A stretch of 64,000 nt of DNA from Natronomonas salinimetallica. Its GTDB lineage: Archaea; Halobacteriota; Halobacteria; Halobacteriales; Haloarculaceae. A model generated the notes under the pieces. That model saw only the letters and a list, made by a program, of their open reading frames with translations, was not told the DNA's origin and did no database searches. The first letter of the stretch is position 1; every line of letters begins with the position of its first letter. The DNA lies in assembly GCF_013839515.1 (NCBI RefSeq), contig NZ_JACDNQ010000007.1, positions 1 to 64,000 of the forward strand, written 5' to 3'. The translations under genes were made by a program, and so were the position numbers. Shown piece by piece: positions 1 through 64,000 of this stretch.

Positions 1-85
1 TCCAGATGCCGGACAATCTCGATCCGACGATCTCCACTCATTACCTTCCAGTCTCATTCCATGCCCATAACTTCCGTCACTCATT

Positions 86-151
86 ACGCTCTGCCAGTGG
101 CTCTTCCCTCAACGAGCGAGGTCGCAAGACCGAGCGAAGTAGGGTGGGGTC
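86..151 (+). mobile_element. decayed solo right-end hairpin of an IS200/IS605-like element
   Basis: This stretch shares the blocks ACGCTCTGCCAGTGG, CCTCAACGA and GTAGGGTGGGGT, in the same order, with the right end that follows the broken tnpB at 39485-39549. The left arm of the long hairpin has decayed (CTCTTCCCT here, CCCCACCCT there). No transposase gene accompanies it. As at the tnpB copy, it stops within a few bases of the stop codon of a minus-strand gene. Best read as the remnant of a lost tnpB-type element; a solo non-coding structure is the alternative. Confidence 0.55.
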
Positions 152-153
152 GG

Positions 154-669
154 TTACCCGGTCTCGATCCGGAGCGACACGTCGCGTTTTTCGCCCTCCA
201 GATCGGCAACGACGCGTCGGACGATCCGTTCGGCCTCGGACCGGATCTTCGGTTTGATCCGCTCTAGGACCCACCCGAGCGAGACGAATCGCGGCAGATC
301 GACGATCCCGTCGTCGGCCGACCCGGGGGCGTACTCCGCGACGAACGTGACTCTCGTTTCGGGGGGCGTCTCCCCATCGCCGTCGTCGAGTTGCTCGACC
401 AGCCACCGGCCGGAGGCGTCGACGTCTTTTATCAGCCGCCACTCGATCCGTCGGGGCCTTTCGACCTCCGTGACCTCCGATCTGGCGGTGTAGTGGAGTT
501 TCCACCACTCGAACCGGAGGACGTATTCGGTCCCCGCGTCCCCGTCGCCGAACTGCTCGACCGTCCGAAGATGCTCCGAGTAGTCCGCGTAGCCTCGAAA
601 CGCGAGGAGGAACTCGTAGACGTCCTCGGCCGGGAGGTAAGTGACAGTACTGACTTCGACTCGGTTCAC
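154..669 (-). CDS. SRPBCC (START-like) family protein
   Basis: A 171-residue protein beginning with VEVSTVTYLPAEDVYEFLL, a typical opening of the SRPBCC/polyketide-cyclase fold. Family members form a helix-grip fold with a deep hydrophobic pocket for lipids or other apolar ligands; the ligand here is unknown. The length matches a single domain, and there is no signal peptide or membrane segment, so it should be cytosolic. Its stop lies 3 bases from the decayed IS right end. It is convergent to nothing visible and divergent from moeA. The family assignment is fairly safe; the role is not. Confidence 0.75.
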   Translation of the reverse strand: MNRVEVSTVTYLPAEDVYEFLLAFRGYADYSEHLRTVEQFGDGDAGTEYVLRFEWWKLHYTARSEVTEVERPRRIEWRLIKDVDASGRWLVEQLDDGDGETPPETRVTFVAEYAPGSADDGIVDLPRFVSLGWVLERIKPKIRSEAERIVRRVVADLEGEKRDVSLRIETG

Positions 670-831
670 ACCCGTCTATGGGGGCGGGGCCGTCCTAAGC
701 TTTCGGCCCAGCGGACGGACGGTCGGGGGTCGAATCGCCCGCCCGAGTCGAACCGTCCGCCGGGACCGCGTTTGACCCGCCGAACTCGCGCGGAACTGAC
801 CCTTTTTGCTCTCGGAGGCCACAGTACGCGT

Positions 832-2082
832 ATGGCAGATCTCAGCGAGGCGGGATTCAAGGAGCGAACCCGCGTTTCGACCGCGCGCGAACGGCTCCTC
901 GATGTCCCGCCCATCGACCGAACCGAGCGGATTCCGCTCTCGGCCGCCGACGGCCGAACCGTTGCGGAGCCGATCGACGCGGTAATGAACGTTCCCCACT
1001 ACGCTCGCGCGGCGATGGACGGGTGGGCCGTCCGGGCCAAGGACACCTTCGGTGCGTCGGATCGCTCGCCGGCGATCGTCCGTCCGAGCGACGCGATGGG
1101 GCCGGACCGGGCCGTCCGCGTCCACACGGGCAGCGAACTCCCCGAGGGTGCCGACGCGGTCGTAATGATAGAGGAAACGGAGCGCGTCGGCGAGGAACTG
1201 GAGCTCTTCGACGCCGTCGCCGCGGGCGAGAACGTCGGCCCCGTCGGCGAGGACGTCGAGGCCGGCCAACGCCTCTACGAACCGGGACATACGCTGCGCC
1301 CCTCCGATCTCGGGCTCCTGAAGGGAACCGGCGTCGGCACCGTCGAGGCCGTCGAACACCCCGAGGTGGCCGTCGTCCCGACCGGCGAGGAGCTCGTCCA
1401 GTCGGATCCCGACCCCGGTGAGATCGTCGAGACGAACCGGTTTACGATCTCACGGCTCGCCGAGCGGTGGGGTGCCGACGTGACGCGACGGGGGATCGTC
1501 ACCGACGACCACGACGCGCTCCGGGCGGCGGTCCAACGCGACCTCGTCCGCGACGTCGTCGTCACGACCGGCGGTTCCTCGGTCGGCGAACGAGATCTCA
1601 TCCCCGAGGTCATATCGGATCTCGGCGAGGTATTCGTCCACGGCGTCGCCCTGAAACCCGGCCACCCGGTCGCGTTGGGTCGCGTCGAGGGAACGACCGT
1701 CGTCATGCTCCCCGGCTACCCCGTCGCGGCGATCGTCAACTCGGTCCAGTTCCTCCGACCGCTGATCGCCCATCTCGGGGGTCGACCGCTCGAACCGCTG
1801 CCGACCCGGGAGGCGACGCTCGCCCGAAAGATCCGGAGCGAACCCGGCGTCCGGACCTTCGTCCGCGTGACGCTCGAGGCGAACGACTCGGGACAGAAAG
1901 CGAACGGCTCGAAACAGAGAGCGGGCGACCCAGGGTTCGACGCGACGCCGACGCGGGCGAGCGGCTCCGGCGTCCTCTCGAGTGTCGCACTCGCCGATGG
2001 GTGGGTCGTCGTCGAGGAGAGCCGAGAGGGGATCCCCGAGGGTGAGACCGTCACGGTCCAAGAGTGGGAGTACAATGGATAG
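832..2082 (+). CDS. moeA: molybdopterin molybdenumtransferase MoeA (paralogue 1)
   Basis: A 416-residue protein with the MoeA hallmarks: AAMDGWAV at residues 61-67, PTGEEL near 183, TTGGSSVGERD near 245 and LPGYPVA near 295. MoeA inserts molybdenum (or tungsten) into adenylylated molybdopterin in the last step of cofactor synthesis. The ATG at 832 was chosen over longer upstream starts because MADLSEAGFKERTRV is the natural N-terminus and a weak T-rich box (CCCTTTTTGC) lies about 30 bases upstream. Its last 8 bases overlap the start of the second moeA, so the two are translationally coupled. Confidence 0.93.
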   Translation: MADLSEAGFKERTRVSTARERLLDVPPIDRTERIPLSAADGRTVAEPIDAVMNVPHYARAAMDGWAVRAKDTFGASDRSPAIVRPSDAMGPDRAVRVHTGSELPEGADAVVMIEETERVGEELELFDAVAAGENVGPVGEDVEAGQRLYEPGHTLRPSDLGLLKGTGVGTVEAVEHPEVAVVPTGEELVQSDPDPGEIVETNRFTISRLAERWGADVTRRGIVTDDHDALRAAVQRDLVRDVVVTTGGSSVGERDLIPEVISDLGEVFVHGVALKPGHPVALGRVEGTTVVMLPGYPVAAIVNSVQFLRPLIAHLGGRPLEPLPTREATLARKIRSEPGVRTFVRVTLEANDSGQKANGSKQRAGDPGFDATPTRASGSGVLSSVALADGWVVVEESREGIPEGETVTVQEWEYNG

Positions 2083-3955
2083 AAAACAGTTCCGCGACCT
2101 CGCGGATCCCGATGTCGCCCGCGAGAAGATCGCGTCGCTCGACCTGACGCCCGATCCGGAGACGGTTCCGCTCCGGCAGGCCCGGGGGCGCGTCCTCGCC
2201 GATCGGCTCGACGCCGACCTCGACGTCCCCGGGTTCGACCGGGCGAGCGTCGATGGCTACGCGCTCAAGGCCGCCGACACGTTCGGCGCGAACGAGGCCG
2301 ACCCGGTAGAGCTGACCCGTATCGGCCAGATCCACGCCGGGGCGGAGCCGGCCGTCGAGGTCGAGAACGGGGAGTGTGTCGAGATATCGACGGGTGCCGT
2401 CCTCCCCCCTGGCGCGGACGCGGTCGTGATGGTCGAGCGGACCGACGCCGGCGACTCCGGGGACACCGTTCTCGTCCGGACCTCGCTCGCTCCGGGCGAT
2501 CGCGTCATGTTCGCCGGTGCGGACATCGCCGCGGGCGAGCGCGCTCTCGGCCCCGGAACCGTCGTTACGGCCAGGGAGGTCGGGCTGCTGTCGGCGATCG
2601 GCGTCGACGAGGTCCCGGTCCGGGGCGTCCCCACCGTCGGTATCGTCTCGACGGGCGACGAACTCGTCCGTCCCGGCCAGCCACTCGACAGCGACGCCGG
2701 CCAGATCTACGACGTCAACAGTTACACGACGGCGACCGCCGTCGAGGAGGCGGGCGGCGAGGCGAAGCTGTACCCCCACGCGGGCGACGACTACGGGGCG
2801 ATGGAGTCCGCACTCCGGACCGCCGCCGAGGAGTGCGATCTCGTCCTCTCGTCGGGATCGACCTCCGCCTCGGCCGTCGACGTCATCTACCGCGTCGTCG
2901 AGGAGACGGGCGAACTCCTGTTGCACGGCGTCGCGGTCAAACCCGGCAAGCCGATGCTCGTCGGCGAGTTGGCCGGCAGCGCCTACGTCGGCTTGCCGGG
3001 CTATCCCGTCTCCGCGCTGACGATCTTTCGGGCGTTCGTCGCCCCGGCGATCCGACGGGCCGCGGGGCGGCCGGAGCCCGAGACGGCGACGGTCGAGGGC
3101 CGAATGGCGATCCGGGAGCGCTACAGCGAGGGGCGACTCCGGTACATGCCCGCCGGGATGGTCACCGACGGCGACGGCGAGACGCTCGTCTATCCTGTCG
3201 ACAAGGGCAGCGGCGCGACGACGAGCCTCGTCGAGGCCGACGGGATCGTCTCGGTACCGCCCGACGTCGAGTACCTGGACGAGGGCGAACCCGTCGAGGT
3301 CACGCTGTTTTCGGGCGACGTGCGTCCACCGACGCTCTTCGGTGCCGGCGAGGACGATCCGGCGCTCTCGCGGCTGCTCGACCGCGTCGAACGACCCCGC
3401 TACCTCGCGGTCGGGAGCCGACAGGGCCGGCGTAGACTCCGGAACGGCCTCACGGACGTCGCTGTCGTGACCGGCGACGAGGGTCCGAGCGGCGTCGAGT
3501 TGGGCGGCTGGTCACGCGAGTGGGGCCTCGTCGTCCCGGCCGGAAACCCCGGTGACGTCGACGGGCTGTCGGCGCTCGTCGACGACGACGTCCGGTTTGT
3601 AAACCGAACGGCCGACTCGGGGCTGCGGTCGACGCTTTCGGACGCCCTCGACGAGCTCGCCGCCGAGCGGGGCGTCGACCGCCGCGAGCTGACCGATGCC
3701 ATCGACGGCTTCGAGCTCGCGGTTCGAGCCCACGAATCGCCCGCTCGAAAGGTACTCGGCAGCGACGCCGGTGCGGGACTCGGGCTCCGGGCCACCGCCG
3801 AGTCCCTCGGGATCGGCTTTGTCCCCTGTGGCACCGAACGCGTCAGTGTGGTCGGGGACGCCGATCGAGTCGACAAGCCCGGCGTCAGACGGCTCGAAGC
3901 CGCCATCGACGAAGGGGCGGACGTCTTCGATCGGCTCGCGGGCTATCGGGGCTGA
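2075..3955 (+). CDS. MoeA paralogue 2 fused to a periplasmic-binding-protein-like domain
   Basis: A 626-residue protein. Residues 1 to about 400 form a second MoeA module (ASVDGYAL near 60, STGDEL near 192, LPGYPVSA near 306). About 200 C-terminal residues resemble the PBP-like/LysR-substrate-type domain often appended to archaeal MoeA. The MPT-site motif differs from the first copy: SSGSTSAS replaces TTGGSSVG, and VDGYA replaces MDGWA. The start ATG overlaps the upstream stop (ATGGATAG). Pairs like this may split molybdate and tungstate insertion or form a heteromer, with the extra domain possibly binding the oxyanion; that is inference. Confidence 0.88.
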   Translation: MDRKQFRDLADPDVAREKIASLDLTPDPETVPLRQARGRVLADRLDADLDVPGFDRASVDGYALKAADTFGANEADPVELTRIGQIHAGAEPAVEVENGECVEISTGAVLPPGADAVVMVERTDAGDSGDTVLVRTSLAPGDRVMFAGADIAAGERALGPGTVVTAREVGLLSAIGVDEVPVRGVPTVGIVSTGDELVRPGQPLDSDAGQIYDVNSYTTATAVEEAGGEAKLYPHAGDDYGAMESALRTAAEECDLVLSSGSTSASAVDVIYRVVEETGELLLHGVAVKPGKPMLVGELAGSAYVGLPGYPVSALTIFRAFVAPAIRRAAGRPEPETATVEGRMAIRERYSEGRLRYMPAGMVTDGDGETLVYPVDKGSGATTSLVEADGIVSVPPDVEYLDEGEPVEVTLFSGDVRPPTLFGAGEDDPALSRLLDRVERPRYLAVGSRQGRRRLRNGLTDVAVVTGDEGPSGVELGGWSREWGLVVPAGNPGDVDGLSALVDDDVRFVNRTADSGLRSTLSDALDELAAERGVDRRELTDAIDGFELAVRAHESPARKVLGSDAGAGLGLRATAESLGIGFVPCGTERVSVVGDADRVDKPGVRRLEAAIDEGADVFDRLAGYRG

Positions 3956-4081
3956 GATTCCCCCACGGGTACCGCGGCGCTCCTCGGCGTCCGGGAGCGA
4001 CGCCGTCGGGCGATACCCCGAACGGCTTCCGGTCGCGGCCGATCCGAGCCGTTATGTCGTCGGGGTGTCTGGGTCCGAAGA

Positions 4082-4810
4082 ATGGTATCGCTGTCGGAAC
4101 TGGACATCGAGGTGTCGGACGTAGACGCGGTGACCGACCGTCGCGAGGAGGTGCTCGCGGCGATCAGAGACCACGCGGGACGGATCGCGTACAACGTCGC
4201 GAGCGTCGAGGGGGGCGACTACGGCCGGCGGTCGTTTTCGACGGACCGCGGCGAGTGGACGGTCAAATACGAGGCCGGCGAGTTGGAGTTCCTGTTGTAC
4301 GAACCGCGCGGCGGTGGCGAGACGTACGTCGTCTCGACGCAGTCGCCGGCGGACCCGGAAGCGCTCTCGCGTGCGCTCACCGACTACGAGGCGTTCGTCG
4401 CCGCCTACAACGATTACGTCGCCTCGGTCGATGGATTCCTCGACGGCGTCGACGATGGGTTCCCCACGGTCGGGTCGGCCGAGTCGGTGGTCGTCGAACG
4501 CGAGCGCATCGTCGGCCGGATCGAGGCGTGCTGTGGGCGGATGGCCGGCGAACTCCACCGCTATGAGGCCACCGAGTACGGGACGTTCACCGCTCGCGTC
4601 GATGGGACCCGCTGGGAGCTCAAACGCGAACTCGACGGCGTATCGTATCTGCGGGTCGGGGGCTCCGGCGGCGTGTATCTCCTCTCGCAGTACGGCCCGC
4701 CGGCCGCCAGCGACGTCCGGGAGTACGCACCCCGGTTCCCCGGGTTCGTCGAGGCGTACAACGACCACGTCGCGGAACTGGAACTCGATCTCGACCGTAT
4801 CGAGCCCTGA
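4082..4810 (+). CDS. uncharacterised haloarchaeal protein with two tandem homologous halves
   Basis: A 242-residue cytosolic protein of unknown function. The two halves are alignable. Residues about 20-120 end in FVAAYNDYVASVDGFLDGV and residues about 139-240 end in FVEAYNDHVAELELDLDRI, and each contains an RREEVL/RERIVG helix, a W-x-(V/L)-K strand and a Y-V-V-S/Y-L-L-S strand. This indicates an internal gene duplication. There is no signal peptide, metal motif or membrane segment. A TATA-like element is not obvious; the ATG at 4082 gives the natural start. It stands alone between moeA2 and hsp20. Confidence 0.7.
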   Translation: MVSLSELDIEVSDVDAVTDRREEVLAAIRDHAGRIAYNVASVEGGDYGRRSFSTDRGEWTVKYEAGELEFLLYEPRGGGETYVVSTQSPADPEALSRALTDYEAFVAAYNDYVASVDGFLDGVDDGFPTVGSAESVVVERERIVGRIEACCGRMAGELHRYEATEYGTFTARVDGTRWELKRELDGVSYLRVGGSGGVYLLSQYGPPAASDVREYAPRFPGFVEAYNDHVAELELDLDRIEP

Positions 4811-5015
4811 TGGCATCGGCCGTCCGCCCCCGGCACCGTCGGCCGTACGTTCTATCGGGTACCGTCGCTCCCGGAGGGCGGACGGCCCGAAGGAGCTATT
4901 TCGGGCCGCCGGTCGGGGCCTCGGGCGGACGGCAGATGCCGTGGGCTGGCCGCGACTGCGGCGTTGGCTGGCCGCCACCGGGGCTTTTAACGCGGACGCG
5001 CTCGTATGGGTTCGC

Positions 5016-5363
5016 ATGCAACTGCGCGAAGCGCTCGGCGACCTTCCGGAGACGGTATTTGCCGATCTGCTGGAGGACGACGACGCGTATCTCCTCGTCG
5101 TCGATCTGCCGGGGGCGACCGCCGAGACGGTCGACGTGACGGTCGAGGGGGGGCGGCTGACGATCGAGGCCCGTCGAGAGAAGTCGGTCCCGCGGGAGTT
5201 TCGGTATCTCACCGAGGAGCGGGCGCTGTTTCTCGACGCCGAGTTGCCGCTGCCGCCCGACGCCACGGGGGCGCACGCCGAGGGGTCGATCGAACGGGGT
5301 GTATTGACGCTGACACTCCCGAAATCAACCGCCGAGGGTGGCCAGCGGATCCCCATCTCGTGA
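5016..5363 (+). CDS. small heat shock protein, Hsp20/alpha-crystallin family
   Basis: A compact 115-residue Hsp20. The alpha-crystallin core runs from about residue 20 (DDAYLLVVDLPGA) to about 106 and ends in the family signature ERGVLTLTLPK. Hsp20 proteins are ATP-independent holdases that keep unfolding proteins soluble. The N-terminal arm is short. The ATG at 5016 was chosen because TTTTAA at 4984-4989 lies 27-32 bases upstream, a TATA position implying a leaderless mRNA; the longer frame upstream is noise. The IPIS C-terminus carries an I-x-I motif, used by the family for oligomer assembly. Confidence 0.88.
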   Translation: MQLREALGDLPETVFADLLEDDDAYLLVVDLPGATAETVDVTVEGGRLTIEARREKSVPREFRYLTEERALFLDAELPLPPDATGAHAEGSIERGVLTLTLPKSTAEGGQRIPIS

Positions 5364-5450
5364 CGGGAGCGAACCGGTACCGATGAGACGGGTCCGATCC
5401 GCCGGGGAGCGCCGCCGGAGCCCCGCCAGACGCCGTGGGGTGGCGAGCTG

Positions 5451-7103
5451 ATGCTTCGGGCCTACCGGCGGTTCTTCGTCGTCGCCTACCAGTTTCTGCC
5501 GCTTTTGCTCGCCTACGCCCGGGACCGAAAGCGGTTCGTGTTCTTCGGCCGGGGGAGACAGGTTCCCACGGAGACCAAACGGAAGCGCGCTCGGTCGCTT
5601 TTGGACTCGCTTTTGCGGCTCGGCCCGACGTTCATCAAACTCGGACAGCTGCTCTCGACGCGGCCGGACGTGTTGCCGCCGGAGTACATAGAGGAGTTCG
5701 AACGACTGCAGGACGACGTACCGCCCGCCGAGTGGGCGGGCGCGAAGGCGGTCATCGAGGCCGACGTCGGGCCGATCGAGGAGACGTTCGACGAGTTCGA
5801 CACCGAGGCGATAAGCGGTGCGAGCCTCGGACAGGTCTACGTCGCCGAGATCGACGGCGAGCAGGTCGCAGTGAAAGTCCGGCGGCCGGACATCGGGCCG
5901 CTCGTCGAGGCCGATCTGCGGGTCGTCAGGTGGTCGCTGCCGGTCCTCATGCGGTTCGTCGGACAGGCCCGGTCGTTCTCGCTCGAAACCATCGCCGACG
6001 AGTTCGAGAAGACGATCCGCGAGGAGATGGATTACGAACGCGAGCGGGCGATGTTGGTCGAGATCGGCGAGAACTTCGCCGCGAACGACCGGATCCGGAT
6101 CCCCGACGCCCTCCCGGAGCTGTCGAGCGACCGGGTGTTGACGATGGAGTACGTCGAGGGGACGAAGATCTCCGACGTCGAGGACCTCGACGGGCTGGGC
6201 CTCGATCGGACGGAACTCGCCGTGACGCTTCAGGAGACGTATCTCCAGATGATCGTCCAGGATGGGGTCTTTCACGCCGATCCCCACCCGGGGAATCTCG
6301 CGGTTCGCGACGACGGCACGCTCGTCTTCTATGATTTCGGGATGTCGGGGCGCGTCGATCCGTTCATCCAGCGGAAGATAATCGAGTTCTACATGGCCGT
6401 CGCCGCCCAGGACACCGACGCGATCTTGGACGCGCTCGTCGAGATGGGGACGCTCAGTCCCGACGCCGACCGGGAGGTGATGTCGAGCGTGATGGAACTG
6501 GCCATTGCCGACGCCCGCGGCGAGGACATCGAACAGTATCGCGTCCAACAGATCATCCAGCAGGTCGAGGACACGATCTACGAGTTCCCGCTTCGGCTCC
6601 CGCCGAACCTCGCGTTGGTGTTGCGGGTCGCGACGGTCGTCGAGGGGGTCTGTGTCACGCTCGATCCGGAGTTCGATTTCATCTCCGTGGCGACCGGCTA
6701 CCTCCGCGAGCAGGGGTTCATAGAGGAAAGCGCACGCGACTTCGTGGCCGAGCGGGCAGCGGAAGCCCGCGATTTCGGGGAGTCGCTCGTCCGCGTTCCG
6801 CCGAAGCTCGAATCGACGCTCGACGATCTCGACCGCGGAGACGTGACACTCACCGTCGAGTTCGCCCGCGAGGAGGAGACGTTCGACCGGCTCGCCAAAC
6901 GGATCGCGCTCGCGGCACTCCTGACCGCGACGCTCATCTCGGCGTCGGTGCTGTACGCCTTCGCGACGACGCCCGCCGCCGCCGTCGCGCTCGTCGCCTC
7001 GGTCCCGCTCGGGATCTCGCTTTGGCGTTCGTTCCGGCGGAGCGGTGGGATCAGCTCCCAGCCGAAGTTCACGAGACAGCGGCTCCGACAGCAAGACGAG
7101 TGA
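5451..7103 (+). CDS. ABC1/AarF/UbiB family atypical protein kinase-like protein
   Basis: A 550-residue protein with the complete ABC1K motif set: KLGQLLSTRPDVLP (family KxGQ motif), SGASLGQVY (Ala/Gly loop), VAVKVRRP (catalytic Lys), EMDYERE, FHADPHPGN (catalytic loop) and FYDFGMSG (metal-binding Asp). Two hydrophobic segments close the C-terminus, anchoring it to the membrane. UbiB-type relatives are ATPases supporting isoprenoid quinone synthesis; in haloarchaea, which use menaquinone, the role is inferred only. It lies upstream of tfe, separated by about 100 bases with a promoter. Confidence 0.9.
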   Translation: MLRAYRRFFVVAYQFLPLLLAYARDRKRFVFFGRGRQVPTETKRKRARSLLDSLLRLGPTFIKLGQLLSTRPDVLPPEYIEEFERLQDDVPPAEWAGAKAVIEADVGPIEETFDEFDTEAISGASLGQVYVAEIDGEQVAVKVRRPDIGPLVEADLRVVRWSLPVLMRFVGQARSFSLETIADEFEKTIREEMDYERERAMLVEIGENFAANDRIRIPDALPELSSDRVLTMEYVEGTKISDVEDLDGLGLDRTELAVTLQETYLQMIVQDGVFHADPHPGNLAVRDDGTLVFYDFGMSGRVDPFIQRKIIEFYMAVAAQDTDAILDALVEMGTLSPDADREVMSSVMELAIADARGEDIEQYRVQQIIQQVEDTIYEFPLRLPPNLALVLRVATVVEGVCVTLDPEFDFISVATGYLREQGFIEESARDFVAERAAEARDFGESLVRVPPKLESTLDDLDRGDVTLTVEFAREEETFDRLAKRIALAALLTATLISASVLYAFATTPAAAVALVASVPLGISLWRSFRRSGGISSQPKFTRQRLRQQDE

Positions 7104-7167
7104 TGGGGACCACCTCTCGCGCCGACCGGGCGACGGCGGCCGGACTCCCGCGCCCCCGGTTCCGGAG

Positions 7168-7176
7168 CTTTTAAAC
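7168..7176 (+). promoter_or_regulatory. TATA box of the tfe operon
   Basis: CTTTTAAAC lies 25-33 bases before the tfe ATG at 7201, so transcription should begin at or next to the start codon. A second AT-rich run, ATATATATAC at 7188-7197, sits too close to the start to act as the TATA box for the same transcript. Confidence 0.6.
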
Positions 7177-7200
7177 GACCCGCTGGCATATATATACTCA

Positions 7201-7749
7201 ATGGCTTTTGAGGAACTACTGAACGACCCGGTTATTCAGAAGTACCTCCACGAACTCGTCGGGCCGACGGGGATGCCCGTCGCCGCCGCGCCGCCGGACG
7301 GCGAAGTTACCGACGAGGAACTCGCGGAGGAGCTCGGACTCGAACTCAACGACGTCCGCCGGGCGCTTTTCATTCTGTACGAGAACGATCTGGCGTCCTA
7401 TCGACGACTGCGGGACGAGGACTCGGGGTGGCTTACGTATCTGTGGACCTTCGAGTACGAATCCATACCGGAACAGCTCGAATCGGAGATGCGCCGGCTG
7501 CTCGAGGCGCTCGAACAGCGCAGACGCTATGAGAACGAAAACGAGTTCTACCTCTGTGGGCAGTGTCAGATCCGATTCGAGTTCGGCGAGGCGATGGAGT
7601 TCGGCTTCGAGTGTCCCCAGTGTGGCAGCCAACTCGAAACGATGGACAACGACCGGCTCATCGACGCGATGGAGATGCGAATCGAGGAGCTGGGCGACGA
7701 ACTGAACGTTGACACCGAACCCGACATCGACGGGGCCATAGACGCCTGA
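7201..7749 (+). CDS. tfe: transcription initiation factor E, alpha subunit (TFE)
   Basis: A 182-residue homologue of the TFIIE alpha N-terminal region. A winged-helix domain (residues about 1-100) is followed by a zinc ribbon with CGQC and CPQC pairs and an acidic tail. TFE stabilises the open promoter complex together with TBP, TFB and RNA polymerase. The ATG at 7201 fits both the MAFEELLNDPVIQKYL N-terminus and the TATA spacing. The stop overlaps the next start by one base (TGATG), an operon junction often seen for tfe and DUF2110 in archaea. Confidence 0.94.
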   Translation: MAFEELLNDPVIQKYLHELVGPTGMPVAAAPPDGEVTDEELAEELGLELNDVRRALFILYENDLASYRRLRDEDSGWLTYLWTFEYESIPEQLESEMRRLLEALEQRRRYENENEFYLCGQCQIRFEFGEAMEFGFECPQCGSQLETMDNDRLIDAMEMRIEELGDELNVDTEPDIDGAIDA

Positions 7750-8420
7750 TGGTCGTCCTCGCAACCAAAGTGTACGTGATGGGGGAGGGCCGCCGCCGGG
7801 CGATGGACTCGCTCGAATCGCTCGTCGAAAACGAACTCGGCGACCTCGACGTCGAGTTCACCGTCGGCCTCCGGGACGACGAGTTCCCCTCCGTGACGGT
7901 GACCGGGGAGGACGCACCCGTCGCCCGAAACCTGCTCGAAGCCGAGTGGGGGGCGATCACGCCCCACCGCGAGGCGGGCGAAACCTACGTCGGCACGCTC
8001 GAATCCTGGGACGAGGACGGGGTCGTCCTCGACGCCGGCGAGCCAGTCCGGATCCCGGCGGACGAACTCGGACTCGGCCCCGGACGTCCGGAGCAGGTCC
8101 GGACGCGTTTCGGGCTCGTCCAGCACGTCCCGCTCCGGTTCGTCGAGGGCGGTGACGAGCCGAACCGCCTCGCCGACGCCGAACGGGACCGCCTCTACGA
8201 ATGGACCCGCGGCACCGGCCGCGTCAACGCCAACAGCACGACGCGTGCCCAGCTTCGGGCGACGGTCAACCGCTCGGGCCACGCCGAGGACATCGTCACC
8301 GTCGAACGGATCGGGCTGCTCGAATCGAGCGTCATCTGTCGCGACGGCACCGACGCCCCCGGCCTGCTCGCGGACATCGGCCCCCACCTGGAGGCGGAAC
8401 TGCTCGCCGTCGTCCCATAG
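7749..8420 (+). CDS. DUF2110 family protein
   Basis: A 223-residue archaeal protein of the DUF2110 family, here directly and translationally coupled to tfe, as in many euryarchaea. It is cytosolic and has no catalytic motif I can point to; the C-terminal third (TTRAQLRATVNRSGHAEDI onward) looks like a small nucleic-acid-type alpha/beta domain. The conserved linkage to TFE suggests a role around transcription or translation, but no function should be assumed. The next gene, a lipoprotein, begins 3 bases after its stop. Confidence 0.8.
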   Translation: MVVLATKVYVMGEGRRRAMDSLESLVENELGDLDVEFTVGLRDDEFPSVTVTGEDAPVARNLLEAEWGAITPHREAGETYVGTLESWDEDGVVLDAGEPVRIPADELGLGPGRPEQVRTRFGLVQHVPLRFVEGGDEPNRLADAERDRLYEWTRGTGRVNANSTTRAQLRATVNRSGHAEDIVTVERIGLLESSVICRDGTDAPGLLADIGPHLEAELLAVVP

Positions 8421-8422
8421 TC

Positions 8423-9247
8423 ATGAACCGTCGCCTCCTCGCCGTGCTCGCGTTGCTCGTTTTGGTCGGCCTCACCGGCTGTACGACGCTTCTCGGGGAC
8501 GACGCAGCCGACCCAGAGGCGCTCTCGGCGGACGCCGAGTACGAGTACGACACCGACCGTGATGCGTTCATCACCGTCAACCGGGGGAACTACACCGCCG
8601 TCTACAACGTCTCCGCGAAGGTGACCGGCGGCAACGGAACGATGGAGCTCTACCGGACGAACGCGTTGACGATCGAGAACCCCCTCGAGGTGCGGGCGCT
8701 GCAGTTCCGCTACACGAACGGGACGCTCGTCCGGTACGCCGACGGGGAGGCGGTGGTGCGCCGCGAGGACGGTACCGAAACGCCCACCGACGCCCTCGCC
8801 GTCAACACGACGCGCCAGCGGACGATCGTCAAATTGCCCGCCGAGGAGGGCCAGTTGGCCTACACGACGCCGAAGTCGGGCAAGGAGATCGCCGTCTACA
8901 CGCCGGTCCACGGGAGCTACGAGGTCGCGTTGCCGCCCGGCCGGGACGCTTCGGTGCCGCTCCTGTCGCGGACGCGACCGCCGAACGACGAACGCGTCGT
9001 CATCGACGACCGGGTCCATCTCCGGTGGAACAGCGTCGAAACGTCCGTGCTCACCGTCCGCTGGTATCTCGATCGGGATCTGTGGCTCTTCGGCGGGCTC
9101 GCCGCCATCGCCGGACTCGTCGGCGTCGTCGGGGCGGGCTACTACTACCGGAGCATCCAGCGCGCGGAAAGACGCCGCGATCAAGAGGGGCTCGACGTCG
9201 ATACCGGGGACGATGACCGCGAAGGGCCGCCTCCGGGGATGCGGTGA
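8423..9247 (+). CDS. DUF5803-like membrane-anchored lipoprotein
   Basis: A 274-residue protein with a lipoprotein signal peptide (hydrophobic LLAVLALLVLVGLTGC, lipobox LTGC at about residue 20). An extracytoplasmic beta-rich domain (about 35-210) and one transmembrane helix near residues 218-240 (FGGLAAIAGLVGVVGAGYYY) follow, then a short charged cytoplasmic tail. The pattern matches the haloarchaeal DUF5803 family as I recall it. It sits in the tfe run. Function unknown. Confidence 0.75.
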   Translation: MNRRLLAVLALLVLVGLTGCTTLLGDDAADPEALSADAEYEYDTDRDAFITVNRGNYTAVYNVSAKVTGGNGTMELYRTNALTIENPLEVRALQFRYTNGTLVRYADGEAVVRREDGTETPTDALAVNTTRQRTIVKLPAEEGQLAYTTPKSGKEIAVYTPVHGSYEVALPPGRDASVPLLSRTRPPNDERVVIDDRVHLRWNSVETSVLTVRWYLDRDLWLFGGLAAIAGLVGVVGAGYYYRSIQRAERRRDQEGLDVDTGDDDREGPPPGMR

Positions 9248-9325
9248 CGCCGGCGACCCGCGACCGCGTCGTGCCTGACGCCGACGGTCCTCACCGTTTA
9301 TTCGATTCCAGCCCGAACCCAGTGT

Positions 9326-10018
9326 ATGGACGTCGCTCTAGTATCCGTCGGTGACGAACTGCTGTCCGGCGATACGGTCAACACGAACGCCGCGTGGCTC
9401 GGCGAACGGCTCACCGAGTGTGGATCGTCGGTCGAGCGGGTGACGGTGCTCCCCGACCGCATCGCCGACATCGCCCGCGTCATAAACGAGTACGCAGCCG
9501 AGTACGACGCCGTGGTCGTGACCGGCGGCCTCGGCCCGACCCACGACGACCGGACGATGGAGGCCGTCGCCGCTGCCGTCGGACAGTCGCTCGAAACGTC
9601 CGAGGCCGCCCTCGAGTGGCTCGACGACGAGCGCGATTACGCACGGTCCGATCTCACCGCCGGGACGGCGGATCTGCCGGCCGAGGCCCGTCCGCTCAAC
9701 AACAGCGTCGGGGTCGCACCGGGATGTGTCGTCGAGAACATCTACATCCTGCCGGGCGTTCCCGAGGAGATGCAGGCGATGTTTGAATCGGTCGCATCGG
9801 AGTTCGAGGGACAGCGCCGACACGTCGAGTCGGTCACCTTGGACGAGCCCGAAAGCGCGCTGGTCGATCGGCTCCGGGAACTCGAAGCGCGGTTCGACGT
9901 CAAGGTCGGCAGCTATCCCGGCGACAACGTCCGCGTAAAAGTCGAGAGCACCGACCCGACCGCGGTCGAGGAGGCCGTCGAGTGGATCCGCGAGAACGGG
10001 ATCGAAGCGTCGACATAG
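9326..10018 (+). CDS. CinA-like molybdopterin-binding domain protein
   Basis: A 230-residue protein containing only the MoaB/MogA-type (MoCF_biosynth) fold of CinA, with GDELLSGDTVNTNAAWL near the N-terminus and VVVTGGLGPTHDDRTM near residue 60. The deamidase domain of bacterial CinA is absent. In bacteria this domain acts on nicotinamide nucleotides (ADP-ribose pyrophosphatase); here the substrate is unproven. TTTATTCG at 9297-9304 sets a leaderless start. Its last 28 bases are duplicated 51 bases downstream. Confidence 0.85.
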   Translation: MDVALVSVGDELLSGDTVNTNAAWLGERLTECGSSVERVTVLPDRIADIARVINEYAAEYDAVVVTGGLGPTHDDRTMEAVAAAVGQSLETSEAALEWLDDERDYARSDLTAGTADLPAEARPLNNSVGVAPGCVVENIYILPGVPEEMQAMFESVASEFEGQRRHVESVTLDEPESALVDRLRELEARFDVKVGSYPGDNVRVKVESTDPTAVEEAVEWIRENGIEAST

Positions 10019-10065
10019 CGCCGAGCGGGAGGATGGGTCCGCGAGAACGGGATCGAAGCGTCGAC
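9987..10065 (+). repeat. 28-base direct duplication of the cinA-like gene's 3' end
   Basis: The 28 bases at 9987-10014, coding the C-terminal residues of the CinA-like protein just before its stop, recur without mismatch at 10038-10065. The second copy is non-coding. It is one of several duplications in this window that begin at a gene's 3' end. Confidence 0.9.
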
Positions 10066-10139
10066 GCCGGCGTGTCGACGCCGGACCCGACCGTACGGAC
10101 GGTGACGCGGCAGCTACGGGACTGCGGGGCCTCGGCGGT

Positions 10140-10259
10140 CTAGCGGTACAGATACCAGAGCCAGCCGACGGTGATCGCGAGGCTGGCGAGCAACACGGCC
10201 CAGCCGGACGCGTCGACGATGAGCGGGCTGTCCTCGAACGCCTGTAGGACGGGGGTCAT
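10140..10259 (-). CDS. 39-residue single-pass membrane microprotein
   Basis: A short frame encoding M-T-P-V-L-Q-A-F-E-D, then one hydrophobic helix (WAVLLASLAITVGWLW) and a YLYR C-terminus. An AT-rich stretch upstream (GGGTATTAATTGATTCC around 10278-10294) can serve as a divergent promoter shared with the NAD-kinase-like gene. A short polar N-terminus, a single Trp-flanked helix and a positive end suggest N-out/C-in insertion. No family is recognised. It is too short for routine gene calling, so coding status is moderately certain. Confidence 0.55.
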   Translation of the reverse strand: MTPVLQAFEDSPLIVDASGWAVLLASLAITVGWLWYLYR

Positions 10260-10353
10260 ACGTCAACGTCGCCGCCCCGGGGTATTAATTGATTCCGTTC
10301 GGCGCGGGGTCCGACACCGGTCTGTTTTTCCCTCACCACCACCGACGTCGTGT

Positions 10354-11430
10354 ATGCGACGCGTTGGGCTGGTGGTGAACCCGATCGCCGGCATGGGTGG
10401 CCGGGTCGGCCTCAAGGGAACCGACAACAAAGTCGAGGAGGCCAGACACCGGGGGGCGACGCCGCGGTCGCCGGCCCGCGCCCGCGAGGCGCTCGAACAC
10501 CTGAAAAGCCAGCCGAGCGGGGTCGAGTTGTTCACGTACGGCGGCGAGATGGGCGAGCGAGAAGCCGTGGCGGCCGGGTTTTCGCCCGTTCTGGTCGGCC
10601 GCCCCGACGCCGACGCAGAGGGCACTACCTCGGCGGACACCCGCGATGCGGTCCGGCGGTTCGTCGAGGCCGATGTCGATCTCGTCCTCTTCGTCGGTGG
10701 GGACGGAACCGCAGTCGACGTCGCGGAGACGCTCGGTGCGCTCGACGACGGGACACCGATCCTCGGCGTTCCGAGCGGGGTAAAGGTGTACTCCTCGGTG
10801 TTCGCCGTCACCCCGCGGGCCGCCGGACGGATCGCGACCACCTTCGATCGGACCGAAACGCGGGAGGTCAACGACATCGACGAGGACGCCTACCGCGGCG
10901 GCGACGTGAACACCGAACTGAAGGCGCTCGCGTCGGTTCCGGTCGGCGATGAGGTCCAGTCCTCGAAGCAGATCGGCGGCGGGACCGTCGAGTCCCTCGC
11001 CGCCGCCGTCGCCGCCGAGATCGGAGCGGAGGACGCGACGTACGTCTTGGGTCCGGGCTCGACCGTCGACGCGGTCAAAACGGAACTCGGGATCGACGGC
11101 TCGCCGCTCGGCGTCGACGTCTGGCGCGACGGCGACGTGCTCGTCCGCGATGCGGGGGAGACGGAGATCCTCCGGTCGCTCGGCGAGCGAAACGTCATCG
11201 TCGTCTCGCCGATCGGTGGACAGGGATTCGTCTTCGGCCGCGGAAACGACCAGATCTCGCCGGCGGTGATCCGTCGCTCGGAAATCGAGGTCGTCGCGTC
11301 GAAACAGAAGCTCTCCGATATCGGCGTGTTACGCGTCGACACCGGCGATCCGAAGCTGGACGAGAAACTCCGTGGCTGGCAGCGAGTCCGGGTCGGGAAG
11401 TTCGAACGACAGCTACTGAAAGTCGTCTAG
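10354..11430 (+). CDS. ATP-NAD/AcoX kinase family protein
   Basis: A 358-residue member of the NAD-kinase/AcoX superfamily. It opens with VGLVVNPIAGMGGRVGLKG and carries the nucleotide-binding LFVGGDGTAVDVAE motif near residue 115. It is longer than canonical NAD kinase (about 280), resembling the AcoX branch; the NAD(P) substrate is therefore inferred. The ATG at 10354 is used in preference to longer upstream frames. The stop overlaps by 3 bases with that of the convergent glutaredoxin gene, leaving no room for a separate terminator. Confidence 0.82.
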   Translation: MRRVGLVVNPIAGMGGRVGLKGTDNKVEEARHRGATPRSPARAREALEHLKSQPSGVELFTYGGEMGEREAVAAGFSPVLVGRPDADAEGTTSADTRDAVRRFVEADVDLVLFVGGDGTAVDVAETLGALDDGTPILGVPSGVKVYSSVFAVTPRAAGRIATTFDRTETREVNDIDEDAYRGGDVNTELKALASVPVGDEVQSSKQIGGGTVESLAAAVAAEIGAEDATYVLGPGSTVDAVKTELGIDGSPLGVDVWRDGDVLVRDAGETEILRSLGERNVIVVSPIGGQGFVFGRGNDQISPAVIRRSEIEVVASKQKLSDIGVLRVDTGDPKLDEKLRGWQRVRVGKFERQLLKVV

Positions 11431-11831
11431 AAGGGCGCTTCAAGGCCGTCGTCGTCCGCGTCGGGATCGACGTCGAGATCGACGTCGACGCCGAGTTCGT
11501 CCGCCAGTTCCCCACGCTGGTGGAGTTCCTCCAGGATGTCGCTACCGCCGATGAACTCGCCGTCGACGAACGTCTGCGGGATCGTCTCCCAGCCGCTGTG
11601 TTCTTCGAGGGCGGCCCGGTAGGCGTCGAGGGCGGGCAGGACGTCCTCGGTCACGATGTCGTCGGCGTCGTGGTACCGACCGAGGATATCGAGCGCCTTC
11701 TGGGAGTAGCCACACTGCGGCATCAGCTTGTTGCCCTTCATGAAGAGGACGAGCTCGTTCCCCTCGAGGAGGCTGTCGACGCGCGTTTCTACGTCGTCGG
11801 GTGCGACGCCGCCACTGGGATCAAATGTCAT
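11427..11831 (-). CDS. monothiol glutaredoxin (Grx4/GrxD type)
   Basis: A 134-residue glutaredoxin with the monothiol-type active site MPQCGYS and the glutathione-site-like motif WETIPQTFVDGEFIGG. Monothiol glutaredoxins carry or deliver [2Fe-2S] clusters; haloarchaea use gamma-glutamylcysteine as their small thiol, which fits the presence of a GCS2-family ligase at 17693. The C-terminal tail is strongly acidic (DVDLDVDPDADDDG). The start at 11831 (MTFDPSGG) is preferred over an ATG nine codons upstream. The gene is convergent with the NAD-kinase-like gene. Confidence 0.88.
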   Translation of the reverse strand: MTFDPSGGVAPDDVETRVDSLLEGNELVLFMKGNKLMPQCGYSQKALDILGRYHDADDIVTEDVLPALDAYRAALEEHSGWETIPQTFVDGEFIGGSDILEELHQRGELADELGVDVDLDVDPDADDDGLEAPF

Positions 11832-11897
11832 ATCACCGCGTTCGGGCGCGATCGGCAAAACAGTTGTGTCGCCGGCTGATCGACCCGACGCGTGCGA

Positions 11898-12734
11898 TCA
11901 CTCGACGGTTTCGAGCGTTCCGCCCTCGCGCTCCCACTCGGTGAGGCTGCCCTCATAAAAGGCGACGTCCGGGTATCCGAGCGCCCGAAGCACCGTGTAG
12001 GTGTGGCTGATCCGGCGGGCGGTGTTACAGTAGAGCACGACGCGGGTTCCGGGGACGATGCCCCGATCGGAAAGCAACGGACGAAGCTCCGATTCGGGCC
12101 GGATCGTGCGCGCGTCGGTATCGACGAGCTCCCGCCAGTCCAGACGGACCGCCCCGGGGATGTGGCCCTCCGCGTACTCCCAGGCCTCGCGGGTATCGAC
12201 GATGACGGCGTCGGGGTCGTCGCGCGCGGCCTCGATCGTCTCGCGTTCGACGAGGGGGCCGTCAGCGCGGAACCGGGCCGGATACGTCGCGTCGTATTCC
12301 GGGTCGGTGTCGGCCTCGAAAGCGGATCCAGCGCCGCGCTCGGGCGGTTCGGTCGTCGTCGGTTCGGCGCGGTTCCAGACGGAGTAATCGCCGTCCAGAA
12401 GGTGCAGTTTCGCGGGGTCGTGGCCGTACAGCTCCGCGGTTACGAGCAACCGGGCGGCGAAGACGCCGTGGGTGTCATCGTAGGCGACGATATCGTCCTC
12501 GGGGGTGACCCCCGCCGATCCGAGCAGGTCGGCGAAGGCGTTCGCCCCCGGTAACATCCCGGCCTCGGCCGCTCCGTGTTCGTCAGCCCGGAAGCTGTCG
12601 AAGGGGACGTTGGCCGCGCCGGGGACGTGTCCGATCCCGTCGTACTCCCAGGCGTCCCGGACGTCGATAACGGCAGTCTCGGGCGATTCGAGCCGATCCG
12701 CGACCCACTCGACGTCGACGATTCGCTCGTTCAT
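11898..12734 (-). CDS. two-domain sulfurtransferase (rhodanese), atypical active-site loop
   Basis: A 278-residue tandem rhodanese, with an N-terminal inactive domain (AVIDVRDAWEYDGIGHVPGA) and a C-terminal catalytic domain (VIVDTREAWEYAEGHIPGAV). The loop after the catalytic Cys reads YCNTARRISHTY rather than the CRIGERS loop found in its divergent partner, so substrate choice may differ. Such enzymes move sulfane sulfur from thiosulfate or mercaptopyruvate to acceptors. It is divergently arranged with the second sulfurtransferase across about 280 bases. Confidence 0.87.
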   Translation of the reverse strand: MNERIVDVEWVADRLESPETAVIDVRDAWEYDGIGHVPGAANVPFDSFRADEHGAAEAGMLPGANAFADLLGSAGVTPEDDIVAYDDTHGVFAARLLVTAELYGHDPAKLHLLDGDYSVWNRAEPTTTEPPERGAGSAFEADTDPEYDATYPARFRADGPLVERETIEAARDDPDAVIVDTREAWEYAEGHIPGAVRLDWRELVDTDARTIRPESELRPLLSDRGIVPGTRVVLYCNTARRISHTYTVLRALGYPDVAFYEGSLTEWEREGGTLETVE

Positions 12735-12983
12735 ACCGTCACTATCCAGGTCCGTCGGCTTAATCGCTCGTTCGTCGCCGGTATTGGATGGCGGTCACCG
12801 ATACCGGCAAGTATCTCCTGTAGCTGTGTCCCGGTTGGCGTGGCCCGATTTCATCGGTGTCGGCGATCTGGGCGTCGTATCGACGGGTTCCGGCCGCTCG
12901 TATCGCATCCGGCGTGGACCGGTCGTCCGGGTCTGTTGCCGTCACCGGTGAGGGGTGGCGGAGTATGCCGTCACGGACGGTTG

Positions 12984-12991
12984 TTTATATA
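12984..12991 (+). promoter_or_regulatory. TATA box of the plus-strand sulfurtransferase
   Basis: TTTATATA ends 23 bases before the ATG at 13015, a spacing that predicts a leaderless transcript. Confidence 0.65.
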
Positions 12992-13014
12992 CATACCGTG
13001 TATAGTGGGTCGTA

Positions 13015-13881
13015 ATGAGCGATTCCGATTACGCGAACGACGTGTTGGTATCGGCCGATTGGGTCGAAGACAACCTCGAAGCGTTCGAAGACGACGATCC
13101 GGCGCATCGGCTCGTCGAGGTCGACGTCGACACCGAGGCCTACGACGAGTCCCACGCGCCGGGGGCTATCGGCTTCAACTGGGAGGAGGACCTCCAAGAC
13201 CAGACGACCCGCGACATCCTCGACAAGGCGGACTTCGAGGCCCTCCTGGGCGAGCACGGTATCACCGAGGACTCGACGGTCGTGCTGTACGGCGACAACG
13301 CGAACTGGTTCGCCGCCTACACGTACTGGCAGTTCAAATACTACGGCCACGACGACGTGAAGCTGCTCGACGGTGGCCGCGAGTACTGGCTCGACAACGA
13401 CTATCCGACGACCGAGGACGTCCCCACCTTCTCCGCGGTCGAGTACGAGGCCTCGGGTCCCCGCGAATCGATCCGAGCCTACCGCGAGGACGTCGAGAAC
13501 GCGATCGATAGCGGCCTCCCGCTGGTCGACGTCCGATCGCCCGAGGAGTTCAGCGGCAAGGTGCTCGCCCCGCCGGGGCTCAACGAGACGGCCCAGCGCG
13601 GCGGCCACATCCCCGGCGCACAGAACATCTCGTGGGCGGCCGTGACGGGCGACGACGGGACGTTCAAGGACGCGGACGAACTCGAAGAGCTCTACGCCGA
13701 CCGCGGTATCGACGGCGAGAGTACGACCGTCGCGTACTGCCGGATCGGCGAGCGCTCCTCGGTAGCGTGGTTCGCGCTCCACGAACTGCTCGGCTACGAG
13801 GATACGGTCAACTACGATGGCTCCTGGACGGAGTGGGGTAATTTGGTCGGTGCGCCGATAGAGACAGGCGAGGCCGAGTGA
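13015..13881 (+). CDS. sulfurtransferase (tandem rhodanese, TssA-like)
   Basis: A 288-residue two-domain rhodanese with a canonical active-site loop, YCRIGERSSVAW, in the C-terminal domain near residue 242 and the entry motif LVDVRSPEEFSGK near residue 169. It transfers sulfur from thiosulfate to thiophilic acceptors. The last residues, ETGEAE and the stop, are encoded by the first copy of a 62-base tandem repeat, so the natural C-terminus may have been rewritten. Its divergent neighbour is a second sulfurtransferase with a different loop. Confidence 0.92.
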   Translation: MSDSDYANDVLVSADWVEDNLEAFEDDDPAHRLVEVDVDTEAYDESHAPGAIGFNWEEDLQDQTTRDILDKADFEALLGEHGITEDSTVVLYGDNANWFAAYTYWQFKYYGHDDVKLLDGGREYWLDNDYPTTEDVPTFSAVEYEASGPRESIRAYREDVENAIDSGLPLVDVRSPEEFSGKVLAPPGLNETAQRGGHIPGAQNISWAAVTGDDGTFKDADELEELYADRGIDGESTTVAYCRIGERSSVAWFALHELLGYEDTVNYDGSWTEWGNLVGAPIETGEAE

Positions 13882-14078
13882 GCGAGGCCTCGAGAGACCG
13901 AACGGGGAGTATTGCGACCCGTGAGACAGGCGAGGCCGAGTGAGCGAGGCCTCGAGAGACCGAACGGGGAGTATTGCGACCCGTGAGACAGGCGAGGCCG
14001 AGTGAGCGAGGCCTCGAGAGACCGAACGGGGAGTATTGCGACCCGTGAGACAGGCGAGGCCGAGTGAGCGAGGCCTCG
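13861..14078 (+). repeat. 62-base tandem repeat, 3.5 copies, starting inside a gene's last codons
   Basis: Units start at 13861, 13923, 13985 and 14047; the last is cut after 32 bases. Three complete units are identical by eye. Each holds an inverted repeat (CGAGGCC, 10-base loop, GGCCTCG). The first unit supplies the ETGEAE-stop end of the sulfurtransferase, and the last runs to within 50 bases of the ferritin-like gene. The hairpins could act as stacked transcription terminators. Confidence 0.95.
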
Positions 14079-14123
14079 TCGAGGACCATCGCATACAAGC
14101 CGACGCCCGCAGTACAGACGATC

Positions 14124-14750
14124 ATGAATTCAGACGAGTTCACCGATACCGTCCGCACCGAGAACGAGACCGCCCTCTCGCGGCTTGGGTCCTCGAAGTC
14201 ACTGTACGCCGAAACCGGCGGCGAGATGACCCCCGACGACGTACTCACCGCCGCCGCCACGGCGGAGCACCACGCCGCCGAGACCTACGCGGCGTGGGCC
14301 GACGCCGAGGACGGGGACGTCGCCGACGCGTTCGCGGCGACCGAACGCGAGGAGCGATCCCACTACGCGACGGTCGCCGGCGAGCTAGACGATCACGAGC
14401 CGGGAACGGTCCCCGCGATCCAGGCGTACCTCCGGGGGCTGGAGGGGACGGCGGCCCGTCTCGGCGGGTTCGTCGGCCGGACGATCGCCGCGGAGAAATC
14501 GAAGACCCAGATCACGGGCTTTTTCGTTGGCGACGCGGATCCCCAGACCGCGAGGCTGTTCCGCGAAATGGGTGCGGACCTCGACGCGCAGATGGAGCGG
14601 GCCGAGGCGCTGCTCGCGGCCGAGTGCGGCGACGACGAGGAGCGGTGGGAGACGGCCCTGGAGGCGGCACACGGCGCGATCGAGGCGGCCTACGAGGCGT
14701 ACACCGAGTCGCTCGAATCGATGGGCGTCAACCCCAAGCCGGTCTGTTGA
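14124..14750 (+). CDS. ferritin-like (rubrerythrin-type) protein
   Basis: A 208-residue all-helical protein resembling the haloarchaeal rubrerythrin-like family, with AEHHAAETYAAW near residue 49 and AATEREERSHYATV near residue 72 as candidate diiron ligand helices. No rubredoxin Cys pairs are present; the only cysteines are one in ECGD and the C-terminal residue. Family members handle peroxide or store iron, though some lack metal. The ATG at 14124 avoids the repeat-derived GTG at 14064. Its TGA stop forms the edge of a 110-base dispersed element. Confidence 0.7.
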   Translation: MNSDEFTDTVRTENETALSRLGSSKSLYAETGGEMTPDDVLTAAATAEHHAAETYAAWADAEDGDVADAFAATEREERSHYATVAGELDDHEPGTVPAIQAYLRGLEGTAARLGGFVGRTIAAEKSKTQITGFFVGDADPQTARLFREMGADLDAQMERAEALLAAECGDDEERWETALEAAHGAIEAAYEAYTESLESMGVNPKPVC

Positions 14751-14859
14751 TACTGGTGGACGAAATCAAATGAAACCGACTCACGAGTGATCCGCCGTTC
14801 GCTCCGTCGAACGGTGTGATCCTCGTGCGTCGTGTGTACATTCTTTTGTCCGTCAGTAT
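14750..14859 (+). repeat. 110-base dispersed element, copy 1 (ATACTG...CAGTAT ends, hairpin core)
   Basis: Begins on the final A of the ferritin-like gene's TGA stop and ends in CAGTAT. The copy at 47291-47400 differs at two of 110 positions. The ends are imperfect inverted repeats (12 of 15 match). The core at 14782-14827 folds into a near-perfect hairpin (CACGAG...GATC...GCCGTTCG / CGAACGGT...GATC...CTCGTG), followed by a T-rich ATTCTTTTGT. A small MITE, a 3' UTR structure or a terminator are all possible readings. Confidence 0.88.
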
Positions 14860-14903
14860 GAGCGGGGGCTCCGATTCGGCCCGCAGGGAGGTGGAACCAC
14901 GCG

Positions 14904-15020
14904 GCGCATCCACGTTCCCGCCCCGCACGGCGTATCCACGTTCCCGCCCCGCACGGCACATCCACGTTCCCGCCCCGCACGGCGCATCCACGTTCCCGCC
15001 CCGCACGGCACATCCACGTT
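14904..15020 (+). repeat. 26-base tandem repeat, 4.5 copies, upstream of the quinone reductase
   Basis: Units begin at 14904, 14930, 14956, 14982 and 15008 (GCRYATCCACGTTCCCGCCC...). Substitutions are confined to the second to fourth bases (GCGC, GCGT, GCAC). The final unit runs into CACGTTTATGTCC, so the array ends at the probable promoter of the quinone reductase gene. Confidence 0.93.
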
Positions 15021-15051
15021 TATGTCCTCGCGCCGAGAGGACACTGACACA

Positions 15052-16017
15052 ATGCGAGCAGTCAGCGTCACCGATCACGGCGGACCCGAGGTACTGCGCG
15101 TCGAGGAGATCGAGCGTCCCGAACCGGACGGCGGCGAACTCCTCGTCGAGATCGGAGCCGCCGGGGTCAACCCCGTCGACACGTACTTCCGGGACGGCAC
15201 CTACGAACCGGTCGAGTTGCCGTTCACGCCGGGCGTCGACTTCGCCGGGACGGTCGAATCGACGGGCGAGGGCGTCGAGGGGTTCGAGACCGGCGACCGA
15301 GTGTACGGCACCGGGATCGGCAACGGAGAACACCAGGGCGCGTACGCCGAGTACGCGACCGTCCCGACCGATCGGGTCGTCGAACTGCCCGAGGACGCGG
15401 GGATGACACAGGCCGGCGCTGCGGGCGTCGTCTCCTGTACCGCCTGGCGGGCACTGGTCGATCACGCCGCCCTCGATCCGGCCGAATACTGTCTCGTCCA
15501 CGGCGGGTCGGGCGGTGTCGGCCACGTCGCCGTCCAGATCGCGAGCGCCGTCCACGCGCGATGTCTCAGCACCGCCGCCCCGACGTATCACGACGACGTC
15601 GAGGCGCTCGGGGCCGAGGCGGTCCTCGATTACGGGCGCGATGACCTCGCCGAGGCAGTCCTCGACGCCTCCGACGGCGGCGTCGACGTGATTCTCGATC
15701 ACCGCCTCGACGACTATCTCCAGTTCGATGCGGACGTCGCCGCGGCCGACGCCACCGTCGTCGGGATCGGCGAGAACGACCCCGCGCCCGCCTTCTCGAA
15801 CGTGGCCGGCGGGCGGGCAAAGGACGTCACCTACCAGCTCATGAGTATGTTCAACGCGCCCGACCTGCGCGTACCGCTTCGGGGGGTCGCCCACCTGATG
15901 GACGCCGGCGTCCTCGGGATCGAGACGGCCCGAAGCTACGGGCTCGATGCGGCCGACGACGCACAGCGGGACGTGATGGACGACAGCTTCCTCGGCAAAC
16001 TCGTCATCGAGCCCTAA
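15052..16017 (+). CDS. NADPH:quinone reductase / zeta-crystallin-like medium-chain dehydrogenase
   Basis: A 321-residue member of the MDR superfamily. It has a GroES-like N-terminal domain (GVNPVDTYFRDG, PFTPGVDFAG) and a Rossmann domain with the nucleotide motif VHGGSGGVGHVAVQIA near residue 147. Zinc ligands of classical alcohol dehydrogenases are missing, which fits the quinone oxidoreductase branch. The ATG at 15052 is chosen; an ATG ten codons upstream at 15022 is possible. The promoter region is occupied by the 26-base repeat array. Confidence 0.87.
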   Translation: MRAVSVTDHGGPEVLRVEEIERPEPDGGELLVEIGAAGVNPVDTYFRDGTYEPVELPFTPGVDFAGTVESTGEGVEGFETGDRVYGTGIGNGEHQGAYAEYATVPTDRVVELPEDAGMTQAGAAGVVSCTAWRALVDHAALDPAEYCLVHGGSGGVGHVAVQIASAVHARCLSTAAPTYHDDVEALGAEAVLDYGRDDLAEAVLDASDGGVDVILDHRLDDYLQFDADVAAADATVVGIGENDPAPAFSNVAGGRAKDVTYQLMSMFNAPDLRVPLRGVAHLMDAGVLGIETARSYGLDAADDAQRDVMDDSFLGKLVIEP

Positions 16018-16072
16018 TCGGCCCGACCGATCATCGAGAACGCATATACCGGGGCGGCCAGTACGTCCACGC

Positions 16073-16915
16073 GTGACCGACGAACACCAGGACGCGGCGG
16101 GCTGGTTCGAGGGGCTCGATCCCGGGGACACGGCGGGTGCCGCGACGGCGATCCGGGAGGGGTCGGCCGACGCCCCCGACGACTGGCCGGCCATCGCCGT
16201 CGAATCGGGCTTTGCCGACGACGACGACGAGTACTACGAGGCCCTCCACGAGGCGACGCTCCGGGCGACGCGCGAGGCCGTCCACGAGGCCGAACGGGCC
16301 GACGACAAACAGCTCATTCACGCGATCCGGGCGATGGACGACTGCGAACGCGTCGCGAACGAACTCGCCGAGCGCGTCGCCGAGTGGGCCGGAAGCCGAC
16401 GCGGGGACGCCGGGACGGGCGTCGCCTACGCGCGGACGCTGGCCGACGACGAAACGGTCGATGACCGCCGGCTTGCCTCGCTCGCGGGGCGAGTCCGCGA
16501 CCTCGACGACGAGGCCGCCGCGCTGCGGAGTCACGTCGAACGGACCGCCCCCGAGGTCGCGCCGAACCTCACCGCTTTGGCGGGGGCCGTCCTCGCCGCC
16601 CGGCTCATCGCCCTCGTCGGCGGACTGAAACAGCTCGCCCGGAAGCCGGCCGGAACGGTGCAGGTCCTCGGTGCGGAGGAGGCGCTGTTCGCCCACCTCC
16701 GCGGGCGGGCACCGTCGCCGAAGCACGGGATCATCTTCACCCACGAGGCGGTACGCGGTACCCACCCCGAACATCGGGGGTCGGCGGCTCGGGCCCTCGC
16801 CGGGAAGCTCTCGATCGCCGCACGGATCGACCACTACGCCGGCGATCGCCGGCCGGAGTTGGAGGCTGAACTCCACGACCGTATCGAGCGCATCCAGGCG
16901 CGTGATGTCGAATGA
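16073..16915 (+). CDS. C/D box snoRNP core protein Nop5/Nop56-58
   Basis: A 280-residue archaeal Nop5. A helical coiled-coil region (about 90-180) precedes the Nop domain, which carries the signature GADE-type segment VLGAEEALFAHLRGRAPSPK and GSAARALAGKLSIAARID. Nop5 bridges L7Ae-bound C/D RNA and fibrillarin in the 2'-O-methylation complex. The start is GTG at 16073, 24 bases after GCATATACC (16041-16049), consistent with leaderless initiation. The end overlaps the fibrillarin start by 4 bases (ATGA). Confidence 0.92.
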   Translation: MTDEHQDAAGWFEGLDPGDTAGAATAIREGSADAPDDWPAIAVESGFADDDDEYYEALHEATLRATREAVHEAERADDKQLIHAIRAMDDCERVANELAERVAEWAGSRRGDAGTGVAYARTLADDETVDDRRLASLAGRVRDLDDEAAALRSHVERTAPEVAPNLTALAGAVLAARLIALVGGLKQLARKPAGTVQVLGAEEALFAHLRGRAPSPKHGIIFTHEAVRGTHPEHRGSAARALAGKLSIAARIDHYAGDRRPELEAELHDRIERIQARDVE

Positions 16916-17541
16916 GCCTCCCCGACGGCGTCGAGCGGCGCTCCTTCGGCGGCGACGACGAGTGGCTCGCGACGCGGGGCGAACCGGTGTACGGCGAACC
17001 GACCGACGGCGAGTGGCGGCGGTGGGACGCCCGCCGCTCGAAGCTCGGAGCGATGTTCGAACGCGGGATGGAACACGGCCTCGAGGGTGGCGAGACCGTG
17101 TTGTATCTCGGCGCGGCGGCGGGGACGACGGTCAGCCACGTCGCCGACATCGCCGGACCGACCTACGCCGTCGAGTTCGCGGCCCGTCCTGCCCGCGACC
17201 TCCTCGAGGCGGCCGAGCCCCGGCCGAACCTCTTTGCGCTGTTGAAGGACGCGAGGTCGCCGGAGACGTACGCCCACGTCGTCGAACCGGTCGATGCGAT
17301 CGTCCAGGACGTTGCGACGCGGGGGCAGGCGAACGTCGCGTTGGCGAACCGGCGCTTCCTCCGCGAGGACGGCCGGCTTCTGTTGGCCGTCAAGCCGCGA
17401 AGCGAGGACGTCGTTCGGGAGCCGGAAGCCGTCCTCGACGAGGTGCTGGAGACGCTTTCCGAGGGCTATGCGATACTCGAAACGCGGTCGCTGGAGCCGT
17501 TTCACGAGGACCACTTCGGGGTCGTCGCGACCAGACGCTAG
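16912..17541 (+). CDS. flpA: fibrillarin-like rRNA/tRNA 2'-O-methyltransferase
   Basis: A 209-residue SAM-dependent methyltransferase of the fibrillarin family. The glycine-rich SAM loop (VLYLGAAAGTTVSHVADI) is near residue 63, the acidic YAVEFAARP strand follows, and a PVDAIVQDV region carries the active-site Asp. It is the catalytic subunit of the C/D box RNP and is co-transcribed with nop5, with overlapping start and stop codons. Confidence 0.94.
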   Translation: MSLPDGVERRSFGGDDEWLATRGEPVYGEPTDGEWRRWDARRSKLGAMFERGMEHGLEGGETVLYLGAAAGTTVSHVADIAGPTYAVEFAARPARDLLEAAEPRPNLFALLKDARSPETYAHVVEPVDAIVQDVATRGQANVALANRRFLREDGRLLLAVKPRSEDVVREPEAVLDEVLETLSEGYAILETRSLEPFHEDHFGVVATRR

Positions 17542-17660
17542 CGGCGGTGGCCATCGTCGACGGCCGCTGTCCGCCTTTCAGGACCGCGCTCCGGACGCCC
17601 TTTAACCCCACGCGTACCCCGCGTCGCCGACCTCCCGTCGGGTTCGGCCGCGGTCACATC

Positions 17661-17686
17661 GTATTTAACGGCGCACGCAGAAGGAG
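17661..17686 (+). promoter_or_regulatory. TATA box and Shine-Dalgarno of the GCS2-family ligase gene
   Basis: GTATTTAAC (17661-17669) is followed by AAGGAG (17681-17686), 6 bases before the ATG at 17693. A clear Shine-Dalgarno is unusual here, where most genes look leaderless; the TATA box is too close to the ribosome site for both to serve the same transcript, unless the mRNA start lies downstream. Confidence 0.5.
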
Positions 17687-17692
17687 ACCACG

Positions 17693-18769
17693 ATGGATCT
17701 GGGTTCGCGCGACGCGTTCGACCGGGCCGGAACGCTCGGCATTGAAGAGGAGTTCTTCATCGTCGATGCCGACGGACGCCCCACCTCGGGGATCGACGAG
17801 CTCGTCTACGAAAACGAGCCGCCCGAACCCCTCGAGGGCCGACTCGACCACGAGCTGTTCAAGTTCGTGATCGAAACGCAGACGCCGACGGTCGGCTCGC
17901 TCGGGACGGCCCGCGAGGCGCTGGACGACGTCCGAGGCGCGCTCGTCGAACACGCAAACCGGTACGGGTTCGATATCGCCGCTGCCGGGCTACATCCGGC
18001 GGCGAAGTGGCGGGAGCTCGAACACGCGGAAAAACCCCGCTACCGGTCCCAGCTCGACCGGATACAGTATCCCCAACACCGAAACACGACCGCGGGGGTA
18101 CACCTCCACGTCGGCGTCGACGACGCGGACAAGGCAGTCTGGATCGCCAACGAACTGCGGTGGTACTTGCCGATCATGCTCGCGCTGTCGGCGAACTCGC
18201 CGTACTGGAACGGCTTCGATACGGGGCTGCAGTCCGCCCGGGCGAAGGTCTTCGAGGCCCTCCCGAACACCGGCGTACCGACTGCCTTCGAGGACTTCGA
18301 GGCGTTTCAGGCCTTCGAGCGAACGATGGTCGAAACCGACTCGATAAACGACCGGGGCGAACTGTGGTTCGACGTTCGGCCCCACTCCGAACACGGCTCC
18401 GTCGAGGTTCGGGCACCCGACGCGCAGGCAGCCCCCGATCGGGTGATGGCGTTCCTCGAATACACCGAGGCGCTCGTCGAGGACCTCGGGGCGCGCTATG
18501 AAGACGGCGAGGCGGCCCACGACCACCGACGGGAGTTCCTCGACGAGAACAAATGGCGCGCGCTCCGGTACGGCCACGACGCCGAGTTACTCTCCGTGGA
18601 GTGTGAGGAAACGGTGCCGCTCGGCGAGTTGGTCGACCGGGAGCGAAGCCGGCTCGGCATCTCCGGAATCGGGGACCTATACGAGGCCGAAAGCGGAGCC
18701 GAACGACAGCGTCGACTTCGCGAGGAGGAGGGGCTTGACGCGCTCTGTGCGTCGCTCGTGTTGGAGTAG
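17693..18769 (+). CDS. gshA: glutamate-cysteine ligase, GCS2 family (gamma-glutamylcysteine synthesis)
   Basis: A 358-residue carboxylate-amine ligase with the GCS2 opening [13 protein letters not shown], the ATP/Mg site HEL(F)[10 protein letters not shown] and the [14 protein letters not shown] motif. Haloarchaea accumulate gamma-glutamylcysteine in place of glutathione, and this family makes it from glutamate and cysteine with ATP. The glutaredoxin and sulfurtransferases nearby fit a thiol-handling neighbourhood. A distinct role as a generic carboxylate-amine ligase cannot be excluded. Confidence 0.88.
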
Positions 18770-18781
18770 CTACCTGTCTCG

Positions 18782-19387
18782 TCACTCGGCGAAGAGCCCG
18801 TCCGCGAGCGACGCGACCAGCGCTTCGTGGGCGTCGTCGAGGCCCTCCTGGCCGACGTCCTCGAAGGTGTCCTTCGCGACGACGGTAAACGCGAGCAGCC
18901 GGAAGAGTCCGACGAGCTCCGCGGGATCGTCGATTCGGAAGGCGTCGGCGTCCGTCCACCGCTCGGCATGCGGTTTAAACATCCGGAGCTGTTCGTCGTA
19001 GTGCGCCTCGAGGCCTGCCTCGCTCGCTTCGAGGTGCAGCGGCCTGATGTCGTCTTCGACGATGAGCCGGTAGTACAGCGGGTTCGTCTCCAGCTCCTCG
19101 AAGAAATAATCGAAGGCCGCCAACACTTCCGCGTGCAGGTCCGGTGCGTCCTCCAGGATCCCCTCGAGTTCGTCGGCCATCCGGCTCTGCTCGTGGTTGA
19201 GGATCTCCAGATACAGCGACTCCTTCGAATCGAAGAACTGGTAGAACGTGCTCGTTGCGATACCGACCTCGTCGGTCAAGTCACTGATCCGAGTCCGGTC
19301 GTGGCCGAACGCGGAGAACTGCTCGCGGCCGGCCTCGATCAGCCCCTCGCGGATCCGGTCGCGTTCGCGGTCGCTAAACCCTTTCAT
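18782..19387 (-). CDS. TetR/AcrR family transcriptional regulator
   Basis: A 201-residue repressor-type regulator. An N-terminal HTH (RISDLTDEVGIATSTFYQFF, residues about 25-60) is followed by a helical ligand-binding domain. It is divergent from the secreted-protein/RND transporter pair. A perfect 11-base inverted repeat starts at its own start codon. This arrangement is classical for a TetR repressor controlling itself and an efflux operon. The ligand cannot be inferred. Confidence 0.9.
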   Translation of the reverse strand: MKGFSDRERDRIREGLIEAGREQFSAFGHDRTRISDLTDEVGIATSTFYQFFDSKESLYLEILNHEQSRMADELEGILEDAPDLHAEVLAAFDYFFEELETNPLYYRLIVEDDIRPLHLEASEAGLEAHYDEQLRMFKPHAERWTDADAFRIDDPAELVGLFRLLAFTVVAKDTFEDVGQEGLDDAHEALVASLADGLFAE

Positions 19388-19429
19388 TCATCCGGTTTAC
19401 GCCCGGTTTGACGGCGACAACCGGATGAA
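19387..19429. promoter_or_regulatory. candidate TetR operator, 11-base inverted repeat
   Basis: TTCATCCGGTT (19387-19397) and its exact complement AACCGGATGAA (19419-19429) flank 21 bases, with the left arm touching the tetR start codon. This is the most likely binding site of the regulator; the right side leads to the RND operon promoter around 19497 (TTTATC, about 30 bases before the ATG at 19529). Confidence 0.65.
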
Positions 19430-19528
19430 ATACTGGGCGTGCGGTCGCGACGTGATCGTCGCCTCTGGTGCATGTGTAAAAACGCAGGAACAGAAAGTTT
19501 ATCAATTTTTGCTTTTATAGTGTAGACA

Positions 19529-21226
19529 ATGGAAAACACCCCCACGGAGTCCCGAGAACGCACGACGTCGGATACGGCTATCAAACGGCGCCTGGGAGGT
19601 GGTGGGGGACCCAGACCGTTCGGTGTCGTAATCCTGGCGTTGCTTTTGATCACGTCGACGGGGGTGGGTGCCGTCGCCTTCGGTTCGGGGACGGCGAGCG
19701 CACAGACCGGGTTCTCTTCGGGCGACGTCGAGTTGGACGTGTTCGTCCCCGACAACACGTTCACCCCCGGCCGGACGGCCGAGATGAACCTACAGGTCGC
19801 CAACGACGGCGAGGTCAACGACGGCAGTTCGCCGGATACGACGGACCTGACGACCACGGCGCGAAACGTCCGCGTCGAGGTCGACGAACAGCGCGCGCCG
19901 ATCTCGGTCGAGACGGGCGAAAAATCGATCGGCAGCGTCGGCACCGAGACGCCGAGGGAGGTCCCGATCGAGATCGACGTCCCCGAGGATGCCGAGGAGG
20001 GCGAATACGAGATCGAGGTCGAACTCGAGTACCGACACACCTCCCGTGTCTTCGATAGGGCCGGCACCCAGGGCGACCGCACACACACTGTCACCCGTGA
20101 TATCGACATCGAGATCGACGATGCGCCCCGCTTCGATCTCACCGAACTCGAAACGACCGCTCAGGTAGACGACTCGGGGCCGACGACGGCCGAGATCGAG
20201 AACGTCGGCGGCGAACCCGCCGAAGACCTGACCGTCGAGCTCACCTCGACGAGCCAACGGGTCAGTTTCGGCGATAGCCCGAGTGAGACCGCCAGCGTCT
20301 CGTCGCTCGCCCCCGGCGAGACCGCCACGATCAGGTACGATGTCCGGTTCGGTCCGCGCGCGAGCGAACGGGCGTACCCGTTCGATGCGACGGTCACCTA
20401 CGAGGATCTGGACGGCATCCCCGGTACGGACAGCCAGCCGACGCTGGACGTCACGCCGATGGCCGAACAGACCTTCGAGATCACGGACACCGAGTCGACG
20501 CTGCGGGTCGGCGAGGAAGGCGACCTTATGGGTACAGTGACCAACACCGGCCCCGTCGCGGTCGACAGCGTTTCGGTCCAGTACAGCGACGAGTACCCGA
20601 ACATCGTCCCGATCGAGCGTGACGTCGCCGTCGGTACGCTCGATCCCGGCGAGTCCGCGGCGTTTCGCTTGCCGCTCGAGGTGACCCGCGAGGCCGATCC
20701 CGTCGCCAAGTCGGTCGCGATGTCGGTCTCCTACCGGAGCGACGAGAACGAACTCAACCGGTACGAGGACGTCAACGCCTTCGCCGAGGTCGCCGAACGT
20801 CGCGATCAGTTCCTCATCGACGTCGAGGAGAACGAGATCCCGGCCGGCTCAGAGCGGCTCATCAACGTGACCGTGACGAACAACCTCGACGAACCCGTCA
20901 GCGACGTCGAAGCCAAACTGTTCACCGACAGTCCGATCGGGGCGGGCGATGACGACGAGGCGTACGCCGAGTCCCTCGAGCCGGGCGAATCGACGACGAC
21001 GTCCTTCCGGATCAGCGCCGACAGCGGCGCGGCACCCCGAACGTACTCGGTCGAGATGGACTTCCGGTACGACGACGAGGACGGCACGAGCAAGGTCTCG
21101 GAGACGTACCGGGCTGCCATCGACGTCACCGAATCCGAGGACGGCGGCCCGTCGTGGCTGCTCATTGGCGGCCTCCTCGTCGTCGTCGCGCTCGGAGCAG
21201 GTGCCCTCTGGCGGCGGCGAGGATAA
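19529..21226 (+). CDS. secreted multi-domain CARDB/COG1361-like protein with C-terminal membrane anchor
   Basis: A 565-residue surface protein. The signal anchor around residues 32-50 (GVVILALLLITSTGVGAVAF) ends in TASAQTG, followed by several Ig-like/CARDB domains (repeated LDPGESAAFRLPLEV and LEPGESTTTSFRISA segments). A C-terminal helix (SWLLIGGLLVVVALGAGALW) then ends in RRRG. Such proteins (COG1361) commonly accompany RND transporters in archaea and may act as the external adaptor. Its stop is 6 bases before the transporter start; operon regulated by the divergent TetR. Confidence 0.82.
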   Translation: MENTPTESRERTTSDTAIKRRLGGGGGPRPFGVVILALLLITSTGVGAVAFGSGTASAQTGFSSGDVELDVFVPDNTFTPGRTAEMNLQVANDGEVNDGSSPDTTDLTTTARNVRVEVDEQRAPISVETGEKSIGSVGTETPREVPIEIDVPEDAEEGEYEIEVELEYRHTSRVFDRAGTQGDRTHTVTRDIDIEIDDAPRFDLTELETTAQVDDSGPTTAEIENVGGEPAEDLTVELTSTSQRVSFGDSPSETASVSSLAPGETATIRYDVRFGPRASERAYPFDATVTYEDLDGIPGTDSQPTLDVTPMAEQTFEITDTESTLRVGEEGDLMGTVTNTGPVAVDSVSVQYSDEYPNIVPIERDVAVGTLDPGESAAFRLPLEVTREADPVAKSVAMSVSYRSDENELNRYEDVNAFAEVAERRDQFLIDVEENEIPAGSERLINVTVTNNLDEPVSDVEAKLFTDSPIGAGDDDEAYAESLEPGESTTTSFRISADSGAAPRTYSVEMDFRYDDEDGTSKVSETYRAAIDVTESEDGGPSWLLIGGLLVVVALGAGALWRRRG

Positions 21227-21232
21227 CGGCTG

Positions 21233-23695
21233 ATGGGGTTCGGACAATCGTTCGAGACGGCCGTCGAGCGGATAAACGAGACCATCCTCGACCGGCCGCT
21301 CGCGGTTATCGCCGTGTTCGCGCTCGTGACCGCACTTCTCGCCGGCGGGATGCCGCTCATCACGACCGAATCGGAGGCGACGGACGCGTTCACGGAGGGG
21401 CTCCCGGAACAGGAGGCCCTGGACGCGGTCAACGACGAGTTCGGTGACCGCTTCGAGGACGACCGGGCGACGACACAGCTAATTCACGTCGGCGACAACG
21501 TCCTCTCGAAGACGGAGCTGCGTCGGAGCCTCACGGCCCTCGACCGGACCGACCAACGCGCCGCACTCAGATACGAGGGGGCGGCCGGTCCGGCGGTCCT
21601 CGTCGCGGGCGAGATCGATCCGACCGCGAACACGCCCGAGCAGCGACTGCGGACCATAGAGCGGGCCTCCGAACGCGAAATTCGGGCGGCGGTCCGCGAG
21701 CTGGCGGACGCTCCGCAGTTCCGAGCGCTTCTCTCCGACGATTTCAACGCCGCGTCGGCCTCGGCTTCGGCCTCGATCACCGTCGTCACACACGACGTAC
21801 CGAGCAGCAGCGGCGGGGGCCCGGACGAGGGCGGCGGACAGATAGAGGAGATCCAGACGTCGATGCGACCCGTCATCGAGGACACCGGCGGCGATATCCG
21901 CGTGTTCGGCTCGGGCATCATAAGCGCCGAAAACGCGAACGTCATCGGCGATTCGTTGACGATCGTCATGCCGCTCGTGCTCGTGTTGATCCTGGGCTTT
22001 CTCGTGGTCGCCTACCGCGACCCGATCGACCTCGTGTTGGGGCTGATCGCGCTCATCACGACGCTCGTGTGGACGTTCGGAACCGTCGGCTACGCCGAAA
22101 TCCCGTTCGACCAGAACATGATCGCCGTTCCGGTGTTGTTGTTGGCCGTCGGGATCGACTTCGGCATCCACATCATCAACCGGTACCGCGAGGAGCGCGT
22201 ACAGGGTATCGGTCCCCGGGAGGCCATGAAGACGGCGAACCGGCAGCTCATCGTCGCGTTCTTCATCGTTACGGTCACCACGGTCTTCGGGTTCGGCGCG
22301 AACGTGATCAGCGATCTGGGACCGATAAGCAACTTCGGGCTGGTCGCGGCCATCGGGATCACCTACACCTTCTTCATCTTCGGTATCTTCCTGCCGGCGC
22401 TGAAGATAACGGCCGACCGACTGCGGAACGAACTCTCGCTCCCGGCGTTCGGATCGAGTCCGATCTCCTCGGAGGACTCATCGTTCGGCCGACTGCTGTC
22501 GGTCGGCGCGACGGTTTCGCGTATCGCCCCGGCCGCGTTCGTCGTCCTCACGCTCGTGATCGGCGGCGGCGCAGCGGCCTACGGTCAGGACGTCGATCGG
22601 TCCTTCGACACCGACGACTTCCTGCCGCCCGAGGAGATCCCGGTGTATATTGATATCCTCCCCGAACCGCTCGCGCCGAGTGAGTACACCGCAACGGGGA
22701 ACCTCAATCTGATCGAGGACCGCTTCGAGGCGAGCCAGGAGGACCAAGCGACCGTATACCTCGTGGGCCCCTTCGAGGACAACAGCGCCCTGGAGTCGAT
22801 CCATCGGACGAACCGGGATCCGCCGGACTCCTTCATCGAGGAGGACCGTCGGGCCGAATCCACGAGCATACTCACGGTCATCGACTCGCGCGCCGAGCGC
22901 GACCCGGAGTTCGCCGCCCTCGTCGAGCGCAACGACCGGAACGACAACGGCGTCCCCGACCGGAATCTCGATCGGATCTACGACGAACTCGAGGCCGACA
23001 GCGCCGGCCGTGCCAACGAGTTCCTCACCTCGGATCATCGGGCCGCGAAGATCGAGTACGACGTCGAAGCCGACGCCAGCCAGGCCGAAGTCTCGGCCGA
23101 CGCACGGACGTTCGCCGAGGAGTTCCGCTACACCGCGACGGCGACCGGCGGCGTAGTCGTCTTCAATGCGGTCTCTGATCGGATCTTCTCCTCGGCGACC
23201 GACAGCCTCATGGCCGCGATCGCGCTCACGAGCATCTTCCTCGTCATCGTCTACGGTGCCCTGGAGCGTCGGCCGCTGCTCGGACTCGTCAACCTCTTTC
23301 CGATCCTCGTGACGATCGCGTTGTTGTTGGCGACGATGCGAGCGATCGGGCTCCCGCTCAACGCGCTGACGGCGACGTTGCTCTCGATTACGGTCGGGGT
23401 CGGGGTGGCGTACTCCGTCCACATCACCCACCGGTTCGTCGACGAGTACAACGAGAGCGGCGATACCTTCGGGTCACTCGTGACGACGCTCAGCGGGACC
23501 GGCGGGGCGCTGACCGGAAGCATGCTCACGACCTCGATCGGAACCGGCGCGCTCGCGTTGGCGATCACGCCCATCCTCGGGAACTTCGGGCTGTTGATGG
23601 CCGTGAGCGTGTTCTTCTCGTATCTCACCTCGATCCTGGTGTTGCCGCCGACGCTTTTGCTCTGGGGCCGACGCGCACCGGATCTGTCCGGGTGA
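21233..23695 (+). CDS. RND superfamily transporter (MMPL/HAE3 type)
   Basis: An 820-residue polytopic protein built as two homologous halves. Each half has one helix, a large outer loop, then five helices. The helix-4 motifs are LLLAVGIDFGIHIINRYREE in the first half and VGVGVAYSVHITHRFVDEYN in the second. RND family members use proton (or sodium) gradients to move lipids or drugs. With the CARDB-type partner and TetR control it looks like an inducible exporter of an envelope lipid or xenobiotic; the cargo is unknown. Confidence 0.9.
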   Translation: MGFGQSFETAVERINETILDRPLAVIAVFALVTALLAGGMPLITTESEATDAFTEGLPEQEALDAVNDEFGDRFEDDRATTQLIHVGDNVLSKTELRRSLTALDRTDQRAALRYEGAAGPAVLVAGEIDPTANTPEQRLRTIERASEREIRAAVRELADAPQFRALLSDDFNAASASASASITVVTHDVPSSSGGGPDEGGGQIEEIQTSMRPVIEDTGGDIRVFGSGIISAENANVIGDSLTIVMPLVLVLILGFLVVAYRDPIDLVLGLIALITTLVWTFGTVGYAEIPFDQNMIAVPVLLLAVGIDFGIHIINRYREERVQGIGPREAMKTANRQLIVAFFIVTVTTVFGFGANVISDLGPISNFGLVAAIGITYTFFIFGIFLPALKITADRLRNELSLPAFGSSPISSEDSSFGRLLSVGATVSRIAPAAFVVLTLVIGGGAAAYGQDVDRSFDTDDFLPPEEIPVYIDILPEPLAPSEYTATGNLNLIEDRFEASQEDQATVYLVGPFEDNSALESIHRTNRDPPDSFIEEDRRAESTSILTVIDSRAERDPEFAALVERNDRNDNGVPDRNLDRIYDELEADSAGRANEFLTSDHRAAKIEYDVEADASQAEVSADARTFAEEFRYTATATGGVVVFNAVSDRIFSSATDSLMAAIALTSIFLVIVYGALERRPLLGLVNLFPILVTIALLLATMRAIGLPLNALTATLLSITVGVGVAYSVHITHRFVDEYNESGDTFGSLVTTLSGTGGALTGSMLTTSIGTGALALAITPILGNFGLLMAVSVFFSYLTSILVLPPTLLLWGRRAPDLSG

Positions 23696-23797
23696 GCGCC
23701 GTCCCCCGTTCCGATAGCGCCCGCGACCGACGGGGTTCCCCGGTGCCGCCGCAGAATTTATGTACAGCAGTACCTTGTGTCCGATCGAACACGACAC

Positions 23798-24316
23798 ATG
23801 TCCACGGATGATTCCCCCGAGGAGGTCGACGGAGAACACGAGGGCGTACGCGAGCGCCTAGAACAGGAAGCCGAACGGGCGGCGGAGGGATTCGACGAGG
23901 GAATCGTGGATCTGCTCTCGTGGGTGCTCGATACGGAGACCAGAGCCCGGATCTACGTCTACCTCCGGGAGAACCCCGCCAGTACGAGCGAGGAGGTCGC
24001 AAGCGGAACCGGGCTGTATCCGAGTACCGTTCGGGAGGCGCTCGCGGAACTGAACGAGGAGCACAAAGTCGAGCGGCGCAAGCGGGAGTCCGACGGGGCG
24101 GGCAACAATCCATACGAGTATACGGCGATGGCGCCGAGCGAACTCGTCGGGAACGTCGTCGGAGACGTCCAGGACGAACTGAACACCGTATTCAACCTCG
24201 ATTGTCACCTCGGTGTCGGGAGCGAGGAGCGTTCCGAGCCGGTCACGATAACCGTCGAAGACGGCGAAAGCGACGTGGACGGCGACGCCGACGGCGGATC
24301 CGAGGACACGCCGTAG
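23798..24316 (+). CDS. winged-helix transcriptional regulator
   Basis: A 172-residue protein with a winged-helix DNA-binding domain at about 40-115 (TRARIYVYLRENPASTSEEVA, then the recognition helix STVREALAELNEEHKVERR). The C-terminal tail is very acidic (DVDGDADGGSEDTP). The ATG at 23798 is preferred to the GTG at 23777. The charged N-terminal region EEVDGEHEGVRERLEQEA suggests a helix or coiled coil for dimerisation. It lies downstream of the RND gene but has its own AT-rich upstream region. Confidence 0.75.
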   Translation: MSTDDSPEEVDGEHEGVRERLEQEAERAAEGFDEGIVDLLSWVLDTETRARIYVYLRENPASTSEEVASGTGLYPSTVREALAELNEEHKVERRKRESDGAGNNPYEYTAMAPSELVGNVVGDVQDELNTVFNLDCHLGVGSEERSEPVTITVEDGESDVDGDADGGSEDTP

Positions 24317-24420
24317 CGAAAAGAGAACACAGCGGAGTGATAAGACGAGCGAGAGCACGTCGGCCAACGGTCCGTTCCGTCACCGAAGCGCCTAAACCAC
24401 GGCCGCGCATTTCGGCCGGT

Positions 24421-24918
24421 ATGGATGTCGTACTGGGTGGGACCTTCGATCCGGTACACGACGGCCACCGGGCGCTCTTCGAGCGGGCGTTCGAGCTCGG
24501 TGACGTGACCGTCGGGCTGACGAACGACGACCTCGCGCCGAAGACGCGAAGCGTCGACCGGGACGTCCGCCCCTTCGACGAGCGGAAGGCCGATCTCGGC
24601 TCCGAACTCCGGGCGTTCGCCGAGGAGTACGGCCGCGAGTTCGAGATCCGAGAGCTGACCGAACCGACCGGCATCGCGACCGAACCGGGATTCGACGTGC
24701 TCGTCGTCTCCCCGGAGACCCGAGACGGCGCCGAGGCGGTAAACCGAGTGCGCGTCGAAAAGGGGCTCGCGCCGCTCGATATCGAGGTCGTCCCCCCCCG
24801 CTACGCCGAGGACGGTGACGTCATCTCCTCGACCCGGATCATCGCCGGCGAAATCGACGAACACGGTAACCTCACGCCCGACTCGAACGGTCGGTCGCCG
24901 GTTCAGAGATCCGAGTAG
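24421..24918 (+). CDS. coaD: phosphopantetheine adenylyltransferase
   Basis: A 165-residue nucleotidyltransferase opening with VVLGGTFDPVHDGHRALF (T/HxGH motif) and carrying ISSTRI near residue 139, the ATP-binding signature. It makes dephospho-CoA from phosphopantetheine and ATP in CoA synthesis. The archaeal type (EC 2.7.7.3) differs from bacterial CoaD in sequence but has the same fold. The C-terminus ends in a polar tail (DSNGRSPVQRSE). Confidence 0.9.
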   Translation: MDVVLGGTFDPVHDGHRALFERAFELGDVTVGLTNDDLAPKTRSVDRDVRPFDERKADLGSELRAFAEEYGREFEIRELTEPTGIATEPGFDVLVVSPETRDGAEAVNRVRVEKGLAPLDIEVVPPRYAEDGDVISSTRIIAGEIDEHGNLTPDSNGRSPVQRSE

Positions 24919-24933
24919 CGTCCGGTGGGTATC

Positions 24934-24997
24934 GCCGGCAGTGTGGAATCCGCCGGCAGTATGGAAGCCACCGCCGGCAGTATGGAAGCCACCGCCG
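24934..24997 (+). repeat. short tandem repeat (GCCGGCAGT..., 18-21 base units)
   Basis: GCCGGCAGTGTGG at 24934 and GCCGGCAGTATGG at 24952 and 24973 form an imperfect array just downstream of coaD. The GCCGGCAGTAT core equals the inner end of the dispersed ATACTG elements, so the array may derive from one. Confidence 0.6.
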
Positions 24998-25054
24998 GGT
25001 CCTCCTCGCGTTCTCCGCAAGCTAATTGAGCCAGCGCCGCCACCCGGACACGTA

Positions 25055-25990
25055 ATGGCCGATCGAACCGACGTTTGTGTTCTCATTCCGACGCTCGAGG
25101 AGGCGGAGACGATCGCCGACGTCGTCGATGGGTTTCGAGCCGAGGGCTTCGAGGACGTGTTGGTCATCGACGGCGGGTCCGAGGACGGGACCCGGGAGAT
25201 CGCCGCCGCCCACGGGGCCCGCGTGCGCACCCAATCGGGGAGCGGCAAGGGCCAGGCGGTCCGGGAGGCCGTCGACGCGATCGACCGCCCGTACGTGTTG
25301 ATGGCCGACGGCGACGGGACCTACCGCCCCGAGGACGCCGACGCGATGCTCGCCCCGCTGTTTGCCGGCCGGGCCGACCACGTCATCGGCGATCGGTTTG
25401 CCGACATGGAGCCCGGCGCGATGACGCGGCTCAACCGGGTCGGCAACCGGATCATCAACCGGCTGTTCGCGACGATCCACGGCCGGGACCTCCAGGACAT
25501 CCTCTCTGGATACCGGGCGTTCACGCGGGCCTCCTTCGAGCGGCTCCACCTCACCGCCGACGGCTTCGGCATCGAGACCGAACTGGCGGCCGAATGCGTC
25601 CGACACGGCGTCCCGACGGCGGTGGCCCCGGTCCGGTATCTCGCCCGGCCCGGCGGGTCGGAGACGAACCTCCGACCGCTGGCCGACGGCGGCCGGATCG
25701 TCCTGACGCTGTACACGCTGGCGAAGACGAACAACCCGATTTTCTATTTTGGGAGCGTCGCGGCGCTCGGGACGCTGTCGGGGCTCGCCGTCGCGGGATT
25801 CGTCGCCTACCGGTACGCGTTCGCGGGGGTGTCCCACGAGGTGCTCGCGTTGCTCGCGGCGTTTTTGATCCTGCTGTCGGTGCAGTTGCTGATGTTCGGG
25901 TTTTTGACCGACGTGCTCGTGGCCGTCAACCGCGAGCAGACCCGCCGGCTCGAGGAACTCGCCGACCGGCTCTCCGAAATCGAGGACTAG
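25055..25990 (+). CDS. aglJ: dolichyl-phosphate hexose transferase AglJ-like glycosyltransferase
   Basis: A 311-residue GT2 family enzyme. It has VCVLIPTLEEAETI at the start, VIDGGSEDGTREIA near residue 37 and the DGDGTYRPEDADAM metal/nucleotide site near residue 85. Two C-terminal membrane helices (IFYFGSVAALGTLSGLAVAG and LLAAFLILLSVQLLMFGFLT) follow. In Haloferax AglJ adds the first hexose to dolichyl phosphate for S-layer N-glycosylation; the domain plan matches. Its stop overlaps by 4 bases with that of the convergent small gene. Confidence 0.85.
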   Translation: MADRTDVCVLIPTLEEAETIADVVDGFRAEGFEDVLVIDGGSEDGTREIAAAHGARVRTQSGSGKGQAVREAVDAIDRPYVLMADGDGTYRPEDADAMLAPLFAGRADHVIGDRFADMEPGAMTRLNRVGNRIINRLFATIHGRDLQDILSGYRAFTRASFERLHLTADGFGIETELAAECVRHGVPTAVAPVRYLARPGGSETNLRPLADGGRIVLTLYTLAKTNNPIFYFGSVAALGTLSGLAVAGFVAYRYAFAGVSHEVLALLAAFLILLSVQLLMFGFLTDVLVAVNREQTRRLEELADRLSEIED

Positions 25991-26316
25991 AACGGCAGAA
26001 GTGACCGAATCCGCCCCACCAGGCTGTCGTTGGCGTGCTCGCGTCGCTCCTCGAAGATCGGGTGGAGGGCGTTCATGAACTCCTGTCTGGTCTCGAATCG
26101 CGACTGTCGAAGATCCCCGAGGGCCTCCGAGAGCCGGATCTCGTTGCCCGTCGCATCGTAGGGGACGCTCGGATCACCGACGGTCTCGAGGACCTCCTCG
26201 GTCGTCGTCGGAAAGACGACGTCGGCCCGCTCGAGGTGTTCATCGAGGGCCGCGATCCCGAACGCGACGATCTCCGGGCCGTCGTTGTCGCTTTGTTGTG
26301 GTGGCCGGACTCCCAT
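25987..26316 (-). CDS. small conserved haloarchaeal protein (DUF5789-like)
   Basis: A 109-residue acidic protein of unknown function. It has the pattern ADVVFPTTTEEVLETVGD and ALGDLRQSRFETRQEFMNAL that I associate with the haloarchaeal DUF5789 group, though that assignment is tentative. There are no cysteines and no membrane segments. It is convergent with aglJ and divergent from the ribbon-helix-helix gene at 26408. Confidence 0.65.
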   Translation of the reverse strand: MGVRPPQQSDNDGPEIVAFGIAALDEHLERADVVFPTTTEEVLETVGDPSVPYDATGNEIRLSEALGDLRQSRFETRQEFMNALHPIFEERREHANDSLVGRIRSLLPF

Positions 26317-26407
26317 TGTGGTCCCATAGACGCTACGGGGCCCCTAAAGGCCCCTGAATCGGAAGGCGGTAGACAGACATATTCGGATCGGGACCGAGGG
26401 CACGGAT

Positions 26408-26617
26408 ATGACCGAATACACGACGGTCTCGATCCCGAAAGACCTCTCCGAGCGCGTCGAGGAGACGATCGAGGGGACGAGTTTCTCCTCGACCAGCGAT
26501 CTGGTCCGGTTTCTGCTCCGGAGTATCGTCATCCAACACCAAAAACAGGGCTCGCTTTCGGAAGCCGAGTTCGACGAGATAACCGACCAGCTCCACGATC
26601 TCGGCTATCTGGACTGA
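26408..26617 (+). CDS. ribbon-helix-helix (CopG-type) DNA-binding protein
   Basis: A 69-residue protein with a classic RHH plan: the strand YTTVSIPKDLSERVEE, a helix, then TSDLVRFLLRSIVIQH. RHH proteins bind DNA as dimers through the N-terminal strand. No toxin gene adjoins it, so it is likely a stand-alone regulator. Downstream it converges with the gene ending at 26625. Confidence 0.82.
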   Translation: MTEYTTVSIPKDLSERVEETIEGTSFSSTSDLVRFLLRSIVIQHQKQGSLSEAEFDEITDQLHDLGYLD

Positions 26618-26624
26618 CCGACGG

Positions 26625-27035
26625 CTACTCCGGAACGTCGATCTCGCCGTCGGGCGGTTCGATGTCCAGGATCTCGATGGAACGCCCCGCCCCGGACCGA
26701 TCGAACGCCGCGACGTCGTCCAGTTCGTAGGGCGGTACCGCGACGAAGACGACTTCGTGGAGGTCGTCGCGTTTCGTCAGCGCAAGTACCCCGTCCGGAT
26801 GCGTGATGAACCGACCGGCCGCACCCGGCGTCGAGAGGTCCATCCCGAACACCGCCCGGACCGAGCCACCGGTATCGGGCAGGTACATGTCGGTGAACAC
26901 GGGCCGGTCCGGGGGAAGCGACGCGTCGAGTTCGTCCGCGGGCGTCACCGCGAGCGAGACGGTGACGGAGGAGGGGTCGCGGTCCGTCGCGAGCTCGAGC
27001 AGGGCGGTCAAAAGCGCTCGCGTGATGTACGCCAC
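26625..27035 (-). CDS. conserved haloarchaeal hypothetical protein
   Basis: A 136-residue protein, unrecognised. The start is placed at GTG 27035 because a TTTATT box lies at 27057-27064 on the same strand, 22-29 bases upstream, implying a leaderless mRNA; an ATG at 27083 would lie upstream of that promoter. The C-terminal half is rich in strongly patterned motifs (VFGMDLSTPGAAGRFITHPDG, LTKRDDLHEVVFVAVPPYE) that suggest a folded alpha/beta domain under strong constraint. Confidence 0.65.
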   Translation of the reverse strand: MAYITRALLTALLELATDRDPSSVTVSLAVTPADELDASLPPDRPVFTDMYLPDTGGSVRAVFGMDLSTPGAAGRFITHPDGVLALTKRDDLHEVVFVAVPPYELDDVAAFDRSGAGRSIEILDIEPPDGEIDVPE

Positions 27036-27136
27036 ACGCCCCGTTCGGTCGGGGCGAATAAAGGCTGTCCGGAAGCGGCGCACTCCGGTCGGTGGCGGGA
27101 GCGAAAAGGCGGCGACTCGAACGTGGACGGAGCCTG

Positions 27137-28558
27137 TTAGGCCAGCCGGTCGACGACCGTCTCGCCGTCGACGACGAGGTTGTAGGCCTCCTCGTCGTCG
27201 TTCCAGAGGACGAGGACGTTCTCGAAGCGGAGCAACGACCCGTAGGGCGCGCTCTCGAGGGCCTCGTTCAGGGCCGACCGGTCGGTCACCACGGCGTAGT
27301 GGTCGACGGCCTCCGAGCCGTCGCTGATCTTGAACAGCGGATGGCCGTCCTCGGCGAGGTTCGGCGACAGCTTCAGCGCCGCGATATCGATCCGTTCGGT
27401 TACGTGGCGTTCCGTCTGGGCCATCTTCGCCAGCCGGTCGGGATCGGGGTCGTACTCGATCGCCCGCCTGCCATCGGTGCGCAACAGCAGGTAGGCGAAC
27501 TGGACGGCCGATTTGGTGTATCGGCCGTCACCGTCCGAGGCGGCTTCCGCCGGGTGCTCGGTGGCGTTCGCCTCGAGCCGTCGCTGGAACGGCGCCACCT
27601 CGACGTCGGGCTTTCGGGTGAACGTCCATCCGCGATCCTCCGGCGATCCGTCGGGCCACAGCCGGACCGTCGGCGCGTAGACGGTGAGGTCGTCGTTCCG
27701 ATCGAGGAGTGTCCGTTCCGTAGAACGGAGGCGGGTCGCCGTCCGCTCCTCGGCGGGCGAGAGCGCGAGGACGGTTCCCTCGGCCGACAGCGAGTCGAGG
27801 TACCGTTCGACGACCGCCACCGGCGAGTCCAACTCCGAGAGGACGTTCCCGAAGACGACGAGATCGTACTCGCCCTCGGGGTCGAACGCCTCGGCGGTCT
27901 CGCGGTGGACGGTCGTTGCGAATCCGGGCCGGGTGGGACCGAGCATTGCCTCGAAGACGTCGGCCGCGGCGCTCGGCTCGACGGCGTCGTACTCGACGAG
28001 GCTGTCATCGGGGAGGTACTCGTGAACGCCGAGCGCCGGGCCACCCGCTCCCGCGCCGACGTCCAGCACGCGGAGCGTCCGAGAGAGAAGTCCCGCCCGC
28101 CCGAGTTCGTCGAGAACGTACTGGATCGCCGCGTAGTAGTCCGGCAGGTGATACAACGCGTACGCGAGTGCGGTCTCCTCGTCGTAGGTGACCGACTCGT
28201 CGGCGAAGTACGCGACCTTCAGATCGTCGATGCGTTCGCGGAGCCGATCGCCCGACTCGCCCTCGGGCCAGCCGGGACCGTATCGCTCGACGAGCAGGTC
28301 CTCGAAGCGTCGCGCGTACGCCTCCGGGAACCGCTCGACGCCGCGGAACGTCGGTTGGATCGGGCCTTCGCCGGCCGGAACGAAGCTCCCGTCGTCGCGC
28401 TCCGTGAGGCCGAGTTCGAAGGCGTGTTCGCGCAGGGTCTGCCGGACGACCGCCGGGTGTGGCTGGCCCTCGACGTATTCGTATATCTCCTCGGGATCGA
28501 TCGGCCGAACCGACCGGAGGTACTTCGCGGCGTCGAGAATGCCCGTCGTATCGGTCAT
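27137..28558 (-). CDS. Rsm22-like SAM methyltransferase (ribosome small-subunit assembly family)
   Basis: A 473-residue protein. An N-terminal helical region and a SAM-binding domain with RVLDVGAGAGGPALG near residue 180 and VFGNVLSELD near residue 240 match the Rsm22 family, which helps assemble the small ribosomal subunit in mitochondria. No cysteines are visible in the whole protein, so the Fe-S cluster reported for eukaryotic members cannot be present. The start overlaps the tyrA stop by 4 bases, so the two are co-transcribed. Catalytic activity is not established. Confidence 0.8.
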   Translation of the reverse strand: MTDTTGILDAAKYLRSVRPIDPEEIYEYVEGQPHPAVVRQTLREHAFELGLTERDDGSFVPAGEGPIQPTFRGVERFPEAYARRFEDLLVERYGPGWPEGESGDRLRERIDDLKVAYFADESVTYDEETALAYALYHLPDYYAAIQYVLDELGRAGLLSRTLRVLDVGAGAGGPALGVHEYLPDDSLVEYDAVEPSAAADVFEAMLGPTRPGFATTVHRETAEAFDPEGEYDLVVFGNVLSELDSPVAVVERYLDSLSAEGTVLALSPAEERTATRLRSTERTLLDRNDDLTVYAPTVRLWPDGSPEDRGWTFTRKPDVEVAPFQRRLEANATEHPAEAASDGDGRYTKSAVQFAYLLLRTDGRRAIEYDPDPDRLAKMAQTERHVTERIDIAALKLSPNLAEDGHPLFKISDGSEAVDHYAVVTDRSALNEALESAPYGSLLRFENVLVLWNDDEEAYNLVVDGETVVDRLA

Positions 28559-29343
28559 TCGTGCGCCCCTTCGTCGGCCGTCGGGTCGCGGCCGCGCTGT
28601 CGGCTGCGGCCGGTGTCGTCTACGCTCGCATAGAGCTCTACGAACGCGTCCCGATCGGCCTCGGCGATCCGCCTCGCGGCGTCGGCCACGGAGGACGCAC
28701 CCTCGAATCGGTCCTGGATCTCGGCGTACACCTCGGGGGTGTTGCCGAGCGTCCCGTCGACCAGCTCCGAGAGCGGCTCCGAAAGCGAGGTATGAAACCG
28801 CGGATCGATCTCCTCGGCGGTGAGCGCGTACGCCAACACGGCGGTGTGTGCCTTCGCCTGGACGGTCTCCATCGCGCGGTCGTGTGTCGACGGCGACGTC
28901 TCGAAGACCTCGTTGCCGGCCGCATCCAGCGCCGCGCGGATCCGATCCACCGTCGCCCCTCCGCGATCGACGACGACGGGGACGTTGCCGGGGGCGTTGG
29001 CTGCCGAAAACAGCGGGTGAAAGCTGGCCCGTTCGCACCCTTCGGCGTGGGTTCGAAGCGCCGCCACGGAGTCGCGCATCTCCCCCGAGACGTCGACGAC
29101 CGCCTCGGTTGCCCGTCCGGCGTGTTCGGCGATCGCGTCCGGAACCGCGGACATCGGCACTGCGAGACAGACGACGTCGAACGTCTCGTCGGTGTCGAGT
29201 TCGACGACGCGGGCGTCGTCGGCCGCCGTCGCCGCCTCGTGCGCAGTCGCCGGATCACGGTCGGCGAACGCGACCGTGTCGGCACCGCCTTGGCGGGCGA
29301 ACCACCGGCCCATCTCCCCCGCCCCGACGACGAGCAGTTGCAT
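28555..29343 (-). CDS. tyrA: prephenate dehydrogenase (TyrA family)
   Basis: A 262-residue enzyme with an N-terminal NAD-binding motif (LLVVGAGEMGRWFARQG) and a C-terminal helical domain; the dehydrogenase converts prephenate to 4-hydroxyphenylpyruvate for tyrosine. No chorismate mutase or ACT domain is attached. The C-terminus is basic and polar. It belongs with aroA and aroC, which lie 1.7 and 3.2 kb downstream on the map but separated by an M24 peptidase gene. Confidence 0.86.
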   Translation of the reverse strand: MQLLVVGAGEMGRWFARQGGADTVAFADRDPATAHEAATAADDARVVELDTDETFDVVCLAVPMSAVPDAIAEHAGRATEAVVDVSGEMRDSVAALRTHAEGCERASFHPLFSAANAPGNVPVVVDRGGATVDRIRAALDAAGNEVFETSPSTHDRAMETVQAKAHTAVLAYALTAEEIDPRFHTSLSEPLSELVDGTLGNTPEVYAEIQDRFEGASSVADAARRIAEADRDAFVELYASVDDTGRSRQRGRDPTADEGAHE

Positions 29344-29460
29344 GCACGCTGGTTACTCACGGTCGTTCAAAAGGGGTTCGTCTCGGTGCGTGTCCGAAAG
29401 GCGGCTCAGAAGTGGGCGTCGTCACACGGGGCTCGGAGCGGGGGTAGACGCGTCATCACA

Positions 29461-29521
29461 GCCGCCGATACCGGGAGTCCCCCTCGGCAGCCGCCGCCGA
29501 TACCGGGAGCCCCCACTGGCA
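29461..29521 (+). repeat. imperfect two-copy repeat (about 30 bases) in the tyrA-pepQ gap
   Basis: GCCGCCGATACCGGGAGT at 29461 recurs as GCCGCCGCCGATACCGGGAG at 29490. The rest of this 335-base gap (29344-29678) holds the tyrA promoter side, an AT-rich GAGAAAAATAAACG at 29540-29553 and the dispersed element at 29577; no gene is visible. Confidence 0.7.
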
Positions 29522-29576
29522 GCCGTCGGTACGGCCCCGAGAAAAATAAACGTGGGGTACGCGGGACGAACGGGAG

Positions 29577-29653
29577 ACTGCCGGTTGTCCCCAGGGCACG
29601 CGAGTTGCACCACCGGAGTGCGACGTGCGGTCGCGACGGACAGCCGGCAGTAT
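29577..29653 (+). repeat. dispersed ATACTG element, 78-base class, copy A
   Basis: It runs ACTGCCGGTTGTCC ... GGACAGCCGGCAGTAT with a core GGGCACGCGAGTT...GTGCGACGTGCGGTCGCGAC, matching copies at 32347, 34981 (minus) and 56242. The left TA is lost. It ends 25 bases from the stop of the M24 peptidase gene, so unlike the other copies it does not touch a stop codon. Confidence 0.82.
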
Positions 29654-29678
29654 GAACGCGGTCGGGGCCGAGCGCCGA

Positions 29679-30860
29679 TCAGCTGTCCGACCCGACGACC
29701 AGTTCCTTCGGGTACTCCGTGAGGTTCTCGTGGCCGTCCTCGGTGACGACGACGAGGTCTTCGATCCGGACGCCGCCGACCTCGGGGTCGTATAGTCCGG
29801 GCTCGACCGTCACGACGTTGCCGGCTTCGAGTTCGACGTCCGCCTCCGAGAGGCGCGGCTGCTCGTGGATGTCGAGGCCCACACCGTGGCCCGTGGTATG
29901 GATAAAGCCCGTTTCGGCCGTCTCGTCGGCCCGAAGCGTCGGGAGGCCCGATCCCTCGTAGACGTCACAGACCGCGTCGTGGACGGCACTGCCGGAGACG
30001 CCCGCCCGGATGGCGTCGAGGGCTGCCTGCTGGGCCTCGCGGGTGAGGTCGTACCACCGCCCGATCGTTTCGGGCGGTTCGCCGACGCAGAACGTCCGCG
30101 TCATGTCGGCGTAGTAGCCCGTTTCTTTCGACCGTGGGAAGATGTCGACGATGATCGCCTCGCCGGCCGAGAGCGGTCCCGACCCGCGATCGTGTGGATC
30201 GGCGGCGTCGGCACCGCAGGCGACGATCGTCTCGTCGAGCGCACAGTCGTGTCCCAGCAGCTCGATCTCGATCTCGCGTTTGACGCGTTCGGCGGTCAAC
30301 GGTTCGCCGTCGACGTGGAGTGTGCCGTCGACGACAGTCGCCGATTCGAACAGCTCCTCCGCCCGCGCCATCGCCGATTCGTTGGCCCGCTGTGTCGCCC
30401 GGACGTGCTCGATCTCCTCGTCGAGCTTCGTCGCCCGGATAGAGCCGACGACACCGTCCCCGTCGGCTTCGACGCTCACGCCGCGGTCTCTGAGGCCGTC
30501 GGCGGTCCCGACCGGGAAGTCACTCGGGACCGCGACCGACTCGGCGTCGTGAGCGTCGAGAAACGCGGCGAGCGTCCGGTAGTCACCCTCCGGGGAGCCG
30601 TACTCCGAGACGTTCGCCCGGTGGTCGTACGTCGAGTGACGCTCGACGTGTTCGGCTCGGGCGGTGCGTGTCGCCCGCCCGTACTCCAACGCCGAGACGA
30701 GAAGCGTCGTCTCGCCCGTATACAGGGTGACGAACGGATCGGGAGCGCGAAACCCCGAGAGATACCGCTGGTCGGCAGTCTCACCGTCGGCCTCGATCAG
30801 ATAGCCGTCGACGCCCGTCTCCGCGAGGTAATCGTCGAGCTCCGATAGATCCGGATCCAT
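29679..30860 (-). CDS. M24 family Xaa-Pro aminopeptidase/dipeptidase
   Basis: A 393-residue two-domain peptidase. The creatinase-like N-terminal domain (about 1-150) is followed by the pita-bread catalytic domain with metal ligands in [37 protein letters not shown] and VTVEPGLY...[11 protein letters not shown]. It removes proline-linked N-terminal residues. The start at 30860 ([14 protein letters not shown]) is chosen over the long upstream frame, which is repeat-derived. Divergent from aroA across 173 bases with a 24-base tandem repeat. Confidence 0.88.
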
Positions 30861-30886
30861 ACCGATACCCGGGGCGGCGGGTACAA

Positions 30887-30948
30887 AGCGCTTGCTCGGG
30901 GTGGATACAGAGCGCTTGCTCGGGGTGGATACAGAGCGCTTGCTCGGG
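30887..30948 (+). repeat. 24-base tandem repeat between pepQ-like gene and aroA
   Basis: Units begin at 30887, 30911 and 30935 (AGCGCTTGCTCGGG...), the last partial, with no mismatch seen. It sits in the divergent promoter region between the M24 peptidase (start 30860) and aroA (start 31034). Confidence 0.92.
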
Positions 30949-31033
30949 ACGACGGGTATGAGACCTCCACCCCGGCCAACGAGGGGGACCACCGAGTCGG
31001 CAGGCCTTTGCCGACCGCCCGAGACGCCACGGT

Positions 31034-32347
31034 ATGGACGTTCGGATCTCCCCCTCACGCGTTCGCGGCACCGCACGCGCGCCGCCCTCGAAGAGCTACA
31101 CCCACCGCGCCGTCCTCGCGGCCGGATACGCCGACGGCGCGACTGTCCGGAATCCCCTGTTCAGCGCCGATACGGCCGCGACGGCCCGGGCGGTCGAGGC
31201 CTTCGGCGGCGAGACGGAGCGCGTCGACGGCGACTGGGCCGTCGTCGGCTTCGACGGCGACCCCCGGACGCCGGCGGACGTGATCGACTGTGCGAACAGC
31301 GGTACGACGATGCGGCTGACGACGGCGACCGGCGGGCTGGTCGAGGGGCTCGCGGTGTTGACCGGCGACGCCTCGCTCCGATCGCGGCCACAGGGGCCGC
31401 TGCTCGACGCACTCGGCCAACTCGGCGTCCGGGCCGACTCGACGCGGGCGAACGGCCGGGCACCGCTCGTCGTCGGCGGGGGGACGGCCGGCGGCACCGT
31501 CTCGATCCCCGGCGACGTCTCCTCGCAGTACGTCACCGGGCTGTTGATGGCCGGAGCGGTGACGGACGGGGGCGTCGAGATCGAACTGACGACCGAACTC
31601 AAGTCCGCGCCGTACGTCGACATCACGCTCGAAGTGCTGGAGGCGTTCGGGATCGAGGCGTCGGTCGTCGGCGGGGACGACTCCGAAATCGAGGCCGCCG
31701 GTGCGGAGGGATTCGCCGTCGCGGGCGGACAGACGTACGCCCCCGAGGGCGGCTCCTACGACGTCCCCGGTGACTTCTCGTCGATGTCGTATCTCCTCGC
31801 GGCGGGGGCCCTCGCCGCCGAGGACGAACTCGTCGTCGAGGGGGCCTACCCGAGCGCACAGGGCGACAGCGCGATCGTCGAGATCCTCGAATCGATGGGG
31901 GCGGCGATCGAGTGGGACCGGGCCGACGGCGAGATCACGGTGGGTCGGTCCGACATGGCGGGGATCGAGGTCGGCGTCGCCGACACGCCCGACCTGTTGC
32001 CGACGATCGCCGTCCTCGGCGCGGCGGCGTCGGGGACCACTCGGATCACCGACTGTGCGCACGTCCGTCTGAAGGAGACGGACCGGGTGGCCGCGATGGC
32101 GAGCGAACTCGGCCGGATGGGCATCGAAACCGAGGAAAAAGCGGACGAACTCGTCGTCTACGGCGGCGATCCGGAGGGGGCGACCGTCCGGGGGCACGAC
32201 GACCACCGGATCATCATGTCCCTCGCCATCGCCGGCCTCGTGGCGGACGGGGAGACGACGATCGAGGGGGCCGAAGACGTCGACGTGTCGTTCCCCGGCT
32301 TCTTCGAGGCGCTCTCCGCGCTGGGCGTCGATCTCGTCGAGACCTGA
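31034..32347 (+). CDS. aroA: 3-phosphoshikimate 1-carboxyvinyltransferase (EPSP synthase)
   Basis: A 437-residue EPSP synthase with the N-terminal [19 protein letters not shown], the NSGTTMRL loop (residues near 92) and the C-terminal [15 protein letters not shown] and RVKETDR-type ([10 protein letters not shown]) motifs. It joins shikimate 3-phosphate and PEP, the sixth shikimate-pathway step. The stop codon TGA is part of the edge of dispersed element B. With aroC downstream on the other strand this forms a split aromatic pathway cluster. Confidence 0.93.
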
Positions 32348-32476
32348 TACTGCCGGCTGTCTCCGGGCATGCGAGTCGCGGCCTCGGGGTACGACGTGCG
32401 TTTGTGACTCCCGGGTACGACGTGCGTTTGTGACTCCCGGGTACGACGTGCGTTTGTGACGGACAGCAAGCAGTAT
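32347..32476 (+). repeat. dispersed ATACTG element copy B with an internal 26-base tandem expansion
   Basis: Begins on the last base of the aroA TGA stop (TGATACTGCC) and ends AGCAAGCAGTAT at 32476. The core matches copies A, C and D, but 26 bases (GGGTACGACGTGCGTTTGTG...) are present as three tandem units, expanding the element from about 78 to 130 bases. Confidence 0.9.
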
Positions 32477-32562
32477 GCCACCGATCGGCGTAACGGACGA
32501 CCGACGAGCGCCGGCCCGGATCGGGACTCGACGACGACCGTCCGTGTGATGCCGTCGGCGGG

Positions 32563-33750
32563 TCACTCCCGTCGCGGGTTCGAGGGATGATACGGGGTGT
32601 CGTACTCGCCGGGGCGGTCGTCGATGCGATCGGGATTGATCCGCCCGCCCAACAGCATGAAATCGAGTACCGTCAGGTACAGCATCGCCTCGACGACCGG
32701 CACGCCCCGCGGCGGCAAGACGGGATCGTGACGGCCAATGACCTGTGCGTCCTCGACGACCTCGTCGGCCTCCCAGTCGGCGGTCTGTTGTTCTTTCGGA
32801 ATCGACGTCGGCGCGTGCCAGGTGGCCTCCCCCCAGATCGGCTGACCGGTCGTAATGCCGCCCTGGAGGCCGCCGTGGTCGTTGCCGACGGGGACCGGAT
32901 CGCCGTCCTCGCTGACGGTATCGGGGTGATCGCCGTCGTCGAACGTCCAGTCCTCGTTGCGCTCCGACCCCGTGACCGTCCGGGCGTCGGCCCCGAGGCC
33001 GAACTCGACGTGGGTGGTCGCGGGGACCGAGAACAGCGCCTGTCCGAGCCGCGAGGGGAACGAGTCGAACCGCGGTGCGCCGAGCCCCCGCGGGACGCCG
33101 CGGACCTCGAAGGCGATCGAACCGCCGATCGAGTCGCCGGCCTGCTGGTACTCGTCGATCAGCTCCCGCATCCGTTCTGCCGTCTCGGGGTGGCCACACC
33201 GGACCTCGTTGTCCTCGGCGTGTTCGAGCATCTCCTCGAAGGGGACGTCGGGGGCCTCGATGTGGCCGATCTGGTTGACGTGGGCTTTGATTCGGACGTC
33301 GTGGTCGGACTGCTCGAGCACCTGTTTCGCGATCGCGCCGGCGGCGACCCAGTTGACCGTCTCGCGGGCCGACGAACGTCCGCCGCCGCCCCAGTTTCTG
33401 GTGCCGAACTTCGCCGAGTAGGTGAAGTCGCCGTGGCTCGGACGCGGCGCGGTAATAAAGGGCTCGTACTTCCCGGAGCGGGCGTCCTTGTTCCGGATGA
33501 CCATCCCGATCGGCGTCCCGGTGGTGTACCCTTCGAGAGTCCCGGAGTTAAGCCGGACTTCGTCGGGTTCGCCGCGGCTCGTCGAGATCTTCGATTGGCC
33601 GGGCTTTCGTCGGTCGAGTTCGTGTTGGATCGCGTCCTCGTCGAGTTCGACGCCGGCCGGACAGCCCGAGACGGTGACACCCATCGCCTCACCGTGACTC
33701 TCGCCGTAGGTCGTCACCTGAAAGAGCCGACCGAATCGGTTTCCGTTCAT
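32563..33750 (-). CDS. aroC: chorismate synthase
   Basis: A 395-residue FMN-dependent enzyme with the chorismate synthase signatures GESHGEAMGVTVSGCPAG near the N-terminus and DFTYSAKFGTRNWGGGGRSS with ARET. It makes chorismate from EPSP by 1,4-elimination. The start at 33750 (MNGNRFGRLF) fits a TATA-like GATAAAC on the minus strand at 33775-33782. It is convergent with aroA and divergent from the guaB-like gene. Confidence 0.94.
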   Translation of the reverse strand: MNGNRFGRLFQVTTYGESHGEAMGVTVSGCPAGVELDEDAIQHELDRRKPGQSKISTSRGEPDEVRLNSGTLEGYTTGTPIGMVIRNKDARSGKYEPFITAPRPSHGDFTYSAKFGTRNWGGGGRSSARETVNWVAAGAIAKQVLEQSDHDVRIKAHVNQIGHIEAPDVPFEEMLEHAEDNEVRCGHPETAERMRELIDEYQQAGDSIGGSIAFEVRGVPRGLGAPRFDSFPSRLGQALFSVPATTHVEFGLGADARTVTGSERNEDWTFDDGDHPDTVSEDGDPVPVGNDHGGLQGGITTGQPIWGEATWHAPTSIPKEQQTADWEADEVVEDAQVIGRHDPVLPPRGVPVVEAMLYLTVLDFMLLGGRINPDRIDDRPGEYDTPYHPSNPRRE

Positions 33751-33882
33751 TACCGATCCGTACGGACGGGGAGGGTTTATCTTTTCCACTTCGGGGGGCT
33801 TCCGACCGACGACCGACGCCTCCGTTTCATTTCCCGGCCACATCGTCGGTCCCTCCGGCGTCGGCGGTGTCCGACCGACGCG

Positions 33883-33892
33883 TTTATATTAC
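33883..33892 (+). promoter_or_regulatory. TATA box of the guaB-like gene
   Basis: TTTATATTAC ends 29 bases before the ATG at 33922, giving a transcript start about 5-10 bases upstream of the start codon. Confidence 0.55.
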
Positions 33893-33921
33893 GCCAAGAG
33901 TTACGACGGAAGGGTTTGAAC

Positions 33922-34956
33922 ATGCCCTACGAAACCGGACTCTCCTACGACGACGTGCTCGCGGTACCCCAGCGCTCGGCGGTCGACAGCCGTGACGACG
34001 TCGATCTGACGACCGAACTGGTCGACGGCCTCGAACTATCGGTGCCCGTGGTGACCGCGGCGATGGATACCGTCACCGAGGCCGAGATGGCCCGCGCCGT
34101 CGCCGAGGCCGGCGGCCTCGGGGTCGTCCACCGATTCCTCCCGATCGACGAGCAGGCGCGGATGGTCCGGGCCGTCGCCGAGGACGGGCGTCCGGCGGCT
34201 GGCGCTGTGGGGGTCGCGGAACCGTCGCTCGATCGGGCCGGGGCCCTCGTCGACGCCGGGGCGAGCGTACTCGTCCTCGACGTCGCTCACGGGCACATGG
34301 AGCGGGCGATCGAGGCGACGGCCGACCTGGCCGAGGCCTTTCCCGAGACGCCGGTCTGTGCCGGCAACGTCGCCACCGCGGCCGGCGTCGCGGATCTGGC
34401 GGCGGCGGGCGCTGACTGCGTGAAGATCGGCGTCGGCCCCGGCTCTCACTGTACGACGCGCGAGGTAACCGGCTTCGGCGTCCCGCAGTTCACGGCCGTC
34501 GAGCGCTGTTCGAGCGCCGCCCGCGAACGCGGCGTCACGACGGTCGCCGACGGCGGCATCAGCGGCTCCGGCGACGCGGTCAAGGCACTCCTCGCCGGCG
34601 CGGACGCCGTGATGATGGGCGGGTTCTTTGCGGGGTGTGCGGAATCCCCCGGCGAGATCATCGAGACGAACGGTGAACGCTACAAGCGCTCGCGGGGGAT
34701 GGCGACCGCTGCGGCCGCCGAGGACCGCGAGGACAAAGCCGGCGGCGTCGACGCCGAGGAGGGCATCGAGGCCATCACGGAGTACGTCGGCCCCGTCGGG
34801 CCGCGGCTGGCGACGTTCGTCGCCGGGATCCGTTCGGGGCTCTCCTACGCCGGCGCTCACGACCTCGAAACCGCCCGCGAGAACGCCGAGTTCATGGAGG
34901 TTCGGCCGGCAACGAACCGCCGCAACGGCGCTCACGGTGTCGCAAACGGGCGATAG
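33922..34956 (+). CDS. IMP dehydrogenase/GMP reductase family protein, no CBS domains
   Basis: A 344-residue TIM-barrel enzyme with the catalytic Cys loop [17 protein letters not shown], the [20 protein letters not shown] phosphate site and [12 protein letters not shown]. Length and lack of the CBS pair resemble GMP reductase more than full IMP dehydrogenase (about 490 residues). Function between the two cannot be settled from sequence here. The C-terminal tail is variable. Its stop is 24 bases from element C. Confidence 0.85.
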
Positions 34957-34980
34957 CCGGCCGGGACCAGCGGACTCTTT

Positions 34981-35058
34981 GCACTGCCGGCCGTCCGTCG
35001 TGACCGCACGTCGCACCCCGAGGCCGCGGCTCGCGTGCCCGGGGGCAGCCAGCAGTAT
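34981..35058 (-). repeat. dispersed ATACTG element copy C (minus orientation)
   Basis: Read on the minus strand it begins ATACTGCTGGCTGCCC right after the TGA of the PP-loop ATPase gene and ends GGACGGCCGGCAGTGC. The orientation follows the minus-strand gene it abuts, not the plus-strand guaB-like gene on its other side. Confidence 0.87.
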
Positions 35059-35645
35059 CAGTCCCGACCGACGACGCGGGTTTGCTCGTGTTCGGGGAAG
35101 ATCTCCTCGACCGTCCCGGCCCCCCATCGCGACTCGATCAGCGCCCGGAGTTCGGTCTCGTAATCGCCCTTGCGGATCCGTTCGCTCGGGCCCGACTCGA
35201 CGGTCAGATGCGTCTCGACGAGGCGGTCGACCGCGCCGCGGCCGAACCCCGAAAGCGGGGCGACGTAATCGACGCCGTGTCGGTCCTCCAGACTCTGGGC
35301 GACCGCACGCGAGACGGTCGGCACCCGGTCGTCGCGACGTGTCCCGTCGGCGACGGCGTCGTACTCCCCGGCGGCGGCCTCCAGGGCGGCCTCGTGAACC
35401 GCCTGGATGCCGGCCCGCGGGAATCCGTCCTCGCGCATCCGGTCTGTCGCCTCCGTTGCGACGTCCTCGGACAGTTCGATCCGCTCGAAGGGAAACCCGA
35501 GCGCCTCCGCCGCGTCGCGAGCGTGCGTCCAGTCGTCCGTGATATCGAAGTGAGCGGTCACGAGCGTGACGTCGTAGAACGCCTCCAAGAGCAGCGCCGA
35601 CAGCGAGGAGTCCTTGCCGGCGCTAAACAGCAAGCCACACTCCAT
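35058..35645 (-). CDS. PP-loop ATPase family protein (DUF7411-like)
   Basis: A 195-residue protein of the adenine-nucleotide alpha hydrolase fold with the PP-loop variant LLFSAGKDSSLSALLLEAF (SGGKDS with A for G). The remainder is compact and lacks the extra domains of ThiI or asparagine synthetase. The start overlaps the PDCD5 stop by one base (TAATG). The family is archaeal and unassigned in function; adenylation of a nucleic acid or amide is a possibility only. DUF7411 is a tentative label. Confidence 0.7.
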   Translation of the reverse strand: MECGLLFSAGKDSSLSALLLEAFYDVTLVTAHFDITDDWTHARDAAEALGFPFERIELSEDVATEATDRMREDGFPRAGIQAVHEAALEAAAGEYDAVADGTRRDDRVPTVSRAVAQSLEDRHGVDYVAPLSGFGRGAVDRLVETHLTVESGPSERIRKGDYETELRALIESRWGAGTVEEIFPEHEQTRVVGRD

Positions 35646-35992
35646 TACCGACGCTGGATGTCGAAGCTCTTCGATTCGGGCTTCATCTCCTGGAGCAGTT
35701 CCTTCATCTTCTCCTCGTCGATCTTCCCGTTGAGCCGCCCGCTCTGTGCCAGGGCGACGATCTGTTGTTCGACCTGCTCGCCGAACTGCGGTTTCGACAT
35801 CTGGATGGTGTTGAGCCGCTTTCGGGCCCCGTCGGTCAGTGCCTTTCGGAGCATCGCCTTCTTTTGAGCCTCGGCCTGTTGGCGTTGGGCATCCGCGGCT
35901 TCGGCGTCCTCGCCACCCTGTTGTTCTTTGAGCTGTTCCATCTTTTTTTCGCGGAGTTCCTGCAGTTCGTCGTCGGTGGGATCGCCGCTCAT
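35645..35992 (-). CDS. PDCD5-family DNA-binding protein
   Basis: A 115-residue basic-patch protein of the PDCD5 family. It opens with a charged helix ([20 protein letters not shown]), then the conserved [20 protein letters not shown] segment and a C-terminal helix with [16 protein letters not shown]. Archaeal members bind double-stranded DNA non-specifically. It is coupled to the downstream PP-loop gene. It is divergent from the MOSC gene; an AT-rich stretch (ACACAAAAACCGTTATC) lies between. Confidence 0.9.
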
Positions 35993-36066
35993 ACATGTCC
36001 GTTATCGCCGCGAACACAAAAACCGTTATCACTCTCTTTTTTATCGGGCGGGCCGGTCGTTCGGGC

Positions 36067-36996
36067 ATGGACGCCCCCGACTGGCACGGCGAACATCCCG
36101 TATCCGATCCCGCGGCGGCCGATCCGTCCCTCGCTGGAATCCAGCGGTTTCCGATCAAGTCACTCGACCCCGAGTCCCGCGAACACGCGAGGCTCGCGAC
36201 CGACGGGGCGCTCCGGGGTGATCGTCGCTGGGCGATCGTCGACCGGCCCGCATCGGAGCCATACGACCCGACGGCGGCCGACGTGACCGGGACCGGCGAC
36301 TACGTCAACGGCAAAAAGACCGACGCAGTCCATCGGATCCGCTCGCGGTTTCATCCGCCCGCCGACGGCGGGCCGGCCGTCTCCCTCCGCGAACAGTCGG
36401 CCCCGCCGTCGGCGACGCGCCGCTTCGACCTCTACGAGGGCGGGTCGGACCGGAACGAACGCGACGTCCATGCCGGCGCGAACGAGTGGCTCTCGGCGTC
36501 CCTCGGCCGCCCCGTGAGCCTCCGGTGGGATCGGCGGGGACAACACGACGACCGGGAGCGACACGGCCCGACGGTCGTCTCGACGGCGACGCTCCGGGAG
36601 ATCGCGGCGTGGTTCGATATCACGCTCGCGTCGGCCCGACGGCGATTCCGGGCGAACCTCGAAATCGGCGGCGTCCCGCCCTTCTGGGAGGACCGCCTCT
36701 TCGCCGACGAGGGGACGGTCGTCGCCTTCCGGGTCGGCTCTGCGCTCGTCGAGGGGATCCACCCCTGTCAGCGGTGTGCTGTCCCCGGACGCGATCCGGA
36801 CACCGGGGCTGAAACGCCCGATTTCCGGAAGACGTTCATCCGTCGTCGCCGGGAGACGCTCCCGCCGTGGACCGAATGTGACCGGTTCGATCACCCCTTC
36901 AGGCTGATGGTGAACACGCGACTCCCGCGGGAGTCCGACGGAATGTGGGTCGCGGTCGGGGACGAGGTCGGCGTCGTGGACCGCCGCCCCGAATGA
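36067..36996 (+). CDS. MOSC domain sulfurase-type protein
   Basis: A 309-residue protein with an MOSC N-terminal beta-barrel (IQRFPIKSLDPES) and a MOSC core. The sulfur-carrying Cys is most likely in HPCQRCAVPGRDPDTG. MOSC proteins transfer sulfur to the molybdenum cofactor, which would connect to the moeA pair at the left of the window. T-rich TTTTTTATCG at about 36037-36046 sets the start. A cluster of CrcB genes follows on the opposite strand. Confidence 0.82.
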   Translation: MDAPDWHGEHPVSDPAAADPSLAGIQRFPIKSLDPESREHARLATDGALRGDRRWAIVDRPASEPYDPTAADVTGTGDYVNGKKTDAVHRIRSRFHPPADGGPAVSLREQSAPPSATRRFDLYEGGSDRNERDVHAGANEWLSASLGRPVSLRWDRRGQHDDRERHGPTVVSTATLREIAAWFDITLASARRRFRANLEIGGVPPFWEDRLFADEGTVVAFRVGSALVEGIHPCQRCAVPGRDPDTGAETPDFRKTFIRRRRETLPPWTECDRFDHPFRLMVNTRLPRESDGMWVAVGDEVGVVDRRPE

Positions 36997-37125
36997 CGTT
37001 CCCCGCGTGAACGCCGGGGGGGTCACGGGCAGGCGGGTCGCTACCGCCGGCGATACCTTCGTGAGGAGACCACGATACCGACGCGTGAATGAGACGGCCC
37101 CCGCGACGCGACGGGGCCGTCCGTA

Positions 37126-37476
37126 TCAGAGCATCCCGGCGACGGCCCCGCCGAGAACCGCCGCGGCCAACGCGGCGGCAAGCGTCCCGACGGCGTTGAT
37201 CGCTGCCGCCCTGGGCGCGCCGTCCTCGACAAGTCGGACGGTCCCGACGGCGAACGACGAAAACGTCGTGAAGGCACCACAGAACCCGACGCCGAGCGCG
37301 AGCGCGGCCGGACCGCCGGGATCGAGCCCGACGATGACGCCGAGAAGGAAGCTGCCGACGACGTTGACGAACGCGATGTCCCCGCCCCGACGCTCGATCG
37401 TGCGTCCGACGGCGTACCGCGAGACGGCCCCGAGAGCGCCACCGAGGCCGACGGCGGCGACGCCTACGAGCGCCAC
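37126..37476 (-). CDS. crcB: fluoride channel CrcB, second subunit
   Basis: A 116-residue four-helix membrane protein of the Fluc/CrcB family, with GALGAVSRYAVGR at the start, NVVGSFLLG and CGAFTTFSSFAVGTV, the polar track and phenylalanine box of fluoride channels. The start is GTG at 37476, 13 bases inside the upstream crcB gene. Fluoride channels work as antiparallel dimers; a duplicated, overlapping gene pair implies a heterodimer with one subunit in each orientation. Confidence 0.88.
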   Translation of the reverse strand: MALVGVAAVGLGGALGAVSRYAVGRTIERRGGDIAFVNVVGSFLLGVIVGLDPGGPAALALGVGFCGAFTTFSSFAVGTVRLVEDGAPRAAAINAVGTLAAALAAAVLGGAVAGML

Positions 37477-37823
37477 TCGATCACCTCCCGGGCCGCGAGG
37501 ACCGCCGCAAACCCGAGCGCGTAGTTGGCGAGGACGTTGCCCGCCGCGAGCCCCGGATTCAGCGCGACCGTCTCGACGGCGAAGGTGCTGTAGGTCGTAA
37601 ACGAGGAGACGAATCCCGTCGAGGCGGCCAGCCGAACCCGGTCGGAGACGTGTCCCCGGTCTCTCACGCGGTAGACGAACAGTCCGAGCGCGAACGCGCC
37701 AACGACGTTGACGGCGAGTGTCCCCCACGGGAACGACTCCGGGAGGGCGAGCGCGATCCCGTAGCGACTCACCGCGCCGGCGAATCCACCGCCCGCGACG
37801 AGGAGGGTAGATCGAAGCTTCAC
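37464..37823 (-). CDS. crcB: fluoride channel CrcB, first subunit
   Basis: A 119-residue CrcB with MKLRSTLLVAGGGFAGAVSRY at its N-terminus, VNVVGAFALGLF and GFVSSFTTYSTFAVE. It overlaps its paralogue by 13 bases. A positively charged loop (YRVRDRGHVSDRVRL) differs from the second copy's, consistent with opposite membrane topology. No obvious fluoride riboswitch leader was recognised in the 300 bases upstream. Confidence 0.88.
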   Translation of the reverse strand: MKLRSTLLVAGGGFAGAVSRYGIALALPESFPWGTLAVNVVGAFALGLFVYRVRDRGHVSDRVRLAASTGFVSSFTTYSTFAVETVALNPGLAAGNVLANYALGFAAVLAAREVIEWRS

Positions 37824-37883
37824 ACCGACGCTCCGACACGTGGCGGTTTATATTTGAAGATGCGAGCCCGCAGAGGCCCTCTC

Positions 37884-37930
37884 GTTCGCACTGACGGCGC
37901 TCGATCCGTTCGCACTGACGGCGCTCGCGG
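37884..37930 (+). repeat. 24-base tandem pair upstream of crcB
   Basis: GTTCGCACTGACGGCGCTCG begins at 37884 and recurs at 37908. The rest of the 300-base gap (37824-38125) holds the crcB promoter side, a large hairpin at 37993 and a TATA-like CGTATAAGTATCG before tnpB at 38126. Confidence 0.85.
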
Positions 37931-37992
37931 CCGGTCCCCCTTCGGGTCGATAGAGCCGTTCGTATCAGCGTAATGCAAGGTGGAGCCTCCGG

Positions 37993-38046
37993 CCTCAAGG
38001 AGCGACCGAAGCGTAGCGGAGGGAGCGAGTAGGCCGGAGAGGAAAC
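37993..38046 (+). mobile_element. hairpin resembling an IS200/IS605 right end (relic)
   Basis: CCTCCGGCCT (37995-38004) pairs with AGGCCGGAGAGG (38032-38043), enclosing a loop with CAAGGAGCGACCG...GGAGCGAGT. The plan (long stem, loop beginning CAA-GG and ending GCGAGT-AGG) parallels the tnpB right end at 39498-39548 (CAACGA...GGGAGT-AGGG). It may be the left end of the tnpB element or the trace of another. Confidence 0.4.
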
Positions 38047-38125
38047 CGACACGGTACGACACAACCGGCATACTCCCACCGACCGACTCCCGAACGTATA
38101 AGTATCGTCGGGTCTTCTCTGAAGT

Positions 38126-39421
38126 ATGGACGTGCGTCGAACCGCCGTCGTGAAACTCAACCTTTTCGACGAGCAACGCGACGTACTCCACCGAACCGCC
38201 GAGCAATACCTGTACTGCGCGAACCGAACCGCTGACTACTGTTGGTCCGACACATCCTACACCGAGTGCAAGACCAACAAACGGCAGGTTCGTGACGCGC
38301 TCTACTCCGAACTCCGAGGGGAGACGGACCTACAGGCACAACTCGTCCAAGCCGCCATCAAACGCGCCGTCGAAGTTGTCAGGCAAAGCCTGACAGCCCG
38401 TCAGATGTAATCTGACGAAGCCGTCAAAGGCGTTGTCGAACGGTGGAAGAAGGGACAGCGCGTCTCTTGCCCGACGTTCACCGCCGAGACGATGGACTAC
38501 GACGCGCGAAGCGCGACGTTCTACCGAAACAAGGTGTCGCTGGCAACTGTTGAGGAGCGGGTCGAACCGTCGTTCATTCTCCCGGCAGACAGTCCGACGC
38601 CCTACGAGCGATACGTTCTCTCCGAGGACTACGAGTTCCGCGAGAGTACGGTTCGATACGACGCGGTGGACGACGAGTTCTACATCCAACTCTCGACTCG
38701 GCGGACGGACGGCGACGACGCAGAGGTTCCGGCAGATACCGGGCACCCCGACCAAACGGTCCTCGGTATCGACCTCGGCGTCAACTCACTCGCCGTCTCC
38801 TCGACCGGCACGTTCTGGCAGGGAGACGAGTACGACCACTGGTGTCGTGAGTTCGAGAAGCGGCGTGGAGAGATGCAACAACGCGGCACGCAAGCCGCAC
38901 ACAACACCTTGCTTCGACTCGGGAAGCGCGAAGAAGCGTGGCGAAAGCAGTACATCCACACGCTCGCCAACGAGATTGTCACGGAAGCCGTCGAACACGA
39001 CTGCGATGTTATCGTGTTCGAGGAGTTAACCGACATTCGTGAGCGGCTTCCGCACGCGAAGTGGCACCACGTCTGGGCGTTCCGACGCCTCTACGAGTAC
39101 GTCTCCTACAAGGCACCTGAGCGGGGTGTCTCCGTGGAGCAAGTCGAACCGAACCACACGTCCCAACGCTGTTCTCGGACGGACTGTGGGTTCACGCACG
39201 AGGACAACCGCCACGGGGAACGCTTCAAGTGCCAGAAGTGCGGGTACGAGGTCAACGCGGACTACAACGGCGCGAAGAACATCGGGCTACGCTACGCTCG
39301 AAAGCGGACGCACAAACTCCGTTCCTCGCCCACGTCGGGGAGCGGAGACGCAGAAGTAGACCTGCGTATACATGGTGGGACGTTGAACGGCAAGAGTCAC
39401 CGGCCTATTGCTGGTGCCTGA
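38126..39421 (+). pseudogene. tnpB: IS1341-type tnpB, broken by an in-frame TAA within a palindromic insert
   Basis: The frame from 38126 (MDVRRTAVVKLNLFDEQRDV) runs to TAA at 38408-38410 and continues in the same frame to 39421. The downstream part has intact RuvC-like motifs (LGIDLGVNSLAV, VIVFEELTDIRERL, NADYNGAKNIGL) and the zinc finger CSRTDC...CQKCG of TnpB. Upstream lies the recognition domain. The TAA lies inside a 45-base stretch of two hairpins. TnpB is an RNA-guided nuclease; unless the stop is read through, the full enzyme is not made. No tnpA partner is present. Confidence 0.88.
38378..38417 (+). repeat. tandem double hairpin insert within tnpB
   Basis: GTCAGGC-AAA-GCCTGAC (38378-38394) and CGTCAGAT-GTA-ATCTGACG (38399-38417) are adjacent perfect hairpins with 3-base loops; the second contains the disruptive TAA. 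The flanks GAAGTTGTCA (38372) and GAAGCCGTCA (38417) are 45 bases, or 15 codons, apart. Confidence 0.85.
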
Positions 39422-39448
39422 TTGCCGGGAGTCCACATCAAAGCCACT

Positions 39449-39549
39449 GAAAGGCGACGCCTTTCAAGGCCTTGGCAGAGCGACGCTCTGCCAGTGGCCC
39501 CACCCTCAACGAACCGAGGCGCGTATGCGCCGAGGGAGTAGGGTGGGGT
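39449..39549 (+). ncRNA. probable omegaRNA 3' part and right end of the tnpB element
   Basis: Three ordered hairpins follow tnpB: GAAAGGC-GAC-GCCTTTC (39449-39465), GGCAGAGC-GAC-GCTCTGCC (39474-39492) and CCCCACCCT...AGGGTGGGG (39498-39548), the last with an inner GGCGC-GTAT-GCGCC stem. In tnpB elements this region gives the guide RNA scaffold, with the guide taken from the sequence just beyond the end, here the 3' end of the FKBP gene. The RNA assignment is by family knowledge, not direct evidence. Confidence 0.6.
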
Positions 39550-39552
39550 AGT

Positions 39553-40023
39553 TTACTTGACGTCGAGGACCTCGATCTCGAACGTCAGCGTCTCCCCCGC
39601 GAGTTGGGGGTTAAAATCGACCTCGACGACGTCCTCGCCGACGTGGACGACCTCGCCGTGTTGGCCGTTCTGCGCTTCGAGATACGCCCCCTCGTCGGGA
39701 GTCTGCCCTCCCAGCATCTCGCGGAGGTCGTCGGTTTCGAACGTCTGGATGCGTTCGTCGGATCGCTCGCCGTAGGCCTTCTCCGGGGGGATCGAAAGCG
39801 TCGTGTTCGCGCCCTCCTCGAGGCCCACGAGTCCCTCGTCCATCCCCTCGATGACCTGTTCAGCGCCGACTTCGACCGTCAGCGGGGTATACTCTCGGTC
39901 GGGTTGGGACTCGGCCAGCCCCGTCTCCTCGGCGACGGTTTCTCGCGACGTGTCGAAGACGGTTTCGTCGTCCAGTCGGCCGGTGTACTCGAGCGTAACG
40001 GAATCGCCAGTAGCTATCGTCAT
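39553..40023 (-). CDS. FKBP-type peptidyl-prolyl isomerase (SlyD-like)
   Basis: A 156-residue isomerase with the FKBP core split around an insert-in-flap domain (VTLEYTGRLDDETVFDTS, EVGAEQVIEGMDEGLVGLEEGA). SlyD-type members act as foldases and chaperones. No His-rich C-terminal tail (present in E. coli SlyD) is visible; the tail ends FEIEVLDVK. Its stop lies 4 bases beyond the tnpB element's right end. Confidence 0.9.
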   Translation of the reverse strand: MTIATGDSVTLEYTGRLDDETVFDTSRETVAEETGLAESQPDREYTPLTVEVGAEQVIEGMDEGLVGLEEGANTTLSIPPEKAYGERSDERIQTFETDDLREMLGGQTPDEGAYLEAQNGQHGEVVHVGEDVVEVDFNPQLAGETLTFEIEVLDVK

Positions 40024-40130
40024 ACCCGAGTGAGGGACGCCACACGGAAAACACGTTGGACTTATCAATCGGCGGGCACCGGCCGGTCCCGGATCGGTCG
40101 GCCCCGCGGCCGTCGGACGGACGAAAACGG

Positions 40131-40715
40131 CTAGTCGAGCAGGTCCGTAACGACCGAACGCGCCTCGGCGAGGACCTCCGGTTCGGGCCGCGTCGCGTCG
40201 ATCCGGTGAAAGCGCTCCGGTTCGGACTCGATCAGTCGCTCGTAGTTCGCCCGCACTCGTTTTAAATACGACGCGGCCTCGAACTTGTTCGTCGCGCCGG
40301 CCCGCTCGGCTCCGAGTTCGGCCGGGAGATCGAAGTACAGCGTCGCGTCGGGTGGGCGAGTGAACGGCTCGTGGACGTCCTTTATGTACGCCATCGGCTC
40401 GTCGAGCGTTTCGGCGAGCGTCGCGCTCTGATACGCGTACCTGGAGTCCGAGTAGCGATCCGAAACGACGACGGCTCCGGCCTCGAGGGCGGGGCGAACG
40501 ACCCGGGAGAGGTGGTCCGCGTGGTCGGCAGTGTACAAAAACAGCTCCGCCACCGGGTCCGCGTCCTCGTCTCCGATCGAGCGCTCGACGGCTTCGCCAT
40601 ACCACGATCCGGTCGGTTCACGGGTGAAGACGGCCCGCTCCGAAAGCTCGGTTTCGAGCCCCGCCGCGACCGTCGTCTTCCCACCCCCGTCGATCCCTTC
40701 GAGCGTGATGAGCAT
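40131..40715 (-). CDS. tmk: dTMP kinase (thymidylate kinase)
   Basis: A 194-residue kinase with the P-loop [11 protein letters not shown] at residues 5-15, the [11 protein letters not shown] segment near residue 90 and a lid region ([12 protein letters not shown]). It phosphorylates dTMP to dTDP. The start ([10 protein letters not shown]) is unambiguous, and TGATATGCG on the minus strand about 25 bases upstream may be its TATA box. It stands alone between FKBP and the ribosomal operon. Confidence 0.93.
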
Positions 40716-40814
40716 ACGCCGACGGTGGCGTCGGGCGCATATCAGTTGCCGGGTATCGAGGGCGGCGCGGCCGCTCGAGCCCCGATAAAAAAACCTCCCG
40801 GCTCGAAGGACGCG

Positions 40815-41441
40815 TTAGGCTTCCTCGTCGACGGCGACGGTCGCCTCCTCCTCGGCGGCGACCTCTTCGGGTTTGGCCTCGACGCGGGTCTTTTGGACCT
40901 CGACGCGTCGGAGCGGGTAGATCGTCTTCGCCTCGCCGTAGATCGCCGAGGAGAGCCGTCCCTCGACGATGCTGTCGACGAGCCCCTCGAAGGTGCGCTC
41001 CTCGGCGGCGTCCTCGACGAGGTCGATCATCGTCCGCCGGATGGCGTGTTCTTGGCTGTGGTCGGCGCTTTTCGTCGTGTAGGCGACGGGCTGGACCTGC
41101 ACGCGGTAGTCGTCCGTCGTCAACACGGTAATGAAGGCGTCGACCTTCGAGGTACCGCGGCGGGTGAGGCTTCGCAGGTAATCACGGGTGAGTTCGTGTT
41201 GGATGAACTCGGTGTAGGCGGTGTCGCTGCCGACGTCCGTGACCTGGAAGGTCAGCTTCGTGTTGTTCTCGCTCGGGTCGTTCTGTAGCTCCCCGAGGGT
41301 CGTCTGGATGGTGCGGTCGTAGACCTGTTCGGGCTCGTCCGCGGGTGTCTCGCCGAGTTCGGCCCGGTCGAACATCTCGGGGGCCATCACGGTGTACCAT
41401 CGCTTCTCCTGTTTCTGCTTGGATACTGAACGTTCGCTCAT
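40815..41441 (-). CDS. rps3ae: 30S ribosomal protein eS1 (S3Ae)
   Basis: A 208-residue archaeal eS1, starting SKQKQEKRWYTVMAPEMFDR, with the internal LTRDYLRSLTRRGTSKVDAF. It binds the 30S platform. A strongly acidic C-terminal tail (EEVAAEEEATVAVDEEA) is typical of haloarchaea. The gene overlaps pcc1 by 4 bases, forming the distal gene of the rps15 operon. Confidence 0.94.
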   Translation of the reverse strand: MSERSVSKQKQEKRWYTVMAPEMFDRAELGETPADEPEQVYDRTIQTTLGELQNDPSENNTKLTFQVTDVGSDTAYTEFIQHELTRDYLRSLTRRGTSKVDAFITVLTTDDYRVQVQPVAYTTKSADHSQEHAIRRTMIDLVEDAAEERTFEGLVDSIVEGRLSSAIYGEAKTIYPLRRVEVQKTRVEAKPEEVAAEEEATVAVDEEA

Positions 41442-41707
41442 GATCGTGTTGTCGTGTCGGTTATTCGCTTTGCAACTGTGAGATTCGAGACGTAGTCGTC
41501 GACCGTCGTCCGGAGGCCGCCCGTGTTGTCCCGTTCGATCGTCGTCACGACGGCCCCGGAAGGGTCGTCCCGTTCGGCTCCCGAACCGTCGTCGGTCTCG
41601 ACGCGCGTCGAGACGTCGTCGGTGTTGTCCGGCGTTATCGCGTCGGCGATCAGCCGGGGACGCTCGTGGACGGTCCGGATCGTCGCCCGCCGGGACGCGT
41701 CGGTCAT
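41438..41707 (-). CDS. pcc1: KEOPS complex subunit Pcc1
   Basis: An 89-residue Pcc1 homologue. The central block GGLRTTVDDYVSNLTVAKRI is the family core. Pcc1 is the dimerisation subunit of KEOPS, which makes the universal t6A37 tRNA modification. The gene overlaps its neighbours by 4 bases on both sides (the ATGA arrangement), so translation is coupled with rps3ae and the recJ-like gene. Confidence 0.88.
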   Translation of the reverse strand: MTDASRRATIRTVHERPRLIADAITPDNTDDVSTRVETDDGSGAERDDPSGAVVTTIERDNTGGLRTTVDDYVSNLTVAKRITDTTTRS

Positions 41708-42777
41708 ATGGCCCCCCGGAACGCCGCGGTAAAGCCCGCGACGGTCCCGTCGAAGGTCGCCGTCCCGTGGGTTCCCCGGACCGTCATCCGGCCGTCGAGG
41801 TCCCTCGCGGTTGCCCGCAACGGGGCCTCGACGGCGGTCTCGCCGGCCACCGCGGCCGCGCCGTCGGTCACCGCGAGCGCGATCGGTTCGGGCGAACGAT
41901 ACGAGAGGCCGAGTCGAGCAACGGTGCCCAAAAGCGCCGGCGACCCGCCGTCGAGACGGATCACGTAGACGCCCTCGTAGCGGCCGGTATCGGCCCCTCG
42001 AAGCGCTGTGTGTGCCCGTTGGCCGTGGGCGCGCCAGGCTTCGAGCGCGGCGGCCTCGACCCCGTGGCCGAGCGCCAGCGCGATTCCGGTACCGGGTTCG
42101 ACCCGTGCGACCGCATCGAGGACGTCCGCGAAGCCACCGAGCGTCTCGAAGCGCTCGGTGACGTACGGGTGAAGCGCCCGTTCGACGGCCTCCGCGGCTC
42201 GTGGCGGCGCGTTCTCGATCGCCGACAGCGCGAGGACGGAGGCGAGCGTCCGGCCGTCCGGATCGTCGAACGCCCCGAGGGCGTCCTGGACCGCCCGTCC
42301 GTCCGCCGAAAAAGGGGCGTGGACGAGCGTCGATCCGGCGAGCCCTTCGATCAAGTCGTCAGTCGGGATCGCAACGCCCGGACGGCGCGTCAGATCGGCC
42401 GCCTCCAGAAGCCGTCCCGACGGCTCGACGCCGGCACAGACCGCGCCGGCGAGCGCGAGTTCGGGATCGAGCGCGCCGGGGGCGAACTCGGTGACGGCGT
42501 CGGCGGCCTCGACGGCGAGCGCGTCGGCGGCGAGCGTCACGTCGCCGCCCGAGTGGCCGAGGGCGACGGTGCAGTCGGCGTCGGTCGCCGGGGTGTCGGG
42601 GACGGCCGCGAGGCTGACCTGATAGGGCGTCCCGATGGCCTCCAGCGCGCTCGTGAGAAGCCCAGCGGCCGCTAGCGCGTCGCCGTCGGCGGTCCCGACG
42701 AGCCGAACGAAGTCGGCATCGGTGAGCGCTGTGGCGGCGCGGGGGCGTCCGTTCTCCGGGTGGCCGGCGGCCGACAT
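41704..42777 (-). CDS. degenerate DHH/RecJ-like phosphoesterase
   Basis: A 357-residue protein related to archaeal RecJ-like proteins by position and by weak motifs (TADGDALAAAGLLTSAL at about residue 28; ALGHSGGDVTLA). The catalytic DHH motif itself is not seen, so nuclease activity is doubtful. It has the conserved place between rps15 and pcc1. A structural role in the replisome or ribosome is possible; neither can be shown here. Gap to rps15 is only 4 bases. Confidence 0.75.
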   Translation of the reverse strand: MSAAGHPENGRPRAATALTDADFVRLVGTADGDALAAAGLLTSALEAIGTPYQVSLAAVPDTPATDADCTVALGHSGGDVTLAADALAVEAADAVTEFAPGALDPELALAGAVCAGVEPSGRLLEAADLTRRPGVAIPTDDLIEGLAGSTLVHAPFSADGRAVQDALGAFDDPDGRTLASVLALSAIENAPPRAAEAVERALHPYVTERFETLGGFADVLDAVARVEPGTGIALALGHGVEAAALEAWRAHGQRAHTALRGADTGRYEGVYVIRLDGGSPALLGTVARLGLSYRSPEPIALAVTDGAAAVAGETAVEAPLRATARDLDGRMTVRGTHGTATFDGTVAGFTAAFRGAI

Positions 42778-42781
42778 CCGA

Positions 42782-43246
42782 TTATTCGAGCAGCTCTTTG
42801 GCTTCGTCGTACTCGTAGGTGAACGACTCGTCGAGTTCGTCGCCGCGGTAGTAGTCGACGAGGCGTCGGATCTTCGATTCGGTGTTCTGGAGCGCCCGCT
42901 TGTTCTGGGCGTCGCCGGGGTTTCGCTCCATGTGGTCGCGCAGCCCGACCGCACGCTCCATCAGGCTCCGGAGGTCCTCCGGGAAGTCGCCGGTCGCGTC
43001 GTGTTCTTTGAGGATCTCTGTGACCTTCTTGCCCGTGGCGAGCTTTACGTCCGGGACGGGGACGCCCTGGACGCCCTCGTCTCGGAGCTTCAGGCCGATC
43101 TGGCTGGGCTCGTAGCCCTCCTCGGCCAGCTCGACGACCCGCTCTTCGATTGCGTCTTCGTCTACGTCACTCCACTCCGGTGGTTCGTCTGCCGTCGGGC
43201 GGTCCGAACCGGACGACCCGCGACGGCGTGAATGCATTCGTGCCAT
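42782..43246 (-). CDS. rps15: 30S ribosomal protein uS15
   Basis: A 154-residue archaeal/eukaryotic-type uS15 with MARMHSRRRGSSGSDRP at the start, an N-terminal extension absent in bacteria (EEGYEPSQIGLKLRDEGVQG) and the rRNA-binding helices near the end (ALQNTESKIRRLVDYYRGDE). It binds the 16S rRNA central domain. First gene of the rps15 / recJ-like / pcc1 / rps3ae operon. Translated start at 43246. Confidence 0.95.
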   Translation of the reverse strand: MARMHSRRRGSSGSDRPTADEPPEWSDVDEDAIEERVVELAEEGYEPSQIGLKLRDEGVQGVPVPDVKLATGKKVTEILKEHDATGDFPEDLRSLMERAVGLRDHMERNPGDAQNKRALQNTESKIRRLVDYYRGDELDESFTYEYDEAKELLE

Positions 43247-43425
43247 TGTTCGATTGGAACTGCACGGACCGCTCGAAACGGCGCTGGTCGCCGCCGACGG
43301 CGGGGCCGCCCGCGGCATCCGCGCCAGCACTACCGCAATCCCAAGCCGACCAATCGGCCGACGAGTCGGATTTGCGGTCGTGCGGTTCCCGCCAGTATCT
43401 CGTGTGTTCGTACACAAAACGGTTT

Positions 43426-44292
43426 CTACTCCCGGTTGGAGCGGTCACCGCTTCGGCTCGCGTCCAAGAACGTCCGCGTCCGTGCCGCGACCGCCGCCCG
43501 AAACGCGGACATGTCGACGGACGAGGTGCCGTGATACAGCCGTTCGTGCTCCTCACGGACGACGTCAGTCATCGCCCGGTCGTATAGCGCCTCGAACGTG
43601 ACGGCCTCCCCCCGGGTTTCGAGCGTCCGTTCGAGCTTCTCGAAGCGCCGGTCCGTCACGTATTTTTTCGCCAGTTCCTCGGCGGAGGCGTCGACGGGGA
43701 CCGTCTCATCGACCTCCCGGTACTCGGGGTGGAGCAGTTTCGCCCGCCCACCGCGTTTGTTCCGGATCACGACGCCCTCGGCGGGGCCGTCGTACCACGC
43801 CGACTGTGGGACCGAGTACGATTTCGGGTCGAAATCCCGAGTGTTGCGCTCCCGTTCGACCGCGTTGATAGGGTCGAGCCCCAACCGCTCGAAGATCCCC
43901 TGGACGGCCCCGGGCGGCCGGAACGATCCCGCTCTGTCGTCCCAGACGTCGAAGCCGAGAAACGACGGAAGCCGGTCCCAGTCGTATTCGATCGCGTGTC
44001 GGTGTGTCGCCTCGCCGAAGAAGACGATCGATTCGACGTCGTCGACCGCGTTCCGGAGCGCCTCGCGATCCAGCCGCTCGCGGACGTATCGGACGGCGTG
44101 TTCGTACGGTTCGGGAATCGCGTCGGGATCCTCGTAGACGCGGTCCCGGTCGCCGAACCGGAGTTCCCCCGACTCGCGGAGTTGAAACCGGACGTTCGCG
44201 CCGTCGACTTTCTCCAGCAGCCACAGGTGGCCCGACTCGAAGAGCGCCTCGGGGGCGTCTTCGACGCGGGGGATCGAGGGATACGGTTTCAT
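43426..44292 (-). CDS. RNA ligase family protein (T4 Rnl2-like)
   Basis: A 288-residue nucleotidyltransferase. The adenylation motif I is EKVDGANVRF with Lys28 as the predicted nucleophile, followed by motif IV EGVVIRNKRG and motif V RAKLLHPEYR. Such ligases seal RNA nicks by an AMP-enzyme intermediate. The C-terminal 60 residues are helical and unmatched. No partner kinase, phosphatase or toxin adjoins it; the substrate is unknown. Motif spacing looks complete. Confidence 0.82.
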   Translation of the reverse strand: MKPYPSIPRVEDAPEALFESGHLWLLEKVDGANVRFQLRESGELRFGDRDRVYEDPDAIPEPYEHAVRYVRERLDREALRNAVDDVESIVFFGEATHRHAIEYDWDRLPSFLGFDVWDDRAGSFRPPGAVQGIFERLGLDPINAVERERNTRDFDPKSYSVPQSAWYDGPAEGVVIRNKRGGRAKLLHPEYREVDETVPVDASAEELAKKYVTDRRFEKLERTLETRGEAVTFEALYDRAMTDVVREEHERLYHGTSSVDMSAFRAAVAARTRTFLDASRSGDRSNRE

Positions 44293-44323
44293 ATACGAGC
44301 CATCGGCGTAGTGCCACCGGCTG

Positions 44324-44818
44324 TCATGGCAGATACCGGACGCTCACGACCCCCGGTTCGCTGCGGATCTCGACGCGGTCGACGCCGAGGCGGGCCGCCC
44401 GAACCAGGGTCGCCTCGTCCTCCAGGACGTCGCCGATGGCCGATTCGGTGTCCCCCTCGGGGACCGTCAGGACGTGCAGTTCGCCGGTGCCGGCACGCTC
44501 GCGCGTCGTCACCTCGCCGACGTCTTGCTCCGCCGCGAGCCGTCGTTCCTGTTGGGTGGGCGGTTCGGGGCTGTCCTCGAGGGAGAGCCGCCGCCGCGTC
44601 TCGACCTCCGTGAGCCGGTAGGTGACCCCCATCGGCGGCTCCGGTTCGAGACACCCCTCGATCACCTCCTCCGGTTCGACGCCGGGGTTCTCCCCGAGGG
44701 TATGGACCTGCCCGCGGTCGACGTCTTTCAACACCGCCGATGCCTCGTCGGCATGGGTCACCACGAACCGCCCCTCCTGCCCAGCCGTGTTCGCTTCGCC
44801 GGTGGTTTCATTCGGCAT
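44324..44818 (-). CDS. DUF5812-like haloarchaeal protein
   Basis: A 164-residue acidic protein with RFVVTHADEASAVLKDVDRGQVHTL near residue 17, then a beta-rich barrel and an alpha-beta C-terminal half (LVRAARLGVDRVEIRSEPGVVSVRYLP). It resembles the haloarchaeal DUF5812 family as I recall it. The start (MPNETTGEANTAG) at 44818 gives the best N-terminus. Divergent from pgi. Function unknown. Confidence 0.75.
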   Translation of the reverse strand: MPNETTGEANTAGQEGRFVVTHADEASAVLKDVDRGQVHTLGENPGVEPEEVIEGCLEPEPPMGVTYRLTEVETRRRLSLEDSPEPPTQQERRLAAEQDVGEVTTRERAGTGELHVLTVPEGDTESAIGDVLEDEATLVRAARLGVDRVEIRSEPGVVSVRYLP

Positions 44819-44919
44819 GAACGATCGAACGCGCCCGTCCCTTTTCGGGGTTTCGGGCCGCACGGATCGCGTCAGGCCGCATCGCCAACGCCTTTAGCAT
44901 CCGCCGCCGCGGTGGGAAC

Positions 44920-46206
44920 ATGAACGTAGATTTCGGTAACGCGCTGGATTCGGAGGCGGTCACGGGCGTCTCCGAGGCCTCCCTCGAACGGCTCGACGAC
45001 CGGGTCGGACGGGTACACGACCGGATCGAAACAGGGATCGAAGACCGGGAATTCGGGTACGCGAGCCTCGCGTTGCCGGAGGACACGGAGCCCGAGGCGA
45101 TCCGGACGGCACTCGAGGGGTTCGACCCCGACGCCGTCCTCACGGTCGGTATCGGCGGGTCGGCGCTCGGCGCGGAGACGATCACGGCCGCGCTCGGCGT
45201 CCCCGGACACTACAGCCTCGATAACGTCGACCCGGAGCGGACCCGAGGCCTCCTCGAAGAGCTTCCGCTCGACTCGACGCTCCTCAACGTCGTCTCCCGA
45301 TCGGGAACGACCGCCGAGACGCTCGCGGACTTCCTCGTCGTCCGGGAGGCGATGGCCGACGCCGGCGTCGAGTGGACCGACCGGACGGTCGTCACGACCG
45401 GCGAGTCGGGGCCGCTCCGGGCGCTGGCCGACGAACACGGTCTGGCGACCTGTCCGGTCCCCGAGGGCGTCCCCGGCCGGTTTTCGGCCCTTTCCGCCGT
45501 CGGGCTGGTCCCGGCGGCGGCTCTCGGCTGTGATATCGAGGCGATCCTAGCGGGCGGGGCGGCGGGACGGGCCGCGCTTTCGCCGTCGCTCTTCTCGTGT
45601 CCCGCGTACGCCTACGGTGCGGTCGCGCACGCGCTCGAAGCCCGCGGGGCGACGACGAACGTCTTCGTCCCCTACGCCGAGGCGCTCGAACCCCTCGCGG
45701 AGTGGTTCGCCCAGCTGTGGGCCGAAAGCCTCGGGAAGGACGGCCTCGGCCAGACGCCCGTTCGGGCCCTCGGCGCGACCGACCAACACTCCCAACTACA
45801 GCTGTATCGGGCGGGCCGAAAGGACAAGCTCGTGACGCTGTTGCGGCCCCGAGAGCGCGATGACGAGCCGATCCCCGAAACCGACATCGAATCGCTGTCG
45901 TATCTCGGCGGCGGGACGCTCGGGGGGCTACTCGACGCGGAGTTCGAGGCGACGGAGGCCTCCCTGGCTGCGGCGGGACAGGCGAACGTCCGTCTCGAAG
46001 TCGAGCGCCTCGACGCCGAGAGCGTGGGTCGGCTGCTCTATGACCTGGAGGCGGCTTGCATTCTCGTCGGCGAGCTTTCGGGCGTCGAGACGTTCACCCA
46101 ACCGGCCGTCGAGTGGGGCAAGCGGGCCGCACGCGGCCTGCTGGGCGGTGGGGAGTTCGAGGAGGCGAAGGCGGTCGAGCAAAAGACCGTCCGGCGGGTC
46201 GAATAG
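44920..46206 (+). CDS. pgi: glucose-6-phosphate isomerase
   Basis: A 428-residue cupin-unrelated PGI-superfamily enzyme with the sugar-phosphate binding loops GIGGSALGAE (about residue 75) and NVVSRSGTTAETLADF (about 125), and QLWAESLGKD near 269. It interconverts glucose 6-phosphate and fructose 6-phosphate for gluconeogenesis and glycolysis. A TTTAGC box about 26-31 bases upstream of the ATG at 44920 is likely its promoter. Confidence 0.92.
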   Translation: MNVDFGNALDSEAVTGVSEASLERLDDRVGRVHDRIETGIEDREFGYASLALPEDTEPEAIRTALEGFDPDAVLTVGIGGSALGAETITAALGVPGHYSLDNVDPERTRGLLEELPLDSTLLNVVSRSGTTAETLADFLVVREAMADAGVEWTDRTVVTTGESGPLRALADEHGLATCPVPEGVPGRFSALSAVGLVPAAALGCDIEAILAGGAAGRAALSPSLFSCPAYAYGAVAHALEARGATTNVFVPYAEALEPLAEWFAQLWAESLGKDGLGQTPVRALGATDQHSQLQLYRAGRKDKLVTLLRPRERDDEPIPETDIESLSYLGGGTLGGLLDAEFEATEASLAAAGQANVRLEVERLDAESVGRLLYDLEAACILVGELSGVETFTQPAVEWGKRAARGLLGGGEFEEAKAVEQKTVRRVE

Positions 46207-46263
46207 CGGTCGGTACCGAGCGCGGTCCACACGGGAGCGCGCCGGAGGCGACGACGGCCCGTA

Positions 46264-47010
46264 TCAAACCGCCCCGACGGCGTCGACGTACGTCATCGCG
46301 AACGTGATCGCGTTGTAGATCCCGTGGGCGAGCGCCGGCACGAGGAGGTTGCCGCTGTACTCGTAGACCAGCCCCAAGATCGCCCCGAGCGGGAGCAACA
46401 ACAAAAAGATCGTCACGAGCGTCCCGGGGACGTTCGCGGGGTCGAGATACGCGATAAAGTGGACGACCGCGAAGATGAGCGCGGCGATCCCGACCGCCGA
46501 TAGCGTGTCGAAGACCGCCGTGAGCCGCGTCTGGATGATTCCCCGATACAGGAACTCCTCGGCGGGGCCGACGACGAACACCGAGAGAGGCAAAAACACG
46601 AGTGCGATGGTGGGATTCGCGTCGATACTGTCGGCGATGCCGTGGTCGACGAGCGGAAGGCCGAGCCGCTCGATGAGTGCCGGTAACACGACCGCGAGCG
46701 CGACGAGAGCCAGAACCGTCGCGACGGCGACGCCGAGGTCGCCGGGGGTCGGCCGTCGGATCCTGACGAAAGAAAGAGAGCGCCCGTGGCGGGACAGATA
46801 GAGCCCGCCGACGGCGGCGAGGCCAACGTACGTCCCGAGCGTGAACAGCAACTGCCCGGAGGGGTTCCCGACGGAAAGCGAAAGCGGCCCCCCGATGAGT
46901 CCGAACGTTATCATTCCGAACAGAAAGCCAACGAGCAGGCCGACAGCACCGAGGACCGTCATCGCCACGACGACACGTCCCGAGGATGCCGTCTCGGATG
47001 ACTGCGTCAT
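46264..47010 (-). CDS. CPBP family intramembrane metalloprotease
   Basis: A 248-residue polytopic protein with the CPBP/CAAX-protease motifs EEFLYRG (about residue 152), FAVVHF (about 189) and HGIYNA (about 234) within predicted helices. Such enzymes cut in the membrane, often during maturation of peptides or protein processing; the substrate is unknown. Eight hydrophobic segments are apparent. Confidence 0.85.
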   Translation of the reverse strand: MTQSSETASSGRVVVAMTVLGAVGLLVGFLFGMITFGLIGGPLSLSVGNPSGQLLFTLGTYVGLAAVGGLYLSRHGRSLSFVRIRRPTPGDLGVAVATVLALVALAVVLPALIERLGLPLVDHGIADSIDANPTIALVFLPLSVFVVGPAEEFLYRGIIQTRLTAVFDTLSAVGIAALIFAVVHFIAYLDPANVPGTLVTIFLLLLPLGAILGLVYEYSGNLLVPALAHGIYNAITFAMTYVDAVGAV

Positions 47011-47138
47011 TGTCCCGTGTAGGGCGGGCGATCGATTAAGCCTGTCCGTCCCGGGGTACGCGTTTCGCCGACGGTCGGGGTCGACGTCCGTCGCTCGTCT
47101 GACGTACGTTTATGAGAGCTGCAAAAGGATGTCAACAT

Positions 47139-47291
47139 ATGCCACGGTACTGCCTCGAGTGTGACGATCGCCTCGCACGCCGACTCGAAGCGCTCGCGAC
47201 GAAATACGGGCTGACCGAGGAGGAAGTCATCACGCAGCTCGTCGAAGTCGGCATCGAGGAGGTCGACGGGAAGGCCGCCCGCCGATACTGA
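47139..47291 (+). CDS. 50-residue CxxC microprotein with helical tail
   Basis: Short frame from ATG 47139 to TGA 47291: M-P-R-Y-C-L-E-C-D-D near the start, then a helix-turn-helix-like stretch (LARRLEALATKYGLTEEEVI, then TQLVEVGIEE). One Cys pair is too few for a complete zinc finger, but a dimer could share metal. A TTTATG box at about 47109 precedes it. Its stop is the edge of the second copy of the 110-base element. Coding is supported by charge pattern and start context. Confidence 0.65.
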   Translation: MPRYCLECDDRLARRLEALATKYGLTEEEVITQLVEVGIEEVDGKAARRY

Positions 47292-47400
47292 TACTGGTGG
47301 ACGAAATCAAATGAAACCGACTCACGAGTGATCCGCCGTTCGCTCCGTCGAACGGCGTGATCCTCGTGCGTCGTGTGTACATTCTTTTGTTCGTCAGTAT
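47291..47400 (+). repeat. 110-base dispersed element, copy 2
   Basis: Begins at the last base of the microprotein's TGA stop (CTGATACTGG) and ends CAGTAT at 47400. Matches copy 1 (14750-14859) except for C instead of T in the hairpin and T instead of C near the right end. The C restores a G-C pair where copy 1 has a G-U wobble, so the stem is maintained in both. Confidence 0.88.
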
Positions 47401-47500
47401 GAGTACGCTCGTCTCGGAGCGCCACGCGCCCTCAACGGGGGTGGCGCTCGGCGGGACACCGCGGGCGTACTCATACTGCCGGACGTACGTTCGTGTACGT
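47395..47500 (+). repeat. palindromic element joined to copy 2, plus a second hairpin
   Basis: CAGTATGAGTACGC (47395-47408) is the exact complement of GCGTACTCATACTG (47465-47478); inside, GAGCGCCAC (47417-47425) pairs with GTGGCGCTC (47441-47449). Directly after, GGACGTAC and GTACGTCC (47479-47500) form another hairpin. The element shares its CAGTAT with element copy 2. The gap 47292-47590 holds nothing else. Confidence 0.82.
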
Positions 47501-47590
47501 CCGACTCGGTACATGTCCAAACCGCCGGTCGAACGTGCGTGTCGACCGCCCCGCGAATAAACGGGTCGGTGGCGTCCCGAACGCCCCCGG

Positions 47591-49039
47591 TCAGTACGAC
47601 TTCGCGAAGTAGGCGGTCTCCTCGGCCGGTTCGTCGCAGATCCCACAGGTGTCGTAGACCGGTCCCTCCTCGGCGTCCAGCGGGAGCATGACGATCTCGG
47701 CGGCGATCTCGTCTTTGATGACGGCCTCGCAGTCCTCGTCGCCACACCAGCCCGTTTTGACGTAGCCCCCGTGGCGGCCGATCGTCCCCAGGATCTCGCC
47801 GCGGCCGTGGGCCTCGCGGACGTTCTCCGCCAGGTTCTCTTCGGCGGCGGCGTAGAGTTTGGCGTAGACGGTATCGAGCGCGTCGCCGACGGCGTCAGCG
47901 ATCCCGTCACGATCGGCGAGTTCGCTTTCGCCGTCGGGTCGGTGGACGAGTGTCGCGGTGCGCTCTTCGACCTCGTTGGGGCCGATCTCGATGCGCAGCG
48001 GAACGCCGTTGAGTTCGTGTTCGTTGAATTTGAAGCCGGGATTGCGTCCGTCCCGGTCGTCGAACTCGACGCGGAACGCCCCGTCGAGTTCGGCCGCGAG
48101 GTCGGCGGCGTACTCTTTGACCTCGGTCTCGGTGTCGGCCTGCCAGATCGGGACGACGACGACCTGTGTGGGCGCGAGTTCGGGCGGAACGACGAGGCCC
48201 TGATCGTCCGAGTGGGTCATGATCAACGCGCCGAGCGCACGCCAAGAGAGCCCCCACGACGTCGTGTGGGCCGTCCGTTCGTCCTCGTCCTCGTCGGTGT
48301 AGGTGATGTCGAACGCCTCGGCAAAGGAGGTCCCGAGGTGGTGGCTCGTCCCCGCCTGGACCGACTTGCCGTCGGGCATCAACGCCTCGATGGTCGTCGT
48401 CGTCTCCGCGCCGGGGAACTTGTCGTGGTCGGGCTTTCGACCCAACAGTCCGGGGATCGCCATCACCTCCTCGTAGAGGCGCTCGTACTGCTCTAACCGC
48501 GTCATCGTCTCCGTCCAGGCGTCCTCGCCCGTCTCGTGGGCGGTATGGCCCTCCTGCCAGAGGAACTCCTTCGTCCGGAAGAACGGCTTCGTCTCCGTGG
48601 CCTCCCAGCGGACGACCGAACACCACTGATTGAGCCGCATCGGGAGATCACGGTGGCTCCGGATCCACTGTGCCATAAAGGGCGTGATGATCGACTCCGA
48701 GGTCGGCCGGACGGCGAGTCGTTCCTCGAGTTCGTCGTGGCCGCCATGGGTCACCCACGCCACTTCGGGGTCGAAGCCCTCGACGATGTCCTTTTCGCGT
48801 TCGAGATACGATTCGGGGATGAACATCGGGAAGTAGGTGTTCTCTACGCCGGTCTCCTTGAACCAGCCGTCGAGGTGGCTCTTGAGTCGCTCCCAGAGGG
48901 CGTACCCGCGCGGGCGGGTGACGATGAACCCACCCATCGGGGCGTAGTCCGCGAGTCCGGCCTTCTGTACGACCTCGGCGTACCACTCGCCGGGGCTGTG
49001 CGCTTTGCGTTCGGTGATTCCGAGTTCTTGTTCGCTCAT
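47591..49039 (-). CDS. proS: prolyl-tRNA synthetase (archaeal/eukaryotic type)
   Basis: A 482-residue class II enzyme. Core motifs include the HxGHTAHET-type segment WQEGHTAHETGEDAW, RPTSESIITPF and SWGLSWRALGALIMTHSDDQG. The C-terminal zinc-type domain is present (TGWCGDEDCEAVI, TCGICDEP) and ends in Tyr (FAKSY), as in archaeal ProRS. It charges tRNA-Pro; a tRNA-Pro gene lies at 61239 in this window. GATATATACATG on the minus strand at about 49119-49130 suggests a TATA box and a leader of roughly 60 bases. Confidence 0.95.
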   Translation of the reverse strand: MSEQELGITERKAHSPGEWYAEVVQKAGLADYAPMGGFIVTRPRGYALWERLKSHLDGWFKETGVENTYFPMFIPESYLEREKDIVEGFDPEVAWVTHGGHDELEERLAVRPTSESIITPFMAQWIRSHRDLPMRLNQWCSVVRWEATETKPFFRTKEFLWQEGHTAHETGEDAWTETMTRLEQYERLYEEVMAIPGLLGRKPDHDKFPGAETTTTIEALMPDGKSVQAGTSHHLGTSFAEAFDITYTDEDEDERTAHTTSWGLSWRALGALIMTHSDDQGLVVPPELAPTQVVVVPIWQADTETEVKEYAADLAAELDGAFRVEFDDRDGRNPGFKFNEHELNGVPLRIEIGPNEVEERTATLVHRPDGESELADRDGIADAVGDALDTVYAKLYAAAEENLAENVREAHGRGEILGTIGRHGGYVKTGWCGDEDCEAVIKDEIAAEIVMLPLDAEEGPVYDTCGICDEPAEETAYFAKSY

Positions 49040-49342
49040 GTGTGTGTGTGGCGTTCGCGTCCGGCCGCCGGGGCGGCGACCGCTGACGGGGCCGCGTTGA
49101 TGTCCGTTCCGCCTCGCGCATGTATATATCGTCGGGATCCGATCGTGGGGTGGGAGGTCGCTCGTGGATCGACGAGACACGACGAACCGTCCGGCGGGAG
49201 CGTCGTCGGGGGCGTCCGTCGGATACGTCGCCGCGGCCCCGGACGTTACTGCCGGTTCCGCCGACGCCGCCTCGACGCTCGCTGCCGACTTCGCCGAACC
49301 CGAAACGCCCTTTACCTTCCTAATTATATCTAATTACACGCC

Positions 49343-50311
49343 ATGTGCGAGTTTCCGGAGTACGTCGACGTATCGTACACCGACGGCGAGGGCGAATCCG
49401 CCGCGGACTACCCCGAGTTGGAGGACAAAATCGAACAGGCGATCGAGGTCGTCGTGGCTGGCCTCGAGGAGTACAAAAACCCTGCGATCATGTGGACCGG
49501 CGGGAAGGACTCGACGCTGACGCTGTATTTCGTCAAGGAGGTCGCCGAGGAGTACGGCTACGACCTCCCCCCGGCGGTCTTCATCGACCACTACCAGCAC
49601 TTCGAGGAACTGCTGGGGTTCGTCGACCGGTGGGCCGAGGAGTGGGACCTCGATGTCGTCTTCGCGCGAAACACCGACGTCGGCGAGTACGTCGACGAAC
49701 ACGGCGTCGACCCCGGCGACGACATCGAGATCGCGGCGCTCTCCGAGCACAACCGCCACCACGTCCGCGACATCCTCGAATACGACGAGGAGACGTTCCC
49801 GTTCCTCCTCGACACCTACGTCGGTAACCATCTGCTGAAGACCGTCGCACTGAACAACACGCTCGAGGAACACGACATCGACGGCATCATCTCGGGCATT
49901 CGCTGGGACGAACAGGACGCCCGCGCCGAGGAGACGTTCTTCTCCCCGCGACACGATCCCGATATCTACCCCCCACACGACCGCGTCCAGCCCATCCTGC
50001 AGTTCGACGAGGCCGACGTCTGGGACGCCTTCTGGTATTACGTCGTCCCCGAGACGGTGCCGGCGTTCCCCGACGACGGTTACGTCCCCCAGGACTACGA
50101 CGACCTGCCCAACGGCCTCTCGCACGAGGACGTCCCCGTCTCGCCGAAGTATTTCGCCGGCTTTCGCTCACTCGGTAGCGAGATCTCGACCGAAAAGAGC
50201 GACGAGGAGCCCGCCTGGCTCCAGGACCTCGACAACACGACCGAGCGCGCGGGCCGCGCTCAGGACAAAGAGGACCTGATGGAGCGGCTGCGCGACCTCG
50301 GCTACATGTAA
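49343..50311 (+). CDS. PAPS reductase/CysD-like PP-loop family protein
   Basis: A 322-residue protein of the phosphoadenosine phosphosulfate reductase fold with the PP-loop IMWTGGKDSTLTLYF (about residue 49). The GHY-type catalytic Cys of PAPS reductase is not evident, so it is closer to CysD-like or an unassigned sulfurtransferase-type branch. The start follows an AT-rich TAATTATATCTAATTAC. The 300 bases before it (49040-49342) contain only the proS promoter and no gene. Confidence 0.82.
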   Translation: MCEFPEYVDVSYTDGEGESAADYPELEDKIEQAIEVVVAGLEEYKNPAIMWTGGKDSTLTLYFVKEVAEEYGYDLPPAVFIDHYQHFEELLGFVDRWAEEWDLDVVFARNTDVGEYVDEHGVDPGDDIEIAALSEHNRHHVRDILEYDEETFPFLLDTYVGNHLLKTVALNNTLEEHDIDGIISGIRWDEQDARAEETFFSPRHDPDIYPPHDRVQPILQFDEADVWDAFWYYVVPETVPAFPDDGYVPQDYDDLPNGLSHEDVPVSPKYFAGFRSLGSEISTEKSDEEPAWLQDLDNTTERAGRAQDKEDLMERLRDLGYM

Positions 50312-50366
50312 CGGCGGACGGCCACCGTTCGGTATCAATTACAGCGGCGTCGAGTCCGTCTTTTTT

Positions 50367-50780
50367 CTACGTCCCCGAGTGCCAGATCAACGCGGCCAGC
50401 GTCGCCGCGCCGAGCACCAACGCGCCGCCGCCGGCGACGAGTGCGACCGCACTCGAAAAGGCGGTCCCGAGGACGACCAACAGCCACCCGAGCGCGCCGA
50501 CGGCGTGGACGATGCCGAGACGCACCCGTCCCTGCCCGACGTAGGCGATGCTGCCGGCGAACAGCCCGAGCGAAAAGACCACCGCTGCGAGTACCGCGAG
50601 ATCGAGTTCGACCCCCGAGACGGCGATCGGGCCGACGAACGGCTTCGCGAGGAACAGCCCGACGCCGATGCCGAGACAGCCCACGATAACGAGCGGTGCG
50701 CGGTCGCTTTCGCCGTCCGCGGGGTCGCCCCCGTCCTCGAAGTCCTCGGGAGAGAACCGATACTCCTCGTCCTCACTCAC
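50367..50780 (-). CDS. small haloarchaeal membrane protein
   Basis: A 137-residue protein with an acidic cytoplasmic N-terminus (EEYRFSPEDFEDGGDPADGE) and four hydrophobic helices (from LVIVGCLGIGVGLFLA to LVAGGGALVLGAATLAAL). No family recognised. It converges with the PAPS-reductase-like gene, and an array of 30-base repeats follows upstream. Confidence 0.68.
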   Translation of the reverse strand: MSEDEEYRFSPEDFEDGGDPADGESDRAPLVIVGCLGIGVGLFLAKPFVGPIAVSGVELDLAVLAAVVFSLGLFAGSIAYVGQGRVRLGIVHAVGALGWLLVVLGTAFSSAVALVAGGGALVLGAATLAALIWHSGT

Positions 50781-50848
50781 GGCGTCTCACCCGGGAGCGG
50801 GGGCCGGGGTCGACGCCCACGGAGTTTCGCACGCCGCGACACGCCCTC

Positions 50849-50980
50849 CGTCGGTCCGTCGTAGCCGCCTGTATACACCGTCGGTCCGTCGTAGCCGTCC
50901 GTATCCCCCGTCGGTCCGTCGTAGCCGTCCGTATCCCCCGTCGGTCCGTCATAGCCGCCTGTATACACCGTCGGTCCGCG
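50849..50980 (-). repeat. 30-base tandem repeat, four units plus a partial
   Basis: Units begin at 50849, 50879, 50909, 50939 (partial at 50969), each starting CGTCGGTCCGTC. The end of the DUF5817-like gene at 50949 (RTDGVYRRL and stop) is encoded within the terminal unit, and further units lie beyond the stop. The outer units carry GTATACAC and the inner two GTATCCCC. Confidence 0.95.
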
Positions 50981-51455
50981 TTACCTCGCCCGCCCGGCGC
51001 AGTTTTTCCAGCGTCCGTTCGACGTACGACTCGGGGACGCCGGCGGCGCTCGCGTACCCGACGACGTCGGCCTCGGTCGGTTCGTCGAGTTCCACGAGGC
51101 CGTCGAGGACGACCTGCTTTCGACTCCGCGTCGATCGGTTCCCGTCCCCGGAGCGATCCCCGGCGGCCGACACCGCCTCGGGATCGATCCCGGATGCCGA
51201 GAGGTACTCGACGTCGTCGATCCCGACCCCGTCGACGTCGATCGACTCGGGATCGACGAACTCGCCGTCGTCGGCCCGCTCGGCGAGCATCGAACTCCGG
51301 ACGCGCGCGGCGGCCCCGGAGCTGTCCGTCTCGGCGAACGCCCGGAGCTTCGAGAACTGGTGTGTGCGCCGACAGCGCGGGCACCGCGACGTTTCCGGCC
51401 GCCCCTCGACGATCCAGAGGGCGTGACACTCACGACACCCGACGACGGAGTACAT
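50949..51455 (-). CDS. DUF5817-like zinc-ribbon and winged-helix protein
   Basis: A 168-residue protein. The N-terminus has two Cys pairs forming a zinc ribbon (VGCRECHALW, then SRCPRC). The last 70 residues form a winged-helix-like region (VVLDGLVELDEPTEADVVGYA to RTLEKLRRAGEVTR). It resembles the haloarchaeal DUF5817 family. The last nine residues and stop lie in a tandem repeat unit, so the C-terminus may vary between strains. Start at 51455. Confidence 0.78.
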   Translation of the reverse strand: MYSVVGCRECHALWIVEGRPETSRCPRCRRTHQFSKLRAFAETDSSGAAARVRSSMLAERADDGEFVDPESIDVDGVGIDDVEYLSASGIDPEAVSAAGDRSGDGNRSTRSRKQVVLDGLVELDEPTEADVVGYASAAGVPESYVERTLEKLRRAGEVTRTDGVYRRL

Positions 51456-51501
51456 ACGGACATTCCCGTCGGCTGTCAGTTGAATCTGCCGCTCGACCCC
51501 G

Positions 51502-51576
51502 GACCTCCGCATCCGCCCTAGACCTCCACATCCGCCTTGGGCCTCCACATCCGCCCTAGACCTCCACATCCGTCCC
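51502..51576 (+). repeat. 19-base tandem repeat upstream of gltB
   Basis: About four units of GACCTCCRCATCCGCCYT(A/G) begin at 51502, 51521, 51540 and 51559. The gap to gltB (51456-51716) also contains an AT-rich stretch (CAATTACATTATATG) and a TATA box TTATAC at about 51668. Confidence 0.85.
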
Positions 51577-51665
51577 GTTCGCGGACTGACGTCGAACGCG
51601 CCGATCCGCGTCCGACGGACGGTACGATCAATTACATTATATGTCCTTGTATGAAATAAACCCAC

Positions 51666-51689
51666 CCTTATACTTTGAGGGGAAGCCTC
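51666..51689 (+). promoter_or_regulatory. gltB promoter: TATA box and a short hairpin
   Basis: CCTTATACTTTG (TATA near 51668) is followed by GAGG-GGAAG-CCTC at 51677-51689. The ATG at 51717 is about 45 bases below the box, so a leader of about 20 bases is expected; the hairpin sits at the predicted transcript start. An upstream AT-rich region (51620-51660) may hold regulator sites. Confidence 0.45.
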
Positions 51690-51716
51690 TTGTTCCGGTC
51701 TGCTATACCCGAAGGT

Positions 51717-54700
51717 ATGTCTGAGCCAACTGATCGCTCCGCGAGCACGGCTGGGCTTGCGGATCCGAACGACTATCGCGCGAACTGCGGGGTCGGCGTC
51801 GTCATGGATCTCGACGGCGACCGATCCCACGGCACGGTAGCGGACGGTATCGAACTGCTCGAGAACCTCGAACACCGCGGTACGACGGGGGCCGACGAGA
51901 ACACCGGCGACGGGGCCGGAATCCTCCTCCAGACGCCACACGAGTTCTTCGACGACGAGATCGAGGCCCTCCCGGACGCGGGCGAGTACGCCGTCGGCTC
52001 CGTGTTCATGCCGCGGGACGAGGAAGCGATCGCCCGACTGCAAGACCTCACGGAGCACGTTTTCGCCGAGCACGGACTCGACGTGTTCGCCTGGCGGGAC
52101 GTCCCGACCGACAACGCGTCGCTCGGCGAGACGGCCGTCGAATCGGAACCGGTCGTCGTCCAGTGTTTCGTCGAATCGGATCTCGGCGACGACGCCTTCG
52201 ACCGTGCGCTGTATGTCGGCCGGCGCGACCTCGAGACGACGATCGAGGAGCGCGATCCCGACGGCGCGGCCCGGTTTTATGTCTGCTCGCTCGACCGCAA
52301 GACGGTCGTGTATAAAGGCCTCCTGACGGCCGAGCAACTGCCGGCGTATTACCCGGACCTACTCGACGACCGCGTCCGGTCGACCTTCGCGATGGTTCAC
52401 GCCCGGTTCTCGACGAACACCCTCGGCGCGTGGCACCTCTCGCATCCGTACCGAAACATCGTCCACAACGGGGAGTTCAACACGATCCAGGGCAACATCA
52501 ACTGGATGCGCGCCCGCGAGGACGACCTCGAACACCCGGACTTCGGCGGCGAGATCGAGACGCTCCGACCGATCATCAACGATCCCGAACAGTCCGACAC
52601 CGCCTCCGTCGACAACGCGCTCGAACTCCTGATGGCGGGCGACCGGGAGATGCCCCACGCCCTCCGAATGTTGATTCCCGAGGCCTGGCGTGGCGAGGCC
52701 AACCGCGTCTCCGAGGACCGCCGCGAGTGGTACGACTACCACGCCTCGCTCGTCGAACCGTGGGACGGTCCCGCCCTCGTCGCGGCGACCGACGGCGATC
52801 GAATCGGCGCGGTCCTCGACCGAAACGGGCTCCGGCCCTGTCGGTACGACGTGACGAGCGACAACACCCTCGTCATGGCAAGCGAGGCCGGCGCTCTCGA
52901 GTACGACTTCGGCGAGATCGAGCGCCGCGACCGCCTCCAGCCCGGCCAGCTGTTCGTCGCCGACCCCGAGGAGGGCCGTATCGTCCCCGACGAGGAGATC
53001 TTCGAGGACCTCGTCGACGAACGGTACGGCGAGTGGGTCGACGAACGCCAACTCACCCTCGACGACGTCGCCGACGCCGACGAGGCCACACCGCGGGGCT
53101 CCGTCGACTCGATCCGCTCCCAGCAGGCGCTGTACGGCTACACCGAAGACGAGATGAGCCACCTCATCGAGCCGATGGCGACGGAGGGAAAAGACCCCGT
53201 CGGGTCGATGGGCGACGATACGTCGCTTAGCGTTCTCTCGCAGTTCAACCGCCCGCTGTTTAGCTATTTCAAACAGCTCTTCGCGCAGGTCACGAACCCA
53301 CCGCTGGATTACATCCGCGAGGAGCTCGTCACCTCCATGGAGACGCGACTGGGCTACCAGCGGAATCTGCTCGGCGAGACGCCGGAACACGCAGCACAGC
53401 TCGTCGCCGACTCCCCGGTGCTCACCGACGCACAGACCGCGGCCATCAAAGCCCTCGACGGCGACCTCTCGACGGCGGTCCTCGACACCACCTTCGACCC
53501 CGGAACCGACCTCGAAACCGCCGTCAGGGACGTCCGTCGGAAGGCGACCATCGCGGCGCAGGAACACGACGTCATCGTGTTATCGGACCGGAACGCCGGC
53601 CCGAACGCGATCCCGATCCCGGCGTTGCTCGCGACCGGCGGCGTCCACCACCATCTCGTCCGAAACGGCCTCCGGAATCACGTGGGACTCGTCCTCGAAT
53701 CGGGCGACCCGCGTGCGGTCCACCACGTCGCGACGTGTATCGGCTACGGGGCCGGCGCGGTGAACCCGTATCTCGCCTACCAGTCGATCGCCGACGTCGT
53801 TGCAGGCCCCGACGGCGCAGACGAGGGGAGGGCGATCGAAGCCTACATCGAGGCGGTCGAGGACGGACTCCTGAAGACGATGGCGAAGATGGGGATCTCG
53901 ACGGTCGAATCCTACCAGGGCGCACAGATCTTCGAAGCCGTCGGCCTCGATTCCGAGTTCGTCGCCGAGTACTTCGAGGGGACGACCGCCCGGACCGGGG
54001 GTGCGGACATCGACGACGTCGAGGCCGACCTCAGGAAGCGATACGAACTCGCCTTCGCCGACGACCCCGAACTCGAACTGCAGGGGGAGTACGAACACCG
54101 CTCCTCGGGGATGTTCCACGAGTGGAACCCCCAATCGGTCGGGACGCTCCAGAAGGCGGTCCGAAGCGGCGACTACGGGGAGTACCTGGAGTTCGCAGCG
54201 CAGATGAACGATCAGACGGAGAACCTCCAGTCGCTTCGGGGACTCCTGGAGTTCGACTCGGATCGTGACCCCGTCGATATCGAGGACGTCGAACCCGTCG
54301 AGGAGATCGTCCAGCGGTTCTCGACGGCCGCGATGAGCCTCGGCAGCATCTCGCCGGAGGCCCACGAAAACAACTGTATCGCGATGAACCGGCTGGGCGG
54401 CAAATCCAACACCGGCGAGGGGGGCGAACCCCCCGAGCGGTTCGGCACGGAAAAGGAGTGTAGCGTCAAACAGGTCGCCTCCGGCCGCTTCGGCGTCACC
54501 TCGACGTATCTGGCGAACGCCGACGAGATCCAGATCAAGATGGCACAGGGCTCGAAGCCGGGCGAGGGCGGCCACCTCCCCGGCAAGAAGGTCAACGAGA
54601 TGATCGCGCACGTCCGCTATTCGACCCCCGGCGTCGGGCTCATCTCGCCGCCGCCGCTGCACGATATTTACTCCATCGAGGACCTCAAACAGCTCATCCA

Positions 54701-56240
54701 CGATCTGAAGGCGGCCAACCCCGAGGCGGACGTCAACGTCAAACTCGTCTCGGAGGCGGGTATCGGTACCATCGCCGCCGGCGTCGCGAAAGCCAACGCC
54801 GACGTCGTCCACGTTTCCGGACACTCCGGCGGCACGGGCGCATCGCCGAAGACCTCGATCAAAAACGCCGGCCTGCCGTGGGAGCTCGGCCTCGCCGAGG
54901 CCAATCAGATGCTCCGCTCGACGGACCTGCGCTCGCGCATTCGCGTCACCGTCGACGGCGGGATGAAGACGGGCTACGACGTGGCGGTCGGCGCGCTCTT
55001 GGGTGCCGAGGAGTACGTCTTCGGGACGGCCTCGCTCGTCACCTCCGGCTGTGTGATGGCCCGACAGTGTCACGAGAACACCTGCCCGGTCGGCGTCGCC
55101 ACCCAGCGTGAGGACCTCCGAAAGCGGTTCCCCGGCGAACCCCAACACGTCATCAACTACATGACGTTCATCGCACAGGAACTCCGGGAGATCATGGCCG
55201 AACTCGGCTTCGAGCGCGTCGAGGAGATGGTCGGCCGGGTCGACGCGCTCAAGCAGCGCGACGACGTCGAACAGACGAAAGCGAGCAAGCTCGATCTCTC
55301 CGCCGTCCTCGCGGAGCCGCCCGGCGACGACCGGTATAAGACCGAACCGCAGACCCACGAGATCGACGGGGCGCTCGATTGGGCGCTCATAGAGGAGGCC
55401 GAAACGGCGATCGAGACCGGCGACCCGGTCTACATCGATCGGGACATCTCGACTGTCGACCGCGCCGTCGGCGCGACGCTCTCGAACGAGATATCGAAGC
55501 GCTACGGTACCGACGGCCTCGCCGAGGATACGATCCGGATCGACTTCGGCGGTACCGCCGGCCAGAGCTTCGGTGCGTTCCTCCAGAACGGCGTTACGAT
55601 GGAACTCACAGGCACCGCAAATGACTACGTGGGCAAGGGGCTTTCCGGCGGGACACTCGTCATCAACACGCCGAACGATGCGCCCTACGAGCCCGAAAAG
55701 AACATCCTCATCGGTAACGTCTCCCTCTACGGGGCGACCCAGGGCGAAGCCTACATCAACGGAATGGCCGGCGAGCGGTTCGGCGTCCGCAACTCCGGGG
55801 TCAAAGCCGTCGTCGAGTCCGTCGGCGACCACGGCTGTGAGTACATGACTGGCGGCGTCGTTGCCTGTCTCGGCCGGACCGGCAAGAACTTCGCGGCCGG
55901 GATGTCCGGCGGCGTCGCCTACGTCCTCGACCGGGACGGCGACTTCGAGGAGAAGGTCAACTACGGCATGGTGTCGACGACCGACGAGTTGGATCGCGCG
56001 GACAGACGGATGCTCAAGCGCCTGATCGAGAACCACGTCGCCCACACCGACTCGGACCGCGGCGAGTACGTCCTCGAGAACTGGGAGGCCGAACTCGGGA
56101 AGTTCATCAAGGTGATGCCCGACGCCTACGCCGACATCATCGAAGAGCGCGAGGAGGCCGACGTCCGGAAGGACCTCCCCACGCCGGTGGCCCCCGGAGC
56201 CGACGGCGAGCGCCCCGGACACGTCGCCTCCGACGACTGA
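51717..56240 (+). CDS. gltB: glutamate synthase, large subunit
   Basis: A 1507-residue GOGAT alpha-type protein. The glutaminase domain begins at Cys24 (ANCGVGVVMDLDG), so 23 residues are likely removed. A central region and a FMN synthase domain (GGTGASPKTSIKNAGLPWEL) follow, with 3Fe-4S ligands in SGCVMARQCHENTCPVG. The C-terminal GXGXG domain ends the protein. It makes two glutamates from glutamine and 2-oxoglutarate; no small subunit is nearby, so it may use ferredoxin. Stop TGA is followed by element D. Confidence 0.95.
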   Translation: MSEPTDRSASTAGLADPNDYRANCGVGVVMDLDGDRSHGTVADGIELLENLEHRGTTGADENTGDGAGILLQTPHEFFDDEIEALPDAGEYAVGSVFMPRDEEAIARLQDLTEHVFAEHGLDVFAWRDVPTDNASLGETAVESEPVVVQCFVESDLGDDAFDRALYVGRRDLETTIEERDPDGAARFYVCSLDRKTVVYKGLLTAEQLPAYYPDLLDDRVRSTFAMVHARFSTNTLGAWHLSHPYRNIVHNGEFNTIQGNINWMRAREDDLEHPDFGGEIETLRPIINDPEQSDTASVDNALELLMAGDREMPHALRMLIPEAWRGEANRVSEDRREWYDYHASLVEPWDGPALVAATDGDRIGAVLDRNGLRPCRYDVTSDNTLVMASEAGALEYDFGEIERRDRLQPGQLFVADPEEGRIVPDEEIFEDLVDERYGEWVDERQLTLDDVADADEATPRGSVDSIRSQQALYGYTEDEMSHLIEPMATEGKDPVGSMGDDTSLSVLSQFNRPLFSYFKQLFAQVTNPPLDYIREELVTSMETRLGYQRNLLGETPEHAAQLVADSPVLTDAQTAAIKALDGDLSTAVLDTTFDPGTDLETAVRDVRRKATIAAQEHDVIVLSDRNAGPNAIPIPALLATGGVHHHLVRNGLRNHVGLVLESGDPRAVHHVATCIGYGAGAVNPYLAYQSIADVVAGPDGADEGRAIEAYIEAVEDGLLKTMAKMGISTVESYQGAQIFEAVGLDSEFVAEYFEGTTARTGGADIDDVEADLRKRYELAFADDPELELQGEYEHRSSGMFHEWNPQSVGTLQKAVRSGDYGEYLEFAAQMNDQTENLQSLRGLLEFDSDRDPVDIEDVEPVEEIVQRFSTAAMSLGSISPEAHENNCIAMNRLGGKSNTGEGGEPPERFGTEKECSVKQVASGRFGVTSTYLANADEIQIKMAQGSKPGEGGHLPGKKVNEMIAHVRYSTPGVGLISPPPLHDIYSIEDLKQLIHDLKAANPEADVNVKLVSEAGIGTIAAGVAKANADVVHVSGHSGGTGASPKTSIKNAGLPWELGLAEANQMLRSTDLRSRIRVTVDGGMKTGYDVAVGALLGAEEYVFGTASLVTSGCVMARQCHENTCPVGVATQREDLRKRFPGEPQHVINYMTFIAQELREIMAELGFERVEEMVGRVDALKQRDDVEQTKASKLDLSAVLAEPPGDDRYKTEPQTHEIDGALDWALIEEAETAIETGDPVYIDRDISTVDRAVGATLSNEISKRYGTDGLAEDTIRIDFGGTAGQSFGAFLQNGVTMELTGTANDYVGKGLSGGTLVINTPNDAPYEPEKNILIGNVSLYGATQGEAYINGMAGERFGVRNSGVKAVVESVGDHGCEYMTGGVVACLGRTGKNFAAGMSGGVAYVLDRDGDFEEKVNYGMVSTTDELDRADRRMLKRLIENHVAHTDSDRGEYVLENWEAELGKFIKVMPDAYADIIEEREEADVRKDLPTPVAPGADGERPGHVASDD

Positions 56241-56241
56241 T

Positions 56242-56312
56242 ACCGCTTGCTGTCCCCGGTGCGAGTGATCCGGGGTGCGACAGGCGGTCGTGACGGACAG
56301 CCGGCAGTATGG
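56242..56312 (+). repeat. dispersed ATACTG element copy D (shortened)
   Basis: Begins on the last base of the gltB stop (ACTGATACCGC) and ends CAGCCGGCAGTAT at 56312. The left arm reads ATACCGCTTGCTGTC, with changes from the consensus, while the right arm GACAGCCGGCAGTAT is intact. The core is shortened to GTGCGAGTGATCCGGGGTG. Confidence 0.85.
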
Positions 56313-56400
56313 GACGGATCGATACACCGACTCGCCGCCGAGAACCACGGCGAATATTGGCCAACAGATAAATATCCCCCGGAAGTCCACGGTAACACGA

Positions 56401-57057
56401 ATGAGACGAAGGGCACTCATCGCCGGTGCGGGCGGGCTCACGCTTTCGGCGTTCGCGGGCTGTCTGGGGGCCGTCGGACTCGACGAGTACGAGGCGACCC
56501 CGGCCGGCGTCGAGGCGGCCGTCCGCGAGGAGACGGGCTACGAGCGGACGAACGTCGAAGCGCAGGTCATCAGACGGACGGTCGACGTCGGCGTCTCCGA
56601 GGAGATAACGGTCCGAAACTACCTCACCGAGTACGAAAAGGGGGTCGATCTCGGACCCGTGGGGAACGTTCGGGCGGCCGCGTTCACGGTGCTCACCTCC
56701 CCGCAGATCTCGATCGCCGGTCGGGAACTCAACCCGATCGAGGGGATGTCGACCGAGGAACTCGTCGGATCGATCGAAGCCGACTTCGAGGGGATCGAGA
56801 ACGTAGAGCACGTCGAGGACGGCGAAGCCACCGTCCTCGAGCAAGAGACCGCAGAATCGATGTTCGAAGCCGACGCGGCACTCGGGGACGGGGTGACCGT
56901 CGACGTGAACGTCCACGTCACGGAAAGCGTTCGGACGGCGAGCGACCATCTGGTTACGATCGGCGTATACCCACAGCGGGTCCAGGACGCCGAGGAGGAC
57001 AACGTCGCCGCGATGATGGAGGGCGTCGTCGAGGACGCCGACGTGGACGTAGCGTGA
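56401..57057 (+). CDS. DUF6517-like lipoprotein
   Basis: A 218-residue secreted lipoprotein: the N-terminus has a twin-arginine pair (MRRRALIAGAGGLTLSAFAGC) with lipobox FAGC at about residue 20. The mature domain has the NVEAQVIRRTVDVG, VTNYLTEYEKGVDLG-like and VLTSPQISIAGRELNP segments of the haloarchaeal DUF6517 family. A Tat-exported lipoprotein of unknown role. TAAATATC at about 56369 precedes the start. Confidence 0.78.
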   Translation: MRRRALIAGAGGLTLSAFAGCLGAVGLDEYEATPAGVEAAVREETGYERTNVEAQVIRRTVDVGVSEEITVRNYLTEYEKGVDLGPVGNVRAAAFTVLTSPQISIAGRELNPIEGMSTEELVGSIEADFEGIENVEHVEDGEATVLEQETAESMFEADAALGDGVTVDVNVHVTESVRTASDHLVTIGVYPQRVQDAEEDNVAAMMEGVVEDADVDVA

Positions 57058-57063
57058 GCCGTG

Positions 57064-57546
57064 TCAATTTCCGTCGCGTTCCGGGAGTACCCCGACGTCG
57101 ATGTCCCGCGCCCGGAACGTGGTAACGAGTCTGAGGACGACGACGTAGCCGATGACGGTGAACACGGCCGCCAGGATGAGGTTGCCCACGAGCAACCGAA
57201 CGACGATTTCCGGTCCCGCCGACAGAGAGAGCGTCGACGGTGTCGCCCCGGGGGGCGGGCCGAGGAGTCCGGTCCCGAGCGAAAAGCTCGCCGCGTAGAC
57301 CCCCCACTTCACCGCGGGGTTGAGGACGGCCACGGACGCGAACAGCGCGAGTTTGCTGATCCGGTCGACGAGCGCGACGAGCGCGACGAAGACGAGCAGT
57401 CCGGTCCCGAGCGTCGGGAGCGCCGTGATAAATACGCCGAGCGCGAAGCTTCCCGCGACGTCCTCGGGCGGGTGGTCCTCCTCGAAGGCCGCCACGAGTT
57501 CCGACCGAACGCGGCTGCGGTAGGCGGCGATCCGTCCTCGGGCCAT
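57064..57546 (-). CDS. DUF2062 membrane protein
   Basis: A 160-residue protein with the DUF2062 pattern (PPEDVAGSFALGVFITALP, then LVFVALVALVDRISKLALF) and three to four helices. Convergent with the DUF6517-like gene (6-base gap). The N-terminus is basic (RIAAYRSRVRSEL), so it should be inside the cell. Function unknown. Confidence 0.8.
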   Translation of the reverse strand: MARGRIAAYRSRVRSELVAAFEEDHPPEDVAGSFALGVFITALPTLGTGLLVFVALVALVDRISKLALFASVAVLNPAVKWGVYAASFSLGTGLLGPPPGATPSTLSLSAGPEIVVRLLVGNLILAAVFTVIGYVVVLRLVTTFRARDIDVGVLPERDGN

Positions 57547-57571
57547 ACTGACGCATGGGTGCCGGGAGATA

Positions 57572-58213
57572 TCAACGTTCCCTCCCGCGTCGCTCCCGGA
57601 GCGCTTTGAGCCCCCGCTCCGTGGCCCCCGACAGGTGGGCCTGCCCGAACACCGCAACGGTGAGCGCGCCGAGGGCGTTGAACACGAGATCACGGACCGT
57701 ATCGTCGAGTCCGTGCTGGGCGAGCGGCATCGAGATTCCCGTCGCGTCGGCGGCGACGTCGAGTCCGAACTCGAATAGCTCCCACACCACGGCGAACGAG
57801 AGGACGACGACGAGGACGTATACGAAGAAGAACTGCCGGGGCAGATAGATCCGGTCGCTGTGGAGGTCGACGGCGCGGGCGAACGTGTAGCCGACACCCG
57901 CGACGAGCGAGGCGGACATCGCGTGTGTCAGATGATCCCACCAGCCGATCTCCGCGTAGAGCCCGGCCGACCCCATCGTGTGTAAAAACACCGCGAGCGT
58001 GATCCAAAGCCCCAGCCAGGGATCGATCGGGATGCGGTAGTTTCGCTCGAAAATCGCCGGTGTGGCGGTGATGAGAAGCGAGATAGCCGCGTTCGTGATC
58101 GCCTTCGGCTCGCCGGCGACGACCCCGTATCCGAGGAGTCCGACCAACACCAACTGGATGCCGCGGGTGAGCCGCCGTTGGTTCCGGACCGACGGACGGG
58201 GCAGACGTATCAC
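57572..58213 (-). CDS. polytopic membrane protein, DUF2238/YjdF-like
   Basis: A 213-residue protein with about six helices and GWWDHLTHAMSASLVAG near residue 89, which resembles the YjdF/DUF2238 family; that assignment is tentative. Start is GTG at 58213, overlapping the upstream gene's stop by 4 bases (GTGA), so the two are co-translated. Confidence 0.7.
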   Translation of the reverse strand: MIRLPRPSVRNQRRLTRGIQLVLVGLLGYGVVAGEPKAITNAAISLLITATPAIFERNYRIPIDPWLGLWITLAVFLHTMGSAGLYAEIGWWDHLTHAMSASLVAGVGYTFARAVDLHSDRIYLPRQFFFVYVLVVVLSFAVVWELFEFGLDVAADATGISMPLAQHGLDDTVRDLVFNALGALTVAVFGQAHLSGATERGLKALRERRGRER

Positions 58214-59016
58214 CGTTGGATCACCCGCTGGATGCTGCGGCCGAGCCGACGGCCGCGCCGTTTGAAGTACGTATCGAAGAGCAGGCCGGCGGCGATCCCG
58301 GCGAGCGTCACCCAGACGAACTCGGTCATAAGCGCCGCGTTGGCATCCCCACCGGTCGGTCCCGGCGCCGAGAGGAACTCCGTCCCGAGCAGTCGGTCTG
58401 CGCTCCAGCGGACGATCGCCCACGCGGCGGCCGACGCGAGCGTGGTCATGACGACGAAGACGACGGCGAACCAGTGGGTCATCCGCATCCGGGTGAACAT
58501 GTGGAGTTCGACGGTGACGACGAGCGCCAGCCCGGCGACCGAAAGGTAGTAGGCGAACGTTCCGATCTCGCCGCCGAAGAGCCCCCGGACCAGGACCGGG
58601 GAGAGGGCAAACACGAGGACCTCCCACGGGAGCATTGTCCGCCAGTCCCGGTAGGCGACGGGTGGGAGGAGCACGATCACCCCGATGGCGGCAACGAAGA
58701 GTATCCACAGCCGGTCGAACTCGAGGAGGCTCCCGCCAAGTACCACCCCGAGCGCGCCGACGAGCGACCACGCGACCACCGCGTTCACGCCCCCGCTTCG
58801 GAACAGTTCCGCGAGGAGGTCCTCTCGGTCGGAATCGGACCGGGATCGAGCCTCGGAATCGGACCGGGATCGGGACTCGGAATCGGACCGGGATCGGGAC
58901 TCGGAATCGGACCGGGATCGGGACTCGGGATCTGGATCTCCCCCCGTCTCCGGATCCGGAGCGCCATCGCTTTCACCCCCTGTGGCGTCCCTCGGTCTCG
59001 GCGTATCGTTCCCCAT
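58210..59016 (-). CDS. membrane protein with a repetitive acidic-basic N-terminal tail
   Basis: A 268-residue protein. Residues about 31-60 contain an eight-residue repeat (SRSRSDSE) four times, followed by six to seven helices. The DNA repeat has a 24-base unit at 58831-58926. The tail is cytoplasmic and polar, likely unfolded. It is paired with the downstream YjdF-like protein, so they may form a complex. No family recognised for the membrane part. Confidence 0.7.
   Translation of the reverse strand: MGNDTPRPRDATGGESDGAPDPETGGDPDPESRSRSDSESRSRSDSESRSRSDSEARSRSDSDREDLLAELFRSGGVNAVVAWSLVGALGVVLGGSLLEFDRLWILFVAAIGVIVLLPPVAYRDWRTMLPWEVLVFALSPVLVRGLFGGEIGTFAYYLSVAGLALVVTVELHMFTRMRMTHWFAVVFVVMTTLASAAAWAIVRWSADRLLGTEFLSAPGPTGGDANAALMTEFVWVTLAGIAAGLLFDTYFKRRGRRLGRSIQRVIQR
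58831..58926 (-). repeat. 24-base coding tandem repeat (Ser-Arg/Asp-rich tail)
   Basis: Units start at 58831, 58855, 58879 and 58903 (GGAATCGGACCGGGATCG...), each coding eight residues SRSRSDSE-like. Unit one differs at its right end (GAGCCTC versus GGGACTC). Slippage would change the tail length in frame. Confidence 0.92.
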
Positions 59017-59151
59017 ACGGCAGCGTCGTTCCCGGACCGTATAACATTCATGCCGACGGATCGGTTCCCCCGTCAACCGGGGCCGTACGTCCCCGCCGAT
59101 GCCCCCACCGGGACGTTCCCAGGGCTCGCCCCCGCGATCGGCTACCGACCG

Positions 59152-59571
59152 TCACCTCGACCCGCGTTCGAGCTCCGGCTCGAACGCCGCAAACTGCTCG
59201 CGCCACGACGTCGGGATCTCGCGTGGGCTCCCGTCCTCGACCGCGACGAGCGTCGCGTTGGACGTCGCGGCCGGGTCGTCCCCGTCGCCCGGGAACACCC
59301 GCGAGTGCATCCGAAAGCTCGACCCGCCGACCTCCGTGACGCCGCAGGCGATCCGGACCGTTCGGTCCTCGAGCGTCAGCGGCCGGGCGAAATCGATCCC
59401 GTAGTTCGCGAGCACTACTTCGCGCTCCTCCCAGGGGACGTCCAGGACGTGATCGAAATACCGCAGTCTGGCCTGTTCGAGATACGTCGCATAGACCGCG
59501 TTGTTGACGTGTTCGAGGGTATCGAGATCACGGAATCGGATCGAGAGTTCGGTCTCGAACGGAAGCTCCAT
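59152..59571 (-). CDS. acyl-CoA thioesterase, hotdog fold (4HBT type)
   Basis: A 139-residue hotdog protein with the 4HBT motif RFRDLDTLEHVNNAVYATYLE, whose first Asp is the likely catalytic residue. It hydrolyses short acyl-CoA or similar thioesters; in archaea the natural substrate is unknown. The start is ATG 59571 (MELPFETEL). A 34-base repeat lies just upstream of its start. Confidence 0.87.
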   Translation of the reverse strand: MELPFETELSIRFRDLDTLEHVNNAVYATYLEQARLRYFDHVLDVPWEEREVVLANYGIDFARPLTLEDRTVRIACGVTEVGGSSFRMHSRVFPGDGDDPAATSNATLVAVEDGSPREIPTSWREQFAAFEPELERGSR

Positions 59572-59610
59572 ACCGGGGCGGTGGCTTCGGGCGTCGAAGT
59601 GGGTTTCGCT

Positions 59611-59700
59611 TCTCTTTGCCGTCGCCGCTTCGCGGGCAACCCTTTCTCTTTGCCGTCGCCGCTTCGCGGGCAACCCTTTCTCTTTGTCACCGCTTCTCGG
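59611..59700 (+). repeat. 34-base tandem repeat, about 2.6 copies
   Basis: TCTCTTTGCCGTCGCCGCTT begins at 59611 and again at 59645; a diverged third unit (TCTCTTTGTCACCGCTTCTCGG) follows at 59679. It lies between the thioesterase start (59571) and the end of the phosphoribosyltransferase gene (59756). Confidence 0.92.
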
Positions 59701-59755
59701 ATCGCCTCGGACGCGCCGCTGTTCGTGATGTCCGCTTCGGGTGACCCCCGCGTTT

Positions 59756-60427
59756 TTATTTTCCCGTGTCGCCGCTCCCGCGGTCGTGATCCGGGCCGAG
59801 GTACTCCATCGCCTCCTCGTCGGACACCTGCCCGAAGCGCTGATAAAATCGCCCGACGGAGGTGAAGCTCTCGGGCGTCTCGAGACAGACGACGTCGTCG
59901 GCTCTGTCCCCCAACTCGTCGATGGTCTCCGGCGGGCCGACCGGTACCGCCAACACGATACGTCCGGCGTCGGCGTTGTGGATCCGTTCGAGACAGGCCC
60001 TCGCGGTCGATCCCGTGGCGACACCGTCGTCGACGACGACCACGGTCTCGTCGGTCAGGTCGGGGGCGGGTCGGTCGCCGCGGTAGCGCTCGGCTTTCTG
60101 CCGTGCGGCCTCGGCTTTCTCCTCACGCTTGCGCTCGAAGTACTCGTCGCCGCTGCCCCGGCGTCGGAGCGCCTCCTCGTTTCGCCAGACGCTGCCGTCG
60201 CTGGCGACGGCCCCGACAGCGTACTCCGGGTTGCTCGGCGCGCCGATCTTCTGTGCGACGACGATATCGAGCGGCGCATCGAGCGCGTCGGCGACGGCCC
60301 GGCCGAGGGGCAAGCCGCCCCGTGGGATGGCGAGCACGATGTCCGCGTCGACCTCTCGCTCGCGGAGCGCGTCTGCGAGTTGCTCTCCCGCGTCCGTCCG
60401 GTCGCTGAATCGGGCAGGGTTCGCCAT
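59756..60427 (-). CDS. phosphoribosyltransferase family protein
   Basis: A 223-residue type I phosphoribosyltransferase with the PRPP motif VVVVDDGVATGSTARA near residue 130 and VLAIPRGGLPLGRAVADAL in the N-terminal hood. It opens divergently from a dienelactone-hydrolase-like gene; in several bacteria these two domains are fused in one protein, suggesting a shared task. The nucleobase substrate is unclear. Confidence 0.87.
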   Translation of the reverse strand: MANPARFSDRTDAGEQLADALREREVDADIVLAIPRGGLPLGRAVADALDAPLDIVVAQKIGAPSNPEYAVGAVASDGSVWRNEEALRRRGSGDEYFERKREEKAEAARQKAERYRGDRPAPDLTDETVVVVDDGVATGSTARACLERIHNADAGRIVLAVPVGPPETIDELGDRADDVVCLETPESFTSVGRFYQRFGQVSDEEAMEYLGPDHDRGSGDTGK

Positions 60428-60528
60428 GTCCGGAGCTATGCGTCGGCCGGCCGTATGTAGCGCCCGGACGTTATCAGCGGACGGGAACAATCAGAACGAT
60501 ACAGTCAAACCGTAGTCTGCGTACGGGT

Positions 60529-61191
60529 ATGGCATCGAACGCCGAGACGCTCGTATCCATCCCGGCCGACGGCGTCGAGCTCGAGGGGACGCTGGCGATT
60601 CCGGACGGCGCGTCCGGGCTGGTCGTCTTCGCACACGGGAGCGGCTCCAGTCGCAAGAGCCCTCGAAACAACTTCGTCGCGGAGGTGCTCCGTGACCGCG
60701 GACTGGGAACGCTGCTCTTCGATCTTCTCACCGAGGCCGAAGACCGACACCGCGAGAACCGTTTCGATATCCCGCTGTTGACGGATCGGTTGGTCGCCGT
60801 CACGGAGTGGCTGCGGGGCCGCGAGGACACCCGGGACCGCAATATCGGCTATTTCGGGTCGAGTACGGGCGCGGCTTCGGCGCTGCGGGCGGCGGCCCAC
60901 ATGGAGGGGGCGGTCGACGCGGTCGTCTCGCGCGGCGGCCGTGTCGACATGGCCGCCGAGGTCCTCGACGAGATCGGAGCGCCGACCCTGTTCGTCGTCG
61001 GGGGAGCAGACGCCGACGTGCTCGAACTCAACCGCGACGCCTACGAGGCGCTCGACTGCAAGAAGGACCTCCACCTCGTCGAAGGGGCCGGGCACCTCTT
61101 CGAAGGCGAAGGCGAACTCGAAGAGGTCGCTGACGTGGCGGCCGAGTGGTTCGCCGAGACGCTCGACGGGGAATCTCACCGCGAGCACTGA
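60529..61191 (+). CDS. alpha/beta hydrolase (dienelactone-hydrolase-like)
   Basis: A 220-residue alpha/beta hydrolase with nucleophile elbow GSSTGA near residue 105, VFAHGSGSSRKSPRNN for the oxyanion region, an acid in VVGGADADV and His in EGAGHLFEGEGE. Divergent from the phosphoribosyltransferase with about 100 bases between starts. The substrate is unknown, and tRNA-Pro follows. Confidence 0.82.
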   Translation: MASNAETLVSIPADGVELEGTLAIPDGASGLVVFAHGSGSSRKSPRNNFVAEVLRDRGLGTLLFDLLTEAEDRHRENRFDIPLLTDRLVAVTEWLRGREDTRDRNIGYFGSSTGAASALRAAAHMEGAVDAVVSRGGRVDMAAEVLDEIGAPTLFVVGGADADVLELNRDAYEALDCKKDLHLVEGAGHLFEGEGELEEVADVAAEWFAETLDGESHREH

Positions 61192-61238
61192 CGGCGTGGA
61201 ATGAGCCGTTCCGTCCAGACGGTCGAGGACCGAAGAGA

Positions 61239-61311
61239 TGGGACCGCCCGAATTTGAATCGGGGTTACAGCGTCCCAAACGCTGAAGGATACCAAGCTAC
61301 CCCACGGTCCC
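61239..61311 (-). tRNA. tRNA-Pro (UGG)
   Basis: Read on the minus strand, GGGACCG (61311-61305) pairs with CGGTCCC (61246-61240), with A73 as discriminator at 61239. The anticodon stem CAGCG/CGCTG encloses loop TTTGGGA, giving anticodon UGG (Pro). The T arm CCCGA-TTCAAAT-TCGGG is canonical. No intron; CCA is not encoded. It serves the ProRS encoded at 47591. Confidence 0.97.
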
Positions 61312-61395
61312 GCATGCTACCGTAGCGTTCGCCACCGTGAAAACGTTTCGTTCTCGGCCCCAAGGGATTTGGTCCCCCTTCGCGAACATCGCTGT

Positions 61396-61683
61396 ATGGT
61401 CACGACGATCGAGATCGGTCTGCTCGTCGCGGTGTTGGCGTTGCTCTTCGGCGCGTACACGGTGATAAAGACGGTCAAGCCGTTCATCGTGAACGCGGTC
61501 GTGGGGGTGATCGTGCTGGCGGTCGCGAGCGGTCTCGGGGTGGGCGTCGAGATCACCCCCGTCACGGTCCTCGTCTGTGCCGTCGGCGGGATTCCGGGGG
61601 CGTTGCTCGTCATCCTGTTGGCGTACACGGGCATCGCCTTCGCCGGGATGGCCCTCCCGGTCGGCGTGGCGGCGCTGTTTTGA
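61396..61683 (+). CDS. pro-sigmaK-processing inhibitor BofA-like membrane protein
   Basis: A 95-residue protein with two to three hydrophobic helices (IGLLVAVLALLFGAYTVI and VVGVIVLAVASGLGVGVEI and later ones) and VKPFIVNAVVGVIV, as in the BofA-like group widely found in haloarchaea. The archaeal function is unknown since no sigma factor exists. The start at 61396 (MVTTIEIG) is preferred to an upstream 61369. Confidence 0.78.
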   Translation: MVTTIEIGLLVAVLALLFGAYTVIKTVKPFIVNAVVGVIVLAVASGLGVGVEITPVTVLVCAVGGIPGALLVILLAYTGIAFAGMALPVGVAALF

Positions 61684-61859
61684 CACGGGTCGGTCACTCA
61701 CCGCCCCGGCGAGCGTCCGACCCGGTGCTCGTCCGGGCGCGACGACGGTCCCGACGGGACCGCACTCGCCGGGAGAGCGCGACCGGATTCGCCCGTCTTC
61801 CGGAGGGGAAGTATTGCTCCAAACGAAGGATTATACGCGGCGTACCGACTCGTATTGGT

Positions 61860-62585
61860 GTGTCCGTCTCCGTTTTCGATCGGCCGCTGTTGAAACGAGC
61901 CGTCCTGCCGATCACGGCGTTTTTGACGGTCTGTGTCGTCGGCATCGCGGGGTTCGTGTATCTCGAAGGCGTCTCCGTCATCGAGGCGACGTTTTGGCTC
62001 CTCGACCCGACGAGCATGGAGTTACACGGCGTCGGCGACGACGCCCGGGCGTTCTCGTTGCTCGTGATCGTCAGCCTGATTCTCTCGACGCTCTGGATCG
62101 GGGAAAGCGTGCTCGGGGCGGTCTTTGGCGGGCAAGTCCAAGAGGAACTCAAACGAATGCAAACCAAACGACACATCGACGAGGTATCGGACCACGTGAT
62201 CATCTGTGGCTACGGGAGTTTCGGCCGGACGATAGCCAACACCCTCTCGAACGCCGGCCGGGACGTCGTCGTCATCGAACGGGACCAACACCGGTTCGAG
62301 GCCCTCGAGAGCGACGACATCCTCGGGGTCCGAGGCGACGGCCGAATGGAAGGGGCCCTAGCGGAAGCCGGCGTCGAGCGGGCCGATACGCTCGTCGGCG
62401 CTATCGACGACTCGAACGCGAACATCGAGATCGCCATCCTCGCGAGCCAGCTCTCGCCGGACGTGCGGGTGATCGTCCGCGTCGGCAACCAGCGGTACTC
62501 GAAACTCGCCCGCAGGGCCGGTGCCGACGACGTGATCATCCCCGAGATCAGGAGCGGCCAGGACGTCTCCCAGTCGATCATCTGA
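61860..62585 (+). CDS. TrkA-N (RCK) domain membrane protein, channel-like, filter not recognised
   Basis: A 241-residue protein: two membrane helices (LPITAFLTVCVVGIAGFVYL and SLLVIVSLILSTLWIGESVL) enclosing a pore-like loop, then an RCK/TrkA-N domain with HVIICGYGSFGRTIANTL for NAD(H) binding. The potassium-filter sequence TxGYG expected between the helices is missing. Start is GTG 61860, about 25 bases after a TTATACG box near 61831. It may be a divergent channel or a regulatory subunit. Confidence 0.78.
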   Translation: MSVSVFDRPLLKRAVLPITAFLTVCVVGIAGFVYLEGVSVIEATFWLLDPTSMELHGVGDDARAFSLLVIVSLILSTLWIGESVLGAVFGGQVQEELKRMQTKRHIDEVSDHVIICGYGSFGRTIANTLSNAGRDVVVIERDQHRFEALESDDILGVRGDGRMEGALAEAGVERADTLVGAIDDSNANIEIAILASQLSPDVRVIVRVGNQRYSKLARRAGADDVIIPEIRSGQDVSQSII

Positions 62586-62632
62586 CGGGAAAGATTAACG
62601 TCGGTCCCTGATCCAGACAGACGTACGAGCTA

Positions 62633-63787
62633 ATGCTGCGAGAGATCGCCGGACAGGTGGGGACCGTCGTGCTCGTCGCCGTGCTCGTCTCGCTCGTGAT
62701 CGGGCAGGCGCTCGGCCAGCCGGTGTTACTCGCCTACGTCGAATCGGGGAGTATGGAGCCGACGATCGACGAGGGCGACGGGTTCGTCGCGATCCCCTCG
62801 GCCGTCGCCACGACGCCACGGGAGGGCGACGTCGTCACCTTCCGGGCCAAGGAGATCGAGGGGGGCGGGCTTACGACCCACCGGATCGTCGACGAGACGC
62901 CGGAGGGATACATCACCCGGGGGGACGCCAACCCCTTCACCGACCAGGACGGCGGCGAGCCCCCGGTCACGGAGGAGGAGATCGTCGCGAAGGCCCTGCA
63001 GGTCGGCGGCTACACCGTGACGATCCCCGCCCTCGGCACCGGGATCGAGGCGGTGCAGGGCCTATTGTTGGCGGCGGTGACCGCCATCGCCGGGGCGTTC
63101 GGCCTCGGTGCCAGCCTCACCGCCGAGACGGTCGGGTTCGGGCTGTTCGGGCTCGGTCTCGTGTTGTTCGTCGCCTCCCTCGTCGGCGAGCGTCGCGGAT
63201 CCCCGGAGCGCGACCGGCGGCGCTCGCGGCGGCGCACCGGGCAACTCGACACCCGGGTGGTCGCGCTCGTGATGCTGTTCGTCGTGCTCGCGCCGGCCAA
63301 CGCCGCGATGATCCTTCCCGCCGGGCCGACGGCGATCACCGTCGATGGCGACGACGTGGCCGAGGCCGAGGGCGTCAGTGCCGGTGACGCCGTCGACGCC
63401 GAGCTCACGATCCGAAACGACGCGTTCTTGACGATGGTGTTCACCTTCGAGTCGACGAACGAGGACGTGGCGATCGACCGCGAGGCGCTGTCGGTACCGC
63501 CCGGCGGGGAGACGACCGTGACCGCGTCGGTGCCGGCTCCGGAGCCGGGGACCGAGCGGACGATCACCATCACGGAGCGACGCTACTTCCTCTTGGGTCC
63601 CGAGTCGGCGATCACCTGGCTTCACGACGTACGGCCGCTGGCCGCCGTCGGCGCGTTGAACCTCTTTATCGGCGCGAGCGTCGTCGGGTTCGTCGGCGGG
63701 CTGTTCGGCTTCGGGTCCTCGCACTTTCGGGAGACCGACCGCGACGTCCCGTTGGCGGTGCAGATGAAACGACACCTCCGGCGGTGA
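62633..63787 (+). CDS. archaeal signal peptidase I with long C-terminal extension
   Basis: A 384-residue S26-family enzyme. Catalytic Ser lies in YVESGSMEPTIDEGD (near residue 40), with THRIVDE and RGDANPFTDQDGG as the other active-site boxes (His/Asp type used by archaeal enzymes). Beyond about residue 140 are extra membrane helices, an Ig-like domain (DAELTIRNDAFLTMVF to VTASVPAPEPG) and a last helix. Typical signal peptidases stop near 200-300 residues, so this is a fused form, possibly acting on a special set of envelope proteins. Confidence 0.85.
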   Translation: MLREIAGQVGTVVLVAVLVSLVIGQALGQPVLLAYVESGSMEPTIDEGDGFVAIPSAVATTPREGDVVTFRAKEIEGGGLTTHRIVDETPEGYITRGDANPFTDQDGGEPPVTEEEIVAKALQVGGYTVTIPALGTGIEAVQGLLLAAVTAIAGAFGLGASLTAETVGFGLFGLGLVLFVASLVGERRGSPERDRRRSRRRTGQLDTRVVALVMLFVVLAPANAAMILPAGPTAITVDGDDVAEAEGVSAGDAVDAELTIRNDAFLTMVFTFESTNEDVAIDREALSVPPGGETTVTASVPAPEPGTERTITITERRYFLLGPESAITWLHDVRPLAAVGALNLFIGASVVGFVGGLFGFGSSHFRETDRDVPLAVQMKRHLRR

Positions 63788-63911
63788 GCCCGCCGGCGCG
63801 AACGGACGCCCGGAGGTGTCTCGGGTCGAGCGAAGCGACCCGGCGAGGTCCGTCCGTTCGCCGAGTGTGGGTGCAGTGAACGCTCCCGGCACAGTCGGCA
63901 CGGCCGGCACC

Positions 63912-63977
63912 GTCGGTCGTATCGGAGCACACAGTCGAGTCGACCCGTCGGTCGTATCGGAGCACACAGTCGAGTCG
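63912..63977 (+). repeat. 35-base tandem duplication at the right edge
   Basis: GTCGGTCGTATCGGAGCACA begins at 63912 and recurs at 63947. The second copy is incomplete after GAGTCG. No gene was seen in 63788-64000; the window ends inside this intergenic region. Confidence 0.9.
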
Positions 63978-64000
63978 GCCGGCCGGCGCGGCCAGCACGG

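Follow-up and report, generated by a model that had tools for sequence, protein, structure and literature searches.

A 108-bp palindromic repeat of a haloarchaeal genome as a very probable MITE, probably mobilised by an IS630-type transposase, with an excess of insertions on stop codons

We are highly confident that two near-identical palindromic repeats in a haloarchaeal genome are copies of a non-autonomous MITE, one of a haloarchaea-wide group (TACTGNYGGAC ends, nearly always 107-109 bp) probably mobilised in trans by a subgroup of IS630 (DDE_3) elements. The repeat is dispersed, carries terminal inverted repeats, is flanked by duplicated TNA triplets, lies in a palindromic target and has precise empty sites; every structural feature of a MITE that we tested was present. 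As mobile DNA it is of an ordinary kind, but two of its traits are unusual: a length that is nearly fixed across the class and an excess of insertions on stop codons.

Results

Two copies in the window

The window analysed here comprises bases 1-64000 (64,000 nucleotides) of contig 28 of a 2.78-Mb, 30-contig genome. The original prediction, of two near-identical 110-base copies, was accurate: positions 14750-14859 and 47291-47400 differ by exactly two mismatches, T at 14815 against C at 47356 and C at 14850 against T at 47391. It had also described one of these as a G-C to G·U change that preserves the stem. Indeed, both are of this kind: they fall in stem pairs 44-65 and 9-100 and each faces a G, so the plus-strand pair is kept through wobble. 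Each copy folds as one hairpin over the entire element, with energies of -58.3 and -57.3 kcal/mol and z-scores of -7.9 and -8.4 against dinucleotide shuffles. While the 110-base repeat is real, the element proper is 108 bp, and the outer A and T belong to flanking TGA duplications.

The first copy, on the plus strand as are all features of this paragraph, occupies 14751-14858, with left end TACTGGTGGACGAA and right end (read inward) TACTGACGGACAAA, between TGA duplications at 14748-14750 and 14859-14861. The left TGA is the in-frame stop of the upstream gene, and 233 open codons end there. This gene, hit by the insertion at its stop codon, spans 14064-14750 as a 228-amino-acid frame from a GTG at 14064; our gene model places its start at 14124 instead. 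The second copy (47292-47399) lies between TGA duplications at 47289-47291 and 47400-47402, the left of which is the stop of a short, weakly scored frame of 50 amino acids (47139-47291). Further downstream, a truncated member of a 107-bp family (family B; the window copies are family A) spans 47474-47557; it has the left end TACTGCCGGAC, lacks the right end, and agrees with family B at 77 of its 84 first bases. Just 3' of the first copy, a tandem repeat of ~28-30 bp (CATCCACGTTCCCGCCCCGCACGG...) fills 14904-15018, ahead of the next gene at ~15052. On the minus strand, 43327-43392 matches the Rfam S15-Halobacteria ribosomal protein leader at 83.7 bits.

Copies, ends and target duplications in the genome

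The recent spread that had been proposed from two copies is evident genome-wide, with ~70 near-identical scattered copies, target-site duplications and empty sites. Gathering copies region by region, we extracted 67 near-complete members of family A, and the genome holds at least that many; they are 88-100% identical to the consensus, most at least 97%. A search with the end pattern gave 82+82 matches, as against 0 for the reversed control. Full-length copies have terminal inverted repeats TACTG(G/A)(T/C)GGAC(G/A)AA at both ends, with scattered single substitutions, and at 108 bp the multi-copy element has no room for a transposase gene. Identical TNA triplets flank 58 of the 63 full-length copies (TGA 32, TCA 12, TTA 9, TAA 5); the other five have TA/TA flanks (three copies) or unlike TNA triplets (two). 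The rebuilt unfilled target is the palindrome GACTNAGTC, clearest in the congener G121, which we take to be probably Natronomonas moolapensis. Besides family A, this genome has two further 107-bp families, B and C.

Several other repeats accompany these elements. Another short repeat, ~87 bp long and with ends TATAGTAGA, is present in many copies (L062, for example at 4372-4440, L074, L085, L092, L102 and others), and the TA/TA-flanked family A copies (L066, L085, L102) lie at or inside it. At the start of contig C3 (L069, bases 70-190), a 23-bp unit corresponding to the family A left end (TGATACTGGTGGACGAAATCAAA) is repeated five times in tandem. An IS with ends GGCTCTGTTGAATC/GGCTGTGTTGAATC, which we take to be IS6-like, lies within copies of family A, flanked by a duplication of 8 bp, AATGAAAC, and coincides with contig ends at L089 (end of C12), L078 (end of C7) and L093 (start of C17).

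Empty sites

Nested insertions provide the empty sites. At L064, where family A lies within family C, removal of A and one TCA restores an intact 107-bp C sequence; at L316, where family C lies within family B, removal likewise leaves 107 bp. Two further comparisons, one with an unrelated 87-bp repeat that received an insertion (L074) and one with the orthologous site of G121 (L086/L153), agree with precise insertion but for one base of the triplet. There the unfilled relatives read TCG or CGA against TCA or TGA when filled, and L316 similarly shows TTG against TTA, so that in three of the four comparisons a single base separates the unfilled relative from TNA. As TNA triplets are otherwise few or absent in the host repeats, a mutation would have created the usable target prior to insertion, and we attribute the mismatches, a small loose end, to such preceding mutations. 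Conversion of TCG or CGA to TCA or TGA by the insertion itself was rejected, since the TCA of L064 is unchanged and the host repeats offer few or no TNA sites.

A group of elements across Halobacteria

G121 carries ~42 copies, which are more diverged, many with the same flanks, and another genome (G120) has one distant copy. A covariance model of family A, run against 391 genomes of the class, matched only this genome and G121. The TACTGNYGGAC end pattern with TNA flanks occurs in 45 of those 391 genomes, with a reversed-pattern control near zero; thus the wider group has ends and size in common, not the core, and indeed cores differ from family to family. In public genomes, the two-ended pattern occurs in >105 stretches, and among the matches listed all but one are from Halobacteria (Natrialba, Natronococcus, Natronorubrum, Natronolimnohabitans, Natrinema, Halorientalis and several MAGs). 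Viral contigs contained no match to the two-ended pattern. When lengths of 100-114 bp were allowed, 98 of the 109 extracted elements measured 107, 108 or 109 bp, and all 70 with identical flank triplets had TNA. Literature searches outside ISfinder and the subscription journals returned no published description of a TACTG-end group.

Relatives that share these ends and the TNA flanks but differ in size were seen at ~160 bp and ~40 bp (L042, 99-259; L296, 2108-2267; L182, 1504-1543), and two genomes, G330 and G423, also have forms of 178-188 bp. In G121 (L150, ~3795-3822), a solo 28-bp left end, the remainder deleted, abuts the stop codon of a minus-strand gene.

A candidate mobiliser

G121 contains a 1070-bp IS630-family element in three copies (L355-L357) with ends TACTGAGGGCTAAAAA and TACTCACGGACATAAG and duplications of TTA, TCA and TCA. 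Elements of this type in G116 and Natronococcus sp. A-GB7 have TGA duplications, as does a 1250-bp relative in G423. The 1070-bp subgroup, seen in Natronomonas and Natrialbaceae, has its own ends (TACTCACGGACATAA / TACTG-CGGCT-type). Its transposase spans two overlapping frames and matches NCBIfam IS630 (NF033545) and Pfam DDE_3; the second half scores over the NCBIfam cut-off and the first half slightly under it.

At its right end, family A agrees with the G121 IS in 16 of 20 bases, a match that none of 20,000 random 20-mers equalled, and the related MITE in L042 agrees with it at 19 of 20. At its left end, the match to the IS ends is weak (11/20), and the IS shares no internal sequence with the MITE. 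By similarity and matching flanks, this IS630-type subgroup is the best candidate for a mobiliser acting in trans, and a likely one. A search for paired ends that could mark an autonomous partner, over loci of this genome and Natrialbaceae, gave a single real case, L281. We detected no DDE_3 (IS630-type) transposase in this genome, while G121 has such genes; one could be hidden here if a repeat contig was collapsed or is missing. Many of the best-scoring DDE_3 proteins were set aside as members of other IS630 subgroups, whose ends differ. A DDE_Tnp_1 (IS4/IS5) mobiliser was rejected as well, since none of these transposases in this genome or G121 has TACTG ends.

The textbook target duplication of IS630 is TA. 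G121 also contains 1067-bp IS630-type elements (L360-L363) with similar ends but TA duplications. Because the duplications of family A are TNA rather than TA, and both kinds coexist in G121, we speak of an IS630-type subgroup and do not call family A a typical IS630 member. The side-by-side TNA- and TA-duplicating elements of G121 make a natural pair for a study of duplication length.

Insertions on stop codons

The frame upstream of each window copy ends at the left TGA duplication, and over all sets 55 of 155 insertions have a duplicated triplet that is also the stop codon of a predicted gene. We computed rates per TNA site on sequences from which the elements had been taken out, with genes predicted by our own simple coding-potential model, not by curated annotation. 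Stop codons received 55 insertions in 868 TNA sites (rate 0.0634), the 1-60 nt 3' of stops 22 in 1429 (0.0154) and other intergenic DNA 63 in 7193 (0.009); 15 insertions lay inside predicted genes. The fourfold difference between stops and nearby sites gives a Fisher p of 1.3e-9 for all sets pooled, a value that is optimistic, as are those by set, because kin copies were counted separately. By set, p was 0.22 (not significant) in this genome, 0.001 in G121 and 2e-7 in the public set. An IS630 copy at L414 is also placed in this way, its TGA closing a 417-codon reading frame.

The GACTNAGTC consensus accounts for the excess only in part: weighting sites by the target consensus, the expected fractions were 0.105, 0.28 and 0.13 in the three sets against 14/58, 13/27 and 29/70 observed. 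The excess suggests some targeting as well. Tentatively, the IS630 subgroup and its fixed-length MITEs may actively target stop codons through a TNA cut within GACTNAGTC, which reads TGA or TAA on one strand, perhaps aided by a terminating ribosome or transcription complex. If so, each insertion would restore the stop and spare the gene.

Purifying selection alone, acting on a MITE with random targets, is also a possible but unsecured explanation of the excess: insertions in promoters and genes would be lost and those on stops would survive. The few copies inside predicted genes and the regeneration of the stop upon insertion agree with this. However, sites 1-60 nt downstream should be about equally harmless, yet they are hit fourfold less often (a difference not significant in this genome alone), and the excess remains after target-consensus weighting.

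Relation to the SMR-A repeats of Haloquadratum

We considered whether the element is itself a member of the SMR-A small mobile repeats, and find this improbable. The SMR-A elements of Haloquadratum walsbyi (HqIRS42, 43 and 55) are ~110 bp, have prominent inverted repeats, reach up to tens of copies and target IS605-type palindromes; they are reported to make no target duplication and their mobilisation was termed "enigmatic" (PMC3119063). Size, inverted repeats, copy number and palindromic targets are alike. In contrast to this published description, 58 of 63 copies of the present element show a clear TNA duplication, and its sites are mostly intergenic or at stop codons.

An RNA hairpin or a DNA palindrome

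The least likely reading, one we consider quite improbable, is a functional RNA hairpin (a 3' UTR element, terminator or mRNA stabiliser) selected on the plus strand and placed after stops to work there. Its plus-strand fold is highly stable (z about -8), and in this genome 41 of 63 elements have a left gene that reads towards them. Distinct changes at paired sites in this genome preserve the plus-strand pair alone 13 times and the minus-strand pair alone 4 times. Some two-sided changes also occur (31 cells in 6 pairs), which copying from arm to arm within a palindrome can yield as well.

Selection for a plus-strand RNA would make plus-strand G·U changes outnumber minus-strand ones. We placed single-base changes in Watson-Crick pairs on a tree of 88 copies drawn from two species: 48 kept the plus-strand pair through wobble and 35 the minus-strand pair (p = 0.19), and the copies of G121 considered by themselves gave 30:28. 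The strong selection on RNA structure that had been suggested from the window copies is therefore not upheld, and the idea that strand-specific selection acts on an RNA gene or UTR element was rejected for lack of a significant asymmetry. Changes that break the stem, named beforehand as evidence against an RNA function, are common, with 59 of 107 events breaking the plus-strand pair. Additionally, 27 unrelated family representatives showed no per-element strand skew in G·U versus C·A mismatches, and no Rfam family matched the element in the window or the loci of related families. In G121 the stop codon is on the same strand as the element in 7 cases and on the opposite strand in 8, and related families have other cores with weaker folds, such as -38 to -42 kcal/mol for family C. 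The element is probably not a conserved RNA gene.

In some copies the core is flipped relative to the ends (L062 and L082 in this genome; L156, L157, L159 and L160 in G121), which is consistent with exchange between palindrome arms.

Discussion

The MITE reading, in which we place high confidence, carries a proposed mechanism. An IS630-family (DDE_3) transposase encoded by a ~1070-bp IS would act in trans on the MITE ends (TACTGACGGACAAAA), and insertion, preferably at GACTNAGTC, duplicates the TNA triplet. The full-length hairpin may stem from palindromic DNA maintained by copying or repair between its arms, rather than from a selected RNA. Where insertion falls on a stop codon, it copies the stop and leaves the upstream protein whole; stop codons are therefore at least a harmless niche.

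An apparent RNA element thus becomes a recent burst of a mobile group present across much of Halobacteria, with a plausible transposase. For annotators, hairpins of the form TGATACTG...CAGTATGA that lie 3' of genes are to be read as insertions. The result may also be relevant to how the ~110-bp mobile repeats of Haloquadratum move, a process described as "enigmatic". By its published description, SMR-A is the nearest haloarchaeal analogue in size, shape and copy number.

REP/BIME/REPIN elements are likewise hairpin-forming intergenic palindromes, often found 3' of genes. They have no target duplication and depend on a Y1 RAYT transposase, whereas here there is a direct TNA duplication and a DDE_3 IS with matching ends. 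Correia/NEMIS-type elements are MITEs mobilised in trans by IS630/Tc1-mariner-type transposases. The element resembles MITEs of this type in being short and non-coding, with inverted repeats matching IS630, a strong hairpin and many copies; it differs in its 3-bp TNA duplication in place of TA, its nearly fixed length of 107-109 bp across many genera and its excess on stop codons. Lastly, the 1070-bp IS630-family elements of G121, G116 and Natronococcus sp. A-GB7 share with it the TACT(G/C)-CGG(A/C) end motif and the TNA duplication, but code for a two-frame transposase and have an internal sequence unlike that of the MITE.

Follow-up and report, generated by a model that had tools for sequence, protein, structure and literature searches.

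A divergent TetR/CARDB/MMPL module of haloarchaea with a candidate operator over the CARDB promoter and a mini-ORF ahead of CARDB

Gene content and conservation of the module

The window (the whole 64,000-nt stretch of DNA analysed here) encodes three genes at this locus, with coordinates that we checked and identities supported by Pfam and NCBIfam matches. The TetR-family regulator (201 aa; 18782..19387, minus strand) contains a TetR_N helix-turn-helix above the curated Pfam cut-off (40.3 bits vs 24), and its structural model (10 helices, pLDDT 89.5) has the TetR fold with a helical ligand domain, matching at Z 14.6-16.7 among the 50 structural matches listed. On the plus strand are a CARDB/NEW3 (COG1361-like) protein (565 aa; 19529..21226; NPCBM_assoc 54 bits, CARDB 47 bits) and an MMPL/HAE3-type RND transporter (820 aa; 21233..23695). 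The first-pass annotation had a TetR gene diverging from this pair, and all three genes are indeed real and positioned as it described.

It had also suggested a search for conserved gene order in haloarchaea, which showed TetR/CARDB/MMPL to be a conserved divergent module. We searched 146 genomes for the TetR, and 40 had a match; the window's own genome and 38 others were examined at one place each (G040 was left out), and the module was present in 10 of these 38 others. The 56 divergent TetR/CARDB spacers were reduced to 51 by removing near-duplicates; because 30 of the 51 loci are from Halorubrum, counts over these loci are not independent. The TetRs of loci L041-L043 are close to the window TetR (53-56%), and their CARDB and MMPL branch apart in trees whose root is unsure; cassette replacement was considered for these loci. 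No clean profile-score threshold separates module TetRs from others, as the scores overlap (L046/L107 at 198 without CARDB, L115 at 195 with CARDB).

The two plus-strand genes are tightly linked: in 49 of 50 modules they are separated by 0-9 nt, taking the start nearest the preceding stop (a count that has no control). Scoring adjacency as same strand with a gap <3500, CARDB and MMPL are adjacent in 18/18 genomes of the order that have both genes, among the matches listed. Across other archaeal orders, adjacency occurs in at least 24 of 42 genomes with both genes, mostly with CARDB first, and was not seen in 18 of the 42 among the matches listed; these genome counts are lower bounds because some weak matches were left out. 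The tally comprises at least 70 row pairs, in which fragments of one gene count separately. Our literature search returned no match for COG1361 with RND, nor for "MMPL family" with haloarchaea.

The MMPL transporter

The MMPL domain of the transporter lies in two stretches and is well above the Pfam cut-off (142.4 bits vs 20.5). Its best NCBIfam match is TIGR00921 (HAE3), below the curated cut-off (229.2 bits vs 351.9). The codon for Asp309 (22157..22159, plus strand) is part of a conserved GIDFGIH motif, and this residue is Asp in 50/50 module MMPLs. Ala726 (codon 23408..23410, plus strand), in GVAYSVH, is Ala in 46/50 and Asp in 4/50. By analogy with other RND proteins, we take Asp309 to lie in TM4 and Ala726 in TM10. 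MmpL3 has an acidic residue at both of these relay positions, and other RND members differ; the window MMPL has Asp at the first and Ala at the second, so it lacks the two-acid relay. Solo MMPL paralogues on contigs C4 and C1 have Asp at the Ala726 position. The module MMPLs thus resemble archaeal HAE3/MMPL RND transporters (TIGR00921, PF03176) in the two-stretch domain and the conserved Asp309, and differ from them in falling below the TIGR00921 cut-off and in the replacement of the second relay Asp by Ala in 46/50.

The CARDB protein as a possible transport partner

In the CARDB model (pLDDT 83, but low for residues 1-59), an N-terminal signal segment is followed by four Ig-like sandwiches (residues 62-534) and a C-terminal membrane-like helix (543-564). 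The protein had been described as secreted; given the terminal helix in the model, it is probably membrane-anchored instead. Pfam searches detected no HlyD/MFP family at E <= 0.1 and identified NPCBM_assoc and CARDB instead, and there was no adaptor-like PDB match among the matches listed. In this the module differs from MFP tripartite RND export, where the partner protein has a HlyD/MFP adaptor domain. Judging from the gene pairing, it is plausible that CARDB would serve as an adaptor in MMPL export.

Alternatively, CARDB could be a surface or S-layer protein that is co-expressed with MMPL and has no part in transport. Its domains match generic Ig-like folds among the matches listed, and the stretches examined for two close MMPL paralogues of this genome contain no CARDB match, both of which fit that reading. 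We consider it the less likely one, though a serious competitor, given the adjacency across orders, the preferred order and short gap described above, and the fact that even a divergent MMPL on the genome's own contig C6 (24% identity) is paired with a CARDB. The same gene pair, annotated as COG1361 S-layer and MMPL, is found on Halobacterium, Haloferax, and Haloarcula plasmids; in two cases (L151, L152) the gene diverging from the pair encodes a different, distantly related TetR, and in the third (L150) the stretch lists no TetR.

An inverted repeat specific to the window

A perfect 11-bp inverted repeat (19387..19429) sits on the TetR start, as first reported, with arms TTCATCCGGTT (19387-19397) and AACCGGATGAA (19419-19429) separated by 21 nt; the TetR start codon begins at base 19387. 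The first-pass annotation called it a clear operator and named its absence from relatives with the same gene set as evidence that would count against this. The repeat is missing from 50/50 other TetR/CARDB spacers, and we therefore rejected it as a conserved operator. Of the 51 non-duplicate spacers, only the window's own has it within 75 nt of the TetR start, and two arm copies within 2 mismatches were found in none of the 50 others. Even the L039 spacer lacks it, though the flanking proteins are 82-89% identical (TetR 82%). The perfect 11-bp repeat at L045 is another sequence, the TATA-flanking palindrome described below.

The repeat could still be a genuine, species-specific site for TetR autoregulation, in which case the conserved palindrome would be a second site or not the TetR's at all. 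Consistent with this, the arms are perfect, and there is additional, partial symmetry over the TetR start (17-nt arms, 88%). Exact matches to the arm number 7 in 2.78 Mb, including the two at this locus, and allowing one mismatch gives 61 matches vs 17 for the reversed control. We regard this as improbable: the repeat is absent even from the relative with an 82% identical TetR, the arm is unlike the conserved half-site, and chance repeats are common. Perfect arms of at least 11 bases with a gap of at most 25 occur at 5 separate places in the window, and a binned counter gave 6 in the real window vs 2.27 (SD 1.67) in 40 Markov-1 simulated windows. Such a repeat is expected somewhere in 64 kb; by simple arithmetic, the chance within the 141-nt spacer is ~0.005.

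A conserved palindrome over the CARDB-MMPL promoter

The spacer contains another symmetric element, an imperfect palindrome (19480..19516; half-sites at about 19484-19490 and 19506-19512) over the BRE/TATA of the CARDB-MMPL operon, which we propose as the TetR operator. By sequence, the TATA-like box is TTTATC (19498..19503, plus strand), ~30 nt before the start codon. A 46-nt motif (window 19472-19517) including this ~35-bp palindrome was present in 51/51 spacers and was found at the same place in 51/51 leave-one-out runs, with scores of at least 22.0 vs a null maximum of -1.9. The TATA-centred axis was the most symmetric of 44 axes. The window's copy ranks low (43rd of 51, score 41.2), and 7 of its 10 arm positions pair (4-9 across loci).

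Association with the regulator extends beyond the module. Among 38 related TetRs outside it (profile scores 90 to <192), a motif scoring >5 lies within 250 nt of 12, vs 0.8% of 1546 control windows, and no motif was found within 250 nt of the other 26. This set is mixed. Four members come from actinobacteria; L071, which has the highest score, itself diverges from an MMPL gene (31% identity); and the stretches of L051 and L056 include a CARDB-like gene. The set leaves out L046/L107 and L048, where the motif lies ~100 nt before the TetR (scores 24.9 and 29.6); including them gives 14/40. Where this TetR is absent, four CARDB or MMPL promoters scored -11.2 to -20.9, and three plasmid promoters, two beside a different, distant TetR, scored -8.3, -20.3, and -12.4 on the better strand, so the palindrome motif was not found at the plasmid pairs L150, L151, and L152. 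A degenerate form of the motif gave one match per genome in 6/6 genomes, which were chosen for strong sites.

Since the motif is partly core promoter, it might be a strong BRE/TATA with incidental symmetry, the TetR acting elsewhere or not being a regulator. The most conserved columns do include BRE/TATA-like bases, and we rejected clear compensatory change in the arms, as complementarity within sequences was hardly higher than between sequences (0.625 vs 0.608, SD 0.014); outer arm positions are paired in only 33-51% of loci. This explanation nonetheless seems improbable to us, because arm columns outside BRE/TATA are also conserved, scores are negative at all seven CARDB or MMPL promoters that lack this TetR, and the element is also present next to some related TetRs whose neighbours differ. 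Most likely, the ~35-bp palindrome is a TetR site at which the regulator would block TBP/TFB until ligand release. Such an arrangement would parallel the QacR/MtrR/AcrR-type efflux repressors, which share the TetR_N domain, the TetR fold, divergence from a transporter gene, and a palindrome over the target promoter, here a candidate one. QacR and MtrR are among the structural matches listed for the window TetR, and a pair of QacR dimers binds a long palindrome. The window TetR differs in being archaeal and would act on a TBP/TFB promoter.

A mini-ORF ahead of CARDB

A separate mini-ORF, 17-52 codons long, is present in 42/51 loci and begins 28-33 nt downstream of the TATA box. An A/GTG is found 28-30 nt from TATA in 44/51 loci vs 0-5/51 in 22 control blocks; five of the 51 have none at 27-33 nt. 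The mini-ORF stops at the CARDB start (-11 to +6) in 38/42 cases, 20 by NTGA overlap, compared to 16/84 for the other two frames, with the CARDB start nearest the preceding stop taken for all frames alike. A Shine-Dalgarno match of at least 5 nt is found at 27/38 coupled starts vs 13% in shuffles. Three others terminate 43-52 nt before CARDB, and at L055 there is no CARDB start that could be used. The mini-ORF is fused to CARDB in the window and in L039, L040, and L082; in the window it corresponds to an N-terminal extension of ~29 aa before the signal segment (19529..19615, plus strand), at the site of the relatives' separate mini-ORF. The overlapping or closely spaced stops and starts typical of termination-reinitiation are thus found in relatives, whereas the window frames are fused. 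Two annotated CARDB starts look too far downstream.

Conservation of the encoded peptide was rejected. In 13 related pairs, substitution by codon position is flat in the mini-ORF (0.18/0.13/0.17) vs 0.06/0.02/0.36 in CARDB, and GC by codon position (0.66/0.66/0.64) shows no GC3 rise. As the codons appear free of protein constraint, the mini-ORF probably serves ribosome delivery only. If the peptide itself were functional, or were a stalling leader that acts as an attenuator, this would explain why start and frame are kept in 42/51 loci, and many of the peptides look Arg-rich by eye. Such a role is doubtful in view of the flat substitution and GC profiles, the variable length, and the lack, by eye, of any peptide sequence common across genera.

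Short ORFs are reported in 16/97 long 5'-UTRs of Haloferax volcanii (PMC4983044), and the haloarchaeal overlapping pairs tested are reported to depend strictly on upstream translation (PMC6728339). The present case differs in that the mini-ORF stays at one position in several genera as its peptide drifts, and in that most of its stop codons either overlap the main start or lie shortly before it.

Proposed mechanism and implications

We propose, with a probability of about 0.62, that the module provides an envelope transporter with a local switch under ligand control, built from the TetR palindrome, the mini-ORF or its fusion, and the CARDB-MMPL pair. The TetR would bind the ~35-bp palindrome and keep TBP/TFB off the BRE/TATA of the CARDB-MMPL promoter, and would be released on sensing a small hydrophobic or amphiphilic molecule. 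Transcription would start ~28-30 nt downstream of TATA, which in most relatives would place the transcript 5' end at the mini-ORF start codon. Ribosomes would enter at that codon and then reinitiate at the start of CARDB, a route for which only start, open frame, and stop would need conserving; in the window lineage, fusion would make CARDB itself leaderless. With their genes 0-9 nt apart, CARDB and MMPL would be made together. MMPL would probably be driven by ions and export a lipid-like compound; the pairing of the genes suggests the membrane-anchored four-Ig CARDB as its extracellular partner.

A more specific version, which we offer tentatively and at somewhat under even odds, is that the leaderless mini-ORF would be a peptide-independent landing pad for ribosomes. 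It would form a double lock, TetR over TATA plus mini-ORF translation, that fusion has dissolved in the window lineage, and the pump would work without the second relay Asp, together with an anchored Ig-chain partner.

To our knowledge, few archaeal TetR-type operators have been mapped. The motif provides a candidate consensus operator for an archaeal TetR subfamily, testable in culturable Natronomonas, Halorubrum, and Natrialba. The mini-ORF suggests where CARDB genes begin, and it would be comparative evidence that selection can act on leaderless translation and reinitiation irrespective of the peptide.

Gene content and transporter of the module

The module of this haloarchaeon consists of a minus-strand TetR gene (18782-19387) and, diverging from it, a tandem pair of genes: 19529-21226 encodes a CARDB/NEW3 protein and 21233-23695 an MMPL transporter. 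It has the layout that the first-pass annotation described, a TetR facing a CARDB protein and an RND (MMPL) transporter. As a gene set it is unremarkable, and public records already carry annotations of its parts. The structure model and structural matches give the TetR an ordinary TetR fold. In the model of the CARDB protein, an N-terminal signal segment is followed by four Ig-like sandwiches spanning residues 62-534 and by a helix at the C terminus (543-564); because of this architecture, the protein is more likely to be anchored than, as had been proposed, secreted. Just 3' of the MMPL gene, at 23777-24316, lies a winged-helix regulator with weak matches to the Sta1, Lrs14, and TrmB models, none of them reaching the cut-off.

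A search for conserved gene order, suggested earlier, was made with CARDB and MMPL profiles across a 148-genome sample of the phylum, with CARDB matches in 109 genomes and MMPL matches in 120. Among the matches listed, the two are adjacent in at least 18 genomes of the window's order (18/18 with both) and in at least 24 of the 42 genomes with both from other orders, and in 64 of the 70 row pairs CARDB is the leading gene. In the module itself, a gap of 0-9 nt separates CARDB from MMPL in 49/50 cases, taking the nearest start. This adjacency and tight spacing support the prediction that CARDB-MMPL is a functional unit. Contig C6 of the same genome carries another CARDB-MMPL pair, one without this TetR.

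The relay positions of the window MMPL, labeled TM4 and TM10 by analogy, are Asp309 and Ala726 (codons 22157-22159 and 23408-23410). Module MMPLs retain Asp at the first position (50/50) and have mostly lost it at the second (Ala in 46/50, Asp in 4/50), in contrast to two close paralogues in the same genome, which keep the second Asp and have no CARDB match within the stretches read.

A Pfam domain search found no adaptor domain in CARDB, and its Ig-domain chains resemble many unrelated structures in a structure search. A lipid-like cargo is our guess, based on HpnN, MmpL, and NPC1 relatives and on the TetR's similarity to FasR and FadR models, where scores fall far below the cut-offs. In Haloferax alexandrinus, one COG1361 protein is reported to increase under silver (PMC10694973). 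At two comparison loci (L151 4962-5226 and L152 4010-4274), the COG1361 gene is annotated as starting 225 and 273 nt into the stretch of homology, and signal-peptide-like starts are present upstream.

A candidate operator over the BRE/TATA

The first-pass annotation saw a clear operator in a perfect 11-bp inverted repeat at the TetR start (19387-19429). The repeat is present, as one of five such places in the window; a binned repeat counter gave 6 for the window vs 2.27 (SD 1.67) for simulated windows. Among 51 non-duplicate TetR/CARDB spacers, only the window has a perfect 11-base repeat near the TetR start (≤75 nt away; 10 bases in L124, 8 in L041), and two copies of the arm at ≤2 mismatches occur in none of the other spacers. 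It is missing even from L039, whose TetR, CARDB, and MMPL are 82%, 84%, and 89% identical to the window's, and absence from a relative with the same gene set had been named beforehand as counting against it. We therefore reject this repeat as a conserved operator.

Other repeats in the window include a perfect 62-bp tandem repeat (13861-14078, 3.5 copies) beside an ORF at 14064, a 26-bp tandem repeat (14902-15020, 4.6 copies), and a ~21-bp tandem repeat (24933-24998, 3.3 copies). By eye, ORF translations around 14690-14900 resemble those near 1430-2000 of locus L038, so an interspersed repeat is possible there.

What all 51 spacers share is a 46-nt motif with core consensus TAnGAAtcCAagAACaAAAngtTTATTgATTCGTGnatt, which in the window forms an imperfect palindrome over the BRE/TATA of the CARDB-MMPL promoter (19480-19516). 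Leave-one-out runs placed it identically in 51/51, with scores of at least 22.0 vs a simulated-spacer maximum of -1.9. The motif is roughly palindromic around the TATA box: positions 17-35 are complementary in 100% of loci, 18-34 in 98%, 14-38 in 88%, and 13-39 in 76%, and outer positions in just 33-51%. In one copy (L045), perfect 11-bp inverted arms flank a 9-nt gap. The arms show no clear covariation across the 51 spacers, the symmetry sitting in the column consensus. The window copy scores 41.2 (rank 43/51), with 7/10 arm pairs (range 4-9). A degenerate pattern (≤3 mismatches) matched once per genome in all six genomes scanned, which were picked for strong sites; the regulator therefore looks local. 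Altogether, we re-map the operator to this palindrome as a candidate site with good comparative support.

The motif also occurs within 250 nt of related TetRs outside the module (12/38, vs 0.8% of 1546 control windows), some of which (L058, L072, L076) adjoin genes that, by eye, start like ABC ATPases. Four CARDB or MMPL promoters without this TetR score -11.2 to -20.9. In plasmid-borne pairs of Haloferax and Haloarcula, the divergent position is taken by a different, distant TetR, and the motif scores at best -20.3 and -12.4; the pair on a Halobacterium plasmid, where no TetR is listed, reaches -8.3. These scores, and the motif beside some related TetRs, suggest that the candidate site goes with the TetR and not with the pump, although 26/38 related TetRs lack it within 250 nt. 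Given that the candidate site lies over the BRE/TATA, the TetR would repress by keeping TBP/TFB off.

In L044, the CARDB-MMPL pair is followed in tandem by another (9520-12000), whose upstream region is without the motif. In a metagenome bin (L055 6418-6959; L126 is the same), the TetR is broken into two frames, one covering residues 1-88 and the other 114-199, through decay or sequencing error.

A mini-ORF ahead of CARDB

A frame of 17-52 codons begins at an A/GTG lying 28-33 nt from the TATA box in 42/51 loci; in four more (the window, L039, L040, and L082) the frame runs into CARDB, and five have no such start. An A/GTG at 28-30 nt occurs in 44/51 loci vs 0-5/51 in 22 control blocks. Of the 42 mini-ORFs, 38 stop close to a CARDB start, between -11 and +6 from it (20 NTGA overlaps, 14 at +6, four at -8 or -10); for the other two frames, tested likewise, the figure was 16/84. 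Three of the uncoupled mini-ORFs end 43-52 nt short of CARDB, and L055 has no usable CARDB start. Coupled starts yield signal-peptide-like N-termini (e.g., MRTRPLSVVLVSVLLLTSG), and a Shine-Dalgarno match of ≥5 nt precedes 27/38 of them vs 13% in shuffles; it precedes 0/4 fused starts.

The mini-ORF is flat by codon position in both GC (0.66, 0.66, 0.64) and substitutions (0.18, 0.13, 0.17, in 13 partly overlapping related pairs), vs 0.06, 0.02, and 0.36 for CARDB substitutions in the same pairs. The start and stop are conserved, whereas the peptide is not. By record title, Halorubrum contributes 30/51 loci counted, but NTGA overlaps are also found in Natronomonas (L047), another genus of the family (L044), Halobellus (L103), and at least five genera of Natrialba kin (L085, L086, L091, L092, L095, L131).

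In Haloferax volcanii, according to excerpts of the published work, 72% of protein-coding transcripts are leaderless and 16/97 long 5'-UTRs contain short ORFs (PMC4983044), and the overlapping gene pairs tested there strictly require that the first gene be translated (PMC6728339). The module thus exemplifies, in conserved form, a kind of arrangement that has already been proposed, and it introduces no new principle. The putatively leaderless mini-ORF of the relatives, fused to CARDB in the window, is its most interesting new feature.
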